From IMG/VR virus record IMGVR_UViG_3300031841_003468, positions 1-64,000 of that record: DNA of 64,000 bases. One strand, 5' to 3'. This document shows positions 1 to 64,000 of this stretch, one piece after another. Every line of letters begins with the position of its first letter. Within the stretch, counting starts at the first letter, position 1. Source of the stretch: a virus. A program made the position numbers and the translations under genes. The notes under the pieces were generated by a model. That model was not told where the DNA came from. It made no database searches and worked only from the letters and a program-made list of their open reading frames with translations.

Positions 1-327
1 TTCGGGACTTTTAGCTGCCCAATGATCCTGTGCGATCTGTCTACGGCGTTCACGCTCAGACTCTGACATATCTTGCCATGCTTTTACATTGCTTTGCGAG
101 ATCTTGCTTCTTGTTTCATAGGAGCGTTTAGTACCTTTAGTAGGATGTTTGATACGTCCTGTTTCCAATGCTTTCTTTTGAGCACTAGATTTGTCACGTA
201 ACTCGACACCTTCTGATACTAAGATTCTCCTGATTTTATTCGGGTAGGTATTGAAATGCTTCGATATAGACAGGGTTGATTCACCTGCTTCGTACATTTC
301 CAGTACCGTAGAAATATTGATATCCAT
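1..327 (-). CDS. Partial HTH / NUMOD3-like DNA-binding protein (C-terminus cut by window edge)
   Basis: An open frame starts at ATG 327 and runs off the left edge after 109 codons. The first 40 residues look like a helix-turn-helix of the resolvase/homeodomain-like kind (EMYEAGESTLSISKHF then NKIRRIL). Residues 60-90 (GTKRSYETRSKISQSNVKAW) resemble the NUMOD3 DNA-binding motif found beside HNH homing endonucleases. A likely ribosome site (AAAGGACAGG) precedes the ATG. An HNH gene lies 570 bp upstream, so a mobile-endonuclease context is possible. A DNA-binding role is inferred from these motifs only, and the catalytic part, if any, lies outside the window. Confidence 0.6.
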   Translation of the reverse strand, partial: MDINISTVLEMYEAGESTLSISKHFNTYPNKIRRILVSEGVELRDKSSAQKKALETGRIKHPTKGTKRSYETRSKISQSNVKAWQDMSESERERRRQIAQDHWAAKSPE

Positions 328-338
328 GTTCCTGTCCT

Positions 339-806
339 TTAACAAATAGATTCTTGTAATAGGGGTAATAGTTGATCCAGATTCCAGTCTTCTACAATAC
401 CAGCAACTGGCTTATTACAGTAATTCTCTATAATTGCCTGATGGCTCTTACTTCTTGCTATAAGACTCAGATGAGGATCTCTCATGATTCCCATAGCGTA
501 ATCGAAACTAACGATAGTTTTCAACCATTCAATATCAAATATATAGTAGAATGGTACAACTGCAGAGTTGTTCTTTAGTAACGTGTCTGCCAGTTCCAAT
601 GTAGTGGCGATACCGATACCTTTGAATGTATTTAACTCAGACAGATTCATAGTTGCAAAGCAAGGCTCACTCGCTGGATTGGCTAGTCTCTGCCAGTAAG
701 CGGTAACCTGATGCTCGTTGCCTGCGGCTAACTCGTTAAAGGACTTAACCATGCCATAAGCACATTGATTAAGACCTAACTCAGTTACTAACCCACCAAT
801 TTGCAT
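339..806 (-). CDS. Unknown; possible N-terminal glycosyltransferase-like domain
   Basis: A 155-residue protein with ribosome site AAGGAAC before the ATG. I do not recognise the family with certainty. The N-terminal pattern (GLVTELGLNQCAYGMVKSF, then an FNEL helix and HQVTAYW) resembles the first Rossmann half of the GT-B glycosyltransferases nearby, where a turn and a helix are followed by a beta strand. The C-terminal half of a GT-B enzyme is missing, so it would be a stand-alone or shortened domain. It ends the long minus-strand glycosyltransferase cluster, which supports a glycan-related role but does not prove it. Confidence 0.5.
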   Translation of the reverse strand: MQIGGLVTELGLNQCAYGMVKSFNELAAGNEHQVTAYWQRLANPASEPCFATMNLSELNTFKGIGIATTLELADTLLKNNSAVVPFYYIFDIEWLKTIVSFDYAMGIMRDPHLSLIARSKSHQAIIENYCNKPVAGIVEDWNLDQLLPLLQESIC

Positions 807-852
807 AAACTCAGTTCCTTCGATAAATAGTAATAGAAAACTCTTCTAGGTC

Positions 853-881
853 ATTATATACTTGGGTTGGACAGATTGCAC
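853..881 (-). promoter_or_regulatory. Weak sigma-70-like promoter
   Basis: On the minus strand a perfect TATAAT (858-853) follows GTGCAA (881-876) with a 17 bp spacer. The -35 matches TTGACA at only three positions. It lies in the gap between the HNH gene and the 339-806 gene and could give the latter its own transcript. Confidence 0.35.
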
Positions 882-895
882 ACGTCCAGATGTAT

Positions 896-1357
896 TTAGT
901 TAGACATTTTATTGGATTTTTTTTGGTTATCCGCAGCCCAGAGTGGTTGAAGATTAGCAAGAGAATTGTCCCCACCTTTAGATACAGGGATAATGTGGTC
1001 GATATGCCACTCGCCGTAGTTATCCCACGACATGCCTTTAGTGAATTGTTTTTCTAGGTGATCCATTAATTCTGTTATCTCGACTGTGAACTTACCCTCA
1101 AGTCCTAGCTTGACCAGTCGCCAGTTGTGCCTACGCATTGCATCGTACATTTTATTGGCAGGATTCTTACGCCATTCTTTTTTCCCGGCCTTATGGGTCT
1201 CTCTAAATTTTTCAGTCTTTCTGTATTTTGCCAAATGTTTTGCATTTTCTACATTCTTACAAGGCTTGCAGCAATAATTATAACCATCCTTAGTAGTTCT
1301 GTTCTTATAGAACTCAGAGAAGGGTAATTCTTGCTTACATTTACAACAGGTCTTCAT
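896..1357 (-). CDS. HNH endonuclease
   Basis: A 153-residue HNH nuclease. An N-terminal zinc knuckle has paired cysteines (CCKCKQELPFSEFYKN, then YNYCCKPC). The C-terminal HNH core reads WHIDHIIPVSKGGDNSLANL followed by LQPLWAADNQKKSNK, with the catalytic His in DHI and the Asn of the second helix. The family cuts double-stranded DNA using one metal ion, and free-standing phage copies are usually homing enzymes. It sits alone between glycan genes with gaps on both sides (a hairpin upstream, a weak promoter downstream), as expected for an inserted gene. Confidence 0.9.
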   Translation of the reverse strand: MKTCCKCKQELPFSEFYKNRTTKDGYNYCCKPCKNVENAKHLAKYRKTEKFRETHKAGKKEWRKNPANKMYDAMRRHNWRLVKLGLEGKFTVEITELMDHLEKQFTKGMSWDNYGEWHIDHIIPVSKGGDNSLANLQPLWAADNQKKSNKMSN

Positions 1358-1380
1358 TGTCTTACATAATTTTTAGAAAT

Positions 1381-1438
1381 GGGGGTGTGGATACACGTCT
1401 CTTTATATCAACGTATGTTACCGTGTACCACAGACCCC
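1381..1438 (-). terminator. Strong hairpin after the GT25-like gene, possible terminator
   Basis: A stem of about 15 bp with small bulges: TACACG (1392-1397) pairs with CGTGTA (1422-1427), TGTGG with CCACA, and GGGG with CCCC. It lies just downstream of the minus-strand gene ending at 1452. The minus strand has only short T runs after it, so it may stabilise a 3' end rather than terminate efficiently. Confidence 0.45.
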
Positions 1439-1451
1439 TTAGAATTGAAAT

Positions 1452-2108
1452 TTACAGTGTCTTGTAAGTACGTGGATTACAAGCATATGGTACAAAAGTT
1501 GGTGTAGTGAACCCACATTTGTCAAACCAGTAGGAATATTCGTATTCGATGTCCATAACAAACGGTGTTAGCTTGGCCATCAGCAATCTAGCTGCTGCTC
1601 TAGTGATTATATATGCATCTACGTTATTTAGCACAAGACTGTTGCAGTATGGTTCTTGTAGATCTTCTCTGAAGTAAAAGTCCTTACCAGTATAATTAGC
1701 ATACAGTAAGTCCTCTGGGCCAGATAGAAATACAACATCAGCATATTCAGGCCAGTGCTTTAGTACATATTCTACCTCAGAGTCAAAATGCTTCTCTAAG
1801 ACTACATTATCTTGTAGGATAAGTGCCATATCTTCTCCAGAGTCATAGAAACTTTCTAGAGCTTGCATATGCTTTAGGTTACGAGATACCTGACAGTTAT
1901 CCAGTCTGCGATAGTTATTAATAATACCTAGATGAGTAGCCCGGTCAGCCCAATCAAATTCACATTGGGAATAGTATTTTCTATAAATATCCCTTGGAAT
2001 ATCATCGACATCGTAATCAGTTACCCAGTTAGCATCTGGTAAGAGACCGCTCAAATACTTAAACCTATCTGTAAAAGCATTAACATGAATCACATATGTT
2101 GAAATCAT
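1452..2108 (-). CDS. GT25-like glycosyltransferase
   Basis: A 218-residue protein with ribosome site AAAGGAG. It has the order of glycosyltransferase family 25 (LPS-type) enzymes: an N-terminal beta strand (STYVIHVNAFTDR), a central acidic motif (MALILQDNVVLEKHF, where relatives have an EDD or EDN metal site) and a later segment reading YIITRAAARLL, typical of GT25 proteins. These enzymes move a sugar from a nucleotide donor to LPS or a protein acceptor. The acidic motif is QDN rather than EDD, so the donor or metal chemistry may differ. First in a run of sugar genes; the acceptor is unknown. Confidence 0.65.
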   Translation of the reverse strand: MISTYVIHVNAFTDRFKYLSGLLPDANWVTDYDVDDIPRDIYRKYYSQCEFDWADRATHLGIINNYRRLDNCQVSRNLKHMQALESFYDSGEDMALILQDNVVLEKHFDSEVEYVLKHWPEYADVVFLSGPEDLLYANYTGKDFYFREDLQEPYCNSLVLNNVDAYIITRAAARLLMAKLTPFVMDIEYEYSYWFDKCGFTTPTFVPYACNPRTYKTL

Positions 2109-2129
2109 TTTATCTCCTTTGGAACATTT

Positions 2130-2142
2130 GCTGCGAAGCAGC
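2130..2142 (-). other. Small hairpin in the leader of the GT25-like gene
   Basis: GCTGC and GCAGC enclose a three-base loop just upstream of the ribosome site of the 1452-2108 gene. It may insulate or tune translation. The role is inferred only from position. Confidence 0.3.
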
Positions 2143-2186
2143 TTTATTTAGGGACTATTTAATGTACTTTGAAAGGCACTAATAAA

Positions 2187-2717
2187 CTATCTTTGGTCTA
2201 TTATACCGAAACCGTTAGCAATGTCAAGATATTGGACATCAAGAAAACCTAACAAAGTTCCTTTAATGTCGAAATCATCTACTAAAAACACAGCTTTTTC
2301 GTTTCGGACTTTTAAATACTGCTGTAGAGTTTCCTGTGGATCATTACTACCATCTAAGTAATAAATGTTATATCCACTTGCTATAAACTCGAAAGCATCG
2401 CCGTAACAAACTTCGAGATCATATCCAAGCTTGCTGGCAGCGTAAGCAGAATGGGCGAGACTATCCATGCGGATATCACATACGGAGATAGATCCACCGT
2501 GTTCTGCAATGTATTGACCGAAGATAATGTCGCTCCAACCACTACCGGAACGCCATGCGTCTTCAAAAGTTTCGATTGCACCGACCTGAAACACTTTAAT
2601 CGGAGCCCCTTCAAAGGACTTCAGAACGTCGATAAATACTTGGTCTCGAACGCCAACTAGCTTATTAGGCTGTCCGTTATGTAAAATAGCATGAGCATAG
2701 TTATATTTTAGTTCCAT
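2187..2717 (-). CDS. Class I SAM-methyltransferase-like protein
   Basis: A 176-residue protein overlapping the end of the GDP-fucose synthase gene. A Rossmann-like order is visible: a first strand (KVFQVGAIETFEDAW), an acidic end to the second strand (ISVCDIRMDSL), DAFEF in the third, and a DDF motif at strand five. This resembles the Methyltransf_24 group often found with phage and bacterial glycosyltransferases. The usual GxGxG is replaced by VGAIE, so SAM binding is not assured. Position in the glycan cluster suggests sugar O-methylation; that is inference. Confidence 0.55.
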   Translation of the reverse strand: MELKYNYAHAILHNGQPNKLVGVRDQVFIDVLKSFEGAPIKVFQVGAIETFEDAWRSGSGWSDIIFGQYIAEHGGSISVCDIRMDSLAHSAYAASKLGYDLEVCYGDAFEFIASGYNIYYLDGSNDPQETLQQYLKVRNEKAVFLVDDFDIKGTLLGFLDVQYLDIANGFGIIDQR

Positions 2718-3658
2718 CTGTCAAGTTCTCCGCTATTCTTAAACCATTCTATAGTATTTTTCAAACCTTGTGCAAAAGGAGTGAGTGCAACAAACCCTAA
2801 TTGTTCCTTAGCCTTAGTAGTATCGAGACAACGACGAGGCTGTCCGTCTGGCTTGGAAGAATCAAAATGTATTTCGCCTTTAAATCCCATGAAGTCACAT
2901 ATGAGTGCTACTAACTCTCTAATACTAATTTCAACGCCAGTACCAACATTGATAGGCGTGGAGTCAGTGTCAGTCTCTAAAGCTAGTCTTATTGCGTCAG
3001 CGGCATCTTCTACATAGAGAAATTCTCTAGATGCGGAGCCTGTGCCCCACACTGTAAGATCAGTGCCGTCTCGCATGGCTTTAGCTACCTTCAGGATTAA
3101 GGCTGGTATAACGTGCGAACTTTCTGGATTGAAGTTATCATGAGGCCCGTACAAATTGACGGGAATCAGATTAGTAGAGTTTAGACCGTATTGTGCCTTA
3201 TAAGACATGAGTAGCTGAACGAGTGCTCGCTTAGCAATCCCATAAGGTGCATTGGTCTCTTCTGGATACCCATTCCAGATGTCGCTTTCGTTAAATGGAA
3301 CTTCTGTAAACTTAGGATAAGCACAGACTGTTCCAACCATTACAAATTTCTTTACAGTACGAATTTTATAGGAAGCATGAATAAGATTAGTTCCCATTGA
3401 TAGATTGTCGTACATGTATCGACCGGGATTCGCAGCATTAGCCCCAATACCGCCAACTCTAGCGGCTAAATGGAGAACTGCATCCGGTCTATGCATAAGC
3501 ATCAGGGTGTTGACCATAGATTGACGAGTTAAATCCATCTCTTTATGTCCACCCAGTGGAATAAGATTAGTATAACCGTTGGCATATAGGTTCTCACAGA
3601 CAGTTTGTCCTAAGAAACCCTTGGCTCCAGTTACCAGAATTTTAGAATCTTTGTTCAT
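2708..3658 (-). CDS. fcl: GDP-L-fucose synthase (epimerase/reductase, extended SDR)
   Basis: A 316-residue extended short-chain dehydrogenase. The NADP-binding motif is VTGAKGFLG near residue 10. The family signature HLAARVGGIGANAANPG follows, then GTVCAYPK carrying the catalytic Ser/Cys region and the YxxxK pair in APYGIAKRA. It converts GDP-4-keto-6-deoxy-mannose to GDP-L-fucose using NADPH in the cytosol. The partner dehydratase (Gmd) is not in the window and may come from the host or another part of the phage. A nucleotidyltransferase upstream and a phosphomannomutase-like gene at 62153-62884 fit a GDP-mannose/GDP-fucose route. Length is normal for the family. Confidence 0.88.
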   Translation of the reverse strand: MNKDSKILVTGAKGFLGQTVCENLYANGYTNLIPLGGHKEMDLTRQSMVNTLMLMHRPDAVLHLAARVGGIGANAANPGRYMYDNLSMGTNLIHASYKIRTVKKFVMVGTVCAYPKFTEVPFNESDIWNGYPEETNAPYGIAKRALVQLLMSYKAQYGLNSTNLIPVNLYGPHDNFNPESSHVIPALILKVAKAMRDGTDLTVWGTGSASREFLYVEDAADAIRLALETDTDSTPINVGTGVEISIRELVALICDFMGFKGEIHFDSSKPDGQPRRCLDTTKAKEQLGFVALTPFAQGLKNTIEWFKNSGELDRWN

Positions 3659-4694
3659 AAATCTTATCCAATACGCTTATTGCATGTTCCGCTTCGGCTT
3701 CCATACCTAGATAATTAAATATATCTGCGATTCTATGGAAGTTTGTATGGTTATGCATAACAAATTGCTGCCCAACACGGGCGATTTCATTACGCTCATC
3801 ATTATTATTGATATAATAGTCAACTTTTGCACGGAAATCTTCTGGATCTTCTGCAAAAACTACCCCATTATTTTCAAAGATGTTTCTGATACTAGCAACG
3901 TTGTCTGAGATACAAAAGCCGCCCGAAAGCAAGACTTTGAAGCAACGCTCATTTATATCGTAACCATACTCCTGAGCATGTGGCTCAGAGAGATTCGGAC
4001 AGATTTTAGACGAGGCAAATAGAGTCTGCACATACTGATCGTCTATGTGGCCATGATATTGTGGAATAGGCCAGTTCTGATTGCCGAAAATCTTTACGGA
4101 GTACTCTCCCACGTTTTCTAGTAGTGGAAGTAAGTATGCATCTATGACTTGTCCCTTGTATGGCCAGTAGCCACCAACGAAACCAATGTCACAGGCGTAT
4201 CGGAAGTCATATTGTGGATTACCATAAACATGGATATCCGAGCACATGATAAGAGGCTTTGCATCAATACCAATAGTAGAGTATCGGTCGTGGCAAGCAT
4301 CAATGCCTTCCTGATTGTAATGTAGATGGACAAAGTTAGGTAAACCTGTTTGTTCTTTCAGTTCCGCTAACATGTCCTTTTCTTCTTGAGTAGCAAAGAG
4401 AATGTTATACTTATCTCTATCTACTACATCATCCATGCTACCCCAATCTCCAGATCGGAGACCAACTTTAATCCAAGGTCGTTCCTTGATACACTTAAGG
4501 GTAGCTCTATCTAAGTTGTATGATTGTCCCAGAAAGATGTCTGGGTTAACTCTGTCGAATACGTCGAATGCGGGTTCTTTCTTGCAGTCCCAGAAATAGA
4601 CCTCGTGTCCGCATGTCTTAAATGCGTTATGCCATGCTAATCTCTGAAAGTAGTGGGCGTGATACCCGTCGTTAGATATTAAAATTTTGCTCAT
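3642..4694 (-). CDS. CgeB-like glycosyltransferase (GT-B)
   Basis: A 350-residue GT-B protein overlapping fcl by 17 bp. The N-terminus (KILISNDGYHAHYFQRLAW) and the C-terminal donor domain (ERCFKVLLSGGFCISDN, then GVVFAEDPEDFRAKVDYYI) match the CgeB/Glyco_trans_1_2 type, in which the tail ends with a helix from the last glycosyltransferase repeat. It probably transfers a sugar from a nucleotide donor. Acceptor and sugar are unknown. Confidence 0.8.
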   Translation of the reverse strand: MSKILISNDGYHAHYFQRLAWHNAFKTCGHEVYFWDCKKEPAFDVFDRVNPDIFLGQSYNLDRATLKCIKERPWIKVGLRSGDWGSMDDVVDRDKYNILFATQEEKDMLAELKEQTGLPNFVHLHYNQEGIDACHDRYSTIGIDAKPLIMCSDIHVYGNPQYDFRYACDIGFVGGYWPYKGQVIDAYLLPLLENVGEYSVKIFGNQNWPIPQYHGHIDDQYVQTLFASSKICPNLSEPHAQEYGYDINERCFKVLLSGGFCISDNVASIRNIFENNGVVFAEDPEDFRAKVDYYINNNDERNEIARVGQQFVMHNHTNFHRIADIFNYLGMEAEAEHAISVLDKIYEQRF

Positions 4695-5400
4695 TAGTAT
4701 TCCTCACCAAATCCCTCATGGTATCTATTTCAAAAGCAACCATGTCGTCGTTCTCTTCGACTGCAAACTGACCGCCTCTTCCTATTATGTCATTAATGAC
4801 TTCAAAAGTCAAGTGAGACTTGCGAGCATCCTGATTTTTTGCACAAATATACTTAAGTATTTCTAGTTCCTTGCCAGTGAAGTAGGCGATCTGTGCCCAC
4901 TTAACAGGTAAGCCGTAAGATAATATAGTAACTTTGTCACGAACAACCGTCAGTCCTACTTCTTGGTCAGCGAATCGACCTTTAGTATCTTGAATCAGAA
5001 AAGAACGAGAGTAGTCTAGCCTCTTAAATGTTTCGTTGTTGAAGCATATGTCACCATGAGTTACTAGAATATTATCACGATTACTTGCATTAACCCCTAA
5101 TCGGAGACTTTCAAAGCTACCTGTCGAGTCATATAATTGATTTTCTATATAACGATTCTTTGGGCCAAGCTTCTTCATTACTTTGTGGCGATCATATCCC
5201 ACTACGACAATATGCTCATGATCCCTAAAGATTGGTCTAGTATTACGGATCTGAGTCTCTATTAATGTCTCTGCATTATTGACTTTAAGCAAAGCTCTTG
5301 GCTCATAAGACTTAATGCGACTACCGAAGCCTGCGGCTAAGATAATAATAGAAGCTTCTTTGTTTCTAGTTGTCTTTGTTTTAGTTGTTATTCTACCCAC
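4672..5400 (-). CDS. Sugar-1-phosphate nucleotidyltransferase
   Basis: The N-terminal signature IIILAAGFGSRIKSYEPRAL is the nucleotide-binding loop of the NTP_transferase family (usually LAAGxGxR...PK). A middle acidic site (VTHGDICFN) stands where the metal-binding GD pair lies. It should join a nucleoside triphosphate to a sugar phosphate, for example to make GDP-mannose or a similar donor. I prefer GTG 5400, which has GGGGG eight bases upstream. An ATG at 5427 is in frame but has no clear ribosome site and overlaps the GT2 gene more. The usual Pro-Lys after the loop reads PRALLKV, so the lysine is shifted. Confidence 0.75.
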   Translation of the reverse strand: MGRITTKTKTTRNKEASIIILAAGFGSRIKSYEPRALLKVNNAETLIETQIRNTRPIFRDHEHIVVVGYDRHKVMKKLGPKNRYIENQLYDSTGSFESLRLGVNASNRDNILVTHGDICFNNETFKRLDYSRSFLIQDTKGRFADQEVGLTVVRDKVTILSYGLPVKWAQIAYFTGKELEILKYICAKNQDARKSHLTFEVINDIIGRGGQFAVEENDDMVAFEIDTMRDLVRNTNEQNFNI

Positions 5401-6202
5401 GTAATTTAGCCCCCATGTAAGCAGCATGTTGCTGGAATATCTCGTTGGTCATCTTCAAGGAAGCATTATCGCCATGCTCAGCTACAATAGATAGCGGCTC
5501 TGCGATGTGGTACATCATACAAACAGAAGACAGTCTTAACCACAGATCATAATCCTCTGTGCATCCTGTAAATGTTTGACTTCCCGGAGCATGTAAGTTA
5601 CTGTCGTAGATCTCACCATTTTCGGGATTGACGATTTTAAATAAATATTCTTTCTTGATAAAACCGGCAGAGTGAACGATACACATCTGTCGGAGTAGCT
5701 TTGCGTCATACGCATACTTGTATTCATATTTGGTGTAGTCTTGGCCATCCTCAATAGTACGATGGATAGTATAGTCAGTCCAGACAACGCCGATTGCAGG
5801 ATCTTCTTCTAGCTTAGCAACACAGCGAGAAACTTTGGTAGGTAGATACTGGTCATCTCCGTCGATGATACCAAATATATCAGCCCACTCAGCCATAAAG
5901 TAAATGCCTAGATTCCTTGCTACTGACGGGCCAGAGTTATTACAGAGAAGAAGGATTAGATTATCTTTCTTACGAATTTCTACTGGGCCTTTATACCAAG
6001 GCTCATCAAGCTCGATAGTTTCTGTCTCAGTTAGATCGAAGTGGTTAACTATAATAGAATAAGACATATCGCTAGAACCATCATCAACCATACACATGGT
6101 CAGATGTTCCTTTGGATAATCTTGGTTAAGCACACTCTCTATACAATCACACACAAACTCTTGGTAATTATAGTTGGTGCCAATGATGGCTACGTTTTTC
6201 AT
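5393..6202 (-). CDS. GT2 family glycosyltransferase
   Basis: A GT-A fold enzyme of about 269 residues. It has the N-terminal strand VAIIGTNYNYQEFV, then CIESVLNQDYPKEHL, MVDDGSSDMS (donor nucleotide contact) and GIIDGDDQYLP (the metal-binding DxD). These are classic GT2 motifs. I choose ATG 6202 because it overlaps the upstream stop as TAATG and begins the conserved strand; a longer frame to 6244 would add 14 unconserved residues. Part of the glycan cluster. Confidence 0.85.
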   Translation of the reverse strand: MKNVAIIGTNYNYQEFVCDCIESVLNQDYPKEHLTMCMVDDGSSDMSYSIIVNHFDLTETETIELDEPWYKGPVEIRKKDNLILLLCNNSGPSVARNLGIYFMAEWADIFGIIDGDDQYLPTKVSRCVAKLEEDPAIGVVWTDYTIHRTIEDGQDYTKYEYKYAYDAKLLRQMCIVHSAGFIKKEYLFKIVNPENGEIYDSNLHAPGSQTFTGCTEDYDLWLRLSSVCMMYHIAEPLSIVAEHGDNASLKMTNEIFQQHAAYMGAKLRG

Positions 6203-7026
6203 TACAGTTCCTCTCGTATCGCTTCCTTGTTTTCGAGTGGCCAATCAGCAACACGCTCTAGGAACATACGTCGATCTGCTTCCAGCGTATCTGGGTCTAC
6301 TGTTGGCATACTGCCTTTTAGATATTTGTAGAGTGCAGCTTGGAAAACTAGGCCGTTCATTCCATCGTTAGGCTTAGATACCAGTAGTGGCACACATTCT
6401 ACATTAGTGATTTCATGTACACGGCTAATTACATTGGTTGGTGGTACATGCTTGTTAGCAACAACATAAGCCCAGCCATTGATATTGTGCTGTACAGCTT
6501 GGTCAATTAGCCATTCTTGACGAACATCGTGTTGATATAGAACTGTATGGTGTGAAACAAACTTGCTGTCACCAAAACGTTTGTCAAGTTCTTCAATAAT
6601 ATAATCGTTGTATTCAAATTTCTGGTTGACTACAATAATACGGCGAGTGAAGTATAGATCTTGATTCTCAATAGCATCTAGCTGTTGCTCAAAGATCCGT
6701 TGGTCTTCTTCAGTATCTGCATCAAATAGCACAATAAACATAAGGTTCGGGTAAACCTCAGTCATTACCGTATATTCTAAGTCTAGCTTTTCAGCATAGT
6801 TTAGTTCGTCAACCCAGTCTTGTGGTCGGTATGTATTGCAGAAGCGGTAAAACACACTGTGTTTGTCACCGTCTTTCTCAGCCCAGTCGCCTTCCCACCC
6901 AAGTGGCTCACGACGATTAAGTTTACAACCAGTTTGCTCGTGGTCTTTATACTCAGCAAAGACACATCCTCTGCAGCATGTGACTACTTCTAGTTTACTT
7001 AGATTAGGCTGTTGTTCTTCTGACAT
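6202..7026 (-). CDS. GT-A-like protein with an N-terminal cysteine cluster
   Basis: A 274-residue protein of unassigned function. Residues 15-35 carry CCRGCVFAEYKDHEQTGC, and another Cys sits in YRFCNTYRP, so the N-terminus could bind zinc or an iron-sulfur cluster. The rest alternates strands and helices as in GT2 proteins (LMFIVLFDADTEEDQRIFEQ; RRIIVVNQKFEYNDYII), with DADTEED a possible acidic site. Coupled to the GT2 gene downstream (TAATG). A sugar-related role is inferred from neighbours. Confidence 0.5.
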   Translation of the reverse strand: MSEEQQPNLSKLEVVTCCRGCVFAEYKDHEQTGCKLNRREPLGWEGDWAEKDGDKHSVFYRFCNTYRPQDWVDELNYAEKLDLEYTVMTEVYPNLMFIVLFDADTEEDQRIFEQQLDAIENQDLYFTRRIIVVNQKFEYNDYIIEELDKRFGDSKFVSHHTVLYQHDVRQEWLIDQAVQHNINGWAYVVANKHVPPTNVISRVHEITNVECVPLLVSKPNDGMNGLVFQAALYKYLKGSMPTVDPDTLEADRRMFLERVADWPLENKEAIREEL

Positions 7027-7436
7027 TACTTTCTTACTCCCGTGATTGTTGCGACTGCTTCAGTCGAGTATGACTTAGCATCAATAGTAAGTCCATTCAT
7101 AAGCATGAAGGACTCGATATCCGTCATTGTAACAATGTTTGCTGTAGGTGTCAAGAATTTATTTACTCTTTCTACATCAATTATGTTACGTGCATACAGG
7201 AGGCAAACAGAGTCAAAGTCAACAAGGCTAACGATGAGCTTGCCGCCCAGACGAATCTTCTTGCATAGTTCAGCGATCAATAAGCCAGTATCCTTATGTG
7301 GAACTAGACTTAAGAAACCGTCTATTACGATTTCAGTGCATTCGGCATCATCAACCATTAACTTTAGAGTATCCAAACTCTCTGGTTGTAGATACGCTTC
7401 ATATGCCTCATTTGGTGGGCCAAGATATACTTTCAT
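7026..7436 (-). CDS. Methyltransferase-like small protein
   Basis: A 136-residue protein with a pattern like the second half of a class I SAM methyltransferase: VIDGFLSLVPHKDTGLLIAE, a conserved LRLGGKL-like turn (KKIRLGGKLIVSLVDFD) and a final strand pair. The N-terminal glycine-rich SAM loop is absent, so it could be inactive or act with a partner. Located between glycosyltransferase genes. Start chosen by its TATTTCA/GGAGG-type upstream site. Confidence 0.55.
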   Translation of the reverse strand: MKVYLGPPNEAYEAYLQPESLDTLKLMVDDAECTEIVIDGFLSLVPHKDTGLLIAELCKKIRLGGKLIVSLVDFDSVCLLYARNIIDVERVNKFLTPTANIVTMTDIESFMLMNGLTIDAKSYSTEAVATITGVRK

Positions 7437-7463
7437 TATTTATTCCTCCACGATATTATGTAA

Positions 7464-8435
7464 CTAATCACGTAAAGTTACACACCGACGAAAAGTATTT
7501 TTCCAATTATTTACGAACTCGTCTACATTGTAACGAGTCTTGATTGTTTCCGCTGCAGCTTTGCCCAACTCACGAGCACGCTCTGGGTCATCTAGTAACG
7601 ATTGTATGGCATTTACCATGTCGATAGGCGAATCTGCAAACAATCCATTTTCACCATCAGTAATAATTTCTGGAATCATACATGTTTTGGTACTAACAAT
7701 AGCACAGCCACAAGCCATAGCCTCCATGAGAACCGTAGGTACTGGAGAGTGAGTACTAGTATTAAAGAAGATCTGAGACTGCTGGTACGCTTGAACTAGT
7801 TCTTTGCCCGATAGTGCTTCTGACATTCCGGGATTCTTACCAATGAGTCTTACTGGCACTTTAGCTGCAACCTGTTTCCAGTTTTCCCATCCGCAACACC
7901 AGTCTCTATCGGCAAACAAATTAACTGCCGAAAGTGCGTGTGGCGAACGCTCCGCATCACTATAGGTAAACTCAGGAGAGATTCCGTGATTAACTACACT
8001 GGCACTCCAGTTACCTTCAAAGCCCCAAGCATTCTTATTAAAGTCTGAGATGAACACAAAGTGATCTGCAGGTATACTTGTTGCTATTTCTTTTTGTCTG
8101 TTTACATCCTGACGAATATCTGGCAGGACATGGCAAAGCTGAACAATAGGAGCATTATATCTTTGGCTCAACTGCATAGCTTGATTAACTTTATCATCCA
8201 TAGTCTGACATAGAATCAGATCAACGTCTACGTATGGAGGTATTTCATTTGTGACCCTGTAGTTGTTTGGCTTATGCCCATACTCAGTGTCCCATTCTTT
8301 AGCATGACGAAGAGACCAGAAAGTGTGGCCAGTCTTAGCTAGATTTTGTTCATATCTTTCATGTGTACACCAAGTGACAATATTAAGAGGTTCACTGTCA
8401 GTTCTTAGTGCTTTTCTTAGAATACTACCTATCAT
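7464..8435 (-). CDS. GT4-type glycosyltransferase (GT-B)
   Basis: About 323 residues. The C-terminal donor domain has FFNTSTHSPVPTVLMEAMAC followed by GCAIVSTKTCMIPEII, the glycosyltransferase group 1 signature with Glu contacting the nucleotide sugar, and NGLFADSP after it. The N-terminus (LNIVTWCTHERYEQNL) is the acceptor domain. ATG 8435 makes an ATGA overlap with the upstream stop at 8432; the longer frame to 8522 adds 29 residues that only mirror the overlapping gene. Acceptor unknown. Confidence 0.85.
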   Translation of the reverse strand: MIGSILRKALRTDSEPLNIVTWCTHERYEQNLAKTGHTFWSLRHAKEWDTEYGHKPNNYRVTNEIPPYVDVDLILCQTMDDKVNQAMQLSQRYNAPIVQLCHVLPDIRQDVNRQKEIATSIPADHFVFISDFNKNAWGFEGNWSASVVNHGISPEFTYSDAERSPHALSAVNLFADRDWCCGWENWKQVAAKVPVRLIGKNPGMSEALSGKELVQAYQQSQIFFNTSTHSPVPTVLMEAMACGCAIVSTKTCMIPEIITDGENGLFADSPIDMVNAIQSLLDDPERARELGKAAAETIKTRYNVDEFVNNWKNTFRRCVTLRD

Positions 8436-9538
8436 ACTAACAGTCCTTTCATTAATTCGCCAATTTTGGCATGATCGAAGTCTTGAGCCCTTTCTATGGC
8501 TTCTTCGCACTTGAAATCCCATAGCTCAGAACACTGCCTGTGGAGCTCGTAGGCTTCACGTAACGCCCTTCGCAGGTCTCTGACATTGATTACACGCCAC
8601 TGTTCTTCACACGTATGTAAGCCATCTAATGACTGTTGCATTCCGAAGCAATCGTCCCACTCAGCTTTGACTGGATACCCAACAGCAAAATCCTCAGTTC
8701 CTATGCCGTCAGTATATATAACAGGAAGTCCCATAGCCATTCCCTCAAGTGCTGGAATACTCCAAGCCTCACCGTAAGATGGCATGACAAAACAGTCACA
8801 AGCTTTAATTAATCCTAATAGTTCACGTTCTTCGATAATACCTGCAACAACCTTATCTTTACGATAAGCTTTTCTGTAGCCTAATCCCTTTTTGATTTCA
8901 CGACATGTGTTATGAACAATGTCAAGAGTCTTATCTGCAGATTCACCGGGAATACTTGTTTTAATAATTAGCTCTACATTCTCGCTTGGATGGAACTCGG
9001 CATGGAAGGCTCTGATTAAGGCCGAGTAATTCTTACGTCGATTCCATTCGCCAACAAACAAGAAATTAAATGTGTCTGGATCTTCACCTAGCTGAGCCAT
9101 TGGTGCGTCCTCGTACTTCTGCATGTCTAAGCAGTGAGGAACAACATGAACAGGAATTTCGGGATATATAAAACTATCTCTACATGCTTTTACCATCTGA
9201 TGATTAGGAACCCAAACCTCATCCATAAGGTTAATGTATTTAGCCCAACCACTTGGTAGAAAGTTATCAGTTTCAGTTTCAAACATACAGATGTTCTTCA
9301 TGCCGCCACGATACTCATAGAGATGTGGTAGCGTATGCTGAATAACATGAGTGCAACCAGAAAGATCTTTGCGTTCTAGTTCATCAAGAATAGCGGGTTT
9401 TACCAGATAAGCTCCTGTAAAATCTAGGTGACGAGTGACAACATCTACACCAGCCTTGTGTAGGGCTAGTATATTATTTAGTCCGGCGTTTGACCACCCT
9501 GTGCCTTCTCGGTAATTATTTAGATATAAGACTTTCAA
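8432..9538 (-). CDS. GT4-type glycosyltransferase (GT-B), TTG start
   Basis: About 368 residues. Typical GT-B features: KVLYLNNYREGTGWSNAGLN at the N-terminus, FLFVGEWNRRKNYSALIRAF (start of the donor domain), then DCFVMPSYGEAWSIPALEGM and MGLPVIYTD. A TTG at 9538 has a strong ribosome site (GGGAGGGA) eight bases upstream and begins the conserved first strand; an ATG at 9592 would overlap the upstream gene by 76 bp. It belongs to the group 1 enzymes using an activated sugar. Acceptor unknown. Confidence 0.82.
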   Translation of the reverse strand: MKVLYLNNYREGTGWSNAGLNNILALHKAGVDVVTRHLDFTGAYLVKPAILDELERKDLSGCTHVIQHTLPHLYEYRGGMKNICMFETETDNFLPSGWAKYINLMDEVWVPNHQMVKACRDSFIYPEIPVHVVPHCLDMQKYEDAPMAQLGEDPDTFNFLFVGEWNRRKNYSALIRAFHAEFHPSENVELIIKTSIPGESADKTLDIVHNTCREIKKGLGYRKAYRKDKVVAGIIEERELLGLIKACDCFVMPSYGEAWSIPALEGMAMGLPVIYTDGIGTEDFAVGYPVKAEWDDCFGMQQSLDGLHTCEEQWRVINVRDLRRALREAYELHRQCSELWDFKCEEAIERAQDFDHAKIGELMKGLLV

Positions 9539-11171
9539 TTCTATATCCCTCCCATTCGTTAATTTGTTTTCGCATCTTAACCATGTATTCAAAAGCTACA
9601 TCGTAGTTGAATATTTTCTTAGCTCGGTTTGTGTCTGGGTCACTGTCTTCAGAGAAGTAGATACCCTGACCATGAGACTCAACATGATTACCATAGTTTA
9701 AGTCACGGCACATACGCTTCCATAAGTATGTACGATCAAGCTCTGGTTGGCCTAGCACTTCGTTAATAAAATAACTAACTGTTTCAGCGATAGGCTGTCC
9801 CTTAGGATAAGTTTCTGGAATTGGTCTACGCTTGTCAATAGGGCAATCCCAAGTTTTAGATCTGTCTAAGATCTCAGTTTCCGTAAAGTACTTTTCCCAC
9901 ATCGCAGCAGTCTTGTCCCAACTGTATCGCTTCAGGGACTTAGATCTCTGTGTAGCTGCGATCAATGCACGTTCGTGCTGTGGCTTAGCTAAGAAGGACT
10001 TGAGTTCTTCCTTGAAGTTCTCATTATCAGGAATAGCTCGATAGCATCCAGTCTCAACTTCTTTATATAGTGTTAGTGGGTTTAGTGGAATAGCTCCCAG
10101 ATTATCTACCACACTTTCCATAGCAGAGTAGTAAGTGGCCATTAGGGGAACTCCACACTGAACAGCCTCAACCTGCGGCATACCAAATCCTTCACTGTTG
10201 GCATACTGTACATAGACATCAAACAGGTTGTATATCTCTGCTAATTCATGGTCTTCAATCTTGTTGTCCATACCAACTAGCTGTGCTTTTGGTTTGCCAC
10301 AAGAACGACAGAAGCGGTGGTTATCCTGATAGAAGCTGGGGAAGATCGCCCCGCAGTCCTTACACTTATAGGTCATCAGTACTTTAGATGACAGACCGTG
10401 CTCATGAATTAACTCAGGAATATCCCACCCAATATCCGGGAAATATGTATGTAAGTAAAGGAAGGTTTTTGTGTCACCAGTTTCATCTAGGTAACGACGG
10501 AAGCCATCCATTAGGTCTGGAAACATCTTACGCTTTTGGTTACGCATCACAGTACCGACGATATTAATATCTGTCTCTAGACCGTACTTGTCCCGTATCT
10601 TTGCTTTGTCCATAGGCTTGTAGCAATCTGCCGCACAGGGAGAAGCTACGTCTTGGAAATTAATGCTATCACCAGCCTGTTCGATCAGTACATCACGGCC
10701 AAACTCTGAGTAGGCGAAGTGAGCATCTGCATTAGCGAAGCAGTCAATCCAAGCAGGATTCTGTGGCTTAGCATCTACAGTAGGCATAATAACCCACTTG
10801 TAGTTGTTTCTAAAAGGAGATCGTTGTTCAAACTCAAGCATCCAAAAGTCACGAATGTCCATTACGAAGTCTGGCTTGAAGTCCAATAGAACACTGTTGA
10901 AAGTATACTCTCCAAACATTAGTGATGGTGAACTATGGTACTTCTCACGTCCAGCAGCATCATCTAAGTTAGGCGTATTTGGGAAAACCCGCCAAGGAGT
11001 AGCATTCATCTTATCAGTGTCTGAAGGCTTAGCATAACAAGCAAGCTCACCAATCTCGAACTTACCAGTAGCGTGAAGCCGACTGAGCACCTGCTTAGTA
11101 TAAACAGAGTATCCAGTTGGCAACCAGTTAGCTTCAGTAACGAATAATATTCGCTTCTTATTTGTTTGCAT
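9516..11171 (-). CDS. GT-B glycosyltransferase with an inserted zinc ribbon
   Basis: A 551-residue enzyme, longer than usual for the family. The start (RILFVTEANWLPTGYSVYTK) and the middle (VQYANSEGFGMPQVEAVQCG then VPLMATYYSAMESVV) are the two GT-B halves. Between them, near residues 265-295, lies a four-cysteine ribbon: YKCKDCGAIF and RFCRSCGKPK. That insert is unusual in glycosyltransferases and may bind nucleic acid, protein or only stabilise the fold. The last 130 residues are an extension without recognisable motifs. Same transcript as the other sugar genes. Confidence 0.8.
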   Translation of the reverse strand: MQTNKKRILFVTEANWLPTGYSVYTKQVLSRLHATGKFEIGELACYAKPSDTDKMNATPWRVFPNTPNLDDAAGREKYHSSPSLMFGEYTFNSVLLDFKPDFVMDIRDFWMLEFEQRSPFRNNYKWVIMPTVDAKPQNPAWIDCFANADAHFAYSEFGRDVLIEQAGDSINFQDVASPCAADCYKPMDKAKIRDKYGLETDINIVGTVMRNQKRKMFPDLMDGFRRYLDETGDTKTFLYLHTYFPDIGWDIPELIHEHGLSSKVLMTYKCKDCGAIFPSFYQDNHRFCRSCGKPKAQLVGMDNKIEDHELAEIYNLFDVYVQYANSEGFGMPQVEAVQCGVPLMATYYSAMESVVDNLGAIPLNPLTLYKEVETGCYRAIPDNENFKEELKSFLAKPQHERALIAATQRSKSLKRYSWDKTAAMWEKYFTETEILDRSKTWDCPIDKRRPIPETYPKGQPIAETVSYFINEVLGQPELDRTYLWKRMCRDLNYGNHVESHGQGIYFSEDSDPDTNRAKKIFNYDVAFEYMVKMRKQINEWEGYRIESLISK

Positions 11172-11649
11172 TTCTTATCTTCCTGATGATTTCTAAAAAG
11201 TGAGTCTTAAACTCATTCTTTGTAAGACCAAGAGTACTACAGATCTCTGATCTCGTGTAACCTTCAGCACGCATTGTTATTAGCACGGTTTCCGTATTGG
11301 TGAGGCTAGGCATAGCTTCTGCAATTTTATCTACTGCCTGAGCATCTTTGTCCTCTAGGGAATTAGCCAAATAAAAATCATCGACTGAATAGGTTTTCTT
11401 ATGTTTGTTCTCTTTACCAAGCTGGCGAAGGATTTCATTTCTGATACAGTAGAATGCAAAGACTGAAAATTTAGCCTTGCGATCTTCACTGTAGTTTCTA
11501 ATTGCTTTTAGAAGACCTATACTTCCAATTTGTATGTAGTCTTCTAGCTCCATGCACTGATCGTACTTGTAGTACTTCTGTGCTTGCGATACAACTAAGC
11601 CAAAATGCTTCTGTACCTGAGCTTCTTCATCTATATTGCGGTTAATCAT
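11158..11649 (-). CDS. Phage sigma-70-family sigma factor
   Basis: A 163-residue sigma factor, short because it has only regions 2 and 4. Region 2 spans residues 15-75: YIQIGSIGLLKAIRNYSEDR, then FSVFAFYCIRNEILRQL, the helices that bind the core polymerase and the -10 element. Region 4 near residues 110-155 (RAEGYTRSEICSTLGLTKNE) is a helix-turn-helix for a -35 contact. It should redirect host RNA polymerase to a phage gene class. It overlaps the downstream glycosyltransferase by 14 bp and follows the SSB gene. A second sigma-like gene is at 34387-34896. Confidence 0.85.
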   Translation of the reverse strand: MINRNIDEEAQVQKHFGLVVSQAQKYYKYDQCMELEDYIQIGSIGLLKAIRNYSEDRKAKFSVFAFYCIRNEILRQLGKENKHKKTYSVDDFYLANSLEDKDAQAVDKIAEAMPSLTNTETVLITMRAEGYTRSEICSTLGLTKNEFKTHFLEIIRKIRNANK

Positions 11650-11983
11650 TGGTGTTCTCAGACTTCCCTGTGAAATTACGAAACTTGCTTACTCTAAAAT
11701 TAATCTTGGATCTGTTCTGACCATCGGATGTCCATCGTTGTTGCCGTGCAATGCTTTCCACCAAGAGTAAGTCTCCTTTGGAGCAGTATCGTTTAATTGC
11801 GTCTGCACCAGAATCCCAAGCCTCAAAGTCTAAAAACTCTACACGCTTACGGTTATGACCTTGATTATCACGACGATGCTCTTCCACAGCAAGGGTGAAT
11901 GTAACAAGGCTAGTGCCGTTAACGTTTTTCAATGTAGGGTCATCAACAAGACGACCGCAAAATGTACAATGATTCATATTCAA
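11642..11983 (-). CDS. ssb: Single-stranded DNA-binding protein (OB fold), copy 1
   Basis: A 113-residue SSB-like protein: CTFCGRLVDDPTLKNVNGTS at the start, VTFTLAVEEHRRDN, then FLDFEAWDSGADAIKRYC and KGDLLLVE, in the order seen in bacterial SSB OB folds. It binds single-stranded DNA at the replication fork. It lacks a long acidic tail, ending with FTGKSENTND. Next to the polymerase genes. A second OB-fold SSB is encoded at 53377-53715. Confidence 0.85.
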   Translation of the reverse strand: MNMNHCTFCGRLVDDPTLKNVNGTSLVTFTLAVEEHRRDNQGHNRKRVEFLDFEAWDSGADAIKRYCSKGDLLLVESIARQQRWTSDGQNRSKINFRVSKFRNFTGKSENTND

Positions 11984-12014
11984 ATATCCTTTCTAAACAT
12001 TATGTATCGCAGTG

Positions 12015-13574
12015 TTAGATTTGACACACTTTGTTGACAATTACTCCACCATCTTTCTTACTAGAGGTTTGACCCATTAGCATGACAGTGTTACCTTGAT
12101 GGAGTAGCTCCTGATACTTCTCATATGTTTCAGTAAAGGCAATAACAGAGTCTAGTAGACCAGTATTGTCTTCGATACATAAGAAGCACATGACGTTCCC
12201 TGCATTCTTTCCGCTTTTGATAGTCCATTCTCTGGCAGAATTAATTTGAACACATAGGTTTACTTTACCTTCTTTACCCAACAGAATATCTCTACATGTG
12301 GTGTCAGTGGCAACATGTCCACCAGATGCATCTACACGAGAATATGTTAATCCTGCTCCCATGTATTTCTCTTCAACTTCAGCAATCCACACAGGACTGT
12401 CATCAAGGGAATACATTGGCTCTTCTAAGGTTTGAAGAATATCACTTACTGAGGATAGTCGTCGTGAGGTAATCTTGTGATTATTAATCATGTACCGCAC
12501 AGCTTCGCTCAGCTCTTCAGTTGGTTTGTAGTTCTCTGCTATGAACTGTTGTTCACGCTTAGTTAAAGATTTCCAGCAATCAAACTCATAAAGCATCTTC
12601 TGTCGGGAAACCTTGCAGTTTGGCCCATTAAATGCTCCGCATGATATTAGTGCTACAGATGCCTGCTTGTTAATCTGCCCTGCCAGATGGACTAACACAT
12701 CCATCCAACTCCAGCTTGCAAACTCAGTATTATTTGCATCACAGCCTTCTTCAATCTTTGCTTCAATCTTCAAACACTCACTGTCACCGACCTGCTTGAT
12801 ATCATTATATCCAAAGTAGATTTTACGTCCTACCTCTTGGAAGTTGCGATAGAAGTTATTTAATCGTGGTGGCAGAACTTCGATGTCATAAAGCTTAGCA
12901 TCAGAGATAAGCTCTTTGATTTCTGCTTGTGAGTCCTGCTTACGAGATGAGTGATTTAGGTAGCTTCTAAAGAATTCTACTGTTCGGTGAGCCTTACAGT
13001 ATGCACTCCAGAAACTGTTAAATGCGTAAGAAACTGCATGGGACTTATTGAATGCGTAGCGACTAGACTTTTCAATCCAACTAAAGATTTCTTCGGCCAC
13101 GTCTGCTGGCACAATACCAACCTTCTTGGCACCCTTAATAAAGTCTTCCTTCACCTGATTCATAAGTGCGGCATTTTTCTTACCAATAGCTTTACGCAAC
13201 ACATCAGCTTCGGACAAGCTAAAGCCAGCAAGTGTCTGTGCGATTTTCATGGATTGTTCCTGATATACAAGAATTCCATAGGTAGAGCCGAGGATAGGCT
13301 CCAGAGATTCATGCAGATAAACCACTTCATCAATGCCAGCTTTACGGTCAACATAATGTTGTGTCATAGACTTACCTTCAGACATAGCCTTAAGAGTTCC
13401 GGGACGGATAACACTAATAAGTGCCGCCAGTTCCTCAATGTTCTCAGGCTTTACTCGTTTGGCCCATGACCTACCGAGATTACTCTCTAGCTGAAAAACG
13501 CCTTTAGTTAGACCCTCTTGAATAAGAGCCCACGTTTTCTTGTCCTTGAAGTTGTTTAGGTTTAATCTGCTCAT
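12015..13574 (-). CDS. dnaE: DNA polymerase III alpha subunit, C-terminal part (fingers, HhH, OB)
   Basis: A 519-residue protein matching the DnaE fragment downstream of the palm. It begins with the region before GVFQLESNLGRSWAKRVKPE (fingers), then ALISVIRPGTLKAM, STYGILVYQEQSMKIAQ and the strongly conserved SHAVSYAF in RYAFNKSHAVSYAFNSF. A helix-hairpin-helix and a C-terminal OB-like domain (VNLCVQINSAREW; VMLMGQTSSKKDGG) follow. It lacks the catalytic aspartates, which lie in the separate gene at 14798-16678. The two proteins must combine to make a working polymerase. No intein motif or start-proximal Cys is seen. Two small genes and an exonuclease lie between the halves. Confidence 0.9.
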   Translation of the reverse strand: MSRLNLNNFKDKKTWALIQEGLTKGVFQLESNLGRSWAKRVKPENIEELAALISVIRPGTLKAMSEGKSMTQHYVDRKAGIDEVVYLHESLEPILGSTYGILVYQEQSMKIAQTLAGFSLSEADVLRKAIGKKNAALMNQVKEDFIKGAKKVGIVPADVAEEIFSWIEKSSRYAFNKSHAVSYAFNSFWSAYCKAHRTVEFFRSYLNHSSRKQDSQAEIKELISDAKLYDIEVLPPRLNNFYRNFQEVGRKIYFGYNDIKQVGDSECLKIEAKIEEGCDANNTEFASWSWMDVLVHLAGQINKQASVALISCGAFNGPNCKVSRQKMLYEFDCWKSLTKREQQFIAENYKPTEELSEAVRYMINNHKITSRRLSSVSDILQTLEEPMYSLDDSPVWIAEVEEKYMGAGLTYSRVDASGGHVATDTTCRDILLGKEGKVNLCVQINSAREWTIKSGKNAGNVMCFLCIEDNTGLLDSVIAFTETYEKYQELLHQGNTVMLMGQTSSKKDGGVIVNKVCQI

Positions 13575-13576
13575 TA

Positions 13577-13804
13577 TTAGTCCTCAAAGTTAACGGGTTC
13601 TGAAACACCAGCACCACGATTTTTATAGCGATTAGGATCTGCCAGACCATTGTCTAGAACACTCTTGCTTGTAGTGTAGTCGCCGTAAGCATCACGACAA
13701 GTGACTGAACCATCACAGTTTTCTTCTACAACCATGCTCTCGTGACTGCCATACAAAGATGGGGTTTTTAGCAATACCTTTACTACTCTGTTTCTGCGTA
13801 CCAT
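13577..13804 (-). CDS. Small unknown protein between the polymerase halves
   Basis: A 75-residue basic-then-acidic protein (starts MVRRNRVVKVLLKTPSLYG, ends VNFED) with a GGAGAACAAGAA ribosome site. It stops two bases before the start of the C-terminal polymerase gene. I do not recognise it. Location suggests translation coupled with the polymerase; a scaffold role is possible but unsupported. Confidence 0.6.
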   Translation of the reverse strand: MVRRNRVVKVLLKTPSLYGSHESMVVEENCDGSVTCRDAYGDYTTSKSVLDNGLADPNRYKNRGAGVSEPVNFED

Positions 13805-13822
13805 TTCTTGTTCTCCTTATAA

Positions 13823-14530
13823 TTAGTTAGCGACACTGTATGGAATATATAGGTCTTGAGCTCCAAAAGCTTTCTCGAACTTAGTTCGACCTGCAATACT
13901 CCGTTGAAATTTCATAAACTTGATTAAAATGTTGGCTGTGTCAATCACATCGTACAATGCGTCATGAGCATTAGCCTTGCTCGTTTCTGGCAATCCGAGA
14001 TAATCTCGCATGTAATCCATATTGAGGCGACTTACGTCTTTATTGTTTTCTGTCCACAAGAATAGCATGTCCATAAGGTCAATCTTGTAGATCATGTTAA
14101 AGACGGTCTGTTTACCTTCTTTGTTTACATTGCCATGTTCCTCTGCTAGTCGCTGGATGATTGGTAAATCAAAGTTGTTGATATTATAACCAGCAGCGAT
14201 TGGTGCATAGTAACTTGTTTTCTTGAAGTTGAACTGGTCAACCCACTTGGTGAACTTGCCCCAGACAGACTTTAGTGAAGGTGCTTTACGTAAGTCTTCA
14301 CGATTCTTTCCGGTGATGTCAAGAGCTTCCTGTTGCAGTGGGTCAAGACCTGCTGCGATAGCTTCTTCGTCTTCCAGTGGTCGAATCTCACTATTGAACA
14401 CACCATTAGGTTGTAGTGTTAGCTTACGACCATGAAGTGCTACAGCGGCAATCTGAGTTGGCTGAGTTGTCTTAGGGTATCGTGAACCAGTTTCAAAGTC
14501 GAATACAATAATGTCTCTATAATTAGCCAT
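13823..14530 (-). CDS. DnaQ/exonuclease I-like 3'-5' exonuclease
   Basis: About 235 residues. ExoI motif DIIVFDFETGSRYP (catalytic Asp and Glu), ExoII GYNINNFDLPIIQRLAEEHG with the second Asp, and ExoIII NAHDALYDVIDTANIL (His and Asp) make a complete DEDDh set. Such enzymes remove mispaired 3' ends. Between the polymerase halves it probably serves as the proofreading subunit. ATG 14530 overlaps the upstream stop by 8 bp and starts just before ExoI; a longer frame from 14605 would add 25 residues outside the domain. Confidence 0.9.
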   Translation of the reverse strand: MANYRDIIVFDFETGSRYPKTTQPTQIAAVALHGRKLTLQPNGVFNSEIRPLEDEEAIAAGLDPLQQEALDITGKNREDLRKAPSLKSVWGKFTKWVDQFNFKKTSYYAPIAAGYNINNFDLPIIQRLAEEHGNVNKEGKQTVFNMIYKIDLMDMLFLWTENNKDVSRLNMDYMRDYLGLPETSKANAHDALYDVIDTANILIKFMKFQRSIAGRTKFEKAFGAQDLYIPYSVAN

Positions 14531-14798
14531 TGTTATCCACCTTCTTTGTATAAATTTTTCGTCGTACAATCTTGCGAAGTTCAGAAAAGCGATTAACTGC
14601 TTCACCTAGATTGCGGTAAGTTTCTGATACGTGTGGCAGACCGTGATCTCCACCTGATAGATAAACCTGATACAGTGGCTTACTAAACTCTTTACGTAGA
14701 GGTTGGTAGTCAGCTAAATCGCAGATAGAGAGGTTTTTGTAACTCACTCCACCACCATGAAGCACGGTATCAATAATTCGTTCTCTTGTCATTTCCAT
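14523..14798 (-). CDS. Small unknown protein in the polymerase operon
   Basis: A 91-residue protein (starts MEMTRERIIDTVLHGGGV). The middle VYLSGGDHGLPHVSETYRNL and the basic end (RRKIYTKK) suggest nucleic-acid or protein contacts. No family recognised. It touches the N-terminal polymerase gene end-to-start (shared base 14798) and overlaps the exonuclease, so all are translated together. Confidence 0.6.
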   Translation of the reverse strand: MEMTRERIIDTVLHGGGVSYKNLSICDLADYQPLRKEFSKPLYQVYLSGGDHGLPHVSETYRNLGEAVNRFSELRKIVRRKIYTKKVDNNG

Positions 14799-16678
14799 TA
14801 AAAAGTCTCCTTAACTTCCATAATTTTGCTGAGTAAGTCAATACCCAAGACATCAAATTTAACGTGACCCATTGACTCTAGGTCGTTCATTTCAAGACCA
14901 GCAACACGCTTGCCTTCCTTATCTCTTACCATCGGGCAAACCTCATCGAGATTCTTAGATGATATAATAACTCCAGCGGCATGTTTACCCTGAGTCTTGT
15001 ATGTGCCTTCGATAGCGATAGCTTGCTCAAACACATGGGCTAATGAACCACTCAGTAATCCTAGATCGTCAATTTTGCAGTACTTACTTAACTTTGGTTC
15101 GTTATAAAGTGCAAATTTTAAGATAGATTTTTCACCCATTGCTTCCAACTGGTCAGATACATCTGCTTCGTGTGGAATGAGCTTAGAGAGTTCATTCATT
15201 TCGGTGAAGGAGTAACTTCCTTCTGTACGCATAACTTCCTTTAGTGCAGCTCGACCAGCAAGACGACCAAATGTTAACATCTGTGAAACACGCTCTTCTC
15301 CGTAAGTTCGTTTGATATAATCAATAACTTCGTCACGGTGTTCTGCGGGTACGTCGATATCAATATCGGGAAGTGCTACATGGTCTTCTGTATTACGTCC
15401 AGCATTGTAGAATCGCTCAAAAATTAAGTCATACTCAATAGGATCTACCTGAGTAATCCCTACGAGGTAAGACACTAAGCAACCTGCCGCTGAACCTCTT
15501 CCCGGCCCTGCCATCCATCCCTGAGATTCGACAAACTCGATAATCCCACGAACAATCAAGAAGTAGCCAGCAAGATCTGCACCAGAAATAACGTCTAGTT
15601 CTGCCACGATACGGTCACGATAGATGTCAGAGACTTTCGGATCGTCAACCTTACCAGTGGATTGTAGTAGTTGAGCCCAACCTTTACGGCAAAGCTCACG
15701 CAGCCAAGAGTCTTCGTCATATCCTTCAGGAGTATTATAAGTTGGGAGCATAGGCTTACCCAAGATCTCATACTCTTCGCACATGTCTGCAATCTTAGCT
15801 GCATTTGCAATCTCTTCTTCTGTGTGAATGGCTAGCATTTCTTCCTCAGTAGGAATATGGAAGCTATCACTCAAGAAAAATCCTGCAAGAGGTACGGATT
15901 CGCCACGTTCCAGTGACTCATTTATTTTCTTCATGTTAGTACGGAGACCGGCACACAGTAGAATCCGTTGGTATTCTGCATCTGAACGACGAACATAGTG
16001 AGAGTCTGCAGTGGCAACCTTCTGGTGGTCAAAGCTACGTAGGCATTCTCCAATCACTTTGGCTGATGGCATACGATCTTGGTCAATCAGTTGGATCTCA
16101 AGATACAAGTTGCCCCTAAACATGTTGTCGTAGTCACGAATAAGCTGATAGGCACGCTGCTTCCATTGTGGGTGCAGTAGAGCTTTAGCTTCTTTGTATG
16201 TCTTTGCGTTATAGGCTTCTTTTGGGTCTGTAAACAGGCATCCTGCAAGTTCAGTTCCGGGATGTCCTGTGATACATATAATATTATCTCCACCCAGTAA
16301 TTGAGCCATCATAGATTTGTCTAGTCTTGGCTTGTAGTAGAAAGCTTCTTCACTGTTTGAGTAAGAAACTGCATTAACCAGTTGATCCCATCCATCTTTA
16401 TTTTTAGCAAGAAGAACGATGTGGTCTAAGTGACGGTTGTCTTTATCTTTTTCTGCTACAGGTTTCTGCGAGACATAGAATTCACAGCCTAGAATTGGCT
16501 TGATATCTTGGGCTTTACAGGCTTTGTAGAATGTAACTGCACCTGAGATAGTACCGTGATCAGTCAAAGCACAACTATTGTAACCTTGTTCCTTACAGTA
16601 GGCTGCGATGTCATCCGGCTTGGAATAACCATCAAGCAATGAATAGTGTGAATGTAAATGAAGCGGCACCCAAGTCAT
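14798..16678 (-). CDS. dnaE: DNA polymerase III alpha subunit, N-terminal part (PHP and palm)
   Basis: About 626 residues. The PHP domain begins VPLHLHSHYSLLDGYSKPDD and SCALTDHGTISGAVTFYKAC. The palm holds GPGRGSAAGCLVSYLVG, then ALPDIDIDVPAEHRDEV (two catalytic Asp) and ends with HVKFDVLGIDLLSKI, where the third Asp (equivalent to E. coli D555) lies. It stops a few residues later, at the palm/fingers border. ATG 16678 has GGAGACAGAT upstream and matches the start of PHP; 16696 is a longer alternative. The separate gene at 12015 supplies the fingers. Function: replicative DNA synthesis from dNTPs. Confidence 0.92.
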   Translation of the reverse strand: MTWVPLHLHSHYSLLDGYSKPDDIAAYCKEQGYNSCALTDHGTISGAVTFYKACKAQDIKPILGCEFYVSQKPVAEKDKDNRHLDHIVLLAKNKDGWDQLVNAVSYSNSEEAFYYKPRLDKSMMAQLLGGDNIICITGHPGTELAGCLFTDPKEAYNAKTYKEAKALLHPQWKQRAYQLIRDYDNMFRGNLYLEIQLIDQDRMPSAKVIGECLRSFDHQKVATADSHYVRRSDAEYQRILLCAGLRTNMKKINESLERGESVPLAGFFLSDSFHIPTEEEMLAIHTEEEIANAAKIADMCEEYEILGKPMLPTYNTPEGYDEDSWLRELCRKGWAQLLQSTGKVDDPKVSDIYRDRIVAELDVISGADLAGYFLIVRGIIEFVESQGWMAGPGRGSAAGCLVSYLVGITQVDPIEYDLIFERFYNAGRNTEDHVALPDIDIDVPAEHRDEVIDYIKRTYGEERVSQMLTFGRLAGRAALKEVMRTEGSYSFTEMNELSKLIPHEADVSDQLEAMGEKSILKFALYNEPKLSKYCKIDDLGLLSGSLAHVFEQAIAIEGTYKTQGKHAAGVIISSKNLDEVCPMVRDKEGKRVAGLEMNDLESMGHVKFDVLGIDLLSKIMEVKETF

Positions 16679-16701
16679 ATCTGTCTCCTGACGCACCGGA
16701 T

Positions 16702-16735
16702 CACCGATGCAAAAAAAATTAAATTGTCGTCGGTG
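16702..16735 (-). promoter_or_regulatory. Leader hairpin upstream of the polymerase gene
   Basis: In the minus-strand leader, CACCGA (16735-16730) can pair with TCGGTG (16707-16702) around a 22-base loop. The hairpin lies about 20 bases upstream of the start codon. Autogenous RNA operators precede DNA polymerase genes in other phages (T4 gene 43), so a translational-control role is possible but is inference. Confidence 0.4.
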
Positions 16736-16753
16736 TTTTAACCTTACAGAATC

Positions 16754-16782
16754 ATTATAGCGATTCGTGCAAGTTTTGTCAA
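16754..16782 (-). promoter_or_regulatory. Consensus sigma-70 promoter for the polymerase operon
   Basis: On the minus strand TTGACA (16782-16777) is followed after exactly 17 bp by TATAAT (16759-16754). Both boxes are perfect. It lies at the end of the 16779 gene and about 70 bp upstream of the DnaE start. Confidence 0.85.
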
Positions 16783-17315
16783 CTCAAAAAATCATTAATC
16801 GAATATAAATCTTCGATTTTCATATTCCAGCAATCTGAACGAACACGATAACCGTTATCTCCGTCCCTTGTTCCCTCTTTAAGGAAACGTGCCTTCTCGA
16901 AGTATTCATCCTTAGGATACCATCCCAGAATGTATGCGTTGCCCCATTTCTTCTTGGGGGCATTCTTGTGGTACTCAATACGAGCAAACACATATCCATC
17001 ACACTTCTGTCGGGTATTCCAGTTAGAAATACTTACTTCATAATGCATTTGTGGTTCGGAGATACACTTCTTGGTTTTTACGTCAAGAAGTATACCGTCC
17101 TTAATTATATCATATTCGTAGGTGTTGTCAATCTCAGCACCAATAAAATTGGCAACTACTTCTTCACCTAAGAATCCAACCATTCGGCCTTTGCCCTTCA
17201 TGAATGAGCCATTAATTAGACCCATCTCTTTGGACTTTTCCCAAGCGGAGTCCCTCTGTTCCCAAGAGGGTACTCCTACATTATATATTACAGGTTGACT
17301 TTTTGAGGTCATCAT
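16779..17315 (-). CDS. PD-(D/E)XK-like endonuclease
   Basis: A 178-residue protein. The core FLGEEVVANFIGAE, then EYDIIKDGILLDVKTKK carries an E...D...DVK pattern typical of restriction-endonuclease-like folds. Function is likely DNA cleavage or a phage resolvase-type role. The N-terminus (QRDSAWEKSKEMG) is not conserved in anything I know. It abuts the RecB-like nuclease gene and its 3' end holds the polymerase promoter. Confidence 0.65.
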   Translation of the reverse strand: MMTSKSQPVIYNVGVPSWEQRDSAWEKSKEMGLINGSFMKGKGRMVGFLGEEVVANFIGAEIDNTYEYDIIKDGILLDVKTKKCISEPQMHYEVSISNWNTRQKCDGYVFARIEYHKNAPKKKWGNAYILGWYPKDEYFEKARFLKEGTRDGDNGYRVRSDCWNMKIEDLYSINDFLS

Positions 17316-18364
17316 TATTCCGTAGATCCCGGAGCTTGATAATAGTTTAGGTCGAAGCCTTCATTAGTCAAGTCCTTAACAGTTTTGTCGTGACCATGTT
17401 CTTTCATGTAGTCCTCTACATGGTTACACATTGGCTTGTCAGTTCCCGGCCAGTTTTTCTTATAGAAATCACATAGGCGAGTACACTTGAAGCTTTTGCG
17501 TTCAGGTGAGCATGGCATTGGACGTAAATTGTTCTTAACTTCTTCAAAACGTGCTCGTAGCATATCCAAGAACTTACGTTCATCAGACTCATCGTAGCAC
17601 ATACTGAATGGGCCACCGTCACGGATATAGAAGATTGAAAGGATTGACTGCTTGTATTGCGGGAATAGCTTACGCATCGCATAGTTATACAACAGTAGCT
17701 GTGGATCTTTCTGTAGGTACTCGTAAGTTTTTTCCTCACCAGTAGCCCAGTTTACTCGTCGGCCAGTTTTCCAGTCAATGATCTCGATGGTTTCATCGTC
17801 ATCACATAGAGTAACTAAGTCAATAGTTCCCTTGATTGCTAACTGTCCTTCTAGCTTACGACCGTCAGGTAGCTCATACTCATACTTTGCCCAAGGCTCA
17901 TCAATAGCAATGTCAAAGTGAGGTTCTGGTGCTACTACATTTCTACGGCGAACATCGAACTGTCCGTCATTCCAAGCAACACAATCATCAACCTGCTTCT
18001 TACAGAACTTGTAGTCTGCTGGCTTGTACTCATGGTCGTCATGGCTAGTATAATATTCAAAGCTAATGTCTAATAGCTTGTATAAGAAATCCATTGACTT
18101 CGGATGATCTGGGTCGAGATTAGTTCTAGTGAACTTTACCTCTGCAACTTCAGGATCAACAAAAGTCATTCGCTTCCTGTCAGGATTATCTTGTAACATC
18201 TTCTTCATCCCAGCGGCAATCTCGAACACTTTATGAACGATAGTACCTAGCTGAGCTTTCTTACCGGAGACTGAACGATAGCCCAGAACATAGGTAAGGA
18301 AGTACTGCATCTGGCAGTAGTCGAAGTTGTTGTAGCTTGAGCTACGGAAATATGTAACGAACAT
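17315..18364 (-). CDS. Cas4/RecB-family nuclease (PD-(D/E)XK with likely Fe-S cysteines)
   Basis: A 349-residue nuclease. Motifs: SYNNFDYCQMQYFLTYV near residue 10-25 (first Cys), HKVFE, GTIDLVTLCDDDETIEIIDW then KTGRR (metal and catalytic Lys), and QLLLYNYAM (QxxxY). The C-terminus has CSPERKSFKC, TRLCDFYKKNW and a final Cys in DKPMCNHVED. Together with Cys17 these could hold a 4Fe-4S cluster, as in Cas4 and AddB. The family degrades single-stranded ends or processes DNA in recombination. No cas genes are nearby. Neighbours are dNMP kinase and another nuclease. Confidence 0.85.
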   Translation of the reverse strand: MFVTYFRSSSYNNFDYCQMQYFLTYVLGYRSVSGKKAQLGTIVHKVFEIAAGMKKMLQDNPDRKRMTFVDPEVAEVKFTRTNLDPDHPKSMDFLYKLLDISFEYYTSHDDHEYKPADYKFCKKQVDDCVAWNDGQFDVRRRNVVAPEPHFDIAIDEPWAKYEYELPDGRKLEGQLAIKGTIDLVTLCDDDETIEIIDWKTGRRVNWATGEEKTYEYLQKDPQLLLYNYAMRKLFPQYKQSILSIFYIRDGGPFSMCYDESDERKFLDMLRARFEEVKNNLRPMPCSPERKSFKCTRLCDFYKKNWPGTDKPMCNHVEDYMKEHGHDKTVKDLTNEGFDLNYYQAPGSTE

Positions 18365-19137
18365 TAACTGTCCTTTTCTTCTGCAGACTCTGGAGCATCC
18401 ATCCAGCCAAAGCCCTTGATTAAATCGAGTAGCTTCATGCTCTGTTCTTCGATGTTCATTGAAGTATTATCAATAACACCATCATATACAGAGTCATCAA
18501 GGTGGTCAAGTGCAGTTTCACTTTGGTGTGAATCTTCAAATGGCTTGCGGGTTAGTCGGATGACTTTACCGCCAGCAGCCTGCACTGCCTCGATCTCATT
18601 AGGAAATCTAACATCGGAAATCAATGATAGATGTGTATTCGATTGGGTAACCTGATTGATACAAGCATCAACCCAAATGTTAGGATAAATCTTGCGACAC
18701 AAGTCGCTACCGAAGTGCTGTAAGAATTCTCTGGAGGTCATTGCTCCACTCTTACCTTCAACTCCCGGCATGTCTTCCCAGTTGTATTGCGTAGGTGTAT
18801 TCTTCTCATCATTTGTGCCAAATACCTGTTCTGGCTTAATACCGAATAAGCTAACAGCCATATTCTTCAGAGTATCAGCAAAGGCAAAGTGTCGAACATA
18901 CGGCCACATGTTTTCCATTGCCCATTGAGCAAATTCCATGTCTGTTCTTGCACATTCAATTACAAATTTGTCGTCCGAACCTTCTTCGTCTGAAGGAACT
19001 ACAAGTTGACCACCATTCCCAATATCAAAGTTTGGGATCTTTCCAAATGCAGTTAACTGAACACCGTGTAAAAAATTAACACATGTACTCTTGCCTGATT
19101 GCTTGCGTCCTGCAAACGCTAAAATATGTCCTGTCAT
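18364..19137 (-). CDS. Deoxynucleoside monophosphate kinase (T4 gp1-like)
   Basis: A 257-residue P-loop kinase: FAGRKQSGKSTCVNFLHG is the Walker A loop. Later HLSLISDVRFPNEIEAVQAA and KVIRLTRKPFEDSHQSETAL are the LID/base region typical of phage dNMP kinases. It phosphorylates dNMPs to dNDPs for phage DNA synthesis in the cytosol. It overlaps primase by one base, in the replication operon. Confidence 0.85.
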   Translation of the reverse strand: MTGHILAFAGRKQSGKSTCVNFLHGVQLTAFGKIPNFDIGNGGQLVVPSDEEGSDDKFVIECARTDMEFAQWAMENMWPYVRHFAFADTLKNMAVSLFGIKPEQVFGTNDEKNTPTQYNWEDMPGVEGKSGAMTSREFLQHFGSDLCRKIYPNIWVDACINQVTQSNTHLSLISDVRFPNEIEAVQAAGGKVIRLTRKPFEDSHQSETALDHLDDSVYDGVIDNTSMNIEEQSMKLLDLIKGFGWMDAPESAEEKDS

Positions 19138-20210
19138 TATAGTATTCCTTTCAAGGGTTCGATTACCTCTAATTGTATCATCTCGATGGACATTTCGCCC
19201 ACATCTTTTTGAGAAATTTCAGGTCTATAGTAATTAAATCTTCGACCACACTTCTCTTTGATCTGTTTTGCGGCCTTTTCACCAGCCTCATCTGTATCAG
19301 TTAGGACAACAACATTAAGTGCTCCTGACTGCTCCAGTAGAATCATTTGCTCATCACTAAGGTTAGCACCAAAGATTCCAACTGTGTTTTTGATTCCTGC
19401 TTCATACAATCGCCAAACGTCACCCTGACCTTCAACTAATACTATTGTACCACTACTGAGGATATGTTCCTTAGCAGACTGCATACCATAGAGATAGGAA
19501 GCTTTTCTGAACCCTTTACTGTGTAACCACTTGGGTTTTCTGTTAGGGTCTAGAGAACGCCCCACGCAGCCCACATAGCGATGTTCTTCATCATAGATTG
19601 GAACTACGACTCTACCACTCATCGGCTTTCCTGAGGCCGTACAGAGCCCTACATCGAAGTGATTTAGGGTCTCTTCACTATATCCTCGTCCCATGTAGTA
19701 CTCACAGGGGTAAGATAGGGTTTCTCTGATCTGTTCTTTTGTTATCTTGCTAACATTATCACGGTTTGGCTTCTTTTCAAACGCAGCAATTAGCTTGTTA
19801 GCTTCTTCTAGTGGATCTGGCTCTCGCTCTTGAATATCTTCAATGTCACAGTTAAGGAATTTTACAGCCCATGCCATTGTTGAGCCAAAGTAGTATTCCC
19901 GTCCAGATGTTTGGGATAGGACACCTTTAAGCCATCCCAGAATATTTTGTCCCTGTTCTTCATGACAGGAGTTAGTCCAGCACCGCCAGTTACCTTTACT
20001 ATTATTACCATCGGTAAAGATTGTGCAACCCTCAGGTGAATCACCACCATGAATCGGGCAAGGCATAGCGTACCTATTAGGATACTCAATGTACTCAATG
20101 TCAAAGTGATCTAGTAGCTCAGGCAACTTATCAAGAAGCTGTCGGCATACTTCGATTACCTGTTCATTATTCCATTTCTTGTAAGTCGAATTCTTCTTCG
20201 TCGATTCCAT
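19137..20210 (-). CDS. DnaG-type primase
   Basis: About 357 residues. Zinc-binding CHC2-like motif: MPCPIHGGDSPEG and WRCWTNSCHEEQ. The TOPRIM core has VLVEGQGDVWRLYE (catalytic Glu) and VVVLTDTDEAGEKAAKQI (acidic pair). It makes RNA primers for lagging-strand synthesis with the adjacent helicase. No helicase-binding tail is seen at the C-terminus, which ends at about residue 357. I choose ATG 20210; a GTG at 20231 is seven residues longer. Overlaps helicase by 44 bp. Confidence 0.88.
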   Translation of the reverse strand: MESTKKNSTYKKWNNEQVIEVCRQLLDKLPELLDHFDIEYIEYPNRYAMPCPIHGGDSPEGCTIFTDGNNSKGNWRCWTNSCHEEQGQNILGWLKGVLSQTSGREYYFGSTMAWAVKFLNCDIEDIQEREPDPLEEANKLIAAFEKKPNRDNVSKITKEQIRETLSYPCEYYMGRGYSEETLNHFDVGLCTASGKPMSGRVVVPIYDEEHRYVGCVGRSLDPNRKPKWLHSKGFRKASYLYGMQSAKEHILSSGTIVLVEGQGDVWRLYEAGIKNTVGIFGANLSDEQMILLEQSGALNVVVLTDTDEAGEKAAKQIKEKCGRRFNYYRPEISQKDVGEMSIEMIQLEVIEPLKGIL

Positions 20211-21627
20211 TGAATGCAAATCCCTTATCACTAACGTTGTTTGAATACTTTAGTTCATTACGAGTCTTATTCTCAACAAGTCTACCCTTCTCTCCAATCA
20301 TAGACAAGTTAATATAATTACCATCGTCTAGGCCACCGCCATGTCGGGCAACAACTGGAACTAACTTCCTGTTGCCTTCATCATGGCCATCGTCTGCCAT
20401 CTCTTCATCACTCTTCAACTTGAAGATAGTGAAGCTTGTACATAGCCAGATGAGCCTGTCAGAACCACTGACTACATCAGTAGATTCTTTGGTAATACCA
20501 TCTCTATTTAACTGTACAAAACTGAGGCACGCACAGTCGTGCTTAACCATGAAGTTATGTAACTGAGTAATTTGGAAACCAAGAACTTGGAATTCCTGCA
20601 TACTATTGTTAATGCTAGATGAGTTCATAAGCTTTAAGTAATCGTATACGACCAAGCAGTCATTAGTTCGACCGTCTTCGTCAAAGCCAACTTCTTGATG
20701 AATCCACTTACGCATGATGCCCAAGATGTTTTCAAATGGTTGGCCAGCAATACTGATATAGTGGTATGGGATGTCCTGAAGTTCTTCAGCGGCCTGAGTG
20801 ACTCGCTCATGAATTGAATCGTTGTCTGCAAACTTACCTGTCGAGATATCATTCATATCTACGTCAGATAGGTTAGCAAGAATACGATTGTAGTGATCTT
20901 CTTTGGACATTTCGGTATCCAGTACGAGAACTGGAATATTTAGATTCTTAGCAACATGAAGAGCTACTGCGTCACCAAACATGGACTTACCAACCTTAGG
21001 TCGGGCAGCAACTAGATCAACACACTTTCTTCGCAGTCCACCACCGATAGCTTTATCGTATCGTGGGAAGCCTGTGCTGATACCAATCATTTCTACTTTG
21101 TTTTCAGCTAGGTGCTCGACGTAATCTAATACTTCGTCACCAAGAGTTTCTGGCTTAGTTCCACCAGACTCATATACAGATGATGTTGCTTCAAGAACTG
21201 GAGTTTCTACCAGTGAGATAATATCTTGAATATCTTCATCGCCTGTGATTGATTTGATTTGTGATTGACAAACATTGAGTGTTTGCATCATGTCCCGGCC
21301 AAGCTTTAACTTTGCTAGTTTAGCTGCGTGAACAACAAGGTTGTCTTTATGGATTGGGAAGTTGAATAATGAACGAAGGAACTCTACCTCATCCTTATTC
21401 TCTACAAGAGAGCCGAAACCAAGATTGTTGGCGGCAGAAAGTAACCCAGATAAATCGACAACATTAGACTCAGATAGGTTTTTCTTGACACACTTAAAGA
21501 TCGCCTGATTCACTTCATGGGTGAAGTGGTCTGGTTCGATGAAGTCAAGATCGAGTGCCGCATCGAGTCCAAGCTGGCAAAAGCCAGCGAGTACGGCACG
21601 CTCTGCTGCAAAATCCTTCAGTTCCAT
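20167..21627 (-). CDS. DnaB-type replicative helicase
   Basis: A 486-residue hexameric helicase. The N-terminal domain starts ELKDFAAERAVLAGFCQLGL (DnaB N-terminal collar). The RecA-like core has DLVAARPKVGKSMFGDAVAL (Walker A) and later VLVLDTEMSKEDHYNRILAN, CLVVYDYLKLM (Walker B) and LSFVQLNRDGITKESTDV with the sensor Gln. It unwinds DNA 5' to 3' and recruits primase. Transcribed from the promoter at 21814-21841. Confidence 0.92.
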   Translation of the reverse strand: MELKDFAAERAVLAGFCQLGLDAALDLDFIEPDHFTHEVNQAIFKCVKKNLSESNVVDLSGLLSAANNLGFGSLVENKDEVEFLRSLFNFPIHKDNLVVHAAKLAKLKLGRDMMQTLNVCQSQIKSITGDEDIQDIISLVETPVLEATSSVYESGGTKPETLGDEVLDYVEHLAENKVEMIGISTGFPRYDKAIGGGLRRKCVDLVAARPKVGKSMFGDAVALHVAKNLNIPVLVLDTEMSKEDHYNRILANLSDVDMNDISTGKFADNDSIHERVTQAAEELQDIPYHYISIAGQPFENILGIMRKWIHQEVGFDEDGRTNDCLVVYDYLKLMNSSSINNSMQEFQVLGFQITQLHNFMVKHDCACLSFVQLNRDGITKESTDVVSGSDRLIWLCTSFTIFKLKSDEEMADDGHDEGNRKLVPVVARHGGGLDDGNYINLSMIGEKGRLVENKTRNELKYSNNVSDKGFAFNGIDEEEFDLQEME

Positions 21628-21628
21628 A

Positions 21629-21790
21629 TTACTTTTCTCCTCTTAGCATCTGCCAAATAAAACCAATGTTGGCTATTGCATAACACAAAAATACTACCAT
21701 TAATGGCCAGTTCCTGTCTCGTGCATAGTCAAATGCAACTATGCCGTATAATACAACACTAGCCCACAATGCAAAATTTCCTAAACTCAT
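21629..21790 (-). CDS. Small two-helix membrane peptide
   Basis: A 53-residue frame with ribosome site GAAAGGGG before the ATG. Two hydrophobic stretches (NFALWASVVLYGIVAF and PLMVVFLCYAIANIGFIW) flank a charged DYARDRN turn. It is the first gene downstream of a sigma-70 promoter and the stop lies two bases before the helicase start. No family recognised. A role in membrane anchoring or lysis timing is speculative. Confidence 0.7.
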   Translation of the reverse strand: MSLGNFALWASVVLYGIVAFDYARDRNWPLMVVFLCYAIANIGFIWQMLRGEK

Positions 21791-21813
21791 GTGTATCCCC
21801 TTTCAATACTCCC

Positions 21814-21841
21814 ATTATAACCATATATCGGATATGGTCAA
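21814..21841 (-). promoter_or_regulatory. Sigma-70 promoter of the helicase-primase operon
   Basis: TTGACC (21841-21836) and TATAAT (21819-21814) on the minus strand with a 16 bp spacer. About 25 bp upstream of the small membrane gene that precedes the helicase. Confidence 0.8.
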
Positions 21842-21854
21842 CCCCAAACTTGAA

Positions 21855-22346
21855 TTATTTTCTAACTTTATTTCTGATGCAACGATCACAGACGTAGGTG
21901 TCACGAGCAAAAGTAGGATGAACCTCAAATGTTTTTGAACATGAATCACAGACTTGTTTAATATACTCAATAGGTTTGCGTCGCTGTGAACGTGATACCT
22001 CAGGAGTTTTTATATCAGAAAACTCTGAGCCGTCATCTACAAAAGTGTTGTGAAAACCACCACCTGCAACAGGAGCATTTCCTGCAGGTAAAGCAGCATT
22101 AGTCTTAGTCGAGAAGTCTTCTTCAGACACAATCTCTCGGATAGGACGATCAGCCGCTACTACTTCGGGCTCTGGTGATGGCGTGGGAGATGGCTGAGGT
22201 TCGACGGCCTGAACAGACGGACGGACTTCAATGCTAGCTTTAGGGGTAGCTTGACCAAGCAACTCGTTGGCCATTTCAATAATTTCTGGATCATTTAACT
22301 GTATACCTTTTCTAAGCAAATCTTTTGCTGTCTCGATTAAACTCAT
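21855..22346 (-). CDS. Zinc-ribbon protein with proline-rich linker
   Basis: A 163-residue protein with three parts: a helical N-terminus (TAKDLLRKGIQLNDPEIIEM), a disordered Pro/Ser/Glu linker (EPQPSPTPSPEPEVV) and a C-terminal ribbon (VCDSCSKTFEVHP; YVCDRCIRNK). It may tether nucleic acid or a polymerase subunit, by analogy with zinc-ribbon transcription or recombination factors. Function unknown. Confidence 0.65.
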   Translation of the reverse strand: MSLIETAKDLLRKGIQLNDPEIIEMANELLGQATPKASIEVRPSVQAVEPQPSPTPSPEPEVVAADRPIREIVSEEDFSTKTNAALPAGNAPVAGGGFHNTFVDDGSEFSDIKTPEVSRSQRRKPIEYIKQVCDSCSKTFEVHPTFARDTYVCDRCIRNKVRK

Positions 22347-22348
22347 TA

Positions 22349-22834
22349 TTAGTACCTCTTACTTTGCTGTAGTAGGATGTCTCCCAACCTACTTATATTA
22401 TTAGCTGTATTTTGTAACAGGTTCACTCGTGCCTTGGCGTGAGTTAGAACCTTCTGAATCTCTGAAGCCAAAGGGTTTTCCCTCACTGCTCCATAGTATT
22501 TCTCTTGCCACTTGGAATATTGGGAACCGTAGTTACCAATGTCCTTAGATATTATATACCAAATGGAATCTTCTGCCCACTCTTTTATGGTATTTTGTTT
22601 ATTTAATAGGTGATTTATATGTTCGGCGTATGAGTATAGCAGAAAAGCAAACCTTGAACATTCATCATTGCTAAGTGATTTTAGATCATCATACTGCATA
22701 TTCATGATCTCTTTGACCTGAGGATTAGCCTCCACTAGGTCTACACCAGCGTCCTTAATAAAGTCATCGACCCTATCTAAGAACTGTTGCACCCGTTCTT
22801 CATTCGTTAAGTAATTGTCGCCATTCATCTTCAT
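22349..22834 (-). CDS. Unknown helical protein, possible UvsY-like mediator
   Basis: A 161-residue mostly helical protein (starts MKMNGDNYLTNEERVQQFLD). No family is certain. Its place two genes from the RecA-type recombinase and its charged helices suggest a recombination mediator role like T4 UvsY, but sequence resemblance is not clear. Overlaps the downstream-coded nuclease gene by 35 bp. Confidence 0.5.
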   Translation of the reverse strand: MKMNGDNYLTNEERVQQFLDRVDDFIKDAGVDLVEANPQVKEIMNMQYDDLKSLSNDECSRFAFLLYSYAEHINHLLNKQNTIKEWAEDSIWYIISKDIGNYGSQYSKWQEKYYGAVRENPLASEIQKVLTHAKARVNLLQNTANNISRLGDILLQQSKRY

Positions 22835-23216
22835 TATCCTTATAGCTCAACTCTACCATTGTGATGCCATTCTGCTCACACCAGTTTCTTTTGTCATTGT
22901 CCCTAGCCTTAGCACGATAGAAGGACTTCTTGTCTTTGAAGAAGAAACTATTGTACTTATAGTGTTGCTCTCCATGAGCCTCAACTATCATGCTTCGATT
23001 AGGAATAAAGAAATCTGCGTAAAGGGTACTCTTGCGGATACTAGTTCTAGTTCCGGGAAGTGTAACCTCTTCCAATATTCTATCATAAGGGAACTCAGAT
23101 TTCAAGAAGTTTCTGACAGAAATGTGTAACTTTGACTTATTTTTATCTGAGAATGTTCCAGACTTATGGCTTGGATTCCAAGAATGCTCTCTTCCATCTA
23201 AACCAAGTATCTTCAT
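22800..23216 (-). CDS. Vsr/PD-(D/E)XK-like nuclease
   Basis: A 138-residue protein. The segment STLYADFFIPNRSMIVEAHG followed by EQHY, and later NDKRNWCEQNGITMVEL, fits the very-short-patch-repair/DUF-type nuclease core, in which an Asp and a Glu/His lie on the beta sheet and K-R-W on the following helix. Likely nicking or homing nuclease. It shares its first base with the stop of the recombinase gene. Confidence 0.6.
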   Translation of the reverse strand: MKILGLDGREHSWNPSHKSGTFSDKNKSKLHISVRNFLKSEFPYDRILEEVTLPGTRTSIRKSTLYADFFIPNRSMIVEAHGEQHYKYNSFFFKDKKSFYRAKARDNDKRNWCEQNGITMVELSYKDNEDEWRQLLNE

Positions 23217-24286
23217 TACAGCATCTCTTTCATGTCGGCTTCTAGTTTAGTAACAACTTCTGGGTTCTGCTTTAGGAACTCAAGCACTCGTGCCTGACCT
23301 TGGAACTTACAAGCTTTGACTACTGCTTCTTCATCTTCCAGATTAAGCTCTGGGAAAATCTTAGGTAGAAGGTCTGCAGACTCAACTAAGAAGTCTAGAG
23401 TAATCCATGCACCAGCCTTAGAGATAAGACCGATTTCCATGCCGATAACTAGAGACTCTTGGATCTTGTCAATACCTTCACCGTAGCGTAACCAGCTTTG
23501 AGCTTCTTGGCCGGGAGATCCGATAGAAGAACATAGGATCTTCCAGTTTACAGACTGACCAATTTGCTTGTCGCCTTCAACCCAAGGAGAAATGCTCTTG
23601 ACTTCCATGCGTGTGTCAGCTTGATACTGAATCTTACGTCCACAGTCAGGCATACGTGTTGGGCCATAACCACTAGTGTTAGCGATGTAGTGAGTAATAA
23701 TAATAACTGTTGCACGTTGGTTAGGTACAATCTGTGCCATCTTCTTACAGAATGAAGATAGGATCTTAGGTAGACCAGCACGACCAACACCACCAACAAC
23801 TTCGTCTAATTCTTTCTGTGGGACTAGGCAAGAAGTTGAGTCAATGATACATACACAGCGATGGTTTTCTTTGGCACTAACTAGCTTAACACAAATGTCA
23901 AGAAAAGCTTCTGCACTCAAAGGCTCATCGTCAGACTGTACGATCTGTACTTTATCTAGGTCTAGTCCATTAACACCAGTCAGGTTCATGTCCTTAAGAC
24001 GACCTTCAGCGTCAATGTAAACAACTGGTCGGCCTTCTGCCTGACAGTTAGATGCAATCTGTAATGCTGTGGTAGTCTTGCCACACTTAGGGTCACCAGT
24101 CAGGATAACCCAAGAACCTTCACGGATACCGCCACCTAGAGACATATCAATAGCAGGGGAAACAGGGATGACTTCATAATCCTTACGCTTGTCCATTACC
24201 TCAATACCAGTTGAGATAACCTTCCCATACTTCTTAACGATGTCCTTCATGAAGGCAGGTTGTTCAATCTTCTTTGCTTTTGCCAT
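23216..24286 (-). CDS. RecA/UvsX-type recombinase
   Basis: A 356-residue strand-exchange ATPase. Walker A is GSWVILTGDPKCGKTTTALQ, Walker B CVCIIDSTSCLVPQKELDEV, and a loop 2/later motif ATVIIITHYIANTSGYGP. An N-terminal helix (EQPAFMKDIVKKYGKVIST) precedes the core. It forms a filament on single-stranded DNA and promotes homologous pairing for phage recombination and origin use. Neighbouring nuclease and mediator candidates fit the pathway. Confidence 0.9.
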   Translation of the reverse strand: MAKAKKIEQPAFMKDIVKKYGKVISTGIEVMDKRKDYEVIPVSPAIDMSLGGGIREGSWVILTGDPKCGKTTTALQIASNCQAEGRPVVYIDAEGRLKDMNLTGVNGLDLDKVQIVQSDDEPLSAEAFLDICVKLVSAKENHRCVCIIDSTSCLVPQKELDEVVGGVGRAGLPKILSSFCKKMAQIVPNQRATVIIITHYIANTSGYGPTRMPDCGRKIQYQADTRMEVKSISPWVEGDKQIGQSVNWKILCSSIGSPGQEAQSWLRYGEGIDKIQESLVIGMEIGLISKAGAWITLDFLVESADLLPKIFPELNLEDEEAVVKACKFQGQARVLEFLKQNPEVVTKLEADMKEML

Positions 24287-24731
24287 TATCTATGTTCCTT
24301 AATGTATTGAATAGATTCTTTTTCTTATATTGCTTACGTGGTTTAGCTTCAGTGTCTATCTTGTCAAAGTCTTCTTCGACCTTCTTAGGTTTAGGTCGCT
24401 TGTCAAACTTAACCTTGAATGACTTTATCTCATCTGCTAACCATTTGTGTGGATGATAGAAACCCGTAGAGAATACTCTAGTATTTTCTTTCATCAGATA
24501 CTCAATTACGCAATCTTCTCCAAACTGTTTGATGAGCCTATTGACAGACACAATCTGAGCTTGATAAGATTTCTTTTGAGATTTGTTCCAGAATTTGAAG
24601 GCAAGATTACCTTCGTTGTTTCGCTCTGCTCGTCGCAGACACATTAGCTCAGCTAGATACTGAGCCGTTGAGCACATTTGCCCGGTCGAAACACTCTTGA
24701 ACTTTTTCTGACTGTCTTTTGGTTGATCCAT
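24264..24731 (-). CDS. Unknown conserved-looking phage protein
   Basis: About 155 residues after ATG 24731 (starts MDQPKDSQKKFKSVSTGQMC). The body has QYLAELMCLRRAERNNEG and FWNKSQKKSYQAQIVSVNRL, with a lysine-rich C-terminus (KKVEEDFDKIDTEAKPRKQY). No function assigned. It overlaps both neighbours and probably is coupled to the recombinase. A GTG/ATG at 24752 is a longer alternative. Confidence 0.55.
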   Translation of the reverse strand: MDQPKDSQKKFKSVSTGQMCSTAQYLAELMCLRRAERNNEGNLAFKFWNKSQKKSYQAQIVSVNRLIKQFGEDCVIEYLMKENTRVFSTGFYHPHKWLADEIKSFKVKFDKRPKPKKVEEDFDKIDTEAKPRKQYKKKNLFNTLRNIDNGKSKED

Positions 24732-25197
24732 TAGTCCACACCATATATACAACGTTTTCGTGAGTTAGTTCTCGTTCTTGAACGAAGGGTTCAAAATCAC
24801 ACTGAGGGAAGCTGTACTTTCTAACGTCGATGTTTTCACAATCATCCCTTAGAAGGCCAGCAGTAATGTGCTGAAAATTGTTAGCCTTTCCACCGCCCAT
24901 GCTTACATCTTTAGATGCACCACGTAGCAGGAAGAAGCCATCAAGACCAGTCTCATTCTCAAACAAGAGAACAGGTCTGTGACCCATAGGTAATATCTCA
25001 GCCTTTACTATATATTCTTCTGGGTTAGCTTCGAGATAAGCCATCATACGCTTATATGGGTTTGGCTCTTCAAACTCGTCGTTTTCCCAATCAGACCAAA
25101 CTTCTGTGCCTGTGTTCAATGTGCACTTCCACAGAATCTCAGTTGATTCATATATTAAGTCACGAATATACTTATTATAACCAGTACAAATATCCAT
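24649..25197 (-). CDS. Unknown protein
   Basis: A 182-residue protein (starts MDICTGYNKYIRDLIYESTE; VLLFENETGLDGFFLLRGAS in the middle). No motif recognised. The minus-strand position between recombination genes and an HTH gene, with AGGGGAG before the start, supports a real gene. Confidence 0.55.
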   Translation of the reverse strand: MDICTGYNKYIRDLIYESTEILWKCTLNTGTEVWSDWENDEFEEPNPYKRMMAYLEANPEEYIVKAEILPMGHRPVLLFENETGLDGFFLLRGASKDVSMGGGKANNFQHITAGLLRDDCENIDVRKYSFPQCDFEPFVQERELTHENVVYMVWTNGSTKRQSEKVQECFDRANVLNGSVSS

Positions 25198-25215
25198 AAC
25201 ACTCCCCTGTTATAC

Positions 25216-25539
25216 TTAGTCTTGCTTCCTAATAGGTGCGACTGCATTATTGTATTTAGAAGAAGATAGTGGGTTTGCATTCTTACGATTTTCGTCAGCT
25301 ACTTGAGAAGCTGTCTTAGTCATAATAGTTGCACCACGATCTTCATTGCGTGCAAAGAAATCACCAGCCTTAATGTTGGTGGCAGTGCTTTCGTTTTGTG
25401 TACGCTCTGGGATGTGCTTAGTAACGAATGGAAGTGACCGATTTAAGTCAGAAGCGATTTCTTCTGCAGTCTTTTCCATATAATTAGCTTCAATGTATTC
25501 ACGTTCCACTTTAGATAGTGGGCCTTTTTTAGTAGTCAT
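25216..25539 (-). CDS. Small HTH-containing protein
   Basis: A 107-residue protein. Residues 5-40 (KGPLSKVEREYIEANYMEKT then AEEIASDLNRSLPFVTKHI) form a helix-turn-helix of the Myb/SANT-like or sigma-region-4-like kind. The rest is Asn/Thr-rich and probably disordered. Likely DNA-binding regulator. Two bases from the next gene. Confidence 0.65.
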   Translation of the reverse strand: MTTKKGPLSKVEREYIEANYMEKTAEEIASDLNRSLPFVTKHIPERTQNESTATNIKAGDFFARNEDRGATIMTKTASQVADENRKNANPLSSSKYNNAVAPIRKQD

Positions 25540-25540
25540 A

Positions 25541-25855
25541 TTATAACTCCTGCATAAAAGTTCGTCGAGCCCTAGTCAACAAAAGTTCCTGATTAGACTG
25601 TAAGTGTCCGAGATAATAATCAAAGACTTTCTTACTAACCTTCTTTAGGGCAAACATAGAAGATTTAGCCTTGTACTTAAACTGGCCATTGGGATCAAAC
25701 AGATCACCACGACCAAACAACACCCAATACTGTCCACTGCCATCAGACTTAACTGAGGATTTTGCAAGAGCATCTCGCTGAGAAGTTTCTGCACCGCCCT
25801 TACCATAGTAAGTAGTAGTGACATCACTAGGTGGTAAAAATTGTTCTACTGACAT
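25541..25855 (-). CDS. Unknown protein
   Basis: A 104-residue protein (starts MSVEQFLPPSDVTTTYYGKG; FGRGDLFDPNGQFKYKAKSS in the middle). No family recognised. Shares its start region with the stop of the downstream-coded gene (TAATG-type overlap), so it is part of the same operon. Confidence 0.5.
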   Translation of the reverse strand: MSVEQFLPPSDVTTTYYGKGGAETSQRDALAKSSVKSDGSGQYWVLFGRGDLFDPNGQFKYKAKSSMFALKKVSKKVFDYYLGHLQSNQELLLTRARRTFMQEL

Positions 25856-26097
25856 TAGTCATTATCCTTTCCATCATTCAGGGAAAGCAGAAGGTTCTTT
25901 GCCTTCTTTAAGCAGTCAGCTCTGTCAAAGCCTTCAACCTTGATCTTTGCTAGGTTAGTCATTCCATACTTCTTGTATTCACTTTCGTGTACAGGAATAG
26001 GGTCTACACTACCATCACTAAGCATCTGACGACAATCAATCTTGAATGTAATGATTGCCATATGTGGTGCTTGACTTCGCTTGCCTTGCTTTTCCAT
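25855..26097 (-). CDS. Unknown small protein
   Basis: An 80-residue protein (starts MEKQGKRSQAPHMAIITFKI; VEGFDRADCLKKAKNLLLSL near the end). The start at 26097 has GGAAGG upstream, which decides against the internal Met. No function seen. Confidence 0.5.
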   Translation of the reverse strand: MEKQGKRSQAPHMAIITFKIDCRQMLSDGSVDPIPVHESEYKKYGMTNLAKIKVEGFDRADCLKKAKNLLLSLNDGKDND

Positions 26098-26098
26098 G

Positions 26099-26437
26099 TT
26101 AACCTTCCTCGATGTATTTCTTCTTTTGAGCCGCAGTCATACTGTTAATTTTCTTGTATGTCTGACGGTCTTCCTTTTGTTTAAGTTGGCCAGCAATGTC
26201 ATCTGCCTGCTCACGAGCTTGCAGTTCATAGCGACCCATCTTAGCTGTGTTTCTATCCGATAGCTGACCAATAGTGGTTGGCTCACCCTTCACACTAATG
26301 CGTGGGGCTGTCAAGATAACACGTCGATATTGTTCTTCACCACACTTAGGACAAGTAGTTAATGGCTTGTCGCTAAACGATTGGTATACTTCTTCACCGT
26401 GACTACAAGTCCGGCATTCATAATCATAAGTTGGCAT
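26099..26437 (-). CDS. FmdB-like zinc-ribbon protein
   Basis: A 112-residue protein. The start MPTYDYECRTCSHGEEVYQS and TCPKCGEEQYRRVI is the four-cysteine zinc ribbon typical of FmdB/CxxC_CxxC_SSSS small regulators. A basic C-terminal tail (KKINSMTAAQKKKYIEEG) follows. Possibly a transcription or DNA-end factor; function not established. Confidence 0.75.
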   Translation of the reverse strand: MPTYDYECRTCSHGEEVYQSFSDKPLTTCPKCGEEQYRRVILTAPRISVKGEPTTIGQLSDRNTAKMGRYELQAREQADDIAGQLKQKEDRQTYKKINSMTAAQKKKYIEEG

Positions 26438-26484
26438 ATTAATTCCTCCTACAGAATATTATAGAGGGACACAGCTAATATTGC

Positions 26485-27153
26485 TCACAATAATTTGAGA
26501 ATTCTAGAAATAATTCCGTTGCGAACAATGTCGTCCTCTGTAAGATATACATTTGTAACGCCTCTGCAACCGTCGAGTCTATCCATACAATAGTCCATTC
26601 CTCCACTAGCAGAAGAAGGAAGGTCAGTTTGGTCTAAGTCTCCATTAATAAGAGCTTTAGATCCTTGCCCTATTCTGGTGATAAACATCTTTATTTGTGA
26701 CAGTGTAGCGTTCTGTCCTTCGTCTAGTATCATAAAGCAGTTGTGAAAGTTTCTACCTCGCATATATTCTAACGGACATAGCTCTATTATATTATTTACT
26801 CTCATGTCGTTAAGTGATTGCTTGGCAAAGTACTTCTTCATCTCTTCTAATATAGGTACTAAATAAGGATGAATCTTTTCAGTTAAAGTTCCCGGCAGAA
26901 AGCCTAACCCTGAACCTGCTTCTACCACAGGTCGGGTTATAACTATTTTTTCTATTTCGCCGGACAGTAAATATTGACAGGCCAATCCTACAGCTACTGC
27001 TGTTTTACCGCAGCCTGCAGGCCCACTACAAAAAGTCACGGTACTTTTCTGCAATGCTTCAAAGTAGAACTCTTGATTCTTTGTTTTGGGCTTTATGGGT
27101 TTTGATTTGAATTGGGCTGCTTTTTTAAGTTGAGTTGGAGTGGATTTTTTCAT
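26485..27153 (-). CDS. phoH: PhoH-like ATPase
   Basis: A 222-residue protein. Walker A VTFCSGPAGCGKTAVAVGLA, then KIVITRPVVEAGSGLGFLPG and a Walker B FMILDEGQNATLSQIKMFIT match the PhoH family. PhoH proteins are ATPases often found in phages, possibly linked to RNA handling or phosphate stress. The stop at 26485 lies before a 47 bp gap. Confidence 0.9.
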   Translation of the reverse strand: MKKSTPTQLKKAAQFKSKPIKPKTKNQEFYFEALQKSTVTFCSGPAGCGKTAVAVGLACQYLLSGEIEKIVITRPVVEAGSGLGFLPGTLTEKIHPYLVPILEEMKKYFAKQSLNDMRVNNIIELCPLEYMRGRNFHNCFMILDEGQNATLSQIKMFITRIGQGSKALINGDLDQTDLPSSASGGMDYCMDRLDGCRGVTNVYLTEDDIVRNGIISRILKLL

Positions 27154-27156
27154 ATA

Positions 27157-27606
27157 CTATTTTCCTGAAGAACCGAAACCATTATCTCCCCTATCCGCTT
27201 CATCTAGTTCTACGGACTCGACAAGTGTAAAGTTCGGCACTTCTTGGATTAATAGCTGAGCTATCCTATCCCCCTTTTTTATTTTATATAGATTGCCAGT
27301 TGAGTTATATAAGCAAACCTTGATTTCCCCACGATAACCAGAGTCAATAACTCCGGCGTAACGATGTATACCATGTTTAGAAGACAAGCCTGACCTATCC
27401 CATATAAGCCCTGCATAACCAGTTGGTATAGCCATCGCAATTCCAGTACATACTAAAGCTCTTTCAGATGGCCATAGTTCTGTATCTGTGCAGGCATATA
27501 GATCAAAGCCTGCGTCTGTTGGATTAGATTTTGTTGGTATTGTTGAATCAGTACAAAGTCGCTGAACTTTGATTTCCTTACTGTCATCAAAAAATGCTGC
27601 TGTCAT
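27157..27606 (-). CDS. dut: dUTPase
   Basis: About 149 residues. Motifs of trimeric dUTP diphosphatase in order: SNPTDAGFDLYACT (1), IWDRSGLSSKHGI (2, SSxxxxG), AGVIDSGYRGEIKVCLYNST (3, with the active-site Asp), KGDRIAQLLI (4) and RGDNGFGSSGK (5). It converts dUTP to dUMP and keeps uracil out of DNA. ATG 27606 has AAGGAGAAACG upstream, so I prefer it to 27642, which overlaps the neighbouring gene. Confidence 0.92.
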   Translation of the reverse strand: MTAAFFDDSKEIKVQRLCTDSTIPTKSNPTDAGFDLYACTDTELWPSERALVCTGIAMAIPTGYAGLIWDRSGLSSKHGIHRYAGVIDSGYRGEIKVCLYNSTGNLYKIKKGDRIAQLLIQEVPNFTLVESVELDEADRGDNGFGSSGK

Positions 27607-27625
27607 CGTTTCTCCTTGTTGTTGA

Positions 27626-28777
27626 TTAAATTTCTGCTCCATAAGTTGGAGTTGTTACGGCTCCTGTATACTGTAAGAAGTCGCCCATTTTGTTTTCAAA
27701 AGTTATTTCATATTCTAAGTTGCTACCACCACCAGCATCTGAACCAGTCAGATTAATGCCAGTTATGTAATTTCTTGCACCTAGATCTACATTAAGTATG
27801 TTAGTTCCTGTGGCATTCCAGTAAGAAAGTCTAATGTGGTCATCAGGCTTAAATAGTGCTCCAAAGTCTGGGTTATCATACTGAGCCTGTGTTCTATCCA
27901 TCTTGAATGCTCCTTCTTTTCTTGCTATAGCAGTGAATGAAGAGGAGACTGTAACTGGTACATTAACATATCTATATTGATGTGGGTTTCCAGTATTTGC
28001 AATTCCCGGACGACCATTATCTTGTAATGTTCCAAAGTCTATGTCAAAACCATAAGTCCATCCAGTAAGGCCATATACACCAATGTCGGCATTGCCTTCT
28101 GTGATATCAAGCATTTTACTAGCACTATAAGTAGAGGCTTGTTCCGTGTTTTCAGTAATTAAATCAGGGAATACACAGTCAGCTAAATTAACATGTTGTC
28201 TTCTAATTAGATCTGAGGCAGTGTGTGCTGGATCACTCACAGTACCTTTACCATAACTACCACCGAAGCTTTCTTCGTAGTCAAGTTCTGGAGATACCCA
28301 AGTAGAAGATTCTGTTAGTGACCCACTTGAATCTAGTGAGTACGACAAGGCTGTCATGATTGCATCTCTTAGTCTGATGCCAGCAATAGCACCGGCCATA
28401 TGGTCTTCTTTGTCTGTACCATAATTAATACAAACATCTTTCTTTCTGAGAGCTATCCAACCTGCTGAACCGAGATTAGCATCGGCCAACAGGTGGTTAG
28501 TCTCATAGCTAGTTTGACCATCAGATAAGTAATTAATTCCAGAGTATAGAGCAATAGAGCCACCGTCAATCACACGATCAATAGTTATTTGATGTAGACT
28601 GTCGGGATTAGTGAAGAAGTGACTATCTCTCATTCGACCTTGATCTCTAAGACTATTATATTCATAGCCTCTGTCTAGACCTACAGCCTGAGCACCATAC
28701 ACAGGAGTACCATCAATGGTAACATTGTGCATGTATCCTGAGATACGCCAGTTATTTCCGTAATCATTATAACCCAT
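27626..28777 (-). CDS. Structural-like protein
   Basis: A 383-residue beta-rich, Gly/Ser/Asn-rich protein (for example NGGSIALYSGINYL-like strands, SYSLDSSGSLTESSTWVSPE). Such composition suggests a virion protein, perhaps a tail, fibre or decoration component, but no family is certain. The C-terminus ends VTTPTYGAEI. A smaller protein at 33016 has similar texture. Location between dUTPase and RNR genes is odd for a structural gene. Confidence 0.55.
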   Translation of the reverse strand: MGYNDYGNNWRISGYMHNVTIDGTPVYGAQAVGLDRGYEYNSLRDQGRMRDSHFFTNPDSLHQITIDRVIDGGSIALYSGINYLSDGQTSYETNHLLADANLGSAGWIALRKKDVCINYGTDKEDHMAGAIAGIRLRDAIMTALSYSLDSSGSLTESSTWVSPELDYEESFGGSYGKGTVSDPAHTASDLIRRQHVNLADCVFPDLITENTEQASTYSASKMLDITEGNADIGVYGLTGWTYGFDIDFGTLQDNGRPGIANTGNPHQYRYVNVPVTVSSSFTAIARKEGAFKMDRTQAQYDNPDFGALFKPDDHIRLSYWNATGTNILNVDLGARNYITGINLTGSDAGGGSNLEYEITFENKMGDFLQYTGAVTTPTYGAEI

Positions 28778-28796
28778 TACTCTATACCTTTTTCAA

Positions 28797-29501
28797 TTAC
28801 CACATCTTACAAGACCAGTAACGTGCCTTCCACTTAGGGCCGGGAGTGTCACATCTGTGACGAGCACGAAAACTCTTACGTCTTGCAGGATTATCTTTTT
28901 TAATTTCCATGTTGGGGTCGCCAAAGTTAACTTTAACTACGTTACCCTTTTCATTCTTTACATACACAGAAAACTTCTTTGGGCCATCTGGAGTTCTAAA
29001 AGGTTTATTTAATTTAACCTTTCGTCCCTGATATTCAGCAGCCTTACTTGATCCAATCTTTCTGCAACTTCCCGGTTCACCTTCTTTGGTGTTAGGTACT
29101 CTTTCGTACCCTTCCCAGCAAGCTCCAGTCTTTGGGTCTGCTACAGTTGGATCTCCGGCTTTACCTTTATATGTTAAAGTAACTCCGTCTTTCTTATGTA
29201 TACCCTTTCGGTTGAAATAATATACTTCACCAGTCTTTGGGTTTTCATATTTGTATGTAGTTGCAGACTTATTTTTATACCACCGTTTCCAGTAGTCATC
29301 ATCTTTCTTTTTGCTGTATTGAGACCTAGAGATCTCTAATTCAATCTCTTCAATCTCTTCGCCTTCTACATCAACGTATTCTGCCTCAGCAGGGATGTAA
29401 AAGCTTTCTTCTGTGATATCTTCGGTGAACCCGATTTCAGCGGCGTGCTGATTAAGGGAATCTAGATAGCACTCATCGAACAATGGTTTATCGTCGCTCA
29501 T
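28797..29501 (-). CDS. Phage protein with a C-terminal DUF5872/6321-like domain
   Basis: About 234 residues from ATG 29501 (AAGGAATTTATT upstream). The middle is acidic and charged. The last 60 residues (KFSVYVKNEKGNVVKVNFGD, then RKSFRARHRCDTPGPKWKAR and a terminal YWSCKMW) match in pattern a conserved C-terminal domain that recurs in tailed-phage proteins, which I recall under DUF names; I cannot confirm the number. A repeated element, GKGxxD and cysteines CWEGYERV, EPGSCRKI, points to metal-binding. Role unknown, perhaps capsid-related. Confidence 0.6.
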   Translation of the reverse strand: MSDDKPLFDECYLDSLNQHAAEIGFTEDITEESFYIPAEAEYVDVEGEEIEEIELEISRSQYSKKKDDDYWKRWYKNKSATTYKYENPKTGEVYYFNRKGIHKKDGVTLTYKGKAGDPTVADPKTGACWEGYERVPNTKEGEPGSCRKIGSSKAAEYQGRKVKLNKPFRTPDGPKKFSVYVKNEKGNVVKVNFGDPNMEIKKDNPARRKSFRARHRCDTPGPKWKARYWSCKMW

Positions 29502-29511
29502 AATAAATTCC

Positions 29512-31719
29512 TTAAAAACTTGTGATCTCGCAGGCACCACCAGCACACGCTACGGCACCTTGAAGATCGGTATTGTCATCATCCTCAAACACTTCAGTGA
29601 AGTCAACAGGTTGGTATTCTCTGTTAAGCTCAGTCCATAGCTTGAAGTTATAAATATCTTTCATGCAGTAAGTTAACTGTTTAAGGTCTCCCTCAAAGTA
29701 GTTATCTGCAAACTTTTGACATCGTACAGCAAACTCTTTCTTAGCTGAACCCTTGATTGGAGCTCCAAGAGAAAGTAGGCTGTCACATGCTGCCCATAGG
29801 TTATCCTCAAACAGGTCTAATGCTTGCTCAATAATTCCAGAGCAGAACACAAAACCTTCTCCATAGTAGTTCAACATTTCTGTTGGCAAGTAGATAGCTG
29901 AGAACGGAGCCTGAGCATAGTCTTTATCGCCAGTAACAGGTAGTAATGAAATACCACAGAAGTACTTACGGTTTTTATATATAAACTTTTCTACCTCTTC
30001 CCATTCTTCCGGCTTAACATTGATAGTATTAGACACGTTGTGAGTCAACCAGTCTTGAGTACATAAGTCAATATTGGTTCCCGGAAGTACCCAGTTTTGC
30101 TGAGTAGATTTTACATATGTAAGTAACTCAATGGCACTTACTTTGTTTTTGATTTTAGAGCCTGCTGGAACTTCAACACAGAACGAGATAACATCGTCTG
30201 TTCCATTAGCAGACCAAACAGATTCTTCACATGCTCTTGGGTTGATAGTCTGGAAGTGCTGATAGATGTCTTCCATCTTGTTTGCCTGAACACGTCTAAT
30301 ATATCTTTTAGCGTGGTGAGGGTGAATACCAGATGATGTACCTAAGATACAACTGGCTGTCCCTTCTGGCTTAACACAAGTAACACGAGCCGCCTGATTA
30401 ATACCAAGCTTAGCGGCCATCTCTTTGTTTGTTTTCTTTGCTACCTTAGCTGCTTTTCTCTGGACTGCGGGATCAAGACAAATGTCAACGTTTTCCATCC
30501 ATCCAGTAGCTGATACGCCTAGAAGTGCTTCACGAGCATAGATTCGCTCTGTGTGCTCACCAAGATAATCAAACTTAGTGAAGCCTGCCTGTAGGCTACC
30601 AATAACAGCCGCAGCCCTGACTGCTTCGTAGAAGTCTTCTTCTGTCTTAACCTTTGCACAGTTAACAGTACTTAGGTTACAGCCTTGCCATCCAGATTCG
30701 CCAGTGGTCTCATCAACAGGCCACATACCGATCTCAACACATGGGTTAACGACAAGCTCAGTAGAATCAGAGAACACAAATCCCGGTTCTCCAAACTCAC
30801 GAACAGATTGCATTAGTTCGGCAAACTGCTCAGGCGTAGTCTCGTCACGTAGCAACAAAGCAGAGTTATTAGAACGTCCACGCTGTGGGTTCTCGATGAA
30901 CCAGTTACCAGTCTTGGCCTTTGCCATTTCTTCGTCGTGAGGACTGAAGACACAGATGGTTGCACTTCTACGAACACCGCCAGAGATAACCGCATCAGAA
31001 CTGTGCATAACAATATCGTATGCCTGAATTGGTTTTAGCTTTCTAGCATCGCCATTAGCGAACTCTAGTTCTTTCAAAGCCTTGTCTAAGATCTTTCTAA
31101 TGTTTGCTAGAGCATTCTTAAGAGGTTCTGGGCCGGGAGCTTTACCTGAACCAGATCCAATAGGAGCACCGGCAGGACGAATCTGAGAGTAATCAAACTG
31201 GACATTCTTGCCACTATACTCTGGGAACAATTCGTCTTGGTCAAAATAGCTACTTACTAAGATACCAATAGCATCTGACCATCCCTCGATTGTATCAGGG
31301 ATAACGTATTTCTTTGTGCCACTCTTAGACTTAATCAGATTGGGAAGTTTTTCTACGTGATGTGTTTGGACAGAGAATCCGGTTCCGCAACCGCACAACA
31401 AGAGGTACATGCACTCTTGGAAAAATCTAAGGCGATCAATGAAGCTAACCGTACAGTTGTACATTCTAGCATTGTGTTTCATAATTGGCGAGCCGCCAAA
31501 TTGTAGAGCACGCTGCGAACCTAAGCAACGCTTTTTGAGCATCATGTCATATGCCCATTCTATGTCTTCGTGTACCTCAGGAATGTCTGCATACTGTTCT
31601 AACATCATCCCCTTAACACGAGCGACACTTTCTGGCCAAGTTTCTCTTCTTTTCTTTTCAGGTAAGTATCTTGCGTATTTCGCTACGAACGTATAATCTT
31701 GAAGTGCTTTTATAGACAA
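29512..31719 (-). CDS. nrdJ: Class II (adenosylcobalamin-type) ribonucleotide reductase, monomeric
   Basis: A 735-residue enzyme with the order of the Lactobacillus-type ribonucleoside triphosphate reductase. Visible residues: MYNCTVS with the first active cysteine, VVNPCVEIGM (the NPCxE pair), WQGCNLSTVNC (second cysteine) and the C-terminal CAGGACEITSF cysteine pair that re-reduces the enzyme. It makes dNTPs from NTPs without iron, using B12. Start is TTG 31719 with AAGGAAGGAA upstream. It is expressed from a promoter with an inverted repeat (31755-31801). Confidence 0.9.
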   Translation of the reverse strand: MSIKALQDYTFVAKYARYLPEKKRRETWPESVARVKGMMLEQYADIPEVHEDIEWAYDMMLKKRCLGSQRALQFGGSPIMKHNARMYNCTVSFIDRLRFFQECMYLLLCGCGTGFSVQTHHVEKLPNLIKSKSGTKKYVIPDTIEGWSDAIGILVSSYFDQDELFPEYSGKNVQFDYSQIRPAGAPIGSGSGKAPGPEPLKNALANIRKILDKALKELEFANGDARKLKPIQAYDIVMHSSDAVISGGVRRSATICVFSPHDEEMAKAKTGNWFIENPQRGRSNNSALLLRDETTPEQFAELMQSVREFGEPGFVFSDSTELVVNPCVEIGMWPVDETTGESGWQGCNLSTVNCAKVKTEEDFYEAVRAAAVIGSLQAGFTKFDYLGEHTERIYAREALLGVSATGWMENVDICLDPAVQRKAAKVAKKTNKEMAAKLGINQAARVTCVKPEGTASCILGTSSGIHPHHAKRYIRRVQANKMEDIYQHFQTINPRACEESVWSANGTDDVISFCVEVPAGSKIKNKVSAIELLTYVKSTQQNWVLPGTNIDLCTQDWLTHNVSNTINVKPEEWEEVEKFIYKNRKYFCGISLLPVTGDKDYAQAPFSAIYLPTEMLNYYGEGFVFCSGIIEQALDLFEDNLWAACDSLLSLGAPIKGSAKKEFAVRCQKFADNYFEGDLKQLTYCMKDIYNFKLWTELNREYQPVDFTEVFEDDDNTDLQGAVACAGGACEITSF

Positions 31720-31754
31720 CTTATAATTCCTTCCTTCAATACAGCACGGTTTGT

Positions 31755-31806
31755 GCCGGTAGCGTGTTTAAACTAGCCGTATATCATAGTACGCTACCGG
31801 CGGCAA
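31755..31806 (-). promoter_or_regulatory. nrdJ promoter overlapped by a 10 bp inverted repeat
   Basis: On the minus strand TTGCCG (31806-31801), 17 bp spacer, TATACG (31783-31778). A perfect inverted repeat, GCCGGTAGCG (31755-31764) and CGCTACCGGC (31792-31801), has one arm in the spacer and one just after the expected start site. It looks like an operator. An 8 bp direct repeat TTGTGCCG is at 31751 and 31821. Confidence 0.55.
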
Positions 31807-31867
31807 AAGCCCCACAGAGGTTGTGCCGTTTTTAGCTGCCAAACCCTAATATTGGCCGAGCTATTCT

Positions 31868-32347
31868 TTAAGTCTCTGTGTCTATTTTACTATACACATC
31901 TTTTAAGAACTTTGGCTCTGTTTTTATAGAGTTTACAACTAAACCATTATTTATTAAAAAATCAAATACTTCTTGGTCGCTAGTATTCCAAGAATTTACA
32001 TATGCTTCTTCCTCAATATACCACTCCCTTACGTGGGCTTGCCATAATAGTTTAGCACAGGTCGCACAAGGCATAGCAGTAACATAAGCTTTTTTAGGTT
32101 CATTAGTTTGTACTAGCATGTTACTTAGGGCATTTTGCTCTGAGTGTACTATATAGGGGTATTTCTTTGGTCTGACGGTCGGAAGATGTGAGTCGTCAGT
32201 ACCAGCAGGGAAGCCATTATAACCAATACCAACAACATTATTGTCCATATTGGCTATAACGCACCCGACTTTAGTCTGGGAGTCATGGCTACGAATAGCT
32301 ACATAATGTGCCATTCCCATGAAATATTGATCCCAGCTTGGCCTCAT
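31868..32347 (-). CDS. dCMP deaminase
   Basis: A 159-residue zinc deaminase. HSEQNALSNM supplies the catalytic Glu and the first zinc His, and TAMPCATCAKLLW supplies the two zinc cysteines. It converts dCMP to dUMP for dTMP synthesis, which pairs with the dUTPase. Overlaps the following gene's stop by one base at 32347. Confidence 0.9.
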   Translation of the reverse strand: MRPSWDQYFMGMAHYVAIRSHDSQTKVGCVIANMDNNVVGIGYNGFPAGTDDSHLPTVRPKKYPYIVHSEQNALSNMLVQTNEPKKAYVTAMPCATCAKLLWQAHVREWYIEEEAYVNSWNTSDQEVFDFLINNGLVVNSIKTEPKFLKDVYSKIDTET

Positions 32348-32502
32348 TACGACTTACGCTCCCATAGAAGCTCGCCGTCTTGAGTCTTAAGAGCAACCAA
32401 TCGCTCAAAAGTGAAATCCTCAGTTTCCACAGGTGTGGTGATGGCAATACGACCATCTTCGAGGGTATGTTCCCGTAGTTCGGGAGAATTGTTATCTGAC
32501 AT
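32347..32502 (-). CDS. Small unknown acidic protein
   Basis: A 51-residue frame (starts MSDNNSPELREHTLEDGRIA) with AAGGAGACAG before ATG 32502. It overlaps the deaminase start by one base. No function seen. Confidence 0.6.
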   Translation of the reverse strand: MSDNNSPELREHTLEDGRIAITTPVETEDFTFERLVALKTQDGELLWERKS

Positions 32503-32542
32503 ATATTCTGTCTCCTTAAAAAATGCCACTTGTTACACATAC

Positions 32543-32580
32543 ATTATAAGAGAAGGGGGCTGCTTTTGCAACCCCCTTCG
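32543..32580 (-). promoter_or_regulatory. Hairpin with an embedded sigma-70 promoter
   Basis: A strong stem (AAGGGGG with CCCCCTT, 32553-32577) lies downstream of the 32598 gene. On the minus strand TTGCAA (32571-32566) and TATAAT (32548-32543) are spaced 17 bp, with most of the hairpin in the spacer. The hairpin may terminate the upstream unit, while the boxes start the deaminase operon. Confidence 0.55.
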
Positions 32581-32597
32581 GTGAAAATACGAGGAAT

Positions 32598-32924
32598 TTA
32601 TCGAATTATTCGATTCAGAATCTCTGCAATGATATGGTTGTCACGACCGATTACTTTTAACGCCTCATTGATTTTCTCTAGCTCTTCGCTAGTGCTTTCC
32701 TTTTCATCTATCCATTTTCTTAGCTCATAGCTAAGAGGTACTCCATCCTTCTCTGCTTCCGTGATGAAACCATAGATTTCATCTAGCTTTAGCTGTTCTT
32801 CACTGGTTAGGTTAGATTTAGAAGGTTTAATCTTCTCAATCAGTGCCTCAACAGTTTTCAGGAACAATCCCGTCACAGCCACAACAGCGGCTAATGCAGG
32901 GTAGTCACTAAGCAAATCAGACAT
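32598..32924 (-). CDS. Small membrane-anchored protein
   Basis: A 108-residue protein. An N-terminal hydrophobic helix (YPALAAVVAVTGLFLKTVEA) is followed by a charged helical tail (KLDEIYGFITEAEKDGVPLS). Likely an inner-membrane protein; no family recognised. It precedes the 32553-32577 hairpin, which may end its transcript. Confidence 0.55.
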   Translation of the reverse strand: MSDLLSDYPALAAVVAVTGLFLKTVEALIEKIKPSKSNLTSEEQLKLDEIYGFITEAEKDGVPLSYELRKWIDEKESTSEELEKINEALKVIGRDNHIIAEILNRIIR

Positions 32925-32961
32925 AGTATCCTCCTTTCAGGACAAAAGAAGTGGAAAAAAG

Positions 32962-32988
32962 AAGGGAGACGATTGCTCGCCTCCCTTC
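32962..32988 (-). terminator. Intrinsic terminator
   Basis: A hairpin in which GAAGGGAG pairs with CTCCCTTC (32962-32988). On the minus strand it is followed by a T-rich run (CTTTTTTCC), the form of a rho-independent terminator for the 33016-33660 gene. Confidence 0.8.
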
Positions 32989-33015
32989 CCGTATAGTTGA
33001 TTACACGACTATAAC

Positions 33016-33660
33016 TTAGGCACCCATGACACCTTCGATGTCTAGGTTATTAGCGGTGAAGCTTACAAAGTTCGTTAGAACAGTGTATTCACCCGGCTTA
33101 ACTCTAGTACCTACAGCATCGTCTAGTTGGATGTCACTGTTGTTTCCATCAGCGATATCGTATAGGAAGCTGTTAAGTGCAGTCGGATCGCTAACTGCAG
33201 TATTAGCTGCGTTGACGAACAGAGTTCTGCTGCCAATGCTGCTACCGTCTGCGAAGCGACCAGTGTAGTTAAACAGACCAAGACGTACTTTAGATGCAGT
33301 GTTAGCACCGATAGTCTTTCTGTACTTCATGACGTTCAGGCGGTTACCGTGATCGGCAGCACCGTTCTGAAGTTTGGTATTAGCTACACCTGATAATGAA
33401 ACAGTGCGTTGCATGTGAACACCTGCTTGGTTATCGTAGCCAAAAGTACCTGAAGACAAGGCTTTAGCAGCACTATAAGTATGAGCAGAACCGCTTAGAG
33501 CTCCGATCATAGTACTGATGTCTGCGTTGTCGTCACGAGAGTCTAGAATAGTGAAATCACTATGGCCTAGTACTTTCCCACCGTTGATTACTTCGTCAGT
33601 TTTGACGTATGCACCGCCGGTAGCTTTCTTAAGATGTGAATTGCTTGATGGTACTGGCAT
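33016..33660 (-). CDS. Structural-like protein, high-expression signals
   Basis: A 214-residue Ser/Gly/Ala/Asp-rich protein (SAAKALSSGTFGYDNQAGVH; KYRKTIGANTASKVRLGLFN). The strong ribosome site AAAGGAGGC and the efficient terminator after it suggest high expression, as for a virion protein. No family recognised. Resembles in texture the 27626 product. Confidence 0.6.
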   Translation of the reverse strand: MPVPSSNSHLKKATGGAYVKTDEVINGGKVLGHSDFTILDSRDDNADISTMIGALSGSAHTYSAAKALSSGTFGYDNQAGVHMQRTVSLSGVANTKLQNGAADHGNRLNVMKYRKTIGANTASKVRLGLFNYTGRFADGSSIGSRTLFVNAANTAVSDPTALNSFLYDIADGNNSDIQLDDAVGTRVKPGEYTVLTNFVSFTANNLDIEGVMGA

Positions 33661-33742
33661 AATATGCCTCCTTTTGAAAAAAGAACCAATTAATTAAAAC
33701 AACATCCTAACATTTTACTAGTCCTACTTATAATATACACAC

Positions 33743-34384
33743 CTAAACAAGATTAGGGAGCATATTACTTAATAATTTGTAGGATTTTAACCTTAAACCG
33801 TCTATTCCTGAGTCCTTATAAAGGTCAAGGTGGCGTTGGTTGAGCACTGGTGAGCAGGCAGTGACCTCAACCGAGAGATTTTTCTTTAGTTCCATAGCAA
33901 GAATTAAGTTATCAATAGGATCATCAACTACAGTACCTGTCCCCAATACGACTTGATTAATATATTTATTACTTATAAGTACTTCGCAGGTTCTATGCAC
34001 ATCTGTTGAATGATGCAAACGATGTTCAATGATGGGTCGCAATTCTAACCCGTTTTCACGGCACGCATTAACACATGCCTTCAAATCTTTTCCTATGCTA
34101 CTATAATCACAAAATTCTACATGATGATTGTTAATTACCAAGTCAACCTTTCTAACCTTCTGCCTTGCAGCTAGCACTATCTCATGTATCCTCAGTCTTG
34201 TGTCACTAAGTCCTAATGGAAAGTCCACTATAGCTGTAAGGTTGCAGTTGTCCTTCACTTCTTGGGGGATGGAGTTTAGTATTCCAGTTGGAACACAAAC
34301 ATCACATCGCTTTTCAGCACCCTCGAATATAGCCTCTAGAAGCTCTTGGTGATTATGGTCATTATGTAAAAGCTCAATTTTCAT
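33743..34384 (-). CDS. Deoxyribose-phosphate aldolase-like protein lacking the active-site lysines
   Basis: A 213-residue DeoC-like TIM barrel. The strand motif VDLVINNHHV retains the Asp seen in true DeoC enzymes (residue 81). But the Schiff-base position reads VVLGTGTVV (Leu at about residue 147, where active DeoC has Lys), and the second lysine of the KVSGG loop is absent (SVEVTACS). So it should not form the usual enzyme-substrate imine. It may regulate, bind nucleosides, or use another residue. The intact relative is encoded at 55807-56487. Confidence 0.75.
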   Translation of the reverse strand: MKIELLHNDHNHQELLEAIFEGAEKRCDVCVPTGILNSIPQEVKDNCNLTAIVDFPLGLSDTRLRIHEIVLAARQKVRKVDLVINNHHVEFCDYSSIGKDLKACVNACRENGLELRPIIEHRLHHSTDVHRTCEVLISNKYINQVVLGTGTVVDDPIDNLILAMELKKNLSVEVTACSPVLNQRHLDLYKDSGIDGLRLKSYKLLSNMLPNLV

Positions 34385-34386
34385 GA

Positions 34387-34896
34387 TTAAATCTCAATGC
34401 CGTTAATTTCCCTGATTAGTTCAATAGCCTTTGCCACATTTCTGCGTGCTGTCTCACGACTATATCCCTTCTTCTGTCCTATTTCTTCGATAGTCATCTT
34501 ATCTTGAAACTTCATACGAAGGATCGACTTCGATTCTTCGGGCAAAGCATCAATAATAACTTCAAAGTCTTCTGTCTTCTCATTGTAACGCTCGAAAGGT
34601 ATATTAGTGAATTCTTGGTACTTTCGCCGTTTCATAGAGTTGCTAATGTTTAGTCTTAGCGAGTTGTAGAGAAAGGAAGTAAATTTACATCCCTTCGTTG
34701 GATCAAACTTATTTAGACACTCCCAAAGAGTTGTAAGCTTGATAGATTGTATTACATCAGGATCTACTCGTTTACGAAACTTGTAGCAGACGCTATCCAT
34801 GATCTTGCGGTAATCTTTATTTTTCAAAGCTTGGTCAAAGTCCCGTGTCTCTAGATCCTCAATTACCTTGGTTTCCGTCTTCGCTGATTCTGTCAT
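34387..34896 (-). CDS. Second sigma-70-family sigma factor
   Basis: A 169-residue protein. Region 2 spans KLTTLWECLNKFDPTKGCKF then TSFLYNSLRLNISNSMKRRK (core-binding and -10 helices). Region 4 is the HTH around MTIEEIGQKKGYSRETARRN. There is no region 3.2 or 1.1, as in other small phage sigma factors. It could direct a later or middle class of phage promoters. Overlaps the 34859 gene by 38 bp. Confidence 0.82.
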   Translation of the reverse strand: MTESAKTETKVIEDLETRDFDQALKNKDYRKIMDSVCYKFRKRVDPDVIQSIKLTTLWECLNKFDPTKGCKFTSFLYNSLRLNISNSMKRRKYQEFTNIPFERYNEKTEDFEVIIDALPEESKSILRMKFQDKMTIEEIGQKKGYSRETARRNVAKAIELIREINGIEI

Positions 34897-35560
34897 TATG
34901 ATCTCCTCCAGATTCTAAAAATTCGCCACCACCTATAGAATGGTATTCTTTTAGTAGCGACACTCCATATGTATAGTCTTCATCCTGTTCATTGGAAACA
35001 ATATAGTCAACAGATCCTTCTGGTGACAGGTATGCTGCCCAATGTTTGTACTGACTTAGTTCCTCAATAACTTCACCCAAGTCAACGTCGATAACACCAT
35101 TATACACTATTGGGTCACTTGTTGTCAAGGGGTCAGACAAAGTTTTTTCGCCAGTTAGCATACTTTCTATATCGGAACGTACCTCTCGGAACTTAAACAT
35201 TTTTCCAATACCTACGAAAAAAGTATACCTACCAAGAACTTTGATGGCTTCTACTCCTGCTACTGTCTCAATTTTAGCAAGAACAGAAGGTGTGATATCA
35301 AAGTTAGTGTAACCCATCCAACAATCCCATCGTTGGCTAGGTCGTAGGTGACTCTCTTGATAGAACATGCCAAACGGAGTTGAGATAATGCTCTTCTCTG
35401 CTGGGTACATATTATCTAAGTATGCCATCATAGAGGGATCTACTTCAGAAGCAGAACCTTCTTCGTCATAATAAGTTTGAGATGACGAATTTGGCTCAGG
35501 AGATGATGGGGTTTCTGCAATCATTTCATTCCAGCTTTCCCAAGCAATCTTATTCCTCAT
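34859..35560 (-). CDS. Unknown protein, N-terminal acidic linker
   Basis: About 233 residues from ATG 35560, chosen because GAGGAGG precedes it; an upstream frame to 35662 adds 34 residues. A disordered, Ser/Pro/Glu-rich start (SSPEPNSSSQTYYDEEGSAS) leads to a folded section (KVLGRYTFFVGIGKMFKFRE). Function unknown. Upstream of the sigma factor. Confidence 0.55.
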   Translation of the reverse strand: MRNKIAWESWNEMIAETPSSPEPNSSSQTYYDEEGSASEVDPSMMAYLDNMYPAEKSIISTPFGMFYQESHLRPSQRWDCWMGYTNFDITPSVLAKIETVAGVEAIKVLGRYTFFVGIGKMFKFREVRSDIESMLTGEKTLSDPLTTSDPIVYNGVIDVDLGEVIEELSQYKHWAAYLSPEGSVDYIVSNEQDEDYTYGVSLLKEYHSIGGGEFLESGGDHNDRISEDGNQGN

Positions 35561-35581
35561 GTGTCCTCCTCTACGGATAAA

Positions 35582-35610
35582 AGTATAACATATTATACCC
35601 CTTTGGTCAA
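35582..35610 (-). promoter_or_regulatory. Sigma-70 promoter
   Basis: TTGACC (35610-35605), 17 bp spacer, TATACT (35587-35582) on the minus strand. It lies just upstream of the 34859-35560 gene and its downstream sigma factor. Confidence 0.7.
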
Positions 35611-35636
35611 CAAAAGGGTCGATAAAAATTTCAATT

Positions 35637-35984
35637 TTACTTAAAAAGTTGCTCGATTTCACTCGGCCTAATTAAGGGTTCGTCGTACTCAGGTTCTTTT
35701 GTAGCATTTTGCAACGTAGTATAAGCTGTGACAAGCATACCTGTATCAGTTTGCATCGTTTTTGTGTCTGCTTGTGCCTGAGTTTGTATAAGAATTTCTT
35801 CTATTAGATCTGTTGTCTTGAGGTCGTGAAACATTTTAGCAAGTCTGACAATTCCATCAACATCACCTTGATCCCACTGTACGTGGAATAGGAAGTCACC
35901 TTCTTTGCTAACACCAATATTGACGAAGGTATTAGTTGAAAGTGTAAGATCCTGTTCTTCCGATAATCTCTCCATGATAGTCAC
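35637..35984 (-). CDS. Unknown protein
   Basis: A 115-residue protein starting at GTG 35984 (GGAAGG upstream) or ATG 35975. A middle VDGIVRLAKMFHDLKTTDLI is helical. No family recognised. Overlaps the 35932 gene. Confidence 0.45.
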   Translation of the reverse strand: MTIMERLSEEQDLTLSTNTFVNIGVSKEGDFLFHVQWDQGDVDGIVRLAKMFHDLKTTDLIEEILIQTQAQADTKTMQTDTGMLVTAYTTLQNATKEPEYDEPLIRPSEIEQLFK

Positions 35985-36327
35985 TTATTAAACCTTCCTC
36001 TTGTAATTGTTCTACTGTTTTCCACGAAGCTTTCTTGGCAGTGTCTGCCATATAGGGAACTGTAGCTATATAAGTAACTTCAACTTCCCGGCTTCCCTCA
36101 ATCTTTCTAAAGCCAGCCAAACGTTTCTTTACCCACTCCCAATGGTAGTGAGTTATTTCTTGGTGTATATCTTGCAGCACTTTATCTTCTGTTTTTCTTA
36201 GCATGTAGGCAGAGGGTATGTTGTCCTCTAGGTCAACTAAGATCTTAAAGTGTTTACCATCAGTCATGTGGTAGCGTTGATCTACACCAACGAATATGTA
36301 AGAAACCTTTACTTTATGCTGACTCAT
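35932..36327 (-). CDS. Unknown protein
   Basis: A 131-residue protein (starts MSQHKVKVSYIFVGVDQRYH). The tail (YMADTAKKASWKTVEQLQEE) is charged. The Trp-rich helix and beta strand (YHWEWVKKRLAGF) suggest a small folded protein. No function recognised. Confidence 0.45.
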   Translation of the reverse strand: MSQHKVKVSYIFVGVDQRYHMTDGKHFKILVDLEDNIPSAYMLRKTEDKVLQDIHQEITHYHWEWVKKRLAGFRKIEGSREVEVTYIATVPYMADTAKKASWKTVEQLQEEGLISDYHGEIIGRTGSYTFN

Positions 36328-36550
36328 TAGCCTGTACCATTTGTTCCTTTAGTTTCTGAACAACATCAAAGCCAGAACTTGCAGCTTCGTATGCCTCAAT
36401 AGCTTCGATGAATTCATCCACGATTTGTGGGTGCTCACCAACGCCAACAGGATTGTTCAGATATACGTTAATGGTTGCAGCGGCTTTGGCTGTCTTAGCC
36501 TGAAAATGTGTTTCTGCCGCAGCAATCAATGTTTGTTGTAAACTGTTCAT
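36314..36550 (-). CDS. Small unknown phage protein
   Basis: 78 residues from ATG 36550 (GGAGAC upstream): SLQQTLIAAAETHFQAKTAK, then an alanine-rich helical body. Its function is not known to me. A promoter box sits just upstream (36588-36616). Confidence 0.5.
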   Translation of the reverse strand: MNSLQQTLIAAAETHFQAKTAKAAATINVYLNNPVGVGEHPQIVDEFIEAIEAYEAASSGFDVVQKLKEQMVQANESA

Positions 36551-36565
36551 ATATATGTCTCCAAT

Positions 36566-36616
36566 AAAAAACGGGTCATCTAGTAATATTATACCAAATG
36601 ACCCGCTAAAAAACAA
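36566..36616 (-). promoter_or_regulatory. Terminator hairpin containing a sigma-70 -10 box
   Basis: CGGGTCAT (36572-36579) and ATGACCCG (36598-36605) form a stem, followed on the minus strand by a run of T, so this is a terminator for the 36641 gene. Its loop contains TATAAT (36593-36588), with TTGTTT 17 bp upstream at 36616-36611, so a promoter for the 36314 gene is nested in the terminator. Confidence 0.55.
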
Positions 36617-36640
36617 CATCGTTGTTGAATTTTCTTTAGA

Positions 36641-36817
36641 TTATTCAGTAGCTCTTAGTGAGTCACCGACAATCCAAGACGCAGCTAGCAATACAACTGA
36701 ATTAACAGTTTCTGCCTCGAAGCCTAGACCTAAGTGTTCTGAGACTGCGACTGCAACACCAGCGATGGCGATCCAGAATCTGCGTGAAGTGGTTAGGGAT
36801 TTAATCTTGTCAATCAT
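36641..36817 (-). CDS. Small single-pass membrane protein
   Basis: 58 residues from ATG 36817 (GGAG upstream). Amphipathic and hydrophobic segments (FWIAIAGVAVAVSEHLGLGF; VVLLAASWIVG) are consistent with a holin or inner-membrane peptide, but this is only a composition argument. The upstream TTG at 36829 lacks a good site. Confidence 0.5.
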   Translation of the reverse strand: MIDKIKSLTTSRRFWIAIAGVAVAVSEHLGLGFEAETVNSVVLLAASWIVGDSLRATE

Positions 36818-36868
36818 AACATTCTCCAAAAAAAGGGTTAGTTAAGTTTTAAGAAGTGTGTTTTCCTA

Positions 36869-37135
36869 TTAACCGTTGTTTTCTTCTTCCTTAACAGGTT
36901 GAAGCTTTTCAGCCAACTTGCCAAAGATGCCAGATAGAATGCCTTTGAAAGCGTCCCACCCTTTTCCAAGGATAGGTTTTAGCTTTGCTAGTAACTCAGC
37001 TAACTTGGCCTTCATGCCATCTACACGGCTATCTACTTCATCGCCTTTTCCAAGTTTCTTCATGATCATACGACCACCAAGAGCAGCGATTACAGTAGCA
37101 ACGATTAGAGTATCTACGTTTGCGAAATTTTCCAT
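36869..37135 (-). CDS. Membrane-anchored helical protein
   Basis: 88 residues from ATG 37135 (GGGAG upstream). An N-terminal membrane helix (VDTLIVATVIAALGGRMIMK) is followed by a lysine-rich amphipathic stretch (GMKAKLAELLAKLKPILGKG). Likely inner-membrane protein; no family recognised. Confidence 0.55.
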   Translation of the reverse strand: MENFANVDTLIVATVIAALGGRMIMKKLGKGDEVDSRVDGMKAKLAELLAKLKPILGKGWDAFKGILSGIFGKLAEKLQPVKEEENNG

Positions 37136-37139
37136 AGTT

Positions 37140-38210
37140 TTATACTCCCTGTATAAGTTGAGAAACACTATTACCCCAAGTAAAAGCTTGACCAGTGGAT
37201 ATGCCTTGAGTGTTCTGGTTTAGATCGCCACTCTGTTTGAGTGAATGAAGCTCTCTCATATGTGCTATGATCTGCTCCATTTGATCATCACCGAGACTTG
37301 CCCAGTTGCCTTGACCATGAAACCATATACCATCCACAGCCGGTTCGACTGCGTTTACGGTGACTAGACGAGCATTGTCAGAATTGCAAAACTCTGTATG
37401 TGCCGAGTAGTCAGTCGTAATGACATGCTTTCCTATGGTCAACATCTCTAGTAACTCAAGATTCCATCCCTCTGCTCTAGCAGGGAACAAACCGACATCG
37501 GCTTGCTTCATAATATTATACACATCTTCATGGGTATTTTGTCTTGGAATTATCCTAATTTTGTCGCCTAATGGTGAGTTTTTATAAGCATTAATCCATT
37601 CATTATTCTTTTCTCCGATAAATGGGTTATCGCACATCATCCATAATTCTACGTTATCCGTAGGGGAAAACGCATTATTAAAGGCATTTAAGATAACATC
37701 ATGACCCTTCCTGATTTCCCACTTTCCACAATTATAGAAAACAGTTTGAGGTCTCCGGGAAGGCTCTACTGGCTTAAAGATGTTAGTGTCTACTCCGAGG
37801 GGAACTACATGTACCTTCTCGCTGACATCCTTGTCGTAACTTCTTAAATTATTTACTACAACATCCTTTGCCCACTGTGAACAGACAAATATCTTATCGC
37901 AGTGACGCAGGCTTGTGATCTCTAGTGGGTTAAATTTATCTAACTCAAAGATTGGAAAACCGATATGAGATCCTTTGCCTACAAACTGTTGTAGCTCATG
38001 TTGATGCCAAATTCTGATGCAAGGTGCATCAAGCCAGAGATTGGTTTGGTTGTCGATGCATCGGTCAACAAAACCTCCGTCTACCATTTTCTCTGGTGTA
38101 CCAATGGGATAAAATGCAACATCGTGCATCTTATTAAGTTCACGTAATATATTATATACTGTATAGCCATAGCCCAAAGTATTAATTGGGCCGATCAGGT
38201 TAAGCTTCAT
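37140..38210 (-). CDS. GT-B glycosyltransferase (group 1)
   Basis: A 356-residue enzyme. The N-terminus (GPINTLGYGYTVYNILREL) and the donor domain (RPQTVFYNCGKWEIRKGHD; ADVGLFPARAEGWNLELLEM) are the two GT-B halves with the conserved E of the nucleotide-sugar site. It overlaps the sulfotransferase-like gene by 11 bp. Acceptor unknown. Confidence 0.82.
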   Translation of the reverse strand: MKLNLIGPINTLGYGYTVYNILRELNKMHDVAFYPIGTPEKMVDGGFVDRCIDNQTNLWLDAPCIRIWHQHELQQFVGKGSHIGFPIFELDKFNPLEITSLRHCDKIFVCSQWAKDVVVNNLRSYDKDVSEKVHVVPLGVDTNIFKPVEPSRRPQTVFYNCGKWEIRKGHDVILNAFNNAFSPTDNVELWMMCDNPFIGEKNNEWINAYKNSPLGDKIRIIPRQNTHEDVYNIMKQADVGLFPARAEGWNLELLEMLTIGKHVITTDYSAHTEFCNSDNARLVTVNAVEPAVDGIWFHGQGNWASLGDDQMEQIIAHMRELHSLKQSGDLNQNTQGISTGQAFTWGNSVSQLIQGV

Positions 38211-39528
38211 TTAATGTGTCCTTATGTACATAATAGTGTTCAAACGTCACTGTTGTATACGGGTTCTCAACTTTAATATAATTGTTTTCTACTAGCAGGT
38301 CATGAAGTTTCTGTGGTGCATACTCGATACTGATTGCTCCAAAGGTGTACTTGTCAAACGGGAAGTTTCTAAGTGCCTCATACTCTGCTCCTTCAATATC
38401 CATAGATAGGTACTCTATGAACTCAGGTGCATCTGCGTCCTTTAATATACTTTCTAATGTTCTAACTTCAAGCAGCTCTGTACTTACTGGATTAACATTA
38501 TGTCTTTCTAGCTTTTCTTCTAATACTTTAGTTCCAAACTTGTGCATCTCTGGAAACACACTAAAAGCTTTCTTATCACAATTAAGAAAATCCATCTGTT
38601 TGTTTTCGGCACCAACGCCAACATTATACCCCTTGCATCTTGGGGTAGTCAATGGAATGTTTCTTGCATCAACTCTTATGCCACTCCATTTGTAGTAGCT
38701 TTCTAATACCCATACACTACTCTTGGCCTTGATGTCGAACGCACCTAGATCAACAAAGTAGCCGTCTGTTTTGTGATTATATATATCTTCTACTACCCAC
38801 TTATCATTCCAAGTCTCGAAGTTCTGATATCTTTCATTTCCTATTTCATCGTACTGATATATGTTGGGTATGAGAAATCTCTTAGGTTTTTTATTAAACT
38901 TATTGGCTGGAGAAAGCCTCCATATCCAGTCATCATTATATAAACGAATGTTGAATTTAGCACATATATTTTTGAAGTTCTCTACTGGATTCTCAAAGAA
39001 ATCTTCATAGCAAAGGACATAAGTGTTCGTTTCTTCTGCTAGCTTAAGATATTTATCTAAGTAGTTTCTTAATTCATTATACCGATCCTTGATGAAGTCG
39101 GGTGGAATTTCATCTCTTACCATGTCGAAAAAGTCGTCTGGTTTTTCTTGTTGATCAGGAGCCCAATAGTCAATACCAGTTCTATCAAAGTAATTAGCTG
39201 AGATCCAGTTTGACCATGCCACATCTAATGTGTTACGCCTATAAATAAATATATTATCTGAGTTTCTAAACAAGTATTCATTGTGCTCTTCTGATAGCTG
39301 ATATCTTAATGTTTTCAGGCCATCATACCCCTCCTTGTTCAACAGCATATTAACTATTGAAACATCCTGCTCTTTGCACCTGCCCTTCCATTTACCCTCA
39401 GATATCTTTGCAAATGAAGCATCTGGATTGTAGGGTTCATATGCAAGCTTAAGTCCACCAGACTCTTTGAGTGCCATTATTATAGAAGTTGATCCGCACC
39501 TTGGCTGTAGGCCAAATATGTTTAGCAT
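38200..39528 (-). CDS. Fusion of a sulfotransferase-like and an FkbM-type methyltransferase domain
   Basis: A 442-residue two-domain protein. Residues 1-200 start LNIFGLQPRCGSTSIIMALK (P-loop-like PAPS site: QPRCGST), with NIFIYRRNTLDVAWSNW matching the sulfotransferase 3'-PB-type motif. From about residue 250 (GYFVDLGAFDIKAKSSVWVL) to the end (MDIEGAEYEALRNFPFDKY) it is an FkbM methyltransferase. It may transfer sulfate and methyl groups to the same sugar. The fusion is unusual and reads cleanly through one frame. Confidence 0.75.
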   Translation of the reverse strand: MLNIFGLQPRCGSTSIIMALKESGGLKLAYEPYNPDASFAKISEGKWKGRCKEQDVSIVNMLLNKEGYDGLKTLRYQLSEEHNEYLFRNSDNIFIYRRNTLDVAWSNWISANYFDRTGIDYWAPDQQEKPDDFFDMVRDEIPPDFIKDRYNELRNYLDKYLKLAEETNTYVLCYEDFFENPVENFKNICAKFNIRLYNDDWIWRLSPANKFNKKPKRFLIPNIYQYDEIGNERYQNFETWNDKWVVEDIYNHKTDGYFVDLGAFDIKAKSSVWVLESYYKWSGIRVDARNIPLTTPRCKGYNVGVGAENKQMDFLNCDKKAFSVFPEMHKFGTKVLEEKLERHNVNPVSTELLEVRTLESILKDADAPEFIEYLSMDIEGAEYEALRNFPFDKYTFGAISIEYAPQKLHDLLVENNYIKVENPYTTVTFEHYYVHKDTLNEA

Positions 39529-40511
39529 AAGATAGGCTCCAGCAGTCTAACTAACTCGTTACGCCATCCAGCTTGAGTCAACCAAGACTTATCCTGATCT
39601 TTCAGGTACTTATGAGCATCAATAATAAGTTGCTCTTGTGTAAGTATCCAACCAGCATGTTCCTGTGACTCCATGTACAGAGGGTAATCTTCACCCAAGT
39701 ATTCTACAACAGCGGGTATTTTATTTACAATCAATGGAGTGTTTCTTGCTATACATTCTACGACAGCATTGTTAGCTGAGCTATCATATAAATCAAGGTA
39801 GCAGACACAAGAGGACAACAGTTCATCGTATGTATCATTGTCTAGATGTCTGCCAACAACATGAGTATGAGCCCAGTTGTGCATCTTGCTGTAGTGGTCT
39901 GTCAGTCCACGCTCTTCAATGTTTCTTAAATGGTTAAAGTTTTCTATACCACCCGGAAGTATAAGTTTAGCCCAGTTCTGACACGGCACACGAGAGATAG
40001 AATATAACTTCCTTAGCCAGTATCCTACCTGAACCAGAGATCTTTTATTAATAAACATCTGGCCGTGAATATTTGTGTTTAAGAATTTATAGGGACACCA
40101 CTGAACGTCAGGTATTTCTGTGGGGTGCTTGAGTGATACGACTGGTACGTCAAGTCTTTCTTCTACCCAGCTCTTTAGGTAGTTAGATAATACGATAAGT
40201 CCTTTGCAGTGCTTCATAGACTCTTGAAATATTGGTCTAGCGAACATTGCCTGTGGTGAGTTATAAAAGTCAAACCAGTAAGGGTAGTCAGGTGGATTAT
40301 GCAGGAAGCCAACCCAAGGCTCACGATAAGGAACCTCTGGATGTTCACCCTGAAATACTCTGGTTACATCCCAGCAGAATGTTCTTTCTAAGAAGTCATC
40401 TACTAGAATGCCCGTAGGACTATGTAGTGGTCTCAAAGCATCCATGCAATACTTCCAACCACTTCTATGAGCACCAAACTCAATAGTTCTTCTGAGGTTG
40501 AGAGATAGCAT
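39522..40511 (-). CDS. Glycosyltransferase-like protein (GT-B)
   Basis: About 329 residues. An N-terminal strand/helix (LNLRRTIEFGAHRSGWKYCM) leads to a donor domain (CVCYLDLYDSSANNAVVECI; TPLIVNKIPAVVEYL) resembling group 1 glycosyltransferases. ATG 40511 is the last start before the stop of the upstream gene. No exact family assignment. Confidence 0.65.
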   Translation of the reverse strand: MLSLNLRRTIEFGAHRSGWKYCMDALRPLHSPTGILVDDFLERTFCWDVTRVFQGEHPEVPYREPWVGFLHNPPDYPYWFDFYNSPQAMFARPIFQESMKHCKGLIVLSNYLKSWVEERLDVPVVSLKHPTEIPDVQWCPYKFLNTNIHGQMFINKRSLVQVGYWLRKLYSISRVPCQNWAKLILPGGIENFNHLRNIEERGLTDHYSKMHNWAHTHVVGRHLDNDTYDELLSSCVCYLDLYDSSANNAVVECIARNTPLIVNKIPAVVEYLGEDYPLYMESQEHAGWILTQEQLIIDAHKYLKDQDKSWLTQAGWRNELVRLLEPILC

Positions 40512-40512
40512 A

Positions 40513-41403
40513 TTAGATAACCTTTCGGTTAATAGATGCCTCAATAAAGCCAATGTTATAAAGGGTCTTGAGGGTTACAAAGTTATAGTTGTAAAGCTTC
40601 TTCTTAGCTTCAGGGACGTCTGTCTGATAAGGAATCCACTTTGGTACTTTGTACTCCAGAGATTCAGGTGACTCGACAAACTTCTTCCAGAATAAGTCAT
40701 GCTTAGTCACATCGTCTTCATGGACTGAGTAAAGACCATCTGAGAAGCCCTGCATATAAAATTGCTCTTCCAATGACTCCATTGTTAGTGCTGATTCGGG
40801 TAGTGAGTATTGTATCCCTAGTGAATCGCTATAGATACATGTACCCTGTCGTTCGATAGCTCTGATGAATGTTGTGTTATCTAAGATAAGTTTATCTCTT
40901 AGGTTTGACACTGTGCTGTATCGTCCAGCACTTCGGTATGCTTCACCAGTGAACGCAATGTTGTGAATAGAGGGATAGACGTACTCCATACTGCTGATGT
41001 CTACAGTGAGTACGTTATCCATCGAAGGTAGCTTGAAGGGTTTATATACAGATGGAATATCTCCAACAATCCAGTCGGGTCTGTTACCTGAGATAACATA
41101 ATCAACTGGCCCACAAACAGCAGTAGCTTCAGAGAAAGCAAACAATGCTTTTACCTTGCTAATGTGATCGACATCAACCAGACTGTTAGCAGAGAGAAAG
41201 ACCAAGATATCTGCATCAGAGTTAATATTATTAATAGACTCTTCAGTTAATATAGTAGTCTTATCTGCTCCATCTAACGCAGACGGATCGACAAAGCCGT
41301 GTGTTAGTTGGGCACCTGTTTCCAAGGAAGTGTTTGAGTTAACAAACTGATTGCCTTTGGCATCCCGTACAGGGAAAATAAATAGTTCTACCTTCATGTC
41401 CAT
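40513..41403 (-). CDS. GT-A-like glycosyltransferase
   Basis: A 296-residue protein. MKVELFIFPVRDAKGNQFVN, then DADILVFLSANSLVDVDHIS (a D-x-D-like site near residue 65 and a strand) and EATAVCGPVDYVI suggest a GT2-related fold, with YSDSLGIQYSLPESAL later. Less conserved than the other enzymes. Overlaps the next glycosyltransferase gene region closely. Confidence 0.55.
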   Translation of the reverse strand: MDMKVELFIFPVRDAKGNQFVNSNTSLETGAQLTHGFVDPSALDGADKTTILTEESINNINSDADILVFLSANSLVDVDHISKVKALFAFSEATAVCGPVDYVISGNRPDWIVGDIPSVYKPFKLPSMDNVLTVDISSMEYVYPSIHNIAFTGEAYRSAGRYSTVSNLRDKLILDNTTFIRAIERQGTCIYSDSLGIQYSLPESALTMESLEEQFYMQGFSDGLYSVHEDDVTKHDLFWKKFVESPESLEYKVPKWIPYQTDVPEAKKKLYNYNFVTLKTLYNIGFIEASINRKVI

Positions 41404-41406
41404 TCC

Positions 41407-41493
41407 TTACATATTCTTAATGATAGTTAGGTACGCTACGATAGCTACGAAAGCTACAGCAATAAAGCGTTTGTTTCGTTCCTCTACTTGCAT
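41407..41493 (-). CDS. Tiny membrane peptide
   Basis: 28 residues with one hydrophobic segment (FIAVAFVAIVAYLTIIK) after MQVEERNKR. GGAAAGGAAC precedes the ATG and it overlaps the upstream stop as TAATG, so it is probably translated. Function unknown. Confidence 0.6.
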   Translation of the reverse strand: MQVEERNKRFIAVAFVAIVAYLTIIKNM

Positions 41494-42047
41494 TATAGTT
41501 CCTTTCCAAAGATCTTGTTACTGTCAAAGAAACGCCAGCGATTAAAATCCTCAACATCAGGACTGCTATGTACGTGCTCAAGATATCCGAGAAGCTCATC
41601 CCAGCTTCCAAATACCATCTCATGTGGCATCACACCAAACATCCAGTTGGGTAGAGTAGCTTTGCCACCTTCATTCATTACCAACAAAGGCTTCTTCTGT
41701 GCAATCGCAACAAAAGCTTCGTGGTATGAGCCGCACAGGTGAACATCAACATCCATATACATAATGATAAAGTGTGCGATGTCAACCATACGTAGGTCGA
41801 TGTTGGCAATGGGTTTCATGATACGAGTCACTTCATCCCAGTTGCCTTCTTCTTTCAACTTGTGAATTCGATTACGTGTGTCAAAGTCTTCTGGTGCATA
41901 GTCAGAAGGTTTGTCACATGGGTCTAAGACACCAACTCCCAAGTTATGTAACTTAGGGGTAATCATCTGCCGCCATGCAACTCCACCATCTTTAACACGA
42001 TCCATCGGGCCGCACAAATAAGTAATAGTATTCTCAAGTCTTTTCAT
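41493..42047 (-). CDS. Nucleoside 2-deoxyribosyltransferase-like protein
   Basis: A 184-residue protein. LENTITYLCGPMDRVKDGGV, VGVLDPCDKPSDYAPEDFDT and CGSYHEAFVAIAQKKPLLVM follow the order of the nucleoside 2-deoxyribosyltransferase superfamily, in which a Glu in the last motif is the nucleophile (here the E of HEAF). It might act on modified nucleosides or sugars; the substrate is not known. Confidence 0.6.
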   Translation of the reverse strand: MKRLENTITYLCGPMDRVKDGGVAWRQMITPKLHNLGVGVLDPCDKPSDYAPEDFDTRNRIHKLKEEGNWDEVTRIMKPIANIDLRMVDIAHFIIMYMDVDVHLCGSYHEAFVAIAQKKPLLVMNEGGKATLPNWMFGVMPHEMVFGSWDELLGYLEHVHSSPDVEDFNRWRFFDSNKIFGKEL

Positions 42048-42070
42048 TTCATCAACTCCTTAAAATTTTC

Positions 42071-42400
42071 CTACAGTGATCGAATAGCGTCAGCTAAGAA
42101 CTCCTCGAATGAGTAGTACATCTTTTCCGATGCTAATTTGTCCACTATTGATTTAGCCTCTTTAGCTGAACAGCCTACGCTCCTCAGTGCAAGAATGGCA
42201 TCCTCTATATACATATTATCAGCAACTCCTGCATTTCGCACATTCTCAGTAAAGATTTCTTCCTGCTCTGGAGTATACTCAGGTTCCAGCCTTGTTGTGT
42301 TGGCTTGTACGCTTGCATAAATCTTTGCAGTACCGTTATCTATTACAGCCGTTATAACGACGATAATTGCGAGAAATACAGTTAGTCCTAATGTTCCCAT
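42071..42400 (-). CDS. Membrane protein with RuvA-III-like tail
   Basis: A 109-residue protein. An N-terminal membrane helix (LGLTVFLAIIVVITAVIDNG) is followed by a soluble part; ILALRSVGCSAKEAKSIVDK resembles the three-helix tail of RuvA-type proteins. It overlaps the lipoprotein gene by 13 bp. It may be an inner-membrane partner of that lipoprotein. Confidence 0.5.
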   Translation of the reverse strand: MGTLGLTVFLAIIVVITAVIDNGTAKIYASVQANTTRLEPEYTPEQEEIFTENVRNAGVADNMYIEDAILALRSVGCSAKEAKSIVDKLASEKMYYSFEEFLADAIRSL

Positions 42401-42558
42401 TTTCCTATGTCCTTTGTTTCCACAAGTATTCCTCCCCCGAAGGAGAGGTCAACTTGTTTACCAAAACCACCGACACTTGTTTTATTTAGCAAGCTACAAC
42501 CAGTGGTTGATAGTAGTATTATACATACTATGCTTAGGATTGCAATACCTTTTTTCAT
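42388..42558 (-). CDS. Small lipoprotein
   Basis: 56 residues: MKKGIAILSIVCIILLSTTG then C at about residue 21, a lipobox-like signal followed by a short polar part ending TKDIGKWEH. A GGAG-type site precedes the ATG (AGGAGAAAA). The membrane-helix gene follows overlapping at its 3' end, an arrangement that recalls spanin pairs (Rz1-like), though the downstream protein is not a typical i-spanin. This is inference. Confidence 0.6.
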   Translation of the reverse strand: MKKGIAILSIVCIILLSTTGCSLLNKTSVGGFGKQVDLSFGGGILVETKDIGKWEH

Positions 42559-42567
42559 ATTTTTCTC

Positions 42568-43431
42568 CTAAACTTTGGCAAGGGCTGGAACACGGACAGA
42601 TAGCTTGGAGACCAACTCTTTCATGCGGTCACCAACTGCTCGTCGCCATACATCGTCGTAGTTTTTCTTGGATGCAGGCTGGTCTACCATGTAGACACTA
42701 CCTTCAATCTTATCGTTGAAGAGTGCAACAACCTCATACTTGCAGGTACGCATCTTCTGGAACTTAGCGTCACTAGGAACACTAACAACATCCATAGGAT
42801 TGACCTTGCAGATGACGATCTGGTTTCCACCACCAGATGTTGGGTCACTGCCATTGAAGCCGCCGTAGCTATCTACATAATCAAAGGCACCAACATGTAG
42901 CCCATGACTACAGTGAACATCTCGGTTGTCGTCAACACTCTCTCGTGGGAGTTCACAGACGGAACCAACTGAGTTATTGATAGAGCCACTATAAATATCC
43001 TTGAAGTCCTCACGCACAGCCTTGTACGCCAAGAAGCAACCATCACTGGTGATTGGAAGATTCTTGTGCTGTAGGAAGTCAAACATCTCAACCAAAGCAC
43101 GATCCGAAGGATTGTTGTTCAGGTTGTCTAGGAAGTTTAACATTGAATCGAAGGAATGTCCATCCTTCTTCATGTCCAGAATGCGGTCGCCAAATAGCTC
43201 AGGCATTTCTACGCCTTCCCATTCGAGCACACCCTTAGCACAGGAAATGTGACCATCACTGAACTGCTCAATCTTATCAGCAATGTTATACTCTGCTTCA
43301 AAGTACTCTACATTGCCACGCTCTAAGTAACCGACAAGTTTGTCGTAGGACGGGTGGTCAGTTCCAAAGTTATAAGTGGCTCCACTTACTACTGCTGTAA
43401 CTCGTCCTGAATCTGTTTGTATGTAACGCAT
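42568..43431 (-). CDS. rIIB: rIIB-like protein
   Basis: A 287-residue protein with rIIB-type order: VTAVVSGATYNFGTDHPSYD near the start, KLVGYLERGNVEYFE, VEMFDFLQHKNLPITSDGCF then LAYKAVREDF and CSHGLHVGAFDYVDSYGGFN. In T4 the rIIA and rIIB proteins are membrane-linked factors needed in lambda-lysogenic hosts and affect lysis. It follows rIIA after 20 bp. Confidence 0.85.
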   Translation of the reverse strand: MRYIQTDSGRVTAVVSGATYNFGTDHPSYDKLVGYLERGNVEYFEAEYNIADKIEQFSDGHISCAKGVLEWEGVEMPELFGDRILDMKKDGHSFDSMLNFLDNLNNNPSDRALVEMFDFLQHKNLPITSDGCFLAYKAVREDFKDIYSGSINNSVGSVCELPRESVDDNRDVHCSHGLHVGAFDYVDSYGGFNGSDPTSGGGNQIVICKVNPMDVVSVPSDAKFQKMRTCKYEVVALFNDKIEGSVYMVDQPASKKNYDDVWRRAVGDRMKELVSKLSVRVPALAKV

Positions 43432-43450
43432 AATCGTAATCTCCTTAAAA

Positions 43451-45511
43451 TTAACCCTTGATCATATTGATGTAGTTGATAATGTCATCTCTCTGGTCTG
43501 AATTCATTCCCCAGCTACAAGCGTGCTTGAGCATTGGGTATGTCTTATTCATTATATCTATATTGTTCGACCAGTCAATAGATAATTCTTTAACTTCTTC
43601 TGAAAAATCTGCCATAATTCCCAGAGATTCTGCTCTAGTAGTCAAGAGCTTCCATGTATGGCCGATCTCAATCTCTGTTCCTGCAACGATATCCTTGTGG
43701 ATACTAGTGAACACAGGGCATCCGGTTTCGTCTGCGAGATATTTGATGTCCTCATGACTTAGACCATTAATGTAGTTCTCAGGCTTGGAAGAAACTCTAG
43801 CAATATTATGTATATTGTCAGCAACTTTTGCACGAATTAAATCTTCTAATTTATACGTTAGGTTGTGCCAGTTATCCTTGCTACCAATCTTCTTGCTCTT
43901 AGCAACAGAAGGAGTTAACTTGTGGAAGTTTGAGACATCTAGGTCTGGATCAATCCCTACTAATGCTCTAATAGTTTCCTCTACTCGGAATAAAGTCCAT
44001 CCATTCTTTCGGTTGATTAGATTGTCACGGGACACTTCGATGTAGTAGTGTACACCATCATTCATATCAATTTTAGTATCTACCCATGAGTTGTAACGCT
44101 CACCTGTTGCTGTTGGAATAGTAGCTACTCCACGCTTCCCACGAGCACCTGTGAATGTTCGAGTTGAATCAGGCTTAGCTAAGCTAGATGCCAGAACAAT
44201 GTCCTCATCAGTAGTACCAAGTATACTATGTACAGTAGACAGTGGCCAATCCTTAGAGATTAAGAAAGCAGAATCCCGGCCATGAATAGAACATCGTTCT
44301 TCTTCGATCATTAGTTTGACACGACTCACTGCGGCAGGAGCATCATTATATACCAAGGTGTGTTCTGCACGGACACTTGTAGGATTAAAGTTTGCAACCT
44401 TCTCTTTGTATGAATCCCACTTGTAACCCTTCATGAACCCTTCTGGAGTCCTAAGTGTTTTGTATGCATCCTCAAAGATAGGTACACCCTTCCACTCATT
44501 GACTTCATCGAAGATGTGTGATAGTGAGCTAACCAGTCGGAACTGCCTAGACGCAACAGTCAATGCCTTGCGAGCTTTCCAGAGAGAACCACATTCATCA
44601 ATCTCAACAGCAAGGTTCAATGCGATGTCTTCTACAAGTCGGTTGACAGCAGTATTGATAGCCTCGATTGTTTTAGGATTATATGATAAGCTCTCACGAG
44701 ATGGGGTAATGTCCATGTCTCCGATGTTGGCCAAGATAGCAATGGCAAAGCCAGAGTCAAGAATCTCACGAGTAACCCCACTGAAGTGCTCACGGTCAAT
44801 AGGGTATGAGATCTGACCCATGATAACACGATTTCCACCGTACTCGCTGATAGCCCATCCATCACCAGAGAATGTGTACTCGTAGTCATGGTAGTGTGCA
44901 TCAGCACCAACCATAGTTGGTCGAACAGTGAAGTGCTCAAAGATAACTTCAGCTTCAGTCCTAAAGTCCCAGCGATCTTCCTGTTTGGTATTAATAGTAA
45001 CCTTGAGACCACTTGGCTCATCACTAGGCTCAGAAGATAGCAAAGAAAAGACAGGCTCATTGTGCTCATTCTTGTAGGCAGTGTAAACACTATGAGTGCC
45101 AGCATGGAAAGATTCTACAATGAAGTTGTCAGTATAAGCAAATGGTGACTTACTACCCAGACCAAGACAGCCAACTGCATCATTGCTACTAGTCTTCGTA
45201 CTGCGGAAGTAGGTGGTATATAATGTTGTAGCATCTTCGTGGCTAAGACCATTACCGAAGTCACGGACATGGAACTCATGGTTGAGCTGAGTAGGCAAGC
45301 ATACCTCAAATGGTACGTCTGCATTGCCAGCTTCGACGTGTGCATCGTAAGCATTAGTAGATAGCTCACGCACAACAGCCTTGATTTTGTTAGAGTACAA
45401 TCCATCAGAAAGGATAGAAAAAGCCTTCGCAGTTGCCTCAATATTGAAGTTTGAGGTCTCGAAATCGCCAGATCGTACAACTTTATTCTGATTAATGTTT
45501 CCAAGTTTCAT
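43451..45511 (-). CDS. rIIA: rIIA-like protein (GHKL ATPase)
   Basis: A 686-residue protein, close to T4 rIIA length. GHKL ATPase motifs: AVVRELSTNAYDAHVEAG (N box), HEFHVRDFGNGLSHEDATTL (DxGxG) and GCLGLGSKSPFAYTDNF (GxGSKS). The C-terminal half is less conserved. First gene after a sigma-70 promoter at 45558. Confidence 0.9.
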   Translation of the reverse strand: MKLGNINQNKVVRSGDFETSNFNIEATAKAFSILSDGLYSNKIKAVVRELSTNAYDAHVEAGNADVPFEVCLPTQLNHEFHVRDFGNGLSHEDATTLYTTYFRSTKTSSNDAVGCLGLGSKSPFAYTDNFIVESFHAGTHSVYTAYKNEHNEPVFSLLSSEPSDEPSGLKVTINTKQEDRWDFRTEAEVIFEHFTVRPTMVGADAHYHDYEYTFSGDGWAISEYGGNRVIMGQISYPIDREHFSGVTREILDSGFAIAILANIGDMDITPSRESLSYNPKTIEAINTAVNRLVEDIALNLAVEIDECGSLWKARKALTVASRQFRLVSSLSHIFDEVNEWKGVPIFEDAYKTLRTPEGFMKGYKWDSYKEKVANFNPTSVRAEHTLVYNDAPAAVSRVKLMIEEERCSIHGRDSAFLISKDWPLSTVHSILGTTDEDIVLASSLAKPDSTRTFTGARGKRGVATIPTATGERYNSWVDTKIDMNDGVHYYIEVSRDNLINRKNGWTLFRVEETIRALVGIDPDLDVSNFHKLTPSVAKSKKIGSKDNWHNLTYKLEDLIRAKVADNIHNIARVSSKPENYINGLSHEDIKYLADETGCPVFTSIHKDIVAGTEIEIGHTWKLLTTRAESLGIMADFSEEVKELSIDWSNNIDIMNKTYPMLKHACSWGMNSDQRDDIINYINMIKG

Positions 45512-45557
45512 GTTAAAATCTCCGGTAAAAATAGTGTTTTTCGACTTGTATGCCCTA

Positions 45558-45585
45558 ATTATACATAGTTATCGGCATAAGTCAA
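45558..45585 (-). promoter_or_regulatory. Sigma-70 promoter of the rIIA/rIIB operon
   Basis: TTGACT (45585-45580), 16 bp spacer, TATAAT (45563-45558) on the minus strand, 47 bp upstream of the rIIA start. Confidence 0.8.
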
Positions 45586-45639
45586 ACAGAAATTTAGAAA
45601 AATTCAGAAAATTTATGTGCAATTTCCTGCATTCGTTTA

Positions 45640-45835
45640 CATTATATGGGTGAAGACGAGGTGACAGCGACACGATGATCGAAAGATCACATACCTCATT
45701 CTTCACATTTCTCAACTCCCTTAATGTGTGTCCGATGAGGTACGGCATATTTACTTTTTATTACCTCATGAGAGTTTCGGCTCTCACGAACTCCCCCTTG
45801 GAGGCAGTAGATACCCCTCTGCTGCCTCCTTTTTT
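45640..45835 (+). ncRNA. Plus-strand structured RNA ending in an intrinsic terminator
   Basis: On the plus strand: a nested stem (GTGAAG 45650-45655 with CTTCAC 45701-45706; GAGGT 45658-45662 with ACCTC 45693-45697; TGATC-GAAA-GATCA 45676-45689, a GNRA tetraloop), then ATGAGGTA (45735-45742) with TACCTCAT (45762-45769), a GAGAG/CTCTC hairpin (45770-45785), and a terminator stem (GGAGGCAG 45800-45807 with CTGCCTCC 45822-45829) followed by six T. The direction fits a plus-strand transcript of about 190 nt from an unlocated start near 45640. No known family recognised. The 45675 frame on this strand lacks a ribosome site. Confidence 0.6.
45798..45835 (+). terminator. Intrinsic terminator of the plus-strand RNA
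   Basis: GGAGGCAG pairs with CTGCCTCC around a 14-base loop, then TTTTTT. The T run is only on the plus strand, so the element terminates plus-strand transcripts. The following plus-strand ORF begins 18 bases later. Confidence 0.8.
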
Positions 45836-45852
45836 ATTTGTGAGGAAAACAA

Positions 45853-45987
45853 ATGAGGATGCGAAAGATCCATAAACGTGAGGTTTACAAAAAGTATGCC
45901 CAGTCAAATGTGACACAGCCAAAGAAGACAAGTCTTCCAAATGTAATTAGAACTCGGATTCAGAAAGTTAAAGATATGCTACTCTAG
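45853..45987 (+). CDS. Small basic protein, only convincing plus-strand gene
   Basis: 44 residues: MRMRKIHKREVYKKYAQSNV, then TQPKKTSLPNVIRTRIQKVK and DMLL. GAGGAAAAC precedes the ATG. It is strongly basic and probably binds nucleic acid or protein. Its stop (TAG in CTCTAG) overlaps the stop of the convergent 45984 gene, as CTAG reads as a stop on both strands. It lies after the terminator, so read-through or a separate promoter would be needed. No family recognised. Confidence 0.55.
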   Translation: MRMRKIHKREVYKKYAQSNVTQPKKTSLPNVIRTRIQKVKDMLL

Positions 45988-46325
45988 ATAGTATTCTTCT
46001 TTATGTCTCGTTCCTGAAGTTCCATTAACATATCAAATAAAGCTTTACCATTCTGGTTATTGATTATAATCTTTTCTTTATGGTCTTTAAGTGCTTCATC
46101 TATTAGCCGATCATTCTCGATTAGCTCTTCGACTGCATTCAACATATCATTATTATTATTGTTAGCAAAGTACATATTGCCAACACATAGACCTAGATTA
46201 GTTACAGTAGCAAGAAAGAGTAGCTTAATACCAAGAGGGTATCTTACTCTGTGTTTGATTTTTGCTCTGCCCTTTGATTCAGGTTCAGATGGTGCGGTTG
46301 GACTAAATCCTTGAATAGTTGCCAT
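45984..46325 (-). CDS. Membrane protein with a coiled coil
   Basis: A 113-residue protein: cytoplasmic basic start (GRAKIKHRVRYPLGIK), one membrane helix (LLFLATVTNLGLCVGNMYF) and a charged, probably helical tail (AVEELIENDRLIDEALKDHK). This is an inner-membrane-helix-plus-coil layout as in holin or spanin-like proteins, but the identity is not established. AGGAG precedes the ATG. Confidence 0.55.
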   Translation of the reverse strand: MATIQGFSPTAPSEPESKGRAKIKHRVRYPLGIKLLFLATVTNLGLCVGNMYFANNNNNDMLNAVEELIENDRLIDEALKDHKEKIIINNQNGKALFDMLMELQERDIKKNTI

Positions 46326-46328
46326 AAG

Positions 46329-46844
46329 TTAGCTCCTCAATGTTGTGATAGTTAGTTGCCCATAACCATCGCCTGTTCCTTTTAACCCTGCTAATGACTT
46401 GATCGCAATAACATGGTTATCTTCATCAAATTGTATTACTGCGTTTTGCACAGAATAAAGATGTGAAGTTTGCTCTCCATCTACAATTCTAACTAAGTCT
46501 CTATTGTTAGTAACATAGTTTGGTTGAGCTCCTTTATAGTCAGCTACATAAAAAATCTTATCTCCGGTAGCAACTACAAAGCTTTGTTCTGGATAATATA
46601 AGCTTCTTACTGAGGCACAGATGTCCTCACAGAAGGCATAGGATACGTCCAGAATCGTTTCCATGAATGCATCTGCACTCATAGTCATGTATCTAGACTG
46701 CCAAGCAATCTTGTTTGCAAAGCGAGTCTTGTTAGTAGGTGAATCATCATAGCGGTACATTTTCTTGAAGTTACTCTTAGCTTTAATACTAACAGTACCG
46801 TCATTACTATAATAAGTTGGTGATCCAATAAAAAGTAAGCTCAT
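46329..46844 (-). CDS. Unknown, structural-like protein
   Basis: A 171-residue protein rich in beta strands (SLLFIGSPTYYSNDGTVSIK; SFVVATGDKIFYVADYKGAQ). Ends in a Gly-rich GTGDGYGQLTIT strand. It may be a virion protein. No family recognised. Four bases from the membrane-protein gene. Confidence 0.5.
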   Translation of the reverse strand: MSLLFIGSPTYYSNDGTVSIKAKSNFKKMYRYDDSPTNKTRFANKIAWQSRYMTMSADAFMETILDVSYAFCEDICASVRSLYYPEQSFVVATGDKIFYVADYKGAQPNYVTNNRDLVRIVDGEQTSHLYSVQNAVIQFDEDNHVIAIKSLAGLKGTGDGYGQLTITTLRS

Positions 46845-46869
46845 AATAATTCTCCTTTCTTGTCTTGTT

Positions 46870-46925
46870 GGGGGGTATAAGCGATTGACACTGGAACTTA
46901 ATCTGGTCTCTGGCCTATTCCCCCC
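46870..46925 (-). other. Long inverted repeat between tRNA-Arg and the 46329 gene
   Basis: GGGGGG (46870-46875) pairs with CCCCCC (46920-46925), and ATA/TAT a little inside. No T run follows on the minus strand, so it might be an RNA-processing or stabilising hairpin after the tRNA rather than a terminator. Confidence 0.4.
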
Positions 46926-46932
46926 ATGTAAG

Positions 46933-47004
46933 TAGGGGATAGAGGAATCGAACCTCTATCGTCGGTTTAGAAGACCGATGTTCTATCCGTTGAACTAATC
47001 CCCC
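46933..47004 (-). tRNA. tRNA-Arg(UCU)
   Basis: 72 nt cloverleaf on the minus strand. The acceptor GGGGGAT/ATCCCCT pairs with one G-U; D stem GTTC/GAAC; anticodon stem TCGGT/ACCGA with loop CTTCTAA; T stem AGAGG/CCTCT. Anticodon TCT reads AGA. A73, no encoded CCA. Upstream perfect promoter at 47017. Confidence 0.93.
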
Positions 47005-47016
47005 TCATGCCCTTAT

Positions 47017-47045
47017 ATTATATCGACATGCACAGGGATTGTCAA
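47017..47045 (-). promoter_or_regulatory. Consensus sigma-70 promoter for tRNA-Arg
   Basis: TTGACA (47045-47040), 17 bp spacer, TATAAT (47022-47017), both perfect. It lies 13 bp upstream of the tRNA-Arg gene. Confidence 0.88.
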
Positions 47046-47047
47046 CA

Positions 47048-47197
47048 CTATTTATCGGTATTTTCAGAATTATTTTTGGCAGCAATTCTAGCTTGAGTTT
47101 CTGCTCGCTGTTTTTCTAGCATTTCACGACGAGCCTTCCAGTCAGTATCTGACGTGTTGCGACCATCATATGAAACGATGAATTTGTTATCAGCCAT
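47048..47197 (-). CDS. Small unknown protein
   Basis: 49 residues (MADNKFIVSYDGRNTSDTDW, then a charged helix). TAATG overlap with the 47197 gene's stop and GGAGAAG before the ATG support translation. Function unknown. Confidence 0.6.
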   Translation of the reverse strand: MADNKFIVSYDGRNTSDTDWKARREMLEKQRAETQARIAAKNNSENTDK

Positions 47198-47388
47198 TAT
47201 TCTTCTCCTTCTTTACTCTTCTTTAATGCTTTTGCTTTTAATGCTTCTAGTTCCTGCTCTAATAAGAACATTTCCTTTTCAGCGGTTCTTTTTCTACGAG
47301 ACAACACCTTGCGTTGTTCACGTCTTTTTTGGTGTTCTCTTTGTCTTTTGATTTGTTTCTTCTGTTTCTTTTTCGCTTTGTTATTCAT
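47197..47388 (-). CDS. Basic coiled-coil protein
   Basis: 63 residues with many Lys/Arg (KKKQKKQIKRQREHQKRREQ) and a leucine-containing helix (EMFLLEQELEALKAKALKKS). Probably nucleic-acid-binding or a small scaffold. Function unknown. Confidence 0.55.
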   Translation of the reverse strand: MNNKAKKKQKKQIKRQREHQKRREQRKVLSRRKRTAEKEMFLLEQELEALKAKALKKSKEGEE

Positions 47389-47418
47389 AATTATATATCC
47401 TTGTGGAAGTTTATCTAC

Positions 47419-47832
47419 TTAACCAATTTTAATTTCTTTAGGTTTTTTGTCTTCCGGGACGAAGTACTTCAGTACAATCTTTAGCAGCCCATCAATCATG
47501 TGAGCTCCTTCGACTTCCCAGTATTTAGGTATCATAAACTTCTTAACGAACTGCCTGTCAGCAATACCTTTATGTAGGTATTCAAATGCTGTAGACTGTT
47601 CATCAGCCTTGGTGTAGCTAATTGTTAAGCAGTTATTCTCAACAACTATCTTCAAGTCCTTCTTCTTTAATCCTGCAAGTGCCATCTCTACTGCAATAGT
47701 ATCGTCAGCTAACTTAATAATGTTGTGTGGTGGGTAACTCTGATTAGAGATCTTCTTTAGATCTTCAAACCAATCATCGAACCCTACTGTAAATGGCGAT
47801 AGCCAAGTTCTTAAAGTTTCTTTTTTATTCAT
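47419..47832 (-). CDS. Hsp20 small heat-shock protein
   Basis: 137 residues from ATG 47832 (AAAGGAGAGC upstream). The alpha-crystallin core has NIIKLADDTIAVEMALAGLK, DLKIVVENNCLTISYTK and FEYLHKGIADRQFVKKFMIP then LLKIVLKYFVP. It holds unfolded proteins in a soluble complex and probably helps virion or host proteins. A ROSE-like hairpin hides its ribosome site (47839-47855). An in-frame start at 47889 would read through that hairpin, so 47832 is preferred. Confidence 0.9.
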   Translation of the reverse strand: MNKKETLRTWLSPFTVGFDDWFEDLKKISNQSYPPHNIIKLADDTIAVEMALAGLKKKDLKIVVENNCLTISYTKADEQSTAFEYLHKGIADRQFVKKFMIPKYWEVEGAHMIDGLLKIVLKYFVPEDKKPKEIKIG

Positions 47833-47838
47833 AATGCT

Positions 47839-47855
47839 CTCCTTTAATAAGCAAG
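47839..47855 (-). promoter_or_regulatory. ROSE-like RNA thermometer hairpin covering the hsp20 ribosome site
   Basis: In the minus-strand leader CTTGCT (47855-47850) pairs with AGGAG (47843-47839) across a UAUUAA loop, with an extra G bulged in the 5' arm. The UUGCU motif with a bulged G opposite an AGGA-type ribosome site is the hallmark of the ROSE-family thermometers of heat-shock genes. The start codon lies six bases downstream. Confidence 0.6.
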
Positions 47856-47905
47856 TTGTAGAATACGCCCATTTAGGCACGCCTCCCACAAAGATATATA
47901 AATAA

Positions 47906-48208
47906 TTATTTACTTAGTAGTGCGATAGTAAATATACTATCGAAGTATTTAGTGACCCTGTTTTTGAAGCGGATCGCAACTTCTGGAAGTGTTAGTTCTA
48001 CAAAAGCGTATTTCTCTTTTACAGTAACTCTTCCTGTTATCATTATAGTGCCAAAGCGAGATTGAAACACAATAATATTGTTTTGTTTTGTTATTAACAG
48101 GTCTTTGCCCTTGAACTTAGTATTTATTTTATCTAAGCTTTTGGTCACCTGATTCATTGCTTCATGCTGTGACCATCCATGATCGTAACATTGGTTTATA
48201 GTTAACAT
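47906..48208 (-). CDS. PHA-granule-regulator-like protein (tentative)
   Basis: A 100-residue protein (CYDHGWSQHEAMNQVTKSLD; VKEKYAFVELTLPEVAIRFK; KYFDSIFTIALLSK). The order of a helix, an amphipathic loop and a LP-type strand reminds of the polyhydroxyalkanoate-granule-associated small proteins, but similarity is weak. Located next to Hsp20, which it might assist. No reliable function. Confidence 0.4.
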   Translation of the reverse strand: MLTINQCYDHGWSQHEAMNQVTKSLDKINTKFKGKDLLITKQNNIIVFQSRFGTIMITGRVTVKEKYAFVELTLPEVAIRFKNRVTKYFDSIFTIALLSK

Positions 48209-48220
48209 TTCTCTTCTCCA

Positions 48221-49438
48221 TTATTTCCAGCCTCTTAGTAGTTGTCGGTAACCGTTTTCCCCCAAAAAACCCTTTACCTGTCTCTCAGAGTAACGTTGAC
48301 CCAGTAGGTATCTCGTTAGTCTATTTAACTGCGAAGCGTCTTGTATCTCATCTGGTGGGTCTGTGAAGCCATCTAGGTCTGAGCCTAAGGCAGGAACCTC
48401 TTCGCCACCATGTTTAATAATATGATTAATTGTTCGTTCTATATACTTAAGTCCAAGTGGAGTATCAATAGGGCTAATCCAGTAATTCATTAGGATTACA
48501 CCAAGAGTACATCCATGATCTCTAAACCATCCTAGTTCAGAGTTAGTCAAGTTGTATGGGTCAGGGTTGATATCAAAACATCCACCATGACTATTGATAA
48601 CACAGCTATCTTTCTTCTTGCTATCTACTATTTCATATACCTGCTGTCGTGCAAGTGGAGTACAGTGAGCAATATCGACAATCATGCCGAGATCAAGCAT
48701 CTCTTCAACGATGACTCTACCATACTCAGTAAGTCCTCTTGTGTGATCCCAATAATCAAACAAGACTTGTTTATCTGAATGCTTGAAAGCATATTCAGGA
48801 TAAGGGAATACTGGTTGCCCAGTAATGTTCGGGTAGAAGTGTTGAAGTGTAAGATAGGCAACTCCACGATCCTTGAAGTGTCTCAAGTTTGCAATCGCTT
48901 CGTCTAGCATCTCTTGGTTGGTTTGCTCATGGAAGAACTCTTCTTCTTTACCGCACACAGTATGCTGTAAAGCGTGAGCTCCCTCGATAGCATGAACAAA
49001 AGCCATCCTCTGTTTATTGTCTGTACTACGAAGCTCTTCAGGTGTCTTACAAACTACAGCGTCAAAGGATTCATCTGACACAGCCAGTTTGTCTTCCAAC
49101 CAATCAAGTTGCATGTTATAAGCTTCAAAGTAAGTAGGATCGGCAATCCGTTGTCTGGTTTTTTTGGATAGCTTAACTAAGAAGCCAGCTAAACCAATAT
49201 GTTCGTACCATCCTGCTTCGGGTATAAATGCAGTATTAAGAACAACATTATAACCACCTTCTTTGAGTTTAGGTAAAGTGTTTCTGGCACTCAACGGCTG
49301 GAAGCCCTCAAGAAACCATTTTGAAAACATCTTTAACTTGCTACCATCAAGCTCTCTGCCATACATGTATGACTTAAGAGCAATGTGGTTATGCCAGTCA
49401 AGAACCAGTGAGTTATTATGAAATTCTTTATAGTCCAT
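48221..49438 (-). CDS. Membrane dipeptidase-like metallopeptidase (peptidase M19)
   Basis: A 405-residue protein with the M19 order: LVLDWHNHIAL (the first metal pair), MAFVHAIEGAHALQ (bridging Glu), VAYLTLQHFYPN (His), MIVDIAHCTPLARQQV (His), CVINSHGGCFDI and VPALGSDLDGFTD (Asp). All metal ligands seem present, but the usual H-x-D at the start is H-N-H. The family cleaves dipeptides, often D-containing ones, or leukotriene-type substrates. No signal peptide is seen, so it would be cytosolic. Very unusual in a phage. Confidence 0.8.
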   Translation of the reverse strand: MDYKEFHNNSLVLDWHNHIALKSYMYGRELDGSKLKMFSKWFLEGFQPLSARNTLPKLKEGGYNVVLNTAFIPEAGWYEHIGLAGFLVKLSKKTRQRIADPTYFEAYNMQLDWLEDKLAVSDESFDAVVCKTPEELRSTDNKQRMAFVHAIEGAHALQHTVCGKEEEFFHEQTNQEMLDEAIANLRHFKDRGVAYLTLQHFYPNITGQPVFPYPEYAFKHSDKQVLFDYWDHTRGLTEYGRVIVEEMLDLGMIVDIAHCTPLARQQVYEIVDSKKKDSCVINSHGGCFDINPDPYNLTNSELGWFRDHGCTLGVILMNYWISPIDTPLGLKYIERTINHIIKHGGEEVPALGSDLDGFTDPPDEIQDASQLNRLTRYLLGQRYSERQVKGFLGENGYRQLLRGWK

Positions 49439-49439
49439 T

Positions 49440-49751
49440 TTAGCTACCTGTAAATCCCTTGATCTTTTCTAGAATACCACCCAGTCCACCTAGATTAGAT
49501 AGTCCACCGCTTGAAACGATGAAATAAATAGCGATACCTAAGCCTAACAAGAACACGAGCCATTTTCTTTTTTGAGCTACTGCCTTAGCCTTCTCTGTTA
49601 GTTCAGCGATCTTAGCTAGACGGTATTCTCTCTTCTCATTTTTCTTGTTTGAGCGATCTTCTTTTCTTTGTTCTTTTGCGTCTTCCTTAGTAGAAACTTC
49701 ACCTTCTACTACTTCTACATCTTTGTTTTTTCGTTTTCCAAATAATGGCAT
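49440..49751 (-). CDS. Single-pass membrane protein
   Basis: 103 residues from ATG 49751, which overlaps the preceding small gene's stop (TAATG). A charged, lysine-rich domain (EDAKEQRKEDRSNKKNEKRE) is followed by one membrane helix (WLVFLLGLGIAIYFIVSSGG) and a glycine-rich tail. A longer frame to 49829 is less likely. Function unknown. Confidence 0.55.
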   Translation of the reverse strand: MPLFGKRKNKDVEVVEGEVSTKEDAKEQRKEDRSNKKNEKREYRLAKIAELTEKAKAVAQKRKWLVFLLGLGIAIYFIVSSGGLSNLGGLGGILEKIKGFTGS

Positions 49752-49876
49752 TATGCACATCCTTCTATTAAAATTGATATCCCGGCCAATATAATAATCA
49801 ACCCAACCAGAGCGTAAGCTCCTAAACATTGATTCCCAGCACTTGGATCGCCGCCGTTACAAAAACAGCGGTGCAT
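49751..49876 (-). CDS. Tiny membrane peptide
   Basis: 41 residues: MHRCFCNGGDPSAGNQCLGA then a hydrophobic helix (YALVGLIIILAGISILIEGC). GGGAG precedes the ATG and the stop overlaps the next start as TAATG. Function unknown. Confidence 0.6.
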   Translation of the reverse strand: MHRCFCNGGDPSAGNQCLGAYALVGLIIILAGISILIEGCA

Positions 49877-49914
49877 CTTAAACACTCCCATGAGAAACAG
49901 TGGTTGCCTAATAT

Positions 49915-49943
49915 ATTATACACTGGAAATGGGAAAAAGTCAC
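49915..49943 (-). promoter_or_regulatory. Sigma-70 promoter
   Basis: GTGACT (49943-49938), 17 bp spacer, TATAAT (49920-49915) on the minus strand, just downstream of the 49963-49999 terminator. It starts the 49876-49440 unit. Confidence 0.6.
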
Positions 49944-49962
49944 GGGTTTTTTGTAAAAAAAT

Positions 49963-49999
49963 ACCAAAAAAAATAGGGGGCAGATTGCTCTACCCCCTT
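49963..49999 (-). terminator. Intrinsic terminator
   Basis: GGGGG and CCCCC (49976-49980, 49993-49997) enclose a 12-base loop; a long T-rich tract follows on the minus strand. It ends the unit that includes the 50007-50569 genes. Confidence 0.85.
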
Positions 50000-50006
50000 A
50001 GATTGT

Positions 50007-50108
50007 TTACTTCGTTCTGTCCTTTATGGCTGATGTTATCATCCCTGTGCAAGATATAATAGTTATACAAACCCAGATTACAATATTAACAGTCACATTA
50101 CAAGTCAT
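50007..50108 (-). CDS. Tiny membrane peptide
   Basis: 33 residues (MTCNVTVNIVIWVCITIISC, then TGMITSAIKDRTK). GGAGGG six bases before the ATG supports translation. Mostly hydrophobic start. Function unknown. Confidence 0.55.
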   Translation of the reverse strand: MTCNVTVNIVIWVCITIISCTGMITSAIKDRTK

Positions 50109-50140
50109 ATAGACCCTCCTAAACTAAGTAATAAACAATA

Positions 50141-50569
50141 CTATTGTACGTCTGCAAGTAGTTCACTGGAAGATTGTGTCTTACCTCCTCCTACGTTGTA
50201 AGCAGTCTCGACATCGTTCTTTGCACAGTATACTTCCTCTGGAGTGTTACCGGCAACTCTATCTCCACCATTAGCAAAGATAACAGTTTCAACTTCGTCT
50301 CCTGCATGTTCAACAATCATAGCCAGACTTTCTACAACTGTCCCATCTTTATCAATAGAGACAACTGCTGCGTCTACTGCCGAAAGTGACTCAACAATTC
50401 TTGTCCTGTCCTCAGCATTCATAAATGGAACACTTCCTTTGATCTTAACCTGATCGTCATTGTTAACAATAACTATTAAGTAGTCCCCAAGTTCTTTGGC
50501 TGCTTCGATATAATCTAAATGTCCACAGTGTAGGGGATTGAAGTATCCTGAAATAACTACTAGCTTCAT
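50141..50569 (-). CDS. Cytidylyltransferase-like nucleotidyltransferase
   Basis: A 142-residue protein. VVISGYFNPLHCGHLDYIEA with the HxGH motif, then VNNDDQVKIKGSVPFMNAED and the R-x-I-V-E segment after it are typical of the RfaE-C/glycerol-3-phosphate cytidylyltransferase family. It activates a phosphorylated sugar or glycerol with CTP (or another NTP). Near small membrane peptides. The exact substrate is not given by the sequence. Confidence 0.8.
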   Translation of the reverse strand: MKLVVISGYFNPLHCGHLDYIEAAKELGDYLIVIVNNDDQVKIKGSVPFMNAEDRTRIVESLSAVDAAVVSIDKDGTVVESLAMIVEHAGDEVETVIFANGGDRVAGNTPEEVYCAKNDVETAYNVGGGKTQSSSELLADVQ

Positions 50570-50697
50570 TGTGATTTTCCTTGAGTATGCTTATGAATAT
50601 CCTCGACTAATACTACCAACATTATACCCCACAGAAGTTCCTGTGGTACGATAAAAGGTAGGCCTAATGCTAAAGTATAGCCAATGATTCTAAACAT
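50566..50697 (-). CDS. Tiny membrane peptide
   Basis: 43 residues (MFRIIGYTLALGLPFIVPQE; LLWGIMLVVLVEDIHK). ATG overlaps the 50697 gene's stop as TAATG, and its TGA overlaps the next start as ATGA, so it is coupled on both sides. Function unknown. Confidence 0.6.
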   Translation of the reverse strand: MFRIIGYTLALGLPFIVPQELLWGIMLVVLVEDIHKHTQGKSQ

Positions 50698-50930
50698 TAT
50701 TTAATAGTCCAAAATTTGAATTTATTTAATCGCTTCGGTTTATCGTCACCCATTAACTTATCTTCAAAGTCTTTATATTGATGCCATCCAGTATTCTTGA
50801 AATCAGGCACTGGTGGCTCACAATCCAATTCCTCATGAACGTGAAACATCTGCTCAGCCGGGATCTTAAAGTCCGACTTAGCAAATGGATTAAAGGGTAG
50901 TAATAAACCTAGCAGTAATAAAGTCTTCAT
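50697..50930 (-). CDS. Small secreted protein
   Basis: 77 residues with an N-terminal hydrophobic signal (MKTLLLLGLLLPFNPFAKSD), so probably exported. The body (FKIPAEQMFHVHEELDCEPP) is not conserved in a family I know. GGAGACAGCT precedes the ATG. Function unknown. Confidence 0.55.
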   Translation of the reverse strand: MKTLLLLGLLLPFNPFAKSDFKIPAEQMFHVHEELDCEPPVPDFKNTGWHQYKDFEDKLMGDDKPKRLNKFKFWTIK

Positions 50931-50966
50931 AGCTGTCTCCTATAAAAGTTTATTATAACTAGTAAG

Positions 50967-51315
50967 TGGACGTGGAGGGAGTTGCACCCTCGTCTCTCAT
51001 GTCTCCTTGTTAACATTCTACGTACATAGTCTCGTGTTATCGCACACAAGCCCAAGCTAAGATAGTTTGACTATCAACAGCCTCAATACATGTAGGAGGC
51101 ATCAACCTGTTTGTCCTCAGGTGGAGCAAGCCAAATACGTCTTGGCAACGTCACTCATTGGGTAACAAGGCCGAGTGAAGCCCCTGCCGCCTAAGCAGCT
51201 AGTGAGAAGTTCTTTTCTGCACTTAAAAGTTTTGGTCAAGTTTTATAGTGGCCTCTTGACCAACCACTATACGCAGTTAACAGTTACAACACAGATCGAA
51301 TCTAGTGTCACGCCC
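50967..51315 (-). ncRNA. ssrA: Phage tmRNA (ssrA), tag AEKNFSLAA
   Basis: The minus-strand RNA begins GGGCGTGACACTAGATTCGA, like the bacterial tmRNA 5' end, and ends with a T arm (GAGGG/CCCTC around TGCAACT) and the acceptor CACGTCC. The acceptor pairs 7 bp, including the G3-U70 wobble that alanine tRNA synthetase needs, with A73. A tag reading frame (51220-51191) is GCA GAA AAG AAC TTC TCA CTA GCT GCT TAG = AEKNFSLAA, ending with the LAA degron. The resume codon is preceded by A at -4 and T at -5. CCA is not encoded. Length about 349 nt is normal. Confidence 0.9.
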
Positions 51316-51320
51316 GTAAG

Positions 51321-51393
51321 AGCTTCGAGTGGGAGTCGAACCCACAACCTCATCATTACTAATGATGTGCTCTGCCGATTGAGCTATCGAAGC
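51321..51393 (-). tRNA. tRNA-Thr(AGU), upstream of the tmRNA
   Basis: 73 nt on the minus strand: acceptor GCTTCGA/TCGAAGC, D stem GCTC/GAGC, anticodon stem CATCA/TGATG with loop TTAGTAA, T stem GTGGG/CCCAC. Anticodon AGT would read ACT, with an unmodified or inosine first base unusual for bacterial Thr tRNAs. Discriminator is U73, not the usual A. It ends five bases before the tmRNA start, so both may come from one transcript. No CCA encoded. Confidence 0.82.
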
Positions 51394-51406
51394 AACAGCT
51401 TTGTTC

Positions 51407-51655
51407 TTACTCTATACACATTTCGCATCTACATCCCTCAGTGCATCCTTGTAGCTCGCAACAACTACAACACGCTTGGTTAGTGCTTTTGTGCGTATGT
51501 CTAATGGGTGTGGTAATTGCCCCTGCCCCATCTTGGCTCGCATACATGTTAAATAATAAATCCATCGAGACCATAATAAACATACTAGTAAAACAAAACA
51601 AAATAATAATGGTAAGCTGTTCAGTCGCTGTCAATTTTCCCGATTCACTTGCCAT
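51407..51655 (-). CDS. Small Cys-rich membrane protein
   Basis: 82 residues from ATG 51655. A hydrophobic helix (LTIIILFCFTSMFIMVSMDL) is followed by a Cys cluster (ACCSCCELQGCTEGCRCEMC), which could bind metal. Function unknown. Transcribed upstream of the tRNA-Thr and tmRNA. Confidence 0.55.
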   Translation of the reverse strand: MASESGKLTATEQLTIIILFCFTSMFIMVSMDLLFNMYASQDGAGAITTPIRHTHKSTNQACCSCCELQGCTEGCRCEMCIE

Positions 51656-51920
51656 TATCATGTTTCCAATCTAAGTTATTCCATATTTCCCTGAACCTTG
51701 CCCAAGTCTTAAGAGATTCTTCTTTTGCTACCTTCCTTAAGTAGTCTTCTTCAACCTCTTCTCTGATCTTTACAGTAGTATATATTGTATCTGCTTCAGA
51801 CCTGACTTGATCCAGTTCTTTCCTTAACTCTGTATTATTATACAACATAGTGCATAAATTTGCAACACTAAAAAGCAACAATACACAAATTAATATGGTA
51901 TTTCTTGATGTTTTATTCAT
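51645..51920 (-). CDS. Membrane-anchored coiled-coil protein
   Basis: 91 residues. MNKTSRNTILICVLLLFSVA then a short hydrophobic helix, followed by a charged helix (LYNNTELRKELDQVRSEADT) and the EEVEEDYLRK segment. This is an i-spanin-like layout but with no o-spanin nearby. It overlaps the Cys-rich gene by 11 bp. Function unknown. Confidence 0.5.
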   Translation of the reverse strand: MNKTSRNTILICVLLLFSVANLCTMLYNNTELRKELDQVRSEADTIYTTVKIREEVEEDYLRKVAKEESLKTWARFREIWNNLDWKHDNGK

Positions 51921-51949
51921 ACTTCCTTCTCCCTTTCTGAATAATATAG

Positions 51950-52022
51950 TACCCCGTAGGAGAATCGAACTCCTGTTTTCGGCGTGAAAAGCCGATGTCC
52001 TAGTCCACTAGACGAACGGGGC
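51950..52022 (-). tRNA. tRNA-Glu(UUC)
   Basis: 73 nt on the minus strand. Acceptor GCCCCGT/ACGGGGT with a G-U at the end, anticodon stem TCGGC/GCCGA, loop TTTTCAC, anticodon TTC (reads GAA/GAG), T stem CAGGA/TCCTG-type with loop TTCGATT, A73. No CCA encoded. Confidence 0.9.
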
Positions 52023-52098
52023 ATTTGTTGACCTGAGTCACACAGGTCTGAGGTTGTCGTTTATTTATGAGATTCTATACCTCTAATGTACATCTCAG

Positions 52099-52170
52099 AG
52101 CGACAGGAGGGGATCGAACCCTCGACATTCACGTTGGCAACGTGATGCTCTACCGCTGAGCTACTATCGC
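52099..52170 (-). tRNA. tRNA-Gly(GCC)
   Basis: 72 nt on the minus strand. Acceptor GCGATAG/CTGTCGC, D stem GCTC/GAGC, anticodon stem TCACG/CGTGA with loop TTGCCAA, T stem GAGGG/CCCTC-type with loop TTCGATC, U73 as usual for tRNA-Gly. Anticodon GCC reads GGC/GGU. Confidence 0.92.
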
Positions 52171-52199
52171 TTAGGGAAAGTGAGATGGTGGCGAACCCA

Positions 52200-52352
52200 T
52201 CAATCACGACCGTCGTCGTTACTCTCACGCCTATTTGAGTCACCTTCGTTTGTATCATGTCGAGGCCAGTTTACAATCTGTTCGATTGTTCGTCTGCATC
52301 CAGTGCACACACCATTTACTAAGGCACATTTGCCAGTACAAGGTGAATCCAT
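52200..52352 (-). CDS. DUF1289-like small Cys protein
   Basis: 50 residues. SPCTGKCALVNGVCTGCRRT, then IEQIVNW, is the conserved motif of DUF1289 proteins (four cysteines and the final Trp), small cytosolic proteins whose function is not settled. The C-terminus (RRESNDDGRD) is charged. AGGATAG precedes the ATG. It sits between tRNA-Gly and the HNH gene. Its 3' end overlaps a sequence that looks like an incomplete T arm, which I reject as a tRNA. Confidence 0.7.
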   Translation of the reverse strand: MDSPCTGKCALVNGVCTGCRRTIEQIVNWPRHDTNEGDSNRRESNDDGRD

Positions 52353-52464
52353 TACTATCCTGAACCTCAACATTTGTATAAAGAGTTTGCCGCCAGAGGG
52401 GAGTAAACTTGCTACACACGGTCATAACAAGGTATTTGGCGAAGGTGACGACAAACTCGTTGTA

Positions 52465-52941
52465 TTATAGTTTCTTACGGTGGCTGTGAGTTGGAGTCTG
52501 GCTGTGACAATTAGGACATAAGTACCTTAAGTTCTCAGGTCGGTTGTCAACCGGGCTTCCATTGATGTGGTCTATCTCAAGTGTTATGGCTTTGCCAAGC
52601 CACACACCATCTATTCCACACCACTCACATTCGTAGTCTCGGCCAATTTCATCAAGTGCTCTAACTAATCTAGCTCTTGAGTCCTTGCGTCCATTAAGCC
52701 TGTTGTTAACAAGGACTGCTTCGGCTGGTAGTCTGTTGTTTGCTACCTTACCTTTGTTGTGTCCTTGTCCAGTAAAATGGCTAGTATCTATACCAAACTC
52801 TTTGGCCTTCTTCTTGAGGTGATGAACTGATCCACCACCAAGTTTCAAACCTAAGTGACCAAGTACTTGAGCCCATGAGGTTGATTTATTTATTACCTCT
52901 TGAAGTTCTTCCTTAGTTCGTCTGTTATAGTTTCTTGTCAT
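52465..52941 (-). CDS. HNH endonuclease
   Basis: 158 residues. A helical N-terminus (TKEELQEVINKSTSWAQVLG) is followed by YECEWCGIDGVWLGKAITLE and IDHINGSPVDNRPENLRYLC with PNCHSQTPTH, the HNH site with four cysteines. Free-standing HNH in a tRNA cluster is typical of phage homing genes. Confidence 0.9.
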   Translation of the reverse strand: MTRNYNRRTKEELQEVINKSTSWAQVLGHLGLKLGGGSVHHLKKKAKEFGIDTSHFTGQGHNKGKVANNRLPAEAVLVNNRLNGRKDSRARLVRALDEIGRDYECEWCGIDGVWLGKAITLEIDHINGSPVDNRPENLRYLCPNCHSQTPTHSHRKKL

Positions 52942-52955
52942 AGTACTTTCCTTAG

Positions 52956-53038
52956 TACCCGCAGAAGGACTCGAACCTTCACGCCTCTCGGCATATGATC
53001 CTAAATCATACGTGTCTACCTGATTCCACCATGCGGGC
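52956..53038 (-). tRNA. tRNA-Leu(UAG)
   Basis: 83 nt on the minus strand. Acceptor GCCCGCA/TGCGGGT with a G-U at the end, anticodon stem TATGA/TCATA with loop TTTAGGA, a class II variable arm (about 15 bases), T stem GAAGG/CCTTC with loop TTCGAGT, A73. Anticodon TAG reads CUA/CUG/CUU. Confidence 0.9.
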
Positions 53039-53089
53039 TTACAAGAGACCTTTTTTGGACTTGTCTAGGTCACGCTATATTATCTGGTT

Positions 53090-53377
53090 TTATGTTGGGT
53101 CAGGACGACCAGCTTTTTCGTCCTGTCGGCCATTGTCATAACCATCATCAAACCCGGCTCCATATCCATCCCAATACATTTGGTTGTCTATTTTAACGAG
53201 CACGCCATGTAGGTTATAGACTTCTTTTCTCAGTTCATGGTTTGCATCTTCCAAACCTCTGTTCTCAAACATTATAGTAATGAGTGAGAGAAAAAGCACA
53301 ACGTTTGCTAAGAAACTAAAGTTCTTTTTCAGGAATTGTCCGGCAAATCCCACTGACAAAAGGGGCGACGGTTTCAT
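53090..53377 (-). CDS. Membrane-anchored helical protein
   Basis: 95 residues: a membrane helix near the N-terminus (FLKKNFSFLANVVLFLSLIT), then a charged helix (ENRGLEDANHELRKEVYNLH) and a Gly/Asp tail with an aromatic turn (YGAGFDDGYDNGR). An i-spanin-like layout; not proven. Its stop and start overlap the SSB gene. Confidence 0.5.
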   Translation of the reverse strand: MKPSPLLSVGFAGQFLKKNFSFLANVVLFLSLITIMFENRGLEDANHELRKEVYNLHGVLVKIDNQMYWDGYGAGFDDGYDNGRQDEKAGRPDPT

Positions 53378-53715
53378 TAAAACGCCGCTGCTGCTTCGAC
53401 CTTAACAGCCTTAGCAACCCGATTAGGAACCAACACGAAACGACTACGCTTCTTACCAGTTTCCTTATCTTCCCAAGTCTTCTCTTGAAGACGACCAGTC
53501 AAAACAACACGGTCACCTTTGCTTAGGTTTACACCTTCGCAATAGTCTGCTTGATAACCCCAAGCATTGACATCAAAGAAAGCAGTTTCTTGCTTGTCTT
53601 GACCCATGTAGTGGTTAACGGCGATGCGGAACTCAGCTACTTTGCTGTCTTTTGCTCCAACTGTCTTGATTTCTGGTTCGGCAACTACGTTACCTTCAAA
53701 GTGTACGAAATTCAT
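53377..53715 (-). CDS. ssb: Single-stranded DNA-binding protein (OB fold), copy 2
   Basis: 112 residues. NFVHFEGNVVAEPEIKTVGA, VAEFRIAVNHYMGQDKQETA, FFDVNAWGYQADYCEG and VVLTGRLQEKTWEDKETGKK follow the SSB OB-fold order. No acidic tail, and it ends with KVEAAAAF. Separate from the SSB at 11642; the two may serve different DNA-binding steps. Confidence 0.88.
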   Translation of the reverse strand: MNFVHFEGNVVAEPEIKTVGAKDSKVAEFRIAVNHYMGQDKQETAFFDVNAWGYQADYCEGVNLSKGDRVVLTGRLQEKTWEDKETGKKRSRFVLVPNRVAKAVKVEAAAAF

Positions 53716-53733
53716 ATTGAATCTCCTTCTAAA

Positions 53734-53796
53734 AAAAATGTTGTATGTACTTTGATGTTTACTTAGCGATTGTTGTCAACCTAACTTTAGCGTACA
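53734..53796 (-). promoter_or_regulatory. Inverted repeat upstream of SSB copy 2
   Basis: GTATGTAC (53734-53741) and GTACATAC (53789-53796) form an 8 bp inverted repeat around an intergenic region that contains TTGACA-like and TTAGCG direct repeats. No clear -10 is seen at a good spacing. It might be an operator for the SSB operon. Confidence 0.35.
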
Positions 53797-53813
53797 TACT
53801 AAGCTAAAATGTT

Positions 53814-54122
53814 TTATACTGCGAGTACCTGTCGTACTCGTCCACGAAGCACCTGTGCATTTCCACGATTGGTTCGTGTCAAGAATGCATCTAGCAGGTT
53901 AGCCTGCAGGGTACTGCTCATGCCTAGCTTCTTAGCTGCGTCACGGGTTCGGACGTTACCTTGAACAAGGCCATTGTATCTTGCTACTGCCACGATTGGG
54001 TTGTAGACATGTCCACGATTCCGGCCATTGCGAGCGACACCAACAATCTTACCGTTGCGTACTTCCCAGCTATAAGCCTTCTTTGTTTCGTTCAGTGCCA
54101 TTAAAAATTGTAGTTGATTCAT
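53814..54122 (-). CDS. Unknown basic phage protein
   Basis: 102 residues with many Asn and Arg (GVARNGRNRGHVYNPIVAVA; TRTNRGNAQVLRGRVRQVLA). It may bind nucleic acid. Helical middle. No family recognised. GGAGAC precedes the ATG. Confidence 0.5.
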   Translation of the reverse strand: MNQLQFLMALNETKKAYSWEVRNGKIVGVARNGRNRGHVYNPIVAVARYNGLVQGNVRTRDAAKKLGMSSTLQANLLDAFLTRTNRGNAQVLRGRVRQVLAV

Positions 54123-54133
54123 GATTGTCTCCT

Positions 54134-54301
54134 TTAGTTTAGTTCCTGAATCGCTTCTCGTAATTGTTTGAGCTCACGCTCGTTCATTTTCCTAAGACCC
54201 TTTTCGAGCATATCATTATCCAGACTCTTGAGTAATACGAGGGTTTGAATAATAGAATGTTCTTTAGTTAGAGGTCTCCCAAGTTTTGTTTCATTAGACA
54301 T
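54134..54301 (-). CDS. Small helical protein
   Basis: 55 residues: MSNETKLGRPLTKEHSIIQT, then LLKSLDNDMLEKGLRKMNER, with a final ELKQLREAIQELN helix. GAGG precedes the ATG at 54301, which overlaps the upstream gene by eight bases. Function unknown. Confidence 0.55.
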   Translation of the reverse strand: MSNETKLGRPLTKEHSIIQTLVLLKSLDNDMLEKGLRKMNERELKQLREAIQELN

Positions 54302-54749
54302 GTTCCTCAACCTTAGCTTTCTTTACCATTAGTAGTTTATGAGGATTCTTAACCATGACTCCAGTGATGCTGTAGCCGTTTGGTTTTCCCATATATAGTA
54401 ACTCAATCGGGCCACTGCTACCAAGTCTTTTCTTCCACTTACGGACTTTTACGCCACAGTTATCTGCACCGTCATCCCATTTGCCTACAACTTCAAAGAG
54501 ACCATAGTTACCTAAGTACATCTTCTCTTCAGCCTCATCAACTTTATTTAAGTAATATGGGCCATTGCTAGCAACTGACTTGATGATGTCGCCTCTACGT
54601 AGATCACGAAAGTCTTCGACTAAGCTATTCTTCTTTTTGAAGAACACGTATCCACATTCTTTGCACTCACTGGCTCTTGCATGAACCTGACTGCCACAAT
54701 CTGGACATCCCTTAGTTGGTGCTCCACGTTTTCTTTTCTTCTTCGCCAT
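54294..54749 (-). CDS. Zinc-ribbon protein with a KOW/SH3-like body
   Basis: 151 residues. The basic N-terminus MAKKKRKRGAPTKGCPDCGS and ASECKECGYVFF make a four-Cys ribbon. A later GDIIKSVASNGPYYLNKVDE is beta-rich, like a KOW-type domain. Possibly a nucleic-acid-binding factor. No function recognised. Confidence 0.6.
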   Translation of the reverse strand: MAKKKRKRGAPTKGCPDCGSQVHARASECKECGYVFFKKKNSLVEDFRDLRRGDIIKSVASNGPYYLNKVDEAEEKMYLGNYGLFEVVGKWDDGADNCGVKVRKWKKRLGSSGPIELLYMGKPNGYSITGVMVKNPHKLLMVKKAKVEEHV

Positions 54750-54792
54750 GTTAACAACTCCTTGTTATGGTTTAACTTTGTCTTACACACTC

Positions 54793-54820
54793 ATTATATA
54801 CTTATATCGAAAAAAGTCCA
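54793..54820 (-). promoter_or_regulatory. Sigma-70-like promoter
   Basis: TGGACT (54820-54815), 16 bp spacer, TATAAT (54798-54793), in the gap upstream of the zinc-ribbon gene. -35 matches at four positions. Confidence 0.5.
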
Positions 54821-54846
54821 CAGCTAATTTAGTATTTTTAGGAAAT

Positions 54847-55320
54847 TTAACCAACTAATTCCCAAATACCTTTACTGTTCTTACGATAATGCTTACACTT
54901 CTTCACCTTAATCTCATAGAAAGGCTCATTGTAAGTCTTCTCGCCGGTGTAACGATTATAAGTATCTTTGAATATTAGGTTTTTATCTTGGATGACCCAT
55001 ACCTTCTTAGCAAGGAATACATTATCCAGATCTTTGTTGAATGATGCAAAGGCATAGGATTCTGAATCAGGCTTATAGGCGAAGTGTAGTGAGTCGTACT
55101 TGAAGTTACCATCAGTCCATCCAACTCTTTTTACTTCGACCTCTATGAGCCTCTCAATGCCCTTAGGATCGTCCATAATTAAGTCACCCTTCTTATACAG
55201 TTCCTTCTCATAGGGAACATGGGTGTATCCAAACAGGTTGCTAAATATATCAATAGCTGCGTCTTTACCTGTCTGATCATTCTGTTCGTAGGATGCCCTA
55301 CTGAATGCTTTTCTTCTCAT
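54847..55320 (-). CDS. PD-(D/E)XK-like nuclease
   Basis: 157 residues from ATG 55320 (GGAGAAAGAAG upstream; a longer frame to 55401 overlaps the previous gene). YKKGDLIMDDPKGIERLIEV then EVKRVGW carries the D...E-V-K signature of restriction-like folds. Likely a phage endonuclease. The neighbouring 55298 frame overlaps it at the start. Confidence 0.6.
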   Translation of the reverse strand: MRRKAFSRASYEQNDQTGKDAAIDIFSNLFGYTHVPYEKELYKKGDLIMDDPKGIERLIEVEVKRVGWTDGNFKYDSLHFAYKPDSESYAFASFNKDLDNVFLAKKVWVIQDKNLIFKDTYNRYTGEKTYNEPFYEIKVKKCKHYRKNSKGIWELVG

Positions 55321-55525
55321 CTTCTTTCTCCGTTCCAAAGTATAAGTCCCAGTGTAAGTCAAACAATTCATGGTCTGACCAATAAGCCTGCTGCATAGCA
55401 TTTTGTACTGCGGGTATTAAGTTGGTATCTTCAGTTTTAGAGGCAACTAACTCTGCCAGTTTATTGACGTTAGCGTTAACTCTCTTCACCGGAATCGGTT
55501 TCTTCATCGACATCAAAGCCACCAT
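55298..55525 (-). CDS. Small unknown protein
   Basis: 75 residues (or 69 from an internal Met at 55507). KKPIPVKRVNANVNKLAELV near the N-terminus and SDHELFDLHWDLYFGTEKED later. No family recognised. It overlaps both neighbours, so it is probably coupled, but the start codon is uncertain. Confidence 0.4.
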   Translation of the reverse strand: MVALMSMKKPIPVKRVNANVNKLAELVASKTEDTNLIPAVQNAMQQAYWSDHELFDLHWDLYFGTEKEDEKKSIQ

Positions 55526-55817
55526 TTCTTTCTACTGCACCGAACGTTGGCCCATTCTCTGGATCAATGTCGATGATCATTAGGTTACCCGACAATACTC
55601 TCTTAAGAAGTAGATGGGATATCCGGGCATTCTCGCACCACCTGATAACTTCCATAAGAGTTTCCATATCCTCACCAACCAAGTCTGCGTAGTGAGCATC
55701 AATAATAATCTTCTCTAGTTCTTCCTCAGACAGAGGTACAAACTTCTTGTCTTCGGGACACCAATGTAAATCGTCCATTGGTAACAGTTTTGTAAGTTCA
55801 CTATAACTATAGCTCAT
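55476..55817 (-). CDS. Unknown acidic protein
   Basis: 113 residues (starts MSYSYSELTKLLPMDDLHWC; acidic end EETDSGEES). No motif recognised. Overlaps the DeoC gene by 11 bp. Confidence 0.5.
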   Translation of the reverse strand: MSYSYSELTKLLPMDDLHWCPEDKKFVPLSEEELEKIIIDAHYADLVGEDMETLMEVIRWCENARISHLLLKRVLSGNLMIIDIDPENGPTFGAVERNGGFDVDEETDSGEES

Positions 55818-56487
55818 TTTTAGCCTCCTCTAGGATTGACCATGTACTGGATGAACCAATACGTGTTACTCCAACCTTACGCCACTCTAGCGTCTGATCT
55901 AGTGTTTTGACACCGCCTGACACCTTAACTTTACATTCGTAGTCGTCGTAGTGTGAGTTGGCCAACATTGCGAATGTCTTATCCCAGTCTGCACCTTCTG
56001 TGCCAAATCCTGTAGATGTCTTCACAAAGTCAACCTTGTGTCGTGCAGCCAGATGGCAGATGTTTACAATCTGGTCATGGCTCAGGTAACATGTTTCAAG
56101 AATGATCTTGGTTAACAATCCCTGACTCTTGGCCGCCTCATTTATTATACGGATTTCGTCACCGACTGCAAGCCAATTTCCTGAAAGAACTTCAGAAATG
56201 TTGACAACAAAATCAACTTCAGTAGCTCCTTCCATTCGTGCGATTTGTGTCTCGTACTTTTTGGTTGCGGTAGTATTATATCCAAGAGGGAATCCTATGA
56301 CGGTACAAACGTCAACAGGAGTGTTTGCTAGAATAGCATGGCAGAACGGCACTAGATTAGGCTGCACACAAACTGTGGCGATATTATACTCAATAGCCTT
56401 TACGCACTCTGCTTCAATGTGGTCTCGTGTAAATGTAGGATCAAGCAATGCGTGATCAAACATCTTAGAAATGTCCTCATACTTCAT
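55807..56487 (-). CDS. deoC: Deoxyribose-phosphate aldolase
   Basis: 226 residues from ATG 56487 (GGAGACATCAG upstream). Active DeoC motifs: EVDFVVNIS with Asp near residue 92, VDFVKTSTGF with the Schiff-base Lys (about residue 156) and CKVKVSGGVKT with the second Lys (about 188). It splits deoxyribose 5-phosphate into glyceraldehyde 3-phosphate and acetaldehyde, recycling DNA sugar. A lysine-free paralogue is at 33743-34384. Confidence 0.9.
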   Translation of the reverse strand: MKYEDISKMFDHALLDPTFTRDHIEAECVKAIEYNIATVCVQPNLVPFCHAILANTPVDVCTVIGFPLGYNTTATKKYETQIARMEGATEVDFVVNISEVLSGNWLAVGDEIRIINEAAKSQGLLTKIILETCYLSHDQIVNICHLAARHKVDFVKTSTGFGTEGADWDKTFAMLANSHYDDYECKVKVSGGVKTLDQTLEWRKVGVTRIGSSSTWSILEEAKNEL

Positions 56488-56686
56488 CTGATGTCTCCAA
56501 TCTTTCAAAGTCGTCTTCTAATTCCTGTGCATATAACCGAGCATTCTCTCTTGCTAATAACATATCCGATATTAGGAAGTACTCGAATGAATGTGCAATC
56601 CTGTAAGATCTATTATATAAGGTAAAGAAGATCTCAAATCGTTTCTTATCCTTATTATGATAGACCTCAGTAAAATAATTACTCAT
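56477..56686 (-). CDS. Small unknown protein
   Basis: 69 residues (starts MSNYFTEVYHNKDKKRFEIF; a hydrophobic-aromatic strand, then ENARLYAQELEDDFERL). No function recognised. Overlaps both neighbours. Confidence 0.45.
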   Translation of the reverse strand: MSNYFTEVYHNKDKKRFEIFFTLYNRSYRIAHSFEYFLISDMLLARENARLYAQELEDDFERLETSDEV

Positions 56687-57536
56687 CTACCACTGCTCTC
56701 CCTTTTAGTTGCTCCCAGTCTTTATCTGGTCTCACTTCAAGGTTGGTCTTCCATGCACCTTTAAGAGTGTTCATCTCAATACCTAAATTATCGGCAATAT
56801 CAATGATGGAGTTTATATCTTTTGGGAAACAACTTCCAGAAAAGCCAAACTTTCCATCCAAGCCGGGAACTGTTAGGTGGGACGTACCTATTCTCTTGTC
56901 GGTAAGTAGTAATTGTCTTACGTGATCGTACTCTAATCCCAATGCTTGGGCGAGTAGGTAGAATTCGTTAGCTATAGATACCTTAGCAGCTAAGAAGCAG
57001 TTCACAAAGTACTTACATAGCTCACCAGCCGCAGCATCTGCGTATCGGTAGATCGCAGCATTAGGGAATACTCTCTTGTAGTATGGCACTACTCTGGCTG
57101 TTGCTTCTCTGTCGCCTGTAAGGATTATTCTGTCTGTATTTCTTAGTGACTCTTCAGCATTCACTTCTGTTAGAAACTCAGGACTAAAGATTACTCTGAT
57201 ACCGCTGCCTTCATCAGCAAACTTATTGAAGGTATCAGTAGTTCCCATAGGTACAGTGGACTTAACGATAACTATATTATTACGTCCAGCTTTTTTAATT
57301 TGATCAATGACACTCTCGACAATGCGTGTGCTACACGAACCATCTTTCTTCATTGGGGTTGGAACACAAACAAATATAATACGTGAGTCTCTAGCCAGAG
57401 ATTCAATGTCTTTATGTGTACTTGGCTTCAATGGGTCTTTGTCATAGCGATTTACAGTGAAGTGCTCACTGAAAACGTTAGCGATAGCTGAGCCGACAAA
57501 ACCCTGTCCAACGACACCTATAGGTTGTTTACTCAT
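56679..57536 (-). CDS. Nucleotide-sugar dehydrogenase (UDP-glucose dehydrogenase-like)
   Basis: 285 residues. NAD-binding GVVGQGFVGSAIANVF at the N-terminus, FVCVPTPMKKDGSC and IVKSTVPMGTTDTF in the middle, and the catalytic Cys in KFGFSGSCFPKDINSI. Family members oxidise UDP-glucose to UDP-glucuronate or UDP-mannose derivatives. It is shorter than the usual 390-450 residues because the C-terminal nucleotide-binding domain is missing, so activity may differ. Cytosolic. Confidence 0.8.
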   Translation of the reverse strand: MSKQPIGVVGQGFVGSAIANVFSEHFTVNRYDKDPLKPSTHKDIESLARDSRIIFVCVPTPMKKDGSCSTRIVESVIDQIKKAGRNNIVIVKSTVPMGTTDTFNKFADEGSGIRVIFSPEFLTEVNAEESLRNTDRIILTGDREATARVVPYYKRVFPNAAIYRYADAAAGELCKYFVNCFLAAKVSIANEFYLLAQALGLEYDHVRQLLLTDKRIGTSHLTVPGLDGKFGFSGSCFPKDINSIIDIADNLGIEMNTLKGAWKTNLEVRPDKDWEQLKGRAVVDE

Positions 57537-57577
57537 AATATTTACTCCTTCCTTTATATTATATCCTTAACCAGTCA

Positions 57578-57769
57578 TTATTGCTCACGATAATCGCAAA
57601 TTGCTAAATCAACTGGTGTGACCTGAAACATATCTCTTTGATCTCTGCGATAGTTGTCCATATAGCATCGCTCACAAAGGTAGCGTGGTTCAGATTTTCG
57701 TTTGCCTCTTAATTTATAATAATTGCTTGTTGGTTTGTTACAAGCCTCACATGTCTTCTTCTCTGTCAT
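57578..57769 (-). CDS. Small zinc-binding protein
   Basis: 63 residues. KTCEACNKPTSNYYKLRGKR, then LCERCYMDNYRRDQ: four cysteines in two CxxC pairs. Likely a small zinc ribbon with a nucleic-acid role. Function unknown. Confidence 0.6.
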   Translation of the reverse strand: MTEKKTCEACNKPTSNYYKLRGKRKSEPRYLCERCYMDNYRRDQRDMFQVTPVDLAICDYREQ

Positions 57770-57823
57770 TGTATCAGTCTTCTCCTTAGTTGCGAATAGA
57801 AAAAGTTTGCCCCTGATATCTAT

Positions 57824-57852
57824 ATTATACCCTACCTCAATGGTCTGGTCAA
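57824..57852 (-). promoter_or_regulatory. Sigma-70 promoter
   Basis: TTGACC (57852-57847), 17 bp spacer, TATAAT (57829-57824), just after the 57832 gene end; it starts the 57578 gene unit. Confidence 0.8.
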
Positions 57853-58398
57853 CCCTTGTCTCCCCTCATAAATTCTAGTATCCTGAAATCTAAAGTCACT
57901 CCACTCGGCATTTTCTTTGTCGTAGTCCGTATGTGAGACCTTAATTTTTGGAGCACTAACCAGTCTCTGGCAGTACTTCTGATAATAGTATGGTCTAGGG
58001 TCTACAAACTCACAATACCATACACTTTTACCATCGACTATTTTATGCTGTGGCATTAGGGAACTTTCCTTAGTTAGTCCATTTCCCCAAGTTTCTTCTG
58101 CCATAGCCCGGTAGTCAAGAACCATCCATTCATCCACAAACTTTCCTAGCTTGTAGTCGAATCTATTGTCCTTATACTTTTTCCAAAATATTACCTTAGC
58201 ACCTTTAAGTAAAAGTTCACCAGTGTTTGGATCTGCTTTATATATATAGTTAACTTCAATGAGGTCACATTTATCTTTGATAACCTCCTCAAACCCATAT
58301 GTATATCGACTATTGTCGCTAGCAGATATATTATCTACGCTTCCTGTCAAGATTACGCATAGTAATGATATAATGGTCAAGATATTTTCTCGCTTCAT
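57832..58398 (-). CDS. Exported protein of unknown function
   Basis: 188 residues from ATG 58398 (GGAGGCCAGAA upstream). An N-terminal signal (MKRENILTIISLLCVILTGS) suggests export. The body is Tyr/Trp/Cys-containing (VWYCEFVDPRPYYYQKYCQR). No family recognised. The longer frame to 58446 is unlikely. Confidence 0.55.
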   Translation of the reverse strand: MKRENILTIISLLCVILTGSVDNISASDNSRYTYGFEEVIKDKCDLIEVNYIYKADPNTGELLLKGAKVIFWKKYKDNRFDYKLGKFVDEWMVLDYRAMAEETWGNGLTKESSLMPQHKIVDGKSVWYCEFVDPRPYYYQKYCQRLVSAPKIKVSHTDYDKENAEWSDFRFQDTRIYEGRQGLTRPLR

Positions 58399-58594
58399 TT
58401 CTGGCCTCCGATTTCGTCTTACCGTAACCGACAGCCTCAATTTCATTACATGCTAGCAGGTGACAGTGATAAACCCCATCGCCGTAGCGACTAAAGGTTT
58501 CGTAGACTTTGTTTGGTGATAATCTTAGTGGAAAGAGCCCTACATTACTTCTAGTTCTCTTTTTACGTTTGCCTATCGGCAACCTAGTTTCCAT
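58331..58594 (-). CDS. Small dsRNA-binding-like protein
   Basis: 87 residues. The C-terminal half, VGYGKTKSEARNEARKYLDH, resembles the last helix and basic loop of a double-stranded RNA-binding domain (GxGxSKKxAK...A...L). The N-terminus is basic (RLPIGKRKKRTRSNVG). This is a family-pattern observation; binding is not shown. Overlaps the exported-protein gene. Confidence 0.5.
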   Translation of the reverse strand: METRLPIGKRKKRTRSNVGLFPLRLSPNKVYETFSRYGDGVYHCHLLACNEIEAVGYGKTKSEARNEARKYLDHYIITMRNLDRKRR

Positions 58595-58664
58595 TTTACT
58601 TCTATATTATCTCATCAAAACAAATAATCAACGCCCCTGAAGATTAATTATTTTAGTTACCCTT

Positions 58665-58692
58665 ATTATACAGCAAGAGTTACTGAAGTCAA
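58665..58692 (-). promoter_or_regulatory. Sigma-70 promoter
   Basis: TTGACT (58692-58687), 16 bp spacer, TATAAT (58670-58665) on the minus strand, in the gap upstream of the 58331-58594 gene. Confidence 0.8.
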
Positions 58693-58699
58693 TAGAATT

Positions 58700-58894
58700 T
58701 TAGTCCTTTTTATAAGAAACCGTGATACTCCCTGACTCGTTATCTTCAATCGAGAAATCTTCCATGATGAGACGCTTGACAACGGCCATAGCCATGTCCT
58801 TATCTGACATCAAGGTTGTCACCATTGTATTGGCGAGTTCAGTGCGACTTTCAAAAACTCCAACTGTGTTATTACCAGTTATCATATTATACAT
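58700..58894 (-). CDS. Small unknown protein
   Basis: 64 residues (starts MYNMITGNNTVGVFESRTEL; ends SITVSYKKD). No family recognised. Ribosome site GAAGGAGAT. Confidence 0.5.
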   Translation of the reverse strand: MYNMITGNNTVGVFESRTELANTMVTTLMSDKDMAMAVVKRLIMEDFSIEDNESGSITVSYKKD

Positions 58895-59216
58895 CTCCTT
58901 CAGACTTTTTGTCCAATAAATCTTTAATTTTGTCAGAACTTTCCTTTATTATTTTGACGGCATCATCCTCATTCATTACGGCACTCAGCTCAGGCCAATA
59001 TGCTTGGTAATCTGTAACCCATTTCGCAGCATCATCGTACTCAGCAAATGTGCGACATAGATATAACGGTAGAGGTTGGCTTTTGTAAAAGTATCTTGGC
59101 GTATCGTCATGTTCTGGTATGGTAAAGTTTGAAATTACCCACCATCTTCTTGGCGATTCATCCGCATAGGGATTCTTGATACCTCTAGTGTCCATGATTG
59201 ATACCATTCTATGCAT
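58887..59216 (-). CDS. Unknown protein
   Basis: 109 residues from ATG 59216. Trp/Tyr-rich segments (RRWWVISNFTIPEHDDTPRY; WVTDYQAYWPELSAVMNEDD). No family recognised. Overlaps both neighbours, typical of this operon. Confidence 0.5.
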   Translation of the reverse strand: MHRMVSIMDTRGIKNPYADESPRRWWVISNFTIPEHDDTPRYFYKSQPLPLYLCRTFAEYDDAAKWVTDYQAYWPELSAVMNEDDAVKIIKESSDKIKDLLDKKSEGDV

Positions 59217-59436
59217 CTTCTTCACCTTCTTCTTCATTGAGTAGGTCTGTACGGATATCGTCAGCGTCTACATAGACACCATCTAATACATTCTCAATGT
59301 GATCAATGGCTGCTTCTTTGCTAATACATCTCAGTACAATATCTACATCTAAATCCTTTGTTACTGTCCAGACCTGATAGTGTAGGTCTAGTGGTTCATA
59401 AAATACTAGGTATTCGTCTTTATCGTGCTCAGTCAT
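59209..59436 (-). CDS. Small acidic protein
   Basis: 75 residues (starts MTEHDKDEYLVFYEPLDLHY; acidic tail LLNEEEGEEDA). No function recognised. GGAGGGTGAAAG precedes the start. Confidence 0.5.
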   Translation of the reverse strand: MTEHDKDEYLVFYEPLDLHYQVWTVTKDLDVDIVLRCISKEAAIDHIENVLDGVYVDADDIRTDLLNEEEGEEDA

Positions 59437-59551
59437 CTTTCACCCTCCTTGCAATGCACTTTTTCTCTTCTCGCCGTAGCAAGCAAATCATAAGTACTGC
59501 TAAAGTTATTTCAATGCCCCATGCTGTAAGTCCTGCGTATATAGCTTCCAT
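59429..59551 (-). CDS. Tiny membrane peptide
   Basis: 40 residues: MEAIYAGLTAWGIEITLAVL, then MICLLRREEKKC. One hydrophobic helix, then a basic cluster. GGAGTAACCG precedes the ATG. Function unknown. Confidence 0.55.
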   Translation of the reverse strand: MEAIYAGLTAWGIEITLAVLMICLLRREEKKCIARRVKDD

Positions 59552-59554
59552 CGG

Positions 59555-60055
59555 TTACTCCTTCATTGATTCTTTAATAATTTCGTAAGCAAATTCTTTT
59601 TCGTGCCAATCTTCGACACAAACTATCTTATTCTCTAGACTCTTGTAAGTCAAGAAGAAATTCTGTAGAACTCTCAAAACCATCTGATCTAAGTCAGCCA
59701 GAGACCTGTAGTCTCTTTGGTGATGGATTGGAGTCCCGATGATCTTCCAGTCTTTGGCTCCACTGTCAGTCATGTCTAATACACCGATAGTGCGACATGT
59801 TACAATGGTTCCTCTACTGATAGGTGCATCGTTATAAATTAATATATCAAGTGCATCTCCATCATCAGTCATTGTCTTGGGTATGAACCCGTATGAACAA
59901 GGGTAGCACATACTACTTGGCAAACATCGGTCTAAGGTGAACTGATCAAATACTGGATCATACTCATACTTAGTACTCTTACCTTTAGGTATTTCAACTA
60001 CACCGTGAACAATCTTGGGTGTATCAACATGGTGTGGTATATTATATAGTTCCAT
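59555..60055 (-). CDS. ppa: Inorganic pyrophosphatase
   Basis: 166 residues from ATG 60055 (GGACAGAAG upstream). EIPKGKSTKYEYDPVFDQFT, CYPCSYGFIPKTMTDDGDAL then DILIY and VLDMTDSGAKDWKIIG carry the metal and phosphate residues of family I pyrophosphatases. It splits pyrophosphate from polymerase reactions, pulling DNA synthesis forward. Longer starts overlap the upstream gene. Confidence 0.9.
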   Translation of the reverse strand: MELYNIPHHVDTPKIVHGVVEIPKGKSTKYEYDPVFDQFTLDRCLPSSMCYPCSYGFIPKTMTDDGDALDILIYNDAPISRGTIVTCRTIGVLDMTDSGAKDWKIIGTPIHHQRDYRSLADLDQMVLRVLQNFFLTYKSLENKIVCVEDWHEKEFAYEIIKESMKE

Positions 60056-60302
60056 CTTCTGTCCATTCATAAATTGGCGTATACTGCCCAACATACGCAT
60101 ACCAAGTATTAAACTCTAGAAATTCAATAGCCTCATGATAATCAAATCCGTCCTCATCCATGAGAACTTCAATCATCTTTTCTTTGCTATATACAAAACG
60201 TTCGTCTCTACAATCAATGATAGCTTTATCAAAGCCGTCAGCAAAGACTGTGCTATCACAGTAAAAACCATCGTACTTAGTTAAAATTTCTTCTCTCGTC
60301 AT
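60042..60302 (-). CDS. Unknown small protein
   Basis: 86 residues from ATG 60302 (GGAGGAATC upstream). EEILTKYDGFYCDSTVFADG then helical EDGFDYHEAIEFLEFNTWYA. No family recognised. Overlaps the pyrophosphatase by 14 bp. Confidence 0.5.
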   Translation of the reverse strand: MTREEILTKYDGFYCDSTVFADGFDKAIIDCRDERFVYSKEKMIEVLMDEDGFDYHEAIEFLEFNTWYAYVGQYTPIYEWTEDGTI

Positions 60303-61254
60303 TGAATAGATTCCTCCAATAAGACTTTGTAATGTAGGACATATCAAATGTCCTGATTCTAATTTGTTCCCAGATTTGATCGAGCACTGACTCAGTTACT
60401 ACTGAAAGGTCTGGTACTCTTACTACTGGTACTTCATTATACTGTCTAGTGGTGGCATTGTCAAGGACAATCGGGATAGAATTTAGATAAAGTGCCTCAT
60501 AAATTCTATATGTATCCAAGCCGTTGCCTGTGGGACATAGCGTGAACCTAGAATTATTAATAAGTCTGAGGTAGTTATCTATTGGTATCACTTCCGTTAT
60601 AACTGGACACCAACTATGGTTGCTGTAATGGAAGAAGTCTTTTAGTTCGGATCTTTCCACTGTGTAATTACACCAGCACACGCTTGTCTTATGTTGTTTG
60701 ACTTCAGGAGCAATGATTAATCTATTTGTTAACTCATCTGCCGTCTCGTCAAGTATCCCGATTGGTATCGGAACAATCTTATTATCGACAATTCGTGGGT
60801 TAGTGCAATACCATTTCTTTACATTTTCTGGAATTTTATCAAAGGTAGAATGGCTGTGCATGTACATTCGCATCACATACTTATCGTTGGGATCACAAAG
60901 GTCACGATTGTATCTAGCCGGTATAACCAAATCTTCACCGTTTAGCGTGGACAACATATTCTTATCGACGAATCGAAGAAACCTAACCATGTTCTCTGTG
61001 TGCATTTCCGGTGTTTGGTAATCAATAGAGTAATCGCCATAGCCAGACACAACTATATATTCTACACCTGTCCCGTCAATGGCTTCAAAGAATCTCTTTA
61101 TGTGTTCAGGCTTAACAAATATAATACCTGCCGGAGGAAGGACATCTCCCTCGACCCATTCGTTGGGTGCAATCTCATCAGCCCAGAAACCTGTGGTGAT
61201 TACTTCGTCTCTAGTTACTTTATATGTTGGTGAATTAAATCTTGCGTCCATCAT
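60277..61254 (-). CDS. Exostosin-like glycosyltransferase
   Basis: 325 residues. FTLCPTGNGLDTYRIYEALY then LNSIPIVLDN is the exostosin/GT47-type motif (donor site with the R...E). The N-terminal half carries GIIFVKPEHIKRFFEAIDGT. Possibly transfers a sugar to a polymer. The upstream neighbour is a methyltransferase gene, so the pair may modify a glycan. Confidence 0.7.
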   Translation of the reverse strand: MMDARFNSPTYKVTRDEVITTGFWADEIAPNEWVEGDVLPPAGIIFVKPEHIKRFFEAIDGTGVEYIVVSGYGDYSIDYQTPEMHTENMVRFLRFVDKNMLSTLNGEDLVIPARYNRDLCDPNDKYVMRMYMHSHSTFDKIPENVKKWYCTNPRIVDNKIVPIPIGILDETADELTNRLIIAPEVKQHKTSVCWCNYTVERSELKDFFHYSNHSWCPVITEVIPIDNYLRLINNSRFTLCPTGNGLDTYRIYEALYLNSIPIVLDNATTRQYNEVPVVRVPDLSVVTESVLDQIWEQIRIRTFDMSYITKSYWRNLFNDERRNFN

Positions 61255-61891
61255 TTTTACACAGAATGAATCTGTTTCCTTTATCTCGATCTTGAATTGA
61301 GTGTCCGTTGTCTAGTAACCACTTCTCCATTGACTTCATAAAGAGCTCAGGCGTGCCGTGACAGCCCCAGTTACTAAAGCACTCAGTATGTACTATGTCA
61401 AAATACCTCGATATTACGTCCCTCATGTAAGCCCAGCTAAGCTCTCGTGGGTGAGGTGCATATGTGAATAGATCACTGCCCATTACCCAGTTGTACATAG
61501 TTCTGTAGCAGTGAGTATTGGGTGTAGAAATAAATAAGTGACCGCCGGGAATCAAAAGTTCCTGACAGTTCTGTAACATACCTTTAATACCTGAGCCAGT
61601 AAACGTATCAAACCCAGACTCACCAACTGGTAAATCTAGGTCTTTCAAATGCTCAATAACTTCCATACATAAAACTAAGTCGTAGTTATTATTGTCAACC
61701 GGTAATCGTATGTCACCAGTGAACTCAGTAAAGTCTATGTCTTTCTTTACAGAACAGAACATGTCTCTCCAGTAATCGCACTGACCAATATTGAGAACTC
61801 TCATTCCGTCTTGGAGAATTCCATTAGCAGCTAGATAGTGGATTGACATTTTGAATCGCTTGTTATGCGTATCAATATATTCTTTATTCAT
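61235..61891 (-). CDS. SAM-dependent methyltransferase
   Basis: 218 residues from ATG 61891. GMRVLNIGQCDYWRDMFCSV is the SAM-binding strand/loop (usually GxGxG), NYDLVLCMEVIEHLKDLDLP is the class I signature (EVIEHL), and LLIPGGHLFISTPN the later strand. The substrate is not known; perhaps a sugar or small molecule. Overlaps the glycosyltransferase gene. Confidence 0.75.
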   Translation of the reverse strand: MNKEYIDTHNKRFKMSIHYLAANGILQDGMRVLNIGQCDYWRDMFCSVKKDIDFTEFTGDIRLPVDNNNYDLVLCMEVIEHLKDLDLPVGESGFDTFTGSGIKGMLQNCQELLIPGGHLFISTPNTHCYRTMYNWVMGSDLFTYAPHPRELSWAYMRDVISRYFDIVHTECFSNWGCHGTPELFMKSMEKWLLDNGHSIQDRDKGNRFILCKNDGRKI

Positions 61892-61961
61892 CTTCTTGCT
61901 CTTGCTGGAGAAGTTGTTCATGGTAATCTATTTCACCACTGAAGTATTCGTATTTATCCAT
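61884..61961 (-). CDS. Possible tiny coupling peptide
   Basis: 25 residues (MDKYEYFSGEIDYHEQLLQQ, ending EQEDE). It overlaps the previous gene's end and the methyltransferase start as ATGAATAA, so it may couple their translation. Only the arrangement supports it. Confidence 0.3.
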   Translation of the reverse strand: MDKYEYFSGEIDYHEQLLQQEQEDE

Positions 61962-62166
61962 CTTCTTGTACCTCATATGTTTCTTGGAACCACTGATGTC
62001 CCTTAAATGTTCTCTTCCAAGTCCCTTTGCTCTTATCCCAGAACTGTTGGTACTTGAACTTGATTAGTCTCGTCTTATCATTGATCATAGCCCAGTGAGC
62101 TCTCATCTCTGCTAACTCTTCTGGATTGTCTGCCTCTTTTACAAATCTCTTTTTAGGTGGTGACAT
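61954..62166 (-). CDS. Small unknown protein
   Basis: 70 residues (starts MSPPKKRFVKEADNPEELAE; Trp-rich end KGTWKRTFKGHQWFQETYEV). No family recognised. Overlaps the HAD gene by 14 bp. Confidence 0.5.
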   Translation of the reverse strand: MSPPKKRFVKEADNPEELAEMRAHWAMINDKTRLIKFKYQQFWDKSKGTWKRTFKGHQWFQETYEVQEDG

Positions 62167-62884
62167 TTAATAACTCCATTGTTCTTGCTGGACTATCTAC
62201 TGCATAAACCATATCGTTTCTACTTGTCATATGTTTAGCTAAGCAATAGTCATTGCCTTTGTTAGATATACTATCTCCAAAGAAAATTAGTTTTCCTTCA
62301 TTAAAGTAATCGTAGACCTGTCCCTTGTCCTTGCCTTGAGGATATATATCAATGGAAATATGTCCACCGATAGAGTAGTCTAAGTGAGGAAATTGCAGCA
62401 TTAGCTCTTCTGCAATCACAATTCGTTCACTTGGTCGTCCGGCCAGCTTCTCTGCTTCTTCCCATTCGTGATAGCCTCGTCTCTGCCAGTGGGTTGCTGC
62501 TCGACCGATAGTAGATATATTAACCATACCTTTTCGCTGCTCAATGTTTCCAATGGCTGTTCCCCACCAAGGGCTAGCCATCATTAGGCTCGTCGCCAGT
62601 ATCTTAAAGTCTCCACTAACCTTCCAGTCTGATGAATATACTAACTCACCTTTCTGCCATAGCTCATTGCCACAGTTCTGCCACACATTGTCACAATCAT
62701 TCCAGATCTCATGTCCTACCTGTTTGACTGTTTTATCTTTATCTGAACCTGTAATAATATTTACAGTATTGCCTTTCTTCTGCTCACCTTTCATCCAGCA
62801 CATAAACAATCCCCAATGCTCTCTTAGCATAGGGCGACGATGTGGTGTGAGTGTACCATCTACATCAAATAAATAATTTTTCAT
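62153..62884 (-). CDS. Phosphomannomutase-like HAD enzyme
   Basis: 243 residues. NYLFDVDGTLTPHR is the HAD nucleophile motif, IITGSDKDK the second, and YSIGGHISIDIYPQGKDKGQ then IFFGDSISNKGND the later ones. The order matches eukaryotic-type phosphomannomutase (PMM), which interconverts mannose-6-P and mannose-1-P. It would feed GDP-mannose and GDP-fucose synthesis (nucleotidyltransferase at 4672 and fcl at 2708). A PMM-type HAD in a phage is unusual. Confidence 0.75.
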   Translation of the reverse strand: MKNYLFDVDGTLTPHRRPMLREHWGLFMCWMKGEQKKGNTVNIITGSDKDKTVKQVGHEIWNDCDNVWQNCGNELWQKGELVYSSDWKVSGDFKILATSLMMASPWWGTAIGNIEQRKGMVNISTIGRAATHWQRRGYHEWEEAEKLAGRPSERIVIAEELMLQFPHLDYSIGGHISIDIYPQGKDKGQVYDYFNEGKLIFFGDSISNKGNDYCLAKHMTSRNDMVYAVDSPARTMELLNVTT

Positions 62885-63090
62885 AACCTAAGTAGTCCAT
62901 TTAATACAATAAAAAAACACATGATTAACGACACAAATGCAAAGCACCACATTACTCCACGTACTGTAGCCTTTGCCGCCTCACGCTCTTTCTCGGTTTT
63001 CATCTTTTCGATTAAGAGCTTGAGATTTTCCATAGCCTCTGGATCATTAGAGGCCCTCCATTCTCTGTATGGTGGTTTATAATTGCTCAT
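62881..63090 (-). CDS. Small membrane protein
   Basis: 69 residues. A charged N-terminal half (AMENLKLLIEKMKTEKEREA) is followed by one hydrophobic helix (VMWCFAFVSLIMCFFIVLNG). Function unknown. Overlaps the HAD gene by 4 bp. Confidence 0.5.
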   Translation of the reverse strand: MSNYKPPYREWRASNDPEAMENLKLLIEKMKTEKEREAAKATVRGVMWCFAFVSLIMCFFIVLNGLLRL

Positions 63091-63232
63091 CCAACATTTT
63101 CATTTCCAGTTCATCTATGCAATAAGCATATAAAGCAGACTCAGCGTCTTCTTTTGTGTCCCAAAAGCCTTGACGTAATCCTGCCTCATCCCAGAAGAAC
63201 CATAGGTGCATGTGCGAGTCATATTCAATCAT
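63077..63232 (-). CDS. Small aromatic-rich protein
   Basis: 51 residues: MIEYDSHMHLWFFWDEAGLR, then QGFWDTKEDAESALYAYCID and a Met/Leu-rich end. Weak upstream site (AAAGAG). Overlaps the next gene's start by 14 bases and the preceding gene's stop by four, which fits the operon spacing. Confidence 0.45.
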   Translation of the reverse strand: MIEYDSHMHLWFFWDEAGLRQGFWDTKEDAESALYAYCIDELEMKMLDEQL

Positions 63233-63495
63233 AAATTTAGCTCTTTCAATAGTTGAACGGCAATCCTATGCCTAGACACAGATACCTTCGTGGTATCAAT
63301 AATAATTTCACCTGTATCGTCCCACTTAGCAATAATGCCATCTGGTATATTATATACGGCAATGCCCGACCTTTTGATCAGTAATTCTTCATAATATTCT
63401 GTAACTGTAATATCATGTCTTCCGCATTTGATACACCAGATAGGCTTATTGTCTACATCAAGCACCCGATGACAGCATGACATCTTCCAACTCAT
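63229..63495 (-). CDS. Small zinc-finger-like protein
   Basis: 88 residues from ATG 63495 (GGAAGGAAGAAG upstream). CCHRVLDVDNKPIWCIKCGR holds a four-Cys/His site; the tail is charged. No family recognised. A longer frame to 63561 is less likely. Confidence 0.5.
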   Translation of the reverse strand: MSWKMSCCHRVLDVDNKPIWCIKCGRHDITVTEYYEELLIKRSGIAVYNIPDGIIAKWDDTGEIIIDTTKVSVSRHRIAVQLLKELNL

Positions 63496-63988
63496 TCTCT
63501 TCTTCCTTCCACCACCACTGTGGCTCTGCACGATGCGTCCATACACATTTGAACGCAGCACGTTTGTTTACATTGTAGAAATGTCGATACGCTGACACTC
63601 CACACTCTTCTTTGAACTCATCCGGCATACACTGTGGTATCTTGGTCATCTCTGCATCTGGGATGTCAGGGATGTTGTCTGCACACCACTCGATAAGAGA
63701 TTGGCTTGCATGTACTTTACCATAGCGTAATGTATATTCTTCACATAGTGCTAACGCATGAATGATCATCCACTCATAGTTAGCTGTCGTTGTACGAACC
63801 CAGATAGTCGAAGGGTGGTTAAGGTGAGCCTGCTTGTAGAACTTTTCTGGTCGCTCTGCATCGCTAGGACACGCATGGTGAGCAGTACATAACATTTGGG
63901 CTGATTCTAGGATCATTTTCACCACATGCTTGTTGCATTGTGCTCGTGCCGCTTCTACTGGATCGTGGTCTAAGTAAAATATATTCAT
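63458..63988 (-). CDS. Conserved phage protein of unknown function
   Basis: 176 residues. The start MNIFYLDHDPVEAARAQCNK, then HVVKMILESAQMLCTAHHAC, is a motif I recall from many tailed phages (annotated as conserved hypothetical). The C-terminus is Trp-rich (EPQWWWKEEENELEDVMLSS). It ends at the window edge region with its start inside the window. Function not established. Confidence 0.65.
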   Translation of the reverse strand: MNIFYLDHDPVEAARAQCNKHVVKMILESAQMLCTAHHACPSDAERPEKFYKQAHLNHPSTIWVRTTTANYEWMIIHALALCEEYTLRYGKVHASQSLIEWCADNIPDIPDAEMTKIPQCMPDEFKEECGVSAYRHFYNVNKRAAFKCVWTHRAEPQWWWKEEENELEDVMLSSGA

Positions 63989-64000
63989 AGTTGTGTCTCC

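Follow-up and report, generated by a model that had tools for sequence, protein, structure and literature searches.

A predicted plus-strand RNA unit with an intrinsic terminator upstream of rIIA in an uncultured phage genome

Phage small RNAs with intrinsic terminators include lambda OOP, VpdS of VP882 and the misc RNAs of phiR1-37 (PMC12197685), and promoters that depend on phage sigma factors are known from phiEco32 (gp36) and 7-11 (gp47), the 7-11 motif being GTAAtg-16-aCTA (PMC8948821). We compared these systems with an island at 45640-45987 of a window that comprises the first 64 kb (64,000 nucleotides) of a 153,711-bp virus record. A sequence-only reading had proposed that the plus strand of this island carries nested stems, two further hairpins, a terminator and an ORF with a ribosome site, and all of these elements were found. 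The proposal of a plus-strand RNA unit is supported by a candidate promoter, by a terminator that is rare on this strand and by a second unit of like layout at 69254-70550. Taking together the readings as a small RNA and as a leader, both discussed below, we consider it likely that the island is transcribed as a genuine plus-strand unit. Our preferred prediction, to which we give an even chance, is that it yields a terminated phage small RNA specific to its lineage.

Genes of this record read on the minus strand to ~87 kb, after which structural genes read plus, and they include rIIA, rIIB, DNA polymerase, ribonucleotide reductase, terminase, five tRNAs and a tmRNA. The terminase matched ~600 IMG/VR contigs, with 65-70% identity among the 80 matches listed, as against only ~26% identity to INPHARED phages; the phage group is large, environmental and without a close INPHARED relative. 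The tmRNA gene is complete (51315-50964, minus strand; Rfam 84.9 bits) and surrounded by tRNAs, its tag being read by eye as AEKNFSLAA. Near-identical non-coding blocks with promoters occupy the two ends of the record (819-1440 and 153388-153640) and may be paralogous ends or a terminal duplication with mismatches. Elsewhere on the minus strand, the gap upstream of ribonucleotide reductase contains a long hairpin without a T-run (31720-31870; GCCGGTAGCGT/ACGCTACCGGC), near which the fold of 32176-32373 is among the genome's most stable. The non-coding, structured stretch at 72760-72900 (minus; ~52% GC), which has an intrinsic terminator at its end (72767-72796), is a candidate minus-strand RNA.

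The terminator of the island (45800-45835, plus) is canonical, as had been proposed, with a 12-bp stem (45800-45829) followed by six T, the U6 tract of the RNA. A scan of all 153.7 kb identified eight strong intergenic terminators. Within the first 87 kb, where genes read minus, just two have the plus direction, at 45800-45829 and 69795-69825. Both lie downstream of motifs of a second promoter class described below, a point in favour of a small RNA, and the predicted island RNA has a Rho-independent terminator at its 3′ end, as intrinsically terminated phage small RNAs do.

Upstream of the terminator the plus strand can form three hairpins. Hairpin 1 (45650-45706; -18.9 kcal/mol) consists of nested helices P1 (45650-45656/45700-45706), P2 (45658-45663/45692-45697) and P3 (45676-45680/45685-45689), the last of which closes a GAAA tetraloop, and its stability was reached by one of 500 dinucleotide shuffles. 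It is followed by the CU-rich segment AUUUCUCAACUCCCUUAAUGUGUGUCCG (45707-45734), which is unpaired in the local fold and is a possible pairing region, then by hairpin 2 (45735-45742/45762-45769; GAGGUA/UACCUC with a 19-nt loop) and hairpin 3 (45770-45785; UUCG tetraloop), which jointly are matched by six of 500 shuffles. The nested stems with a GNRA loop drawn in the earlier reading are present, but the drawn structure has a near-equal alternative. GAGGU and ACCUC, each present in two copies, allow either local (-57.5 kcal/mol) or crosswise (-62.4 kcal/mol) pairing, and hairpins 1 and 2 compete in that the arms of hairpin 2 can pair instead with those of hairpin 1; the local pairing is the fold favoured during chain growth. 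The fold of the whole 198 nt has a z of -4.7 on the plus strand, falling to only about -2 without the terminator. Its stability is ordinary genome-wide (rank ~44 of 3104), and the minus strand folds about equally well (z -3.7). Folding energy does not choose the strand, and the assignment to plus is made because the GAAA loop, the UUCG loop and the T-run occur on that strand only. The modest energy excess without the terminator, and the many features inspected, might suggest that structure, motif and ORF simply coincide in a non-functional gap. We regard this as extremely improbable given the rarity of the terminator on the plus strand, the two special tetraloops, the promoter motif and the matching second unit.

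The placement of the island back to back with the rIIA promoter was borne out, an early promoter TTGACT-N16-TATAAT with internal GCCGATAA being located at 45585-45558 on the minus strand. Promoters of this early type (TTGAC-N16-TATAAT) number 42 on the minus strand of 0-87 kb and none on the plus strand; none was found on the plus strand ahead of the island, where the late motif TTGTGTAT was also looked for and is absent. What precedes the island RNA is a candidate class-2 promoter, TGTGCAAT-N16-CATTAT (45616-45645, plus), a weak match to TGnGCnA-N17-TATAAT, with its predicted start at ~45650-45653, the foot of hairpin 1. The class-2 motif has seven exact copies in the genome, several of which stand 50-90 nt ahead of minus genes, and TGnGC[AT]A occurs seven times at a spacing of 17 versus once at any other spacing from 12 to 22. 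Scored with a matrix built without the island copy, the island motif reaches 9.9 bits and ranks 29 genome-wide. Matches this good are expected ~3.7 times per shuffled strand and hence ~0.001-0.004 times in the 60-150 nt immediately upstream of the island RNA, figures in which some selection bias remains because the motif was first spotted by comparing the island with 69254. Upstream of the island, TTATGTGCAATTT has one other exact copy, at 69251 (plus), upstream of the second unit, and the island promoter shares CATTCGTTTA ahead of its -10 with the copy at 38964 (minus). Among the relatives' loci compared the class-2 motif is not enriched, and the island -10, only CATTAT and thus a weak match, counts against a small RNA, as do the modest fold stability without the terminator and the lack of a homologue in the searches described below.

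The genome encodes three sigma-70-like proteins (11158-11649 and 34387-34896, minus; 86933-87520, plus), one of which could read the class-2 motif. The sequence shows the structure, the terminator, its rarity on this strand and the motif match, and we infer transcription of the island, its timing, its dependence on such a factor and action in trans. The gene at 86933-87520 directly precedes the late genes, before which the late-promoter-like motif TTGTGTATTTTAT or close variants stand at 92902, 95089, 98360, 115548 and 148605 (plus).

A separate observation concerns the early sigma-70 promoters, which are overlapped by an element in two parts, TAAA(GTT)-N-GCCGATA, also seen in relatives L090-L170; examples, all on the minus strand, are at 45585, 71245, 74501, 75644, 77551, 81106 and 82999. 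GCCGA/TCGGC occurs in 15 of the 42 early promoters versus 0.56 expected. Of the 15 promoters with CCGAT, 11 have TAAA at a distance of exactly 21-22 bp on its upstream side, and the TTGAC-to-CCGAT offset in the same 15 varies from 10 to 14 bp. Among the relatives, 34 distinct ones also carry a CGATA element in their rIIA promoter. The TAAA(GTT) and GCCGATA halves are those of the sigma-28 (FliA) consensus, with a spacing 1-2 bp longer. Dual promoters of sigma-70/sigma-28-like type, or an operator, are possible interpretations.

Downstream of the island terminator, a GAGG ribosome-binding site (45842-45845, plus) stands 7 nt ahead of the ATG of a predicted basic ORF of 44 residues, ORF44 (45853-45987, plus). 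As the earlier reading had stated, ORF44 converges with a minus-strand gene, the two stops overlapping in CTAG; this 113-aa gene (45984-46325, minus) is not part of the island unit. The codon score of ORF44, the putative accessory peptide of the earlier reading, is intermediate, with 24% of real short genes scoring lower and 15% of spurious ORFs as high. ORF44 has no homologue in the relatives' records and no Pfam or PHROG match.

The second plus-strand unit of the early half (69254-70605, equal to 5254-6605 of L002) begins with an exact class-2 promoter copy at 69254. This is followed by a ~500-nt AT-rich leader, the terminator at 69795-69825, a matrixin (M10) metalloprotease gene (69864-70550, plus; Pfam E 4.8e-29) and a terminator-like hairpin, and from the candidate promoters seen the gene is reachable only through the terminator. 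The two units share the layout promoter-leader-terminator-RBS-ORF, which favours a leader of ORF44 over a free small RNA. The RNA and terminator would then act in cis, attenuating ORF44 by read-through or conditional antitermination with the GAGGU/ACCUC pairings as a switch, and the shared element order ahead of a real M10 gene, the two near-equal folds, and the good RBS and abutting stop of ORF44 are all consistent with this. The intermediate codon score of ORF44 and the lack of any Rfam riboswitch or leader match argue against it, as does the lack of a convincing antiterminator. No strong pairing to the terminator 5′ arm was seen in the island sequence, nor a mutually exclusive terminator and antiterminator; it is hairpins 1 and 2 that exchange partners, and not the terminator stem. 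The lack of a visible antiterminator favours a constitutive end at this strong terminator, and with it a free small RNA over a leader; we hold the leader to be possible but doubtful. A broader scheme, in which the early region carries a small set of plus-strand accessory modules (ORF44 at the island, the matrixin protease at 69864-70550), every one of them with a class-2 promoter that may depend on a phage sigma factor, a terminated structured leader and a gene reachable only through the terminator, seems to us rather unlikely. If true, it would amount to conditional termination of accessory genes whose transcription runs counter to that of the early genes. The island also points to a second promoter class and a second plus-strand unit, which makes counter-transcription driven by a phage sigma factor testable.

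Homology searches returned the island RNA only from its own window. Rfam 15 gave no ribozyme, riboswitch or leader match (best E 0.2, far below the cut-offs), blastn against INPHARED at distant settings gave short chance matches only, and exact and gapped patterns of the RNA found nothing in IMG/VR. A covariance model, built from the single sequence, found only itself among 71 sequence sources and 87 relative phage records, and further IMG/VR scans that used the adjacent 171-aa protein, or rIIA by itself, as query yielded no close relatives. A gapped pattern produced two chance matches in GTDB genomes, one of them by eye in an apparent citrate lyase. Matches of 13-23 nt in relatives look on inspection like chance, and what looked in relatives like a plus-strand homologue of 36555-36845 proved to be the opposite strand of a small gene read minus. 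If transcribed, the island RNA would be a new phage RNA without a relative in Rfam or the phage records searched.

We also compared the loci of 70 relatives that carry rIIB, many of the relative records being fragments. In most of these loci the rIIA early promoter takes the form TTGACA-N-CGATA-N-TATAMT, ~45 nt from the start, and its counterpart is conserved upstream of rIIA in ~50 relatives. In ~60 relatives the region upstream of rIIA holds minus-strand ORFs, which start close to rIIA, without an island-like unit, and no terminator facing away from rIIA was found there, except that a few have a short hairpin within the promoter. At the island, the minus strand leaves a 394-nt intergenic gap in a tightly packed genome, a further point in favour of a small RNA. 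Because the relatives' rIIA loci lack the unit and searches with the RNA and ORF44 find only the window, the unit appears to be an insertion or innovation of its own lineage, as judged at the position upstream of rIIA in these often fragmentary records. Absence from this position in every relative compared, the weak -10, and an ORF44 with an intermediate score and no homologue would also be expected if the island were left over from a plus-strand module that the phage acquired, where the terminator merely blocks plus-strand transcription and no working RNA is made. Intact stems, tetraloops and U-tract, with a 5′ hairpin at the predicted start, would be surprising in decaying DNA, and we think such a relic unlikely.

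No minus-strand terminator was found between 45984 and the rIIA promoter, so minus-strand read-through from the 113-aa gene towards rIIA would contain the complement of the island RNA. An antisense regulator of the rIIA unit has precedents in lambda OOP and the phiR1-37 antisense RNAs (PMC12197685), but downstream of the island rIIA is served by a conserved promoter of its own, and the RNA does not overlap the gene, which leaves this reading quite improbable. As a small RNA, the preferred reading, the island would be transcribed by RNA polymerase starting at the class-2 promoter (45616-45645), perhaps redirected by one of the three sigma-like factors of the phage. The predicted product of ~185 nt would run from the foot of hairpin 1 to the terminator end at 45829-45835, capped by the 5′ hairpin and the 3′ terminator hairpin and exposing two CU-rich unpaired stretches, and would most likely act in trans by base pairing. 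When phage mRNA starts were scanned as targets, the CU-rich segments bound none better than shuffled segments did, which counts against this reading.

Among known systems, type III toxin-antitoxin loci (toxI, terminator, toxN) share the order RNA-terminator-ORF, but the island lacks tandem RNA repeats before the terminator, and the 44-aa ORF44, without a Pfam or PHROG match, is not a ToxN-like endoribonuclease. Attenuators and riboswitch leaders resemble it in their structured 5′ RNA, terminator, RBS with ORF and alternative pairings, and differ in that the island has no Rfam aptamer, no clear antiterminator and only a tiny putative ORF. The sigma-dependent promoters of phiEco32 and 7-11 likewise combine a phage sigma factor with a bipartite motif of 16-nt spacing; the motif here is TGTGCWAW-N16-TATAAT, and that one given phage sigma recognises it is our inference. 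The island RNA has no detected sequence or structural homology to OOP, VpdS or the phiR1-37 RNAs and belongs to an uncultured rIIA/rIIB phage, but it resembles these phage small RNAs in being, as predicted, a short terminated RNA read against neighbouring phage genes.
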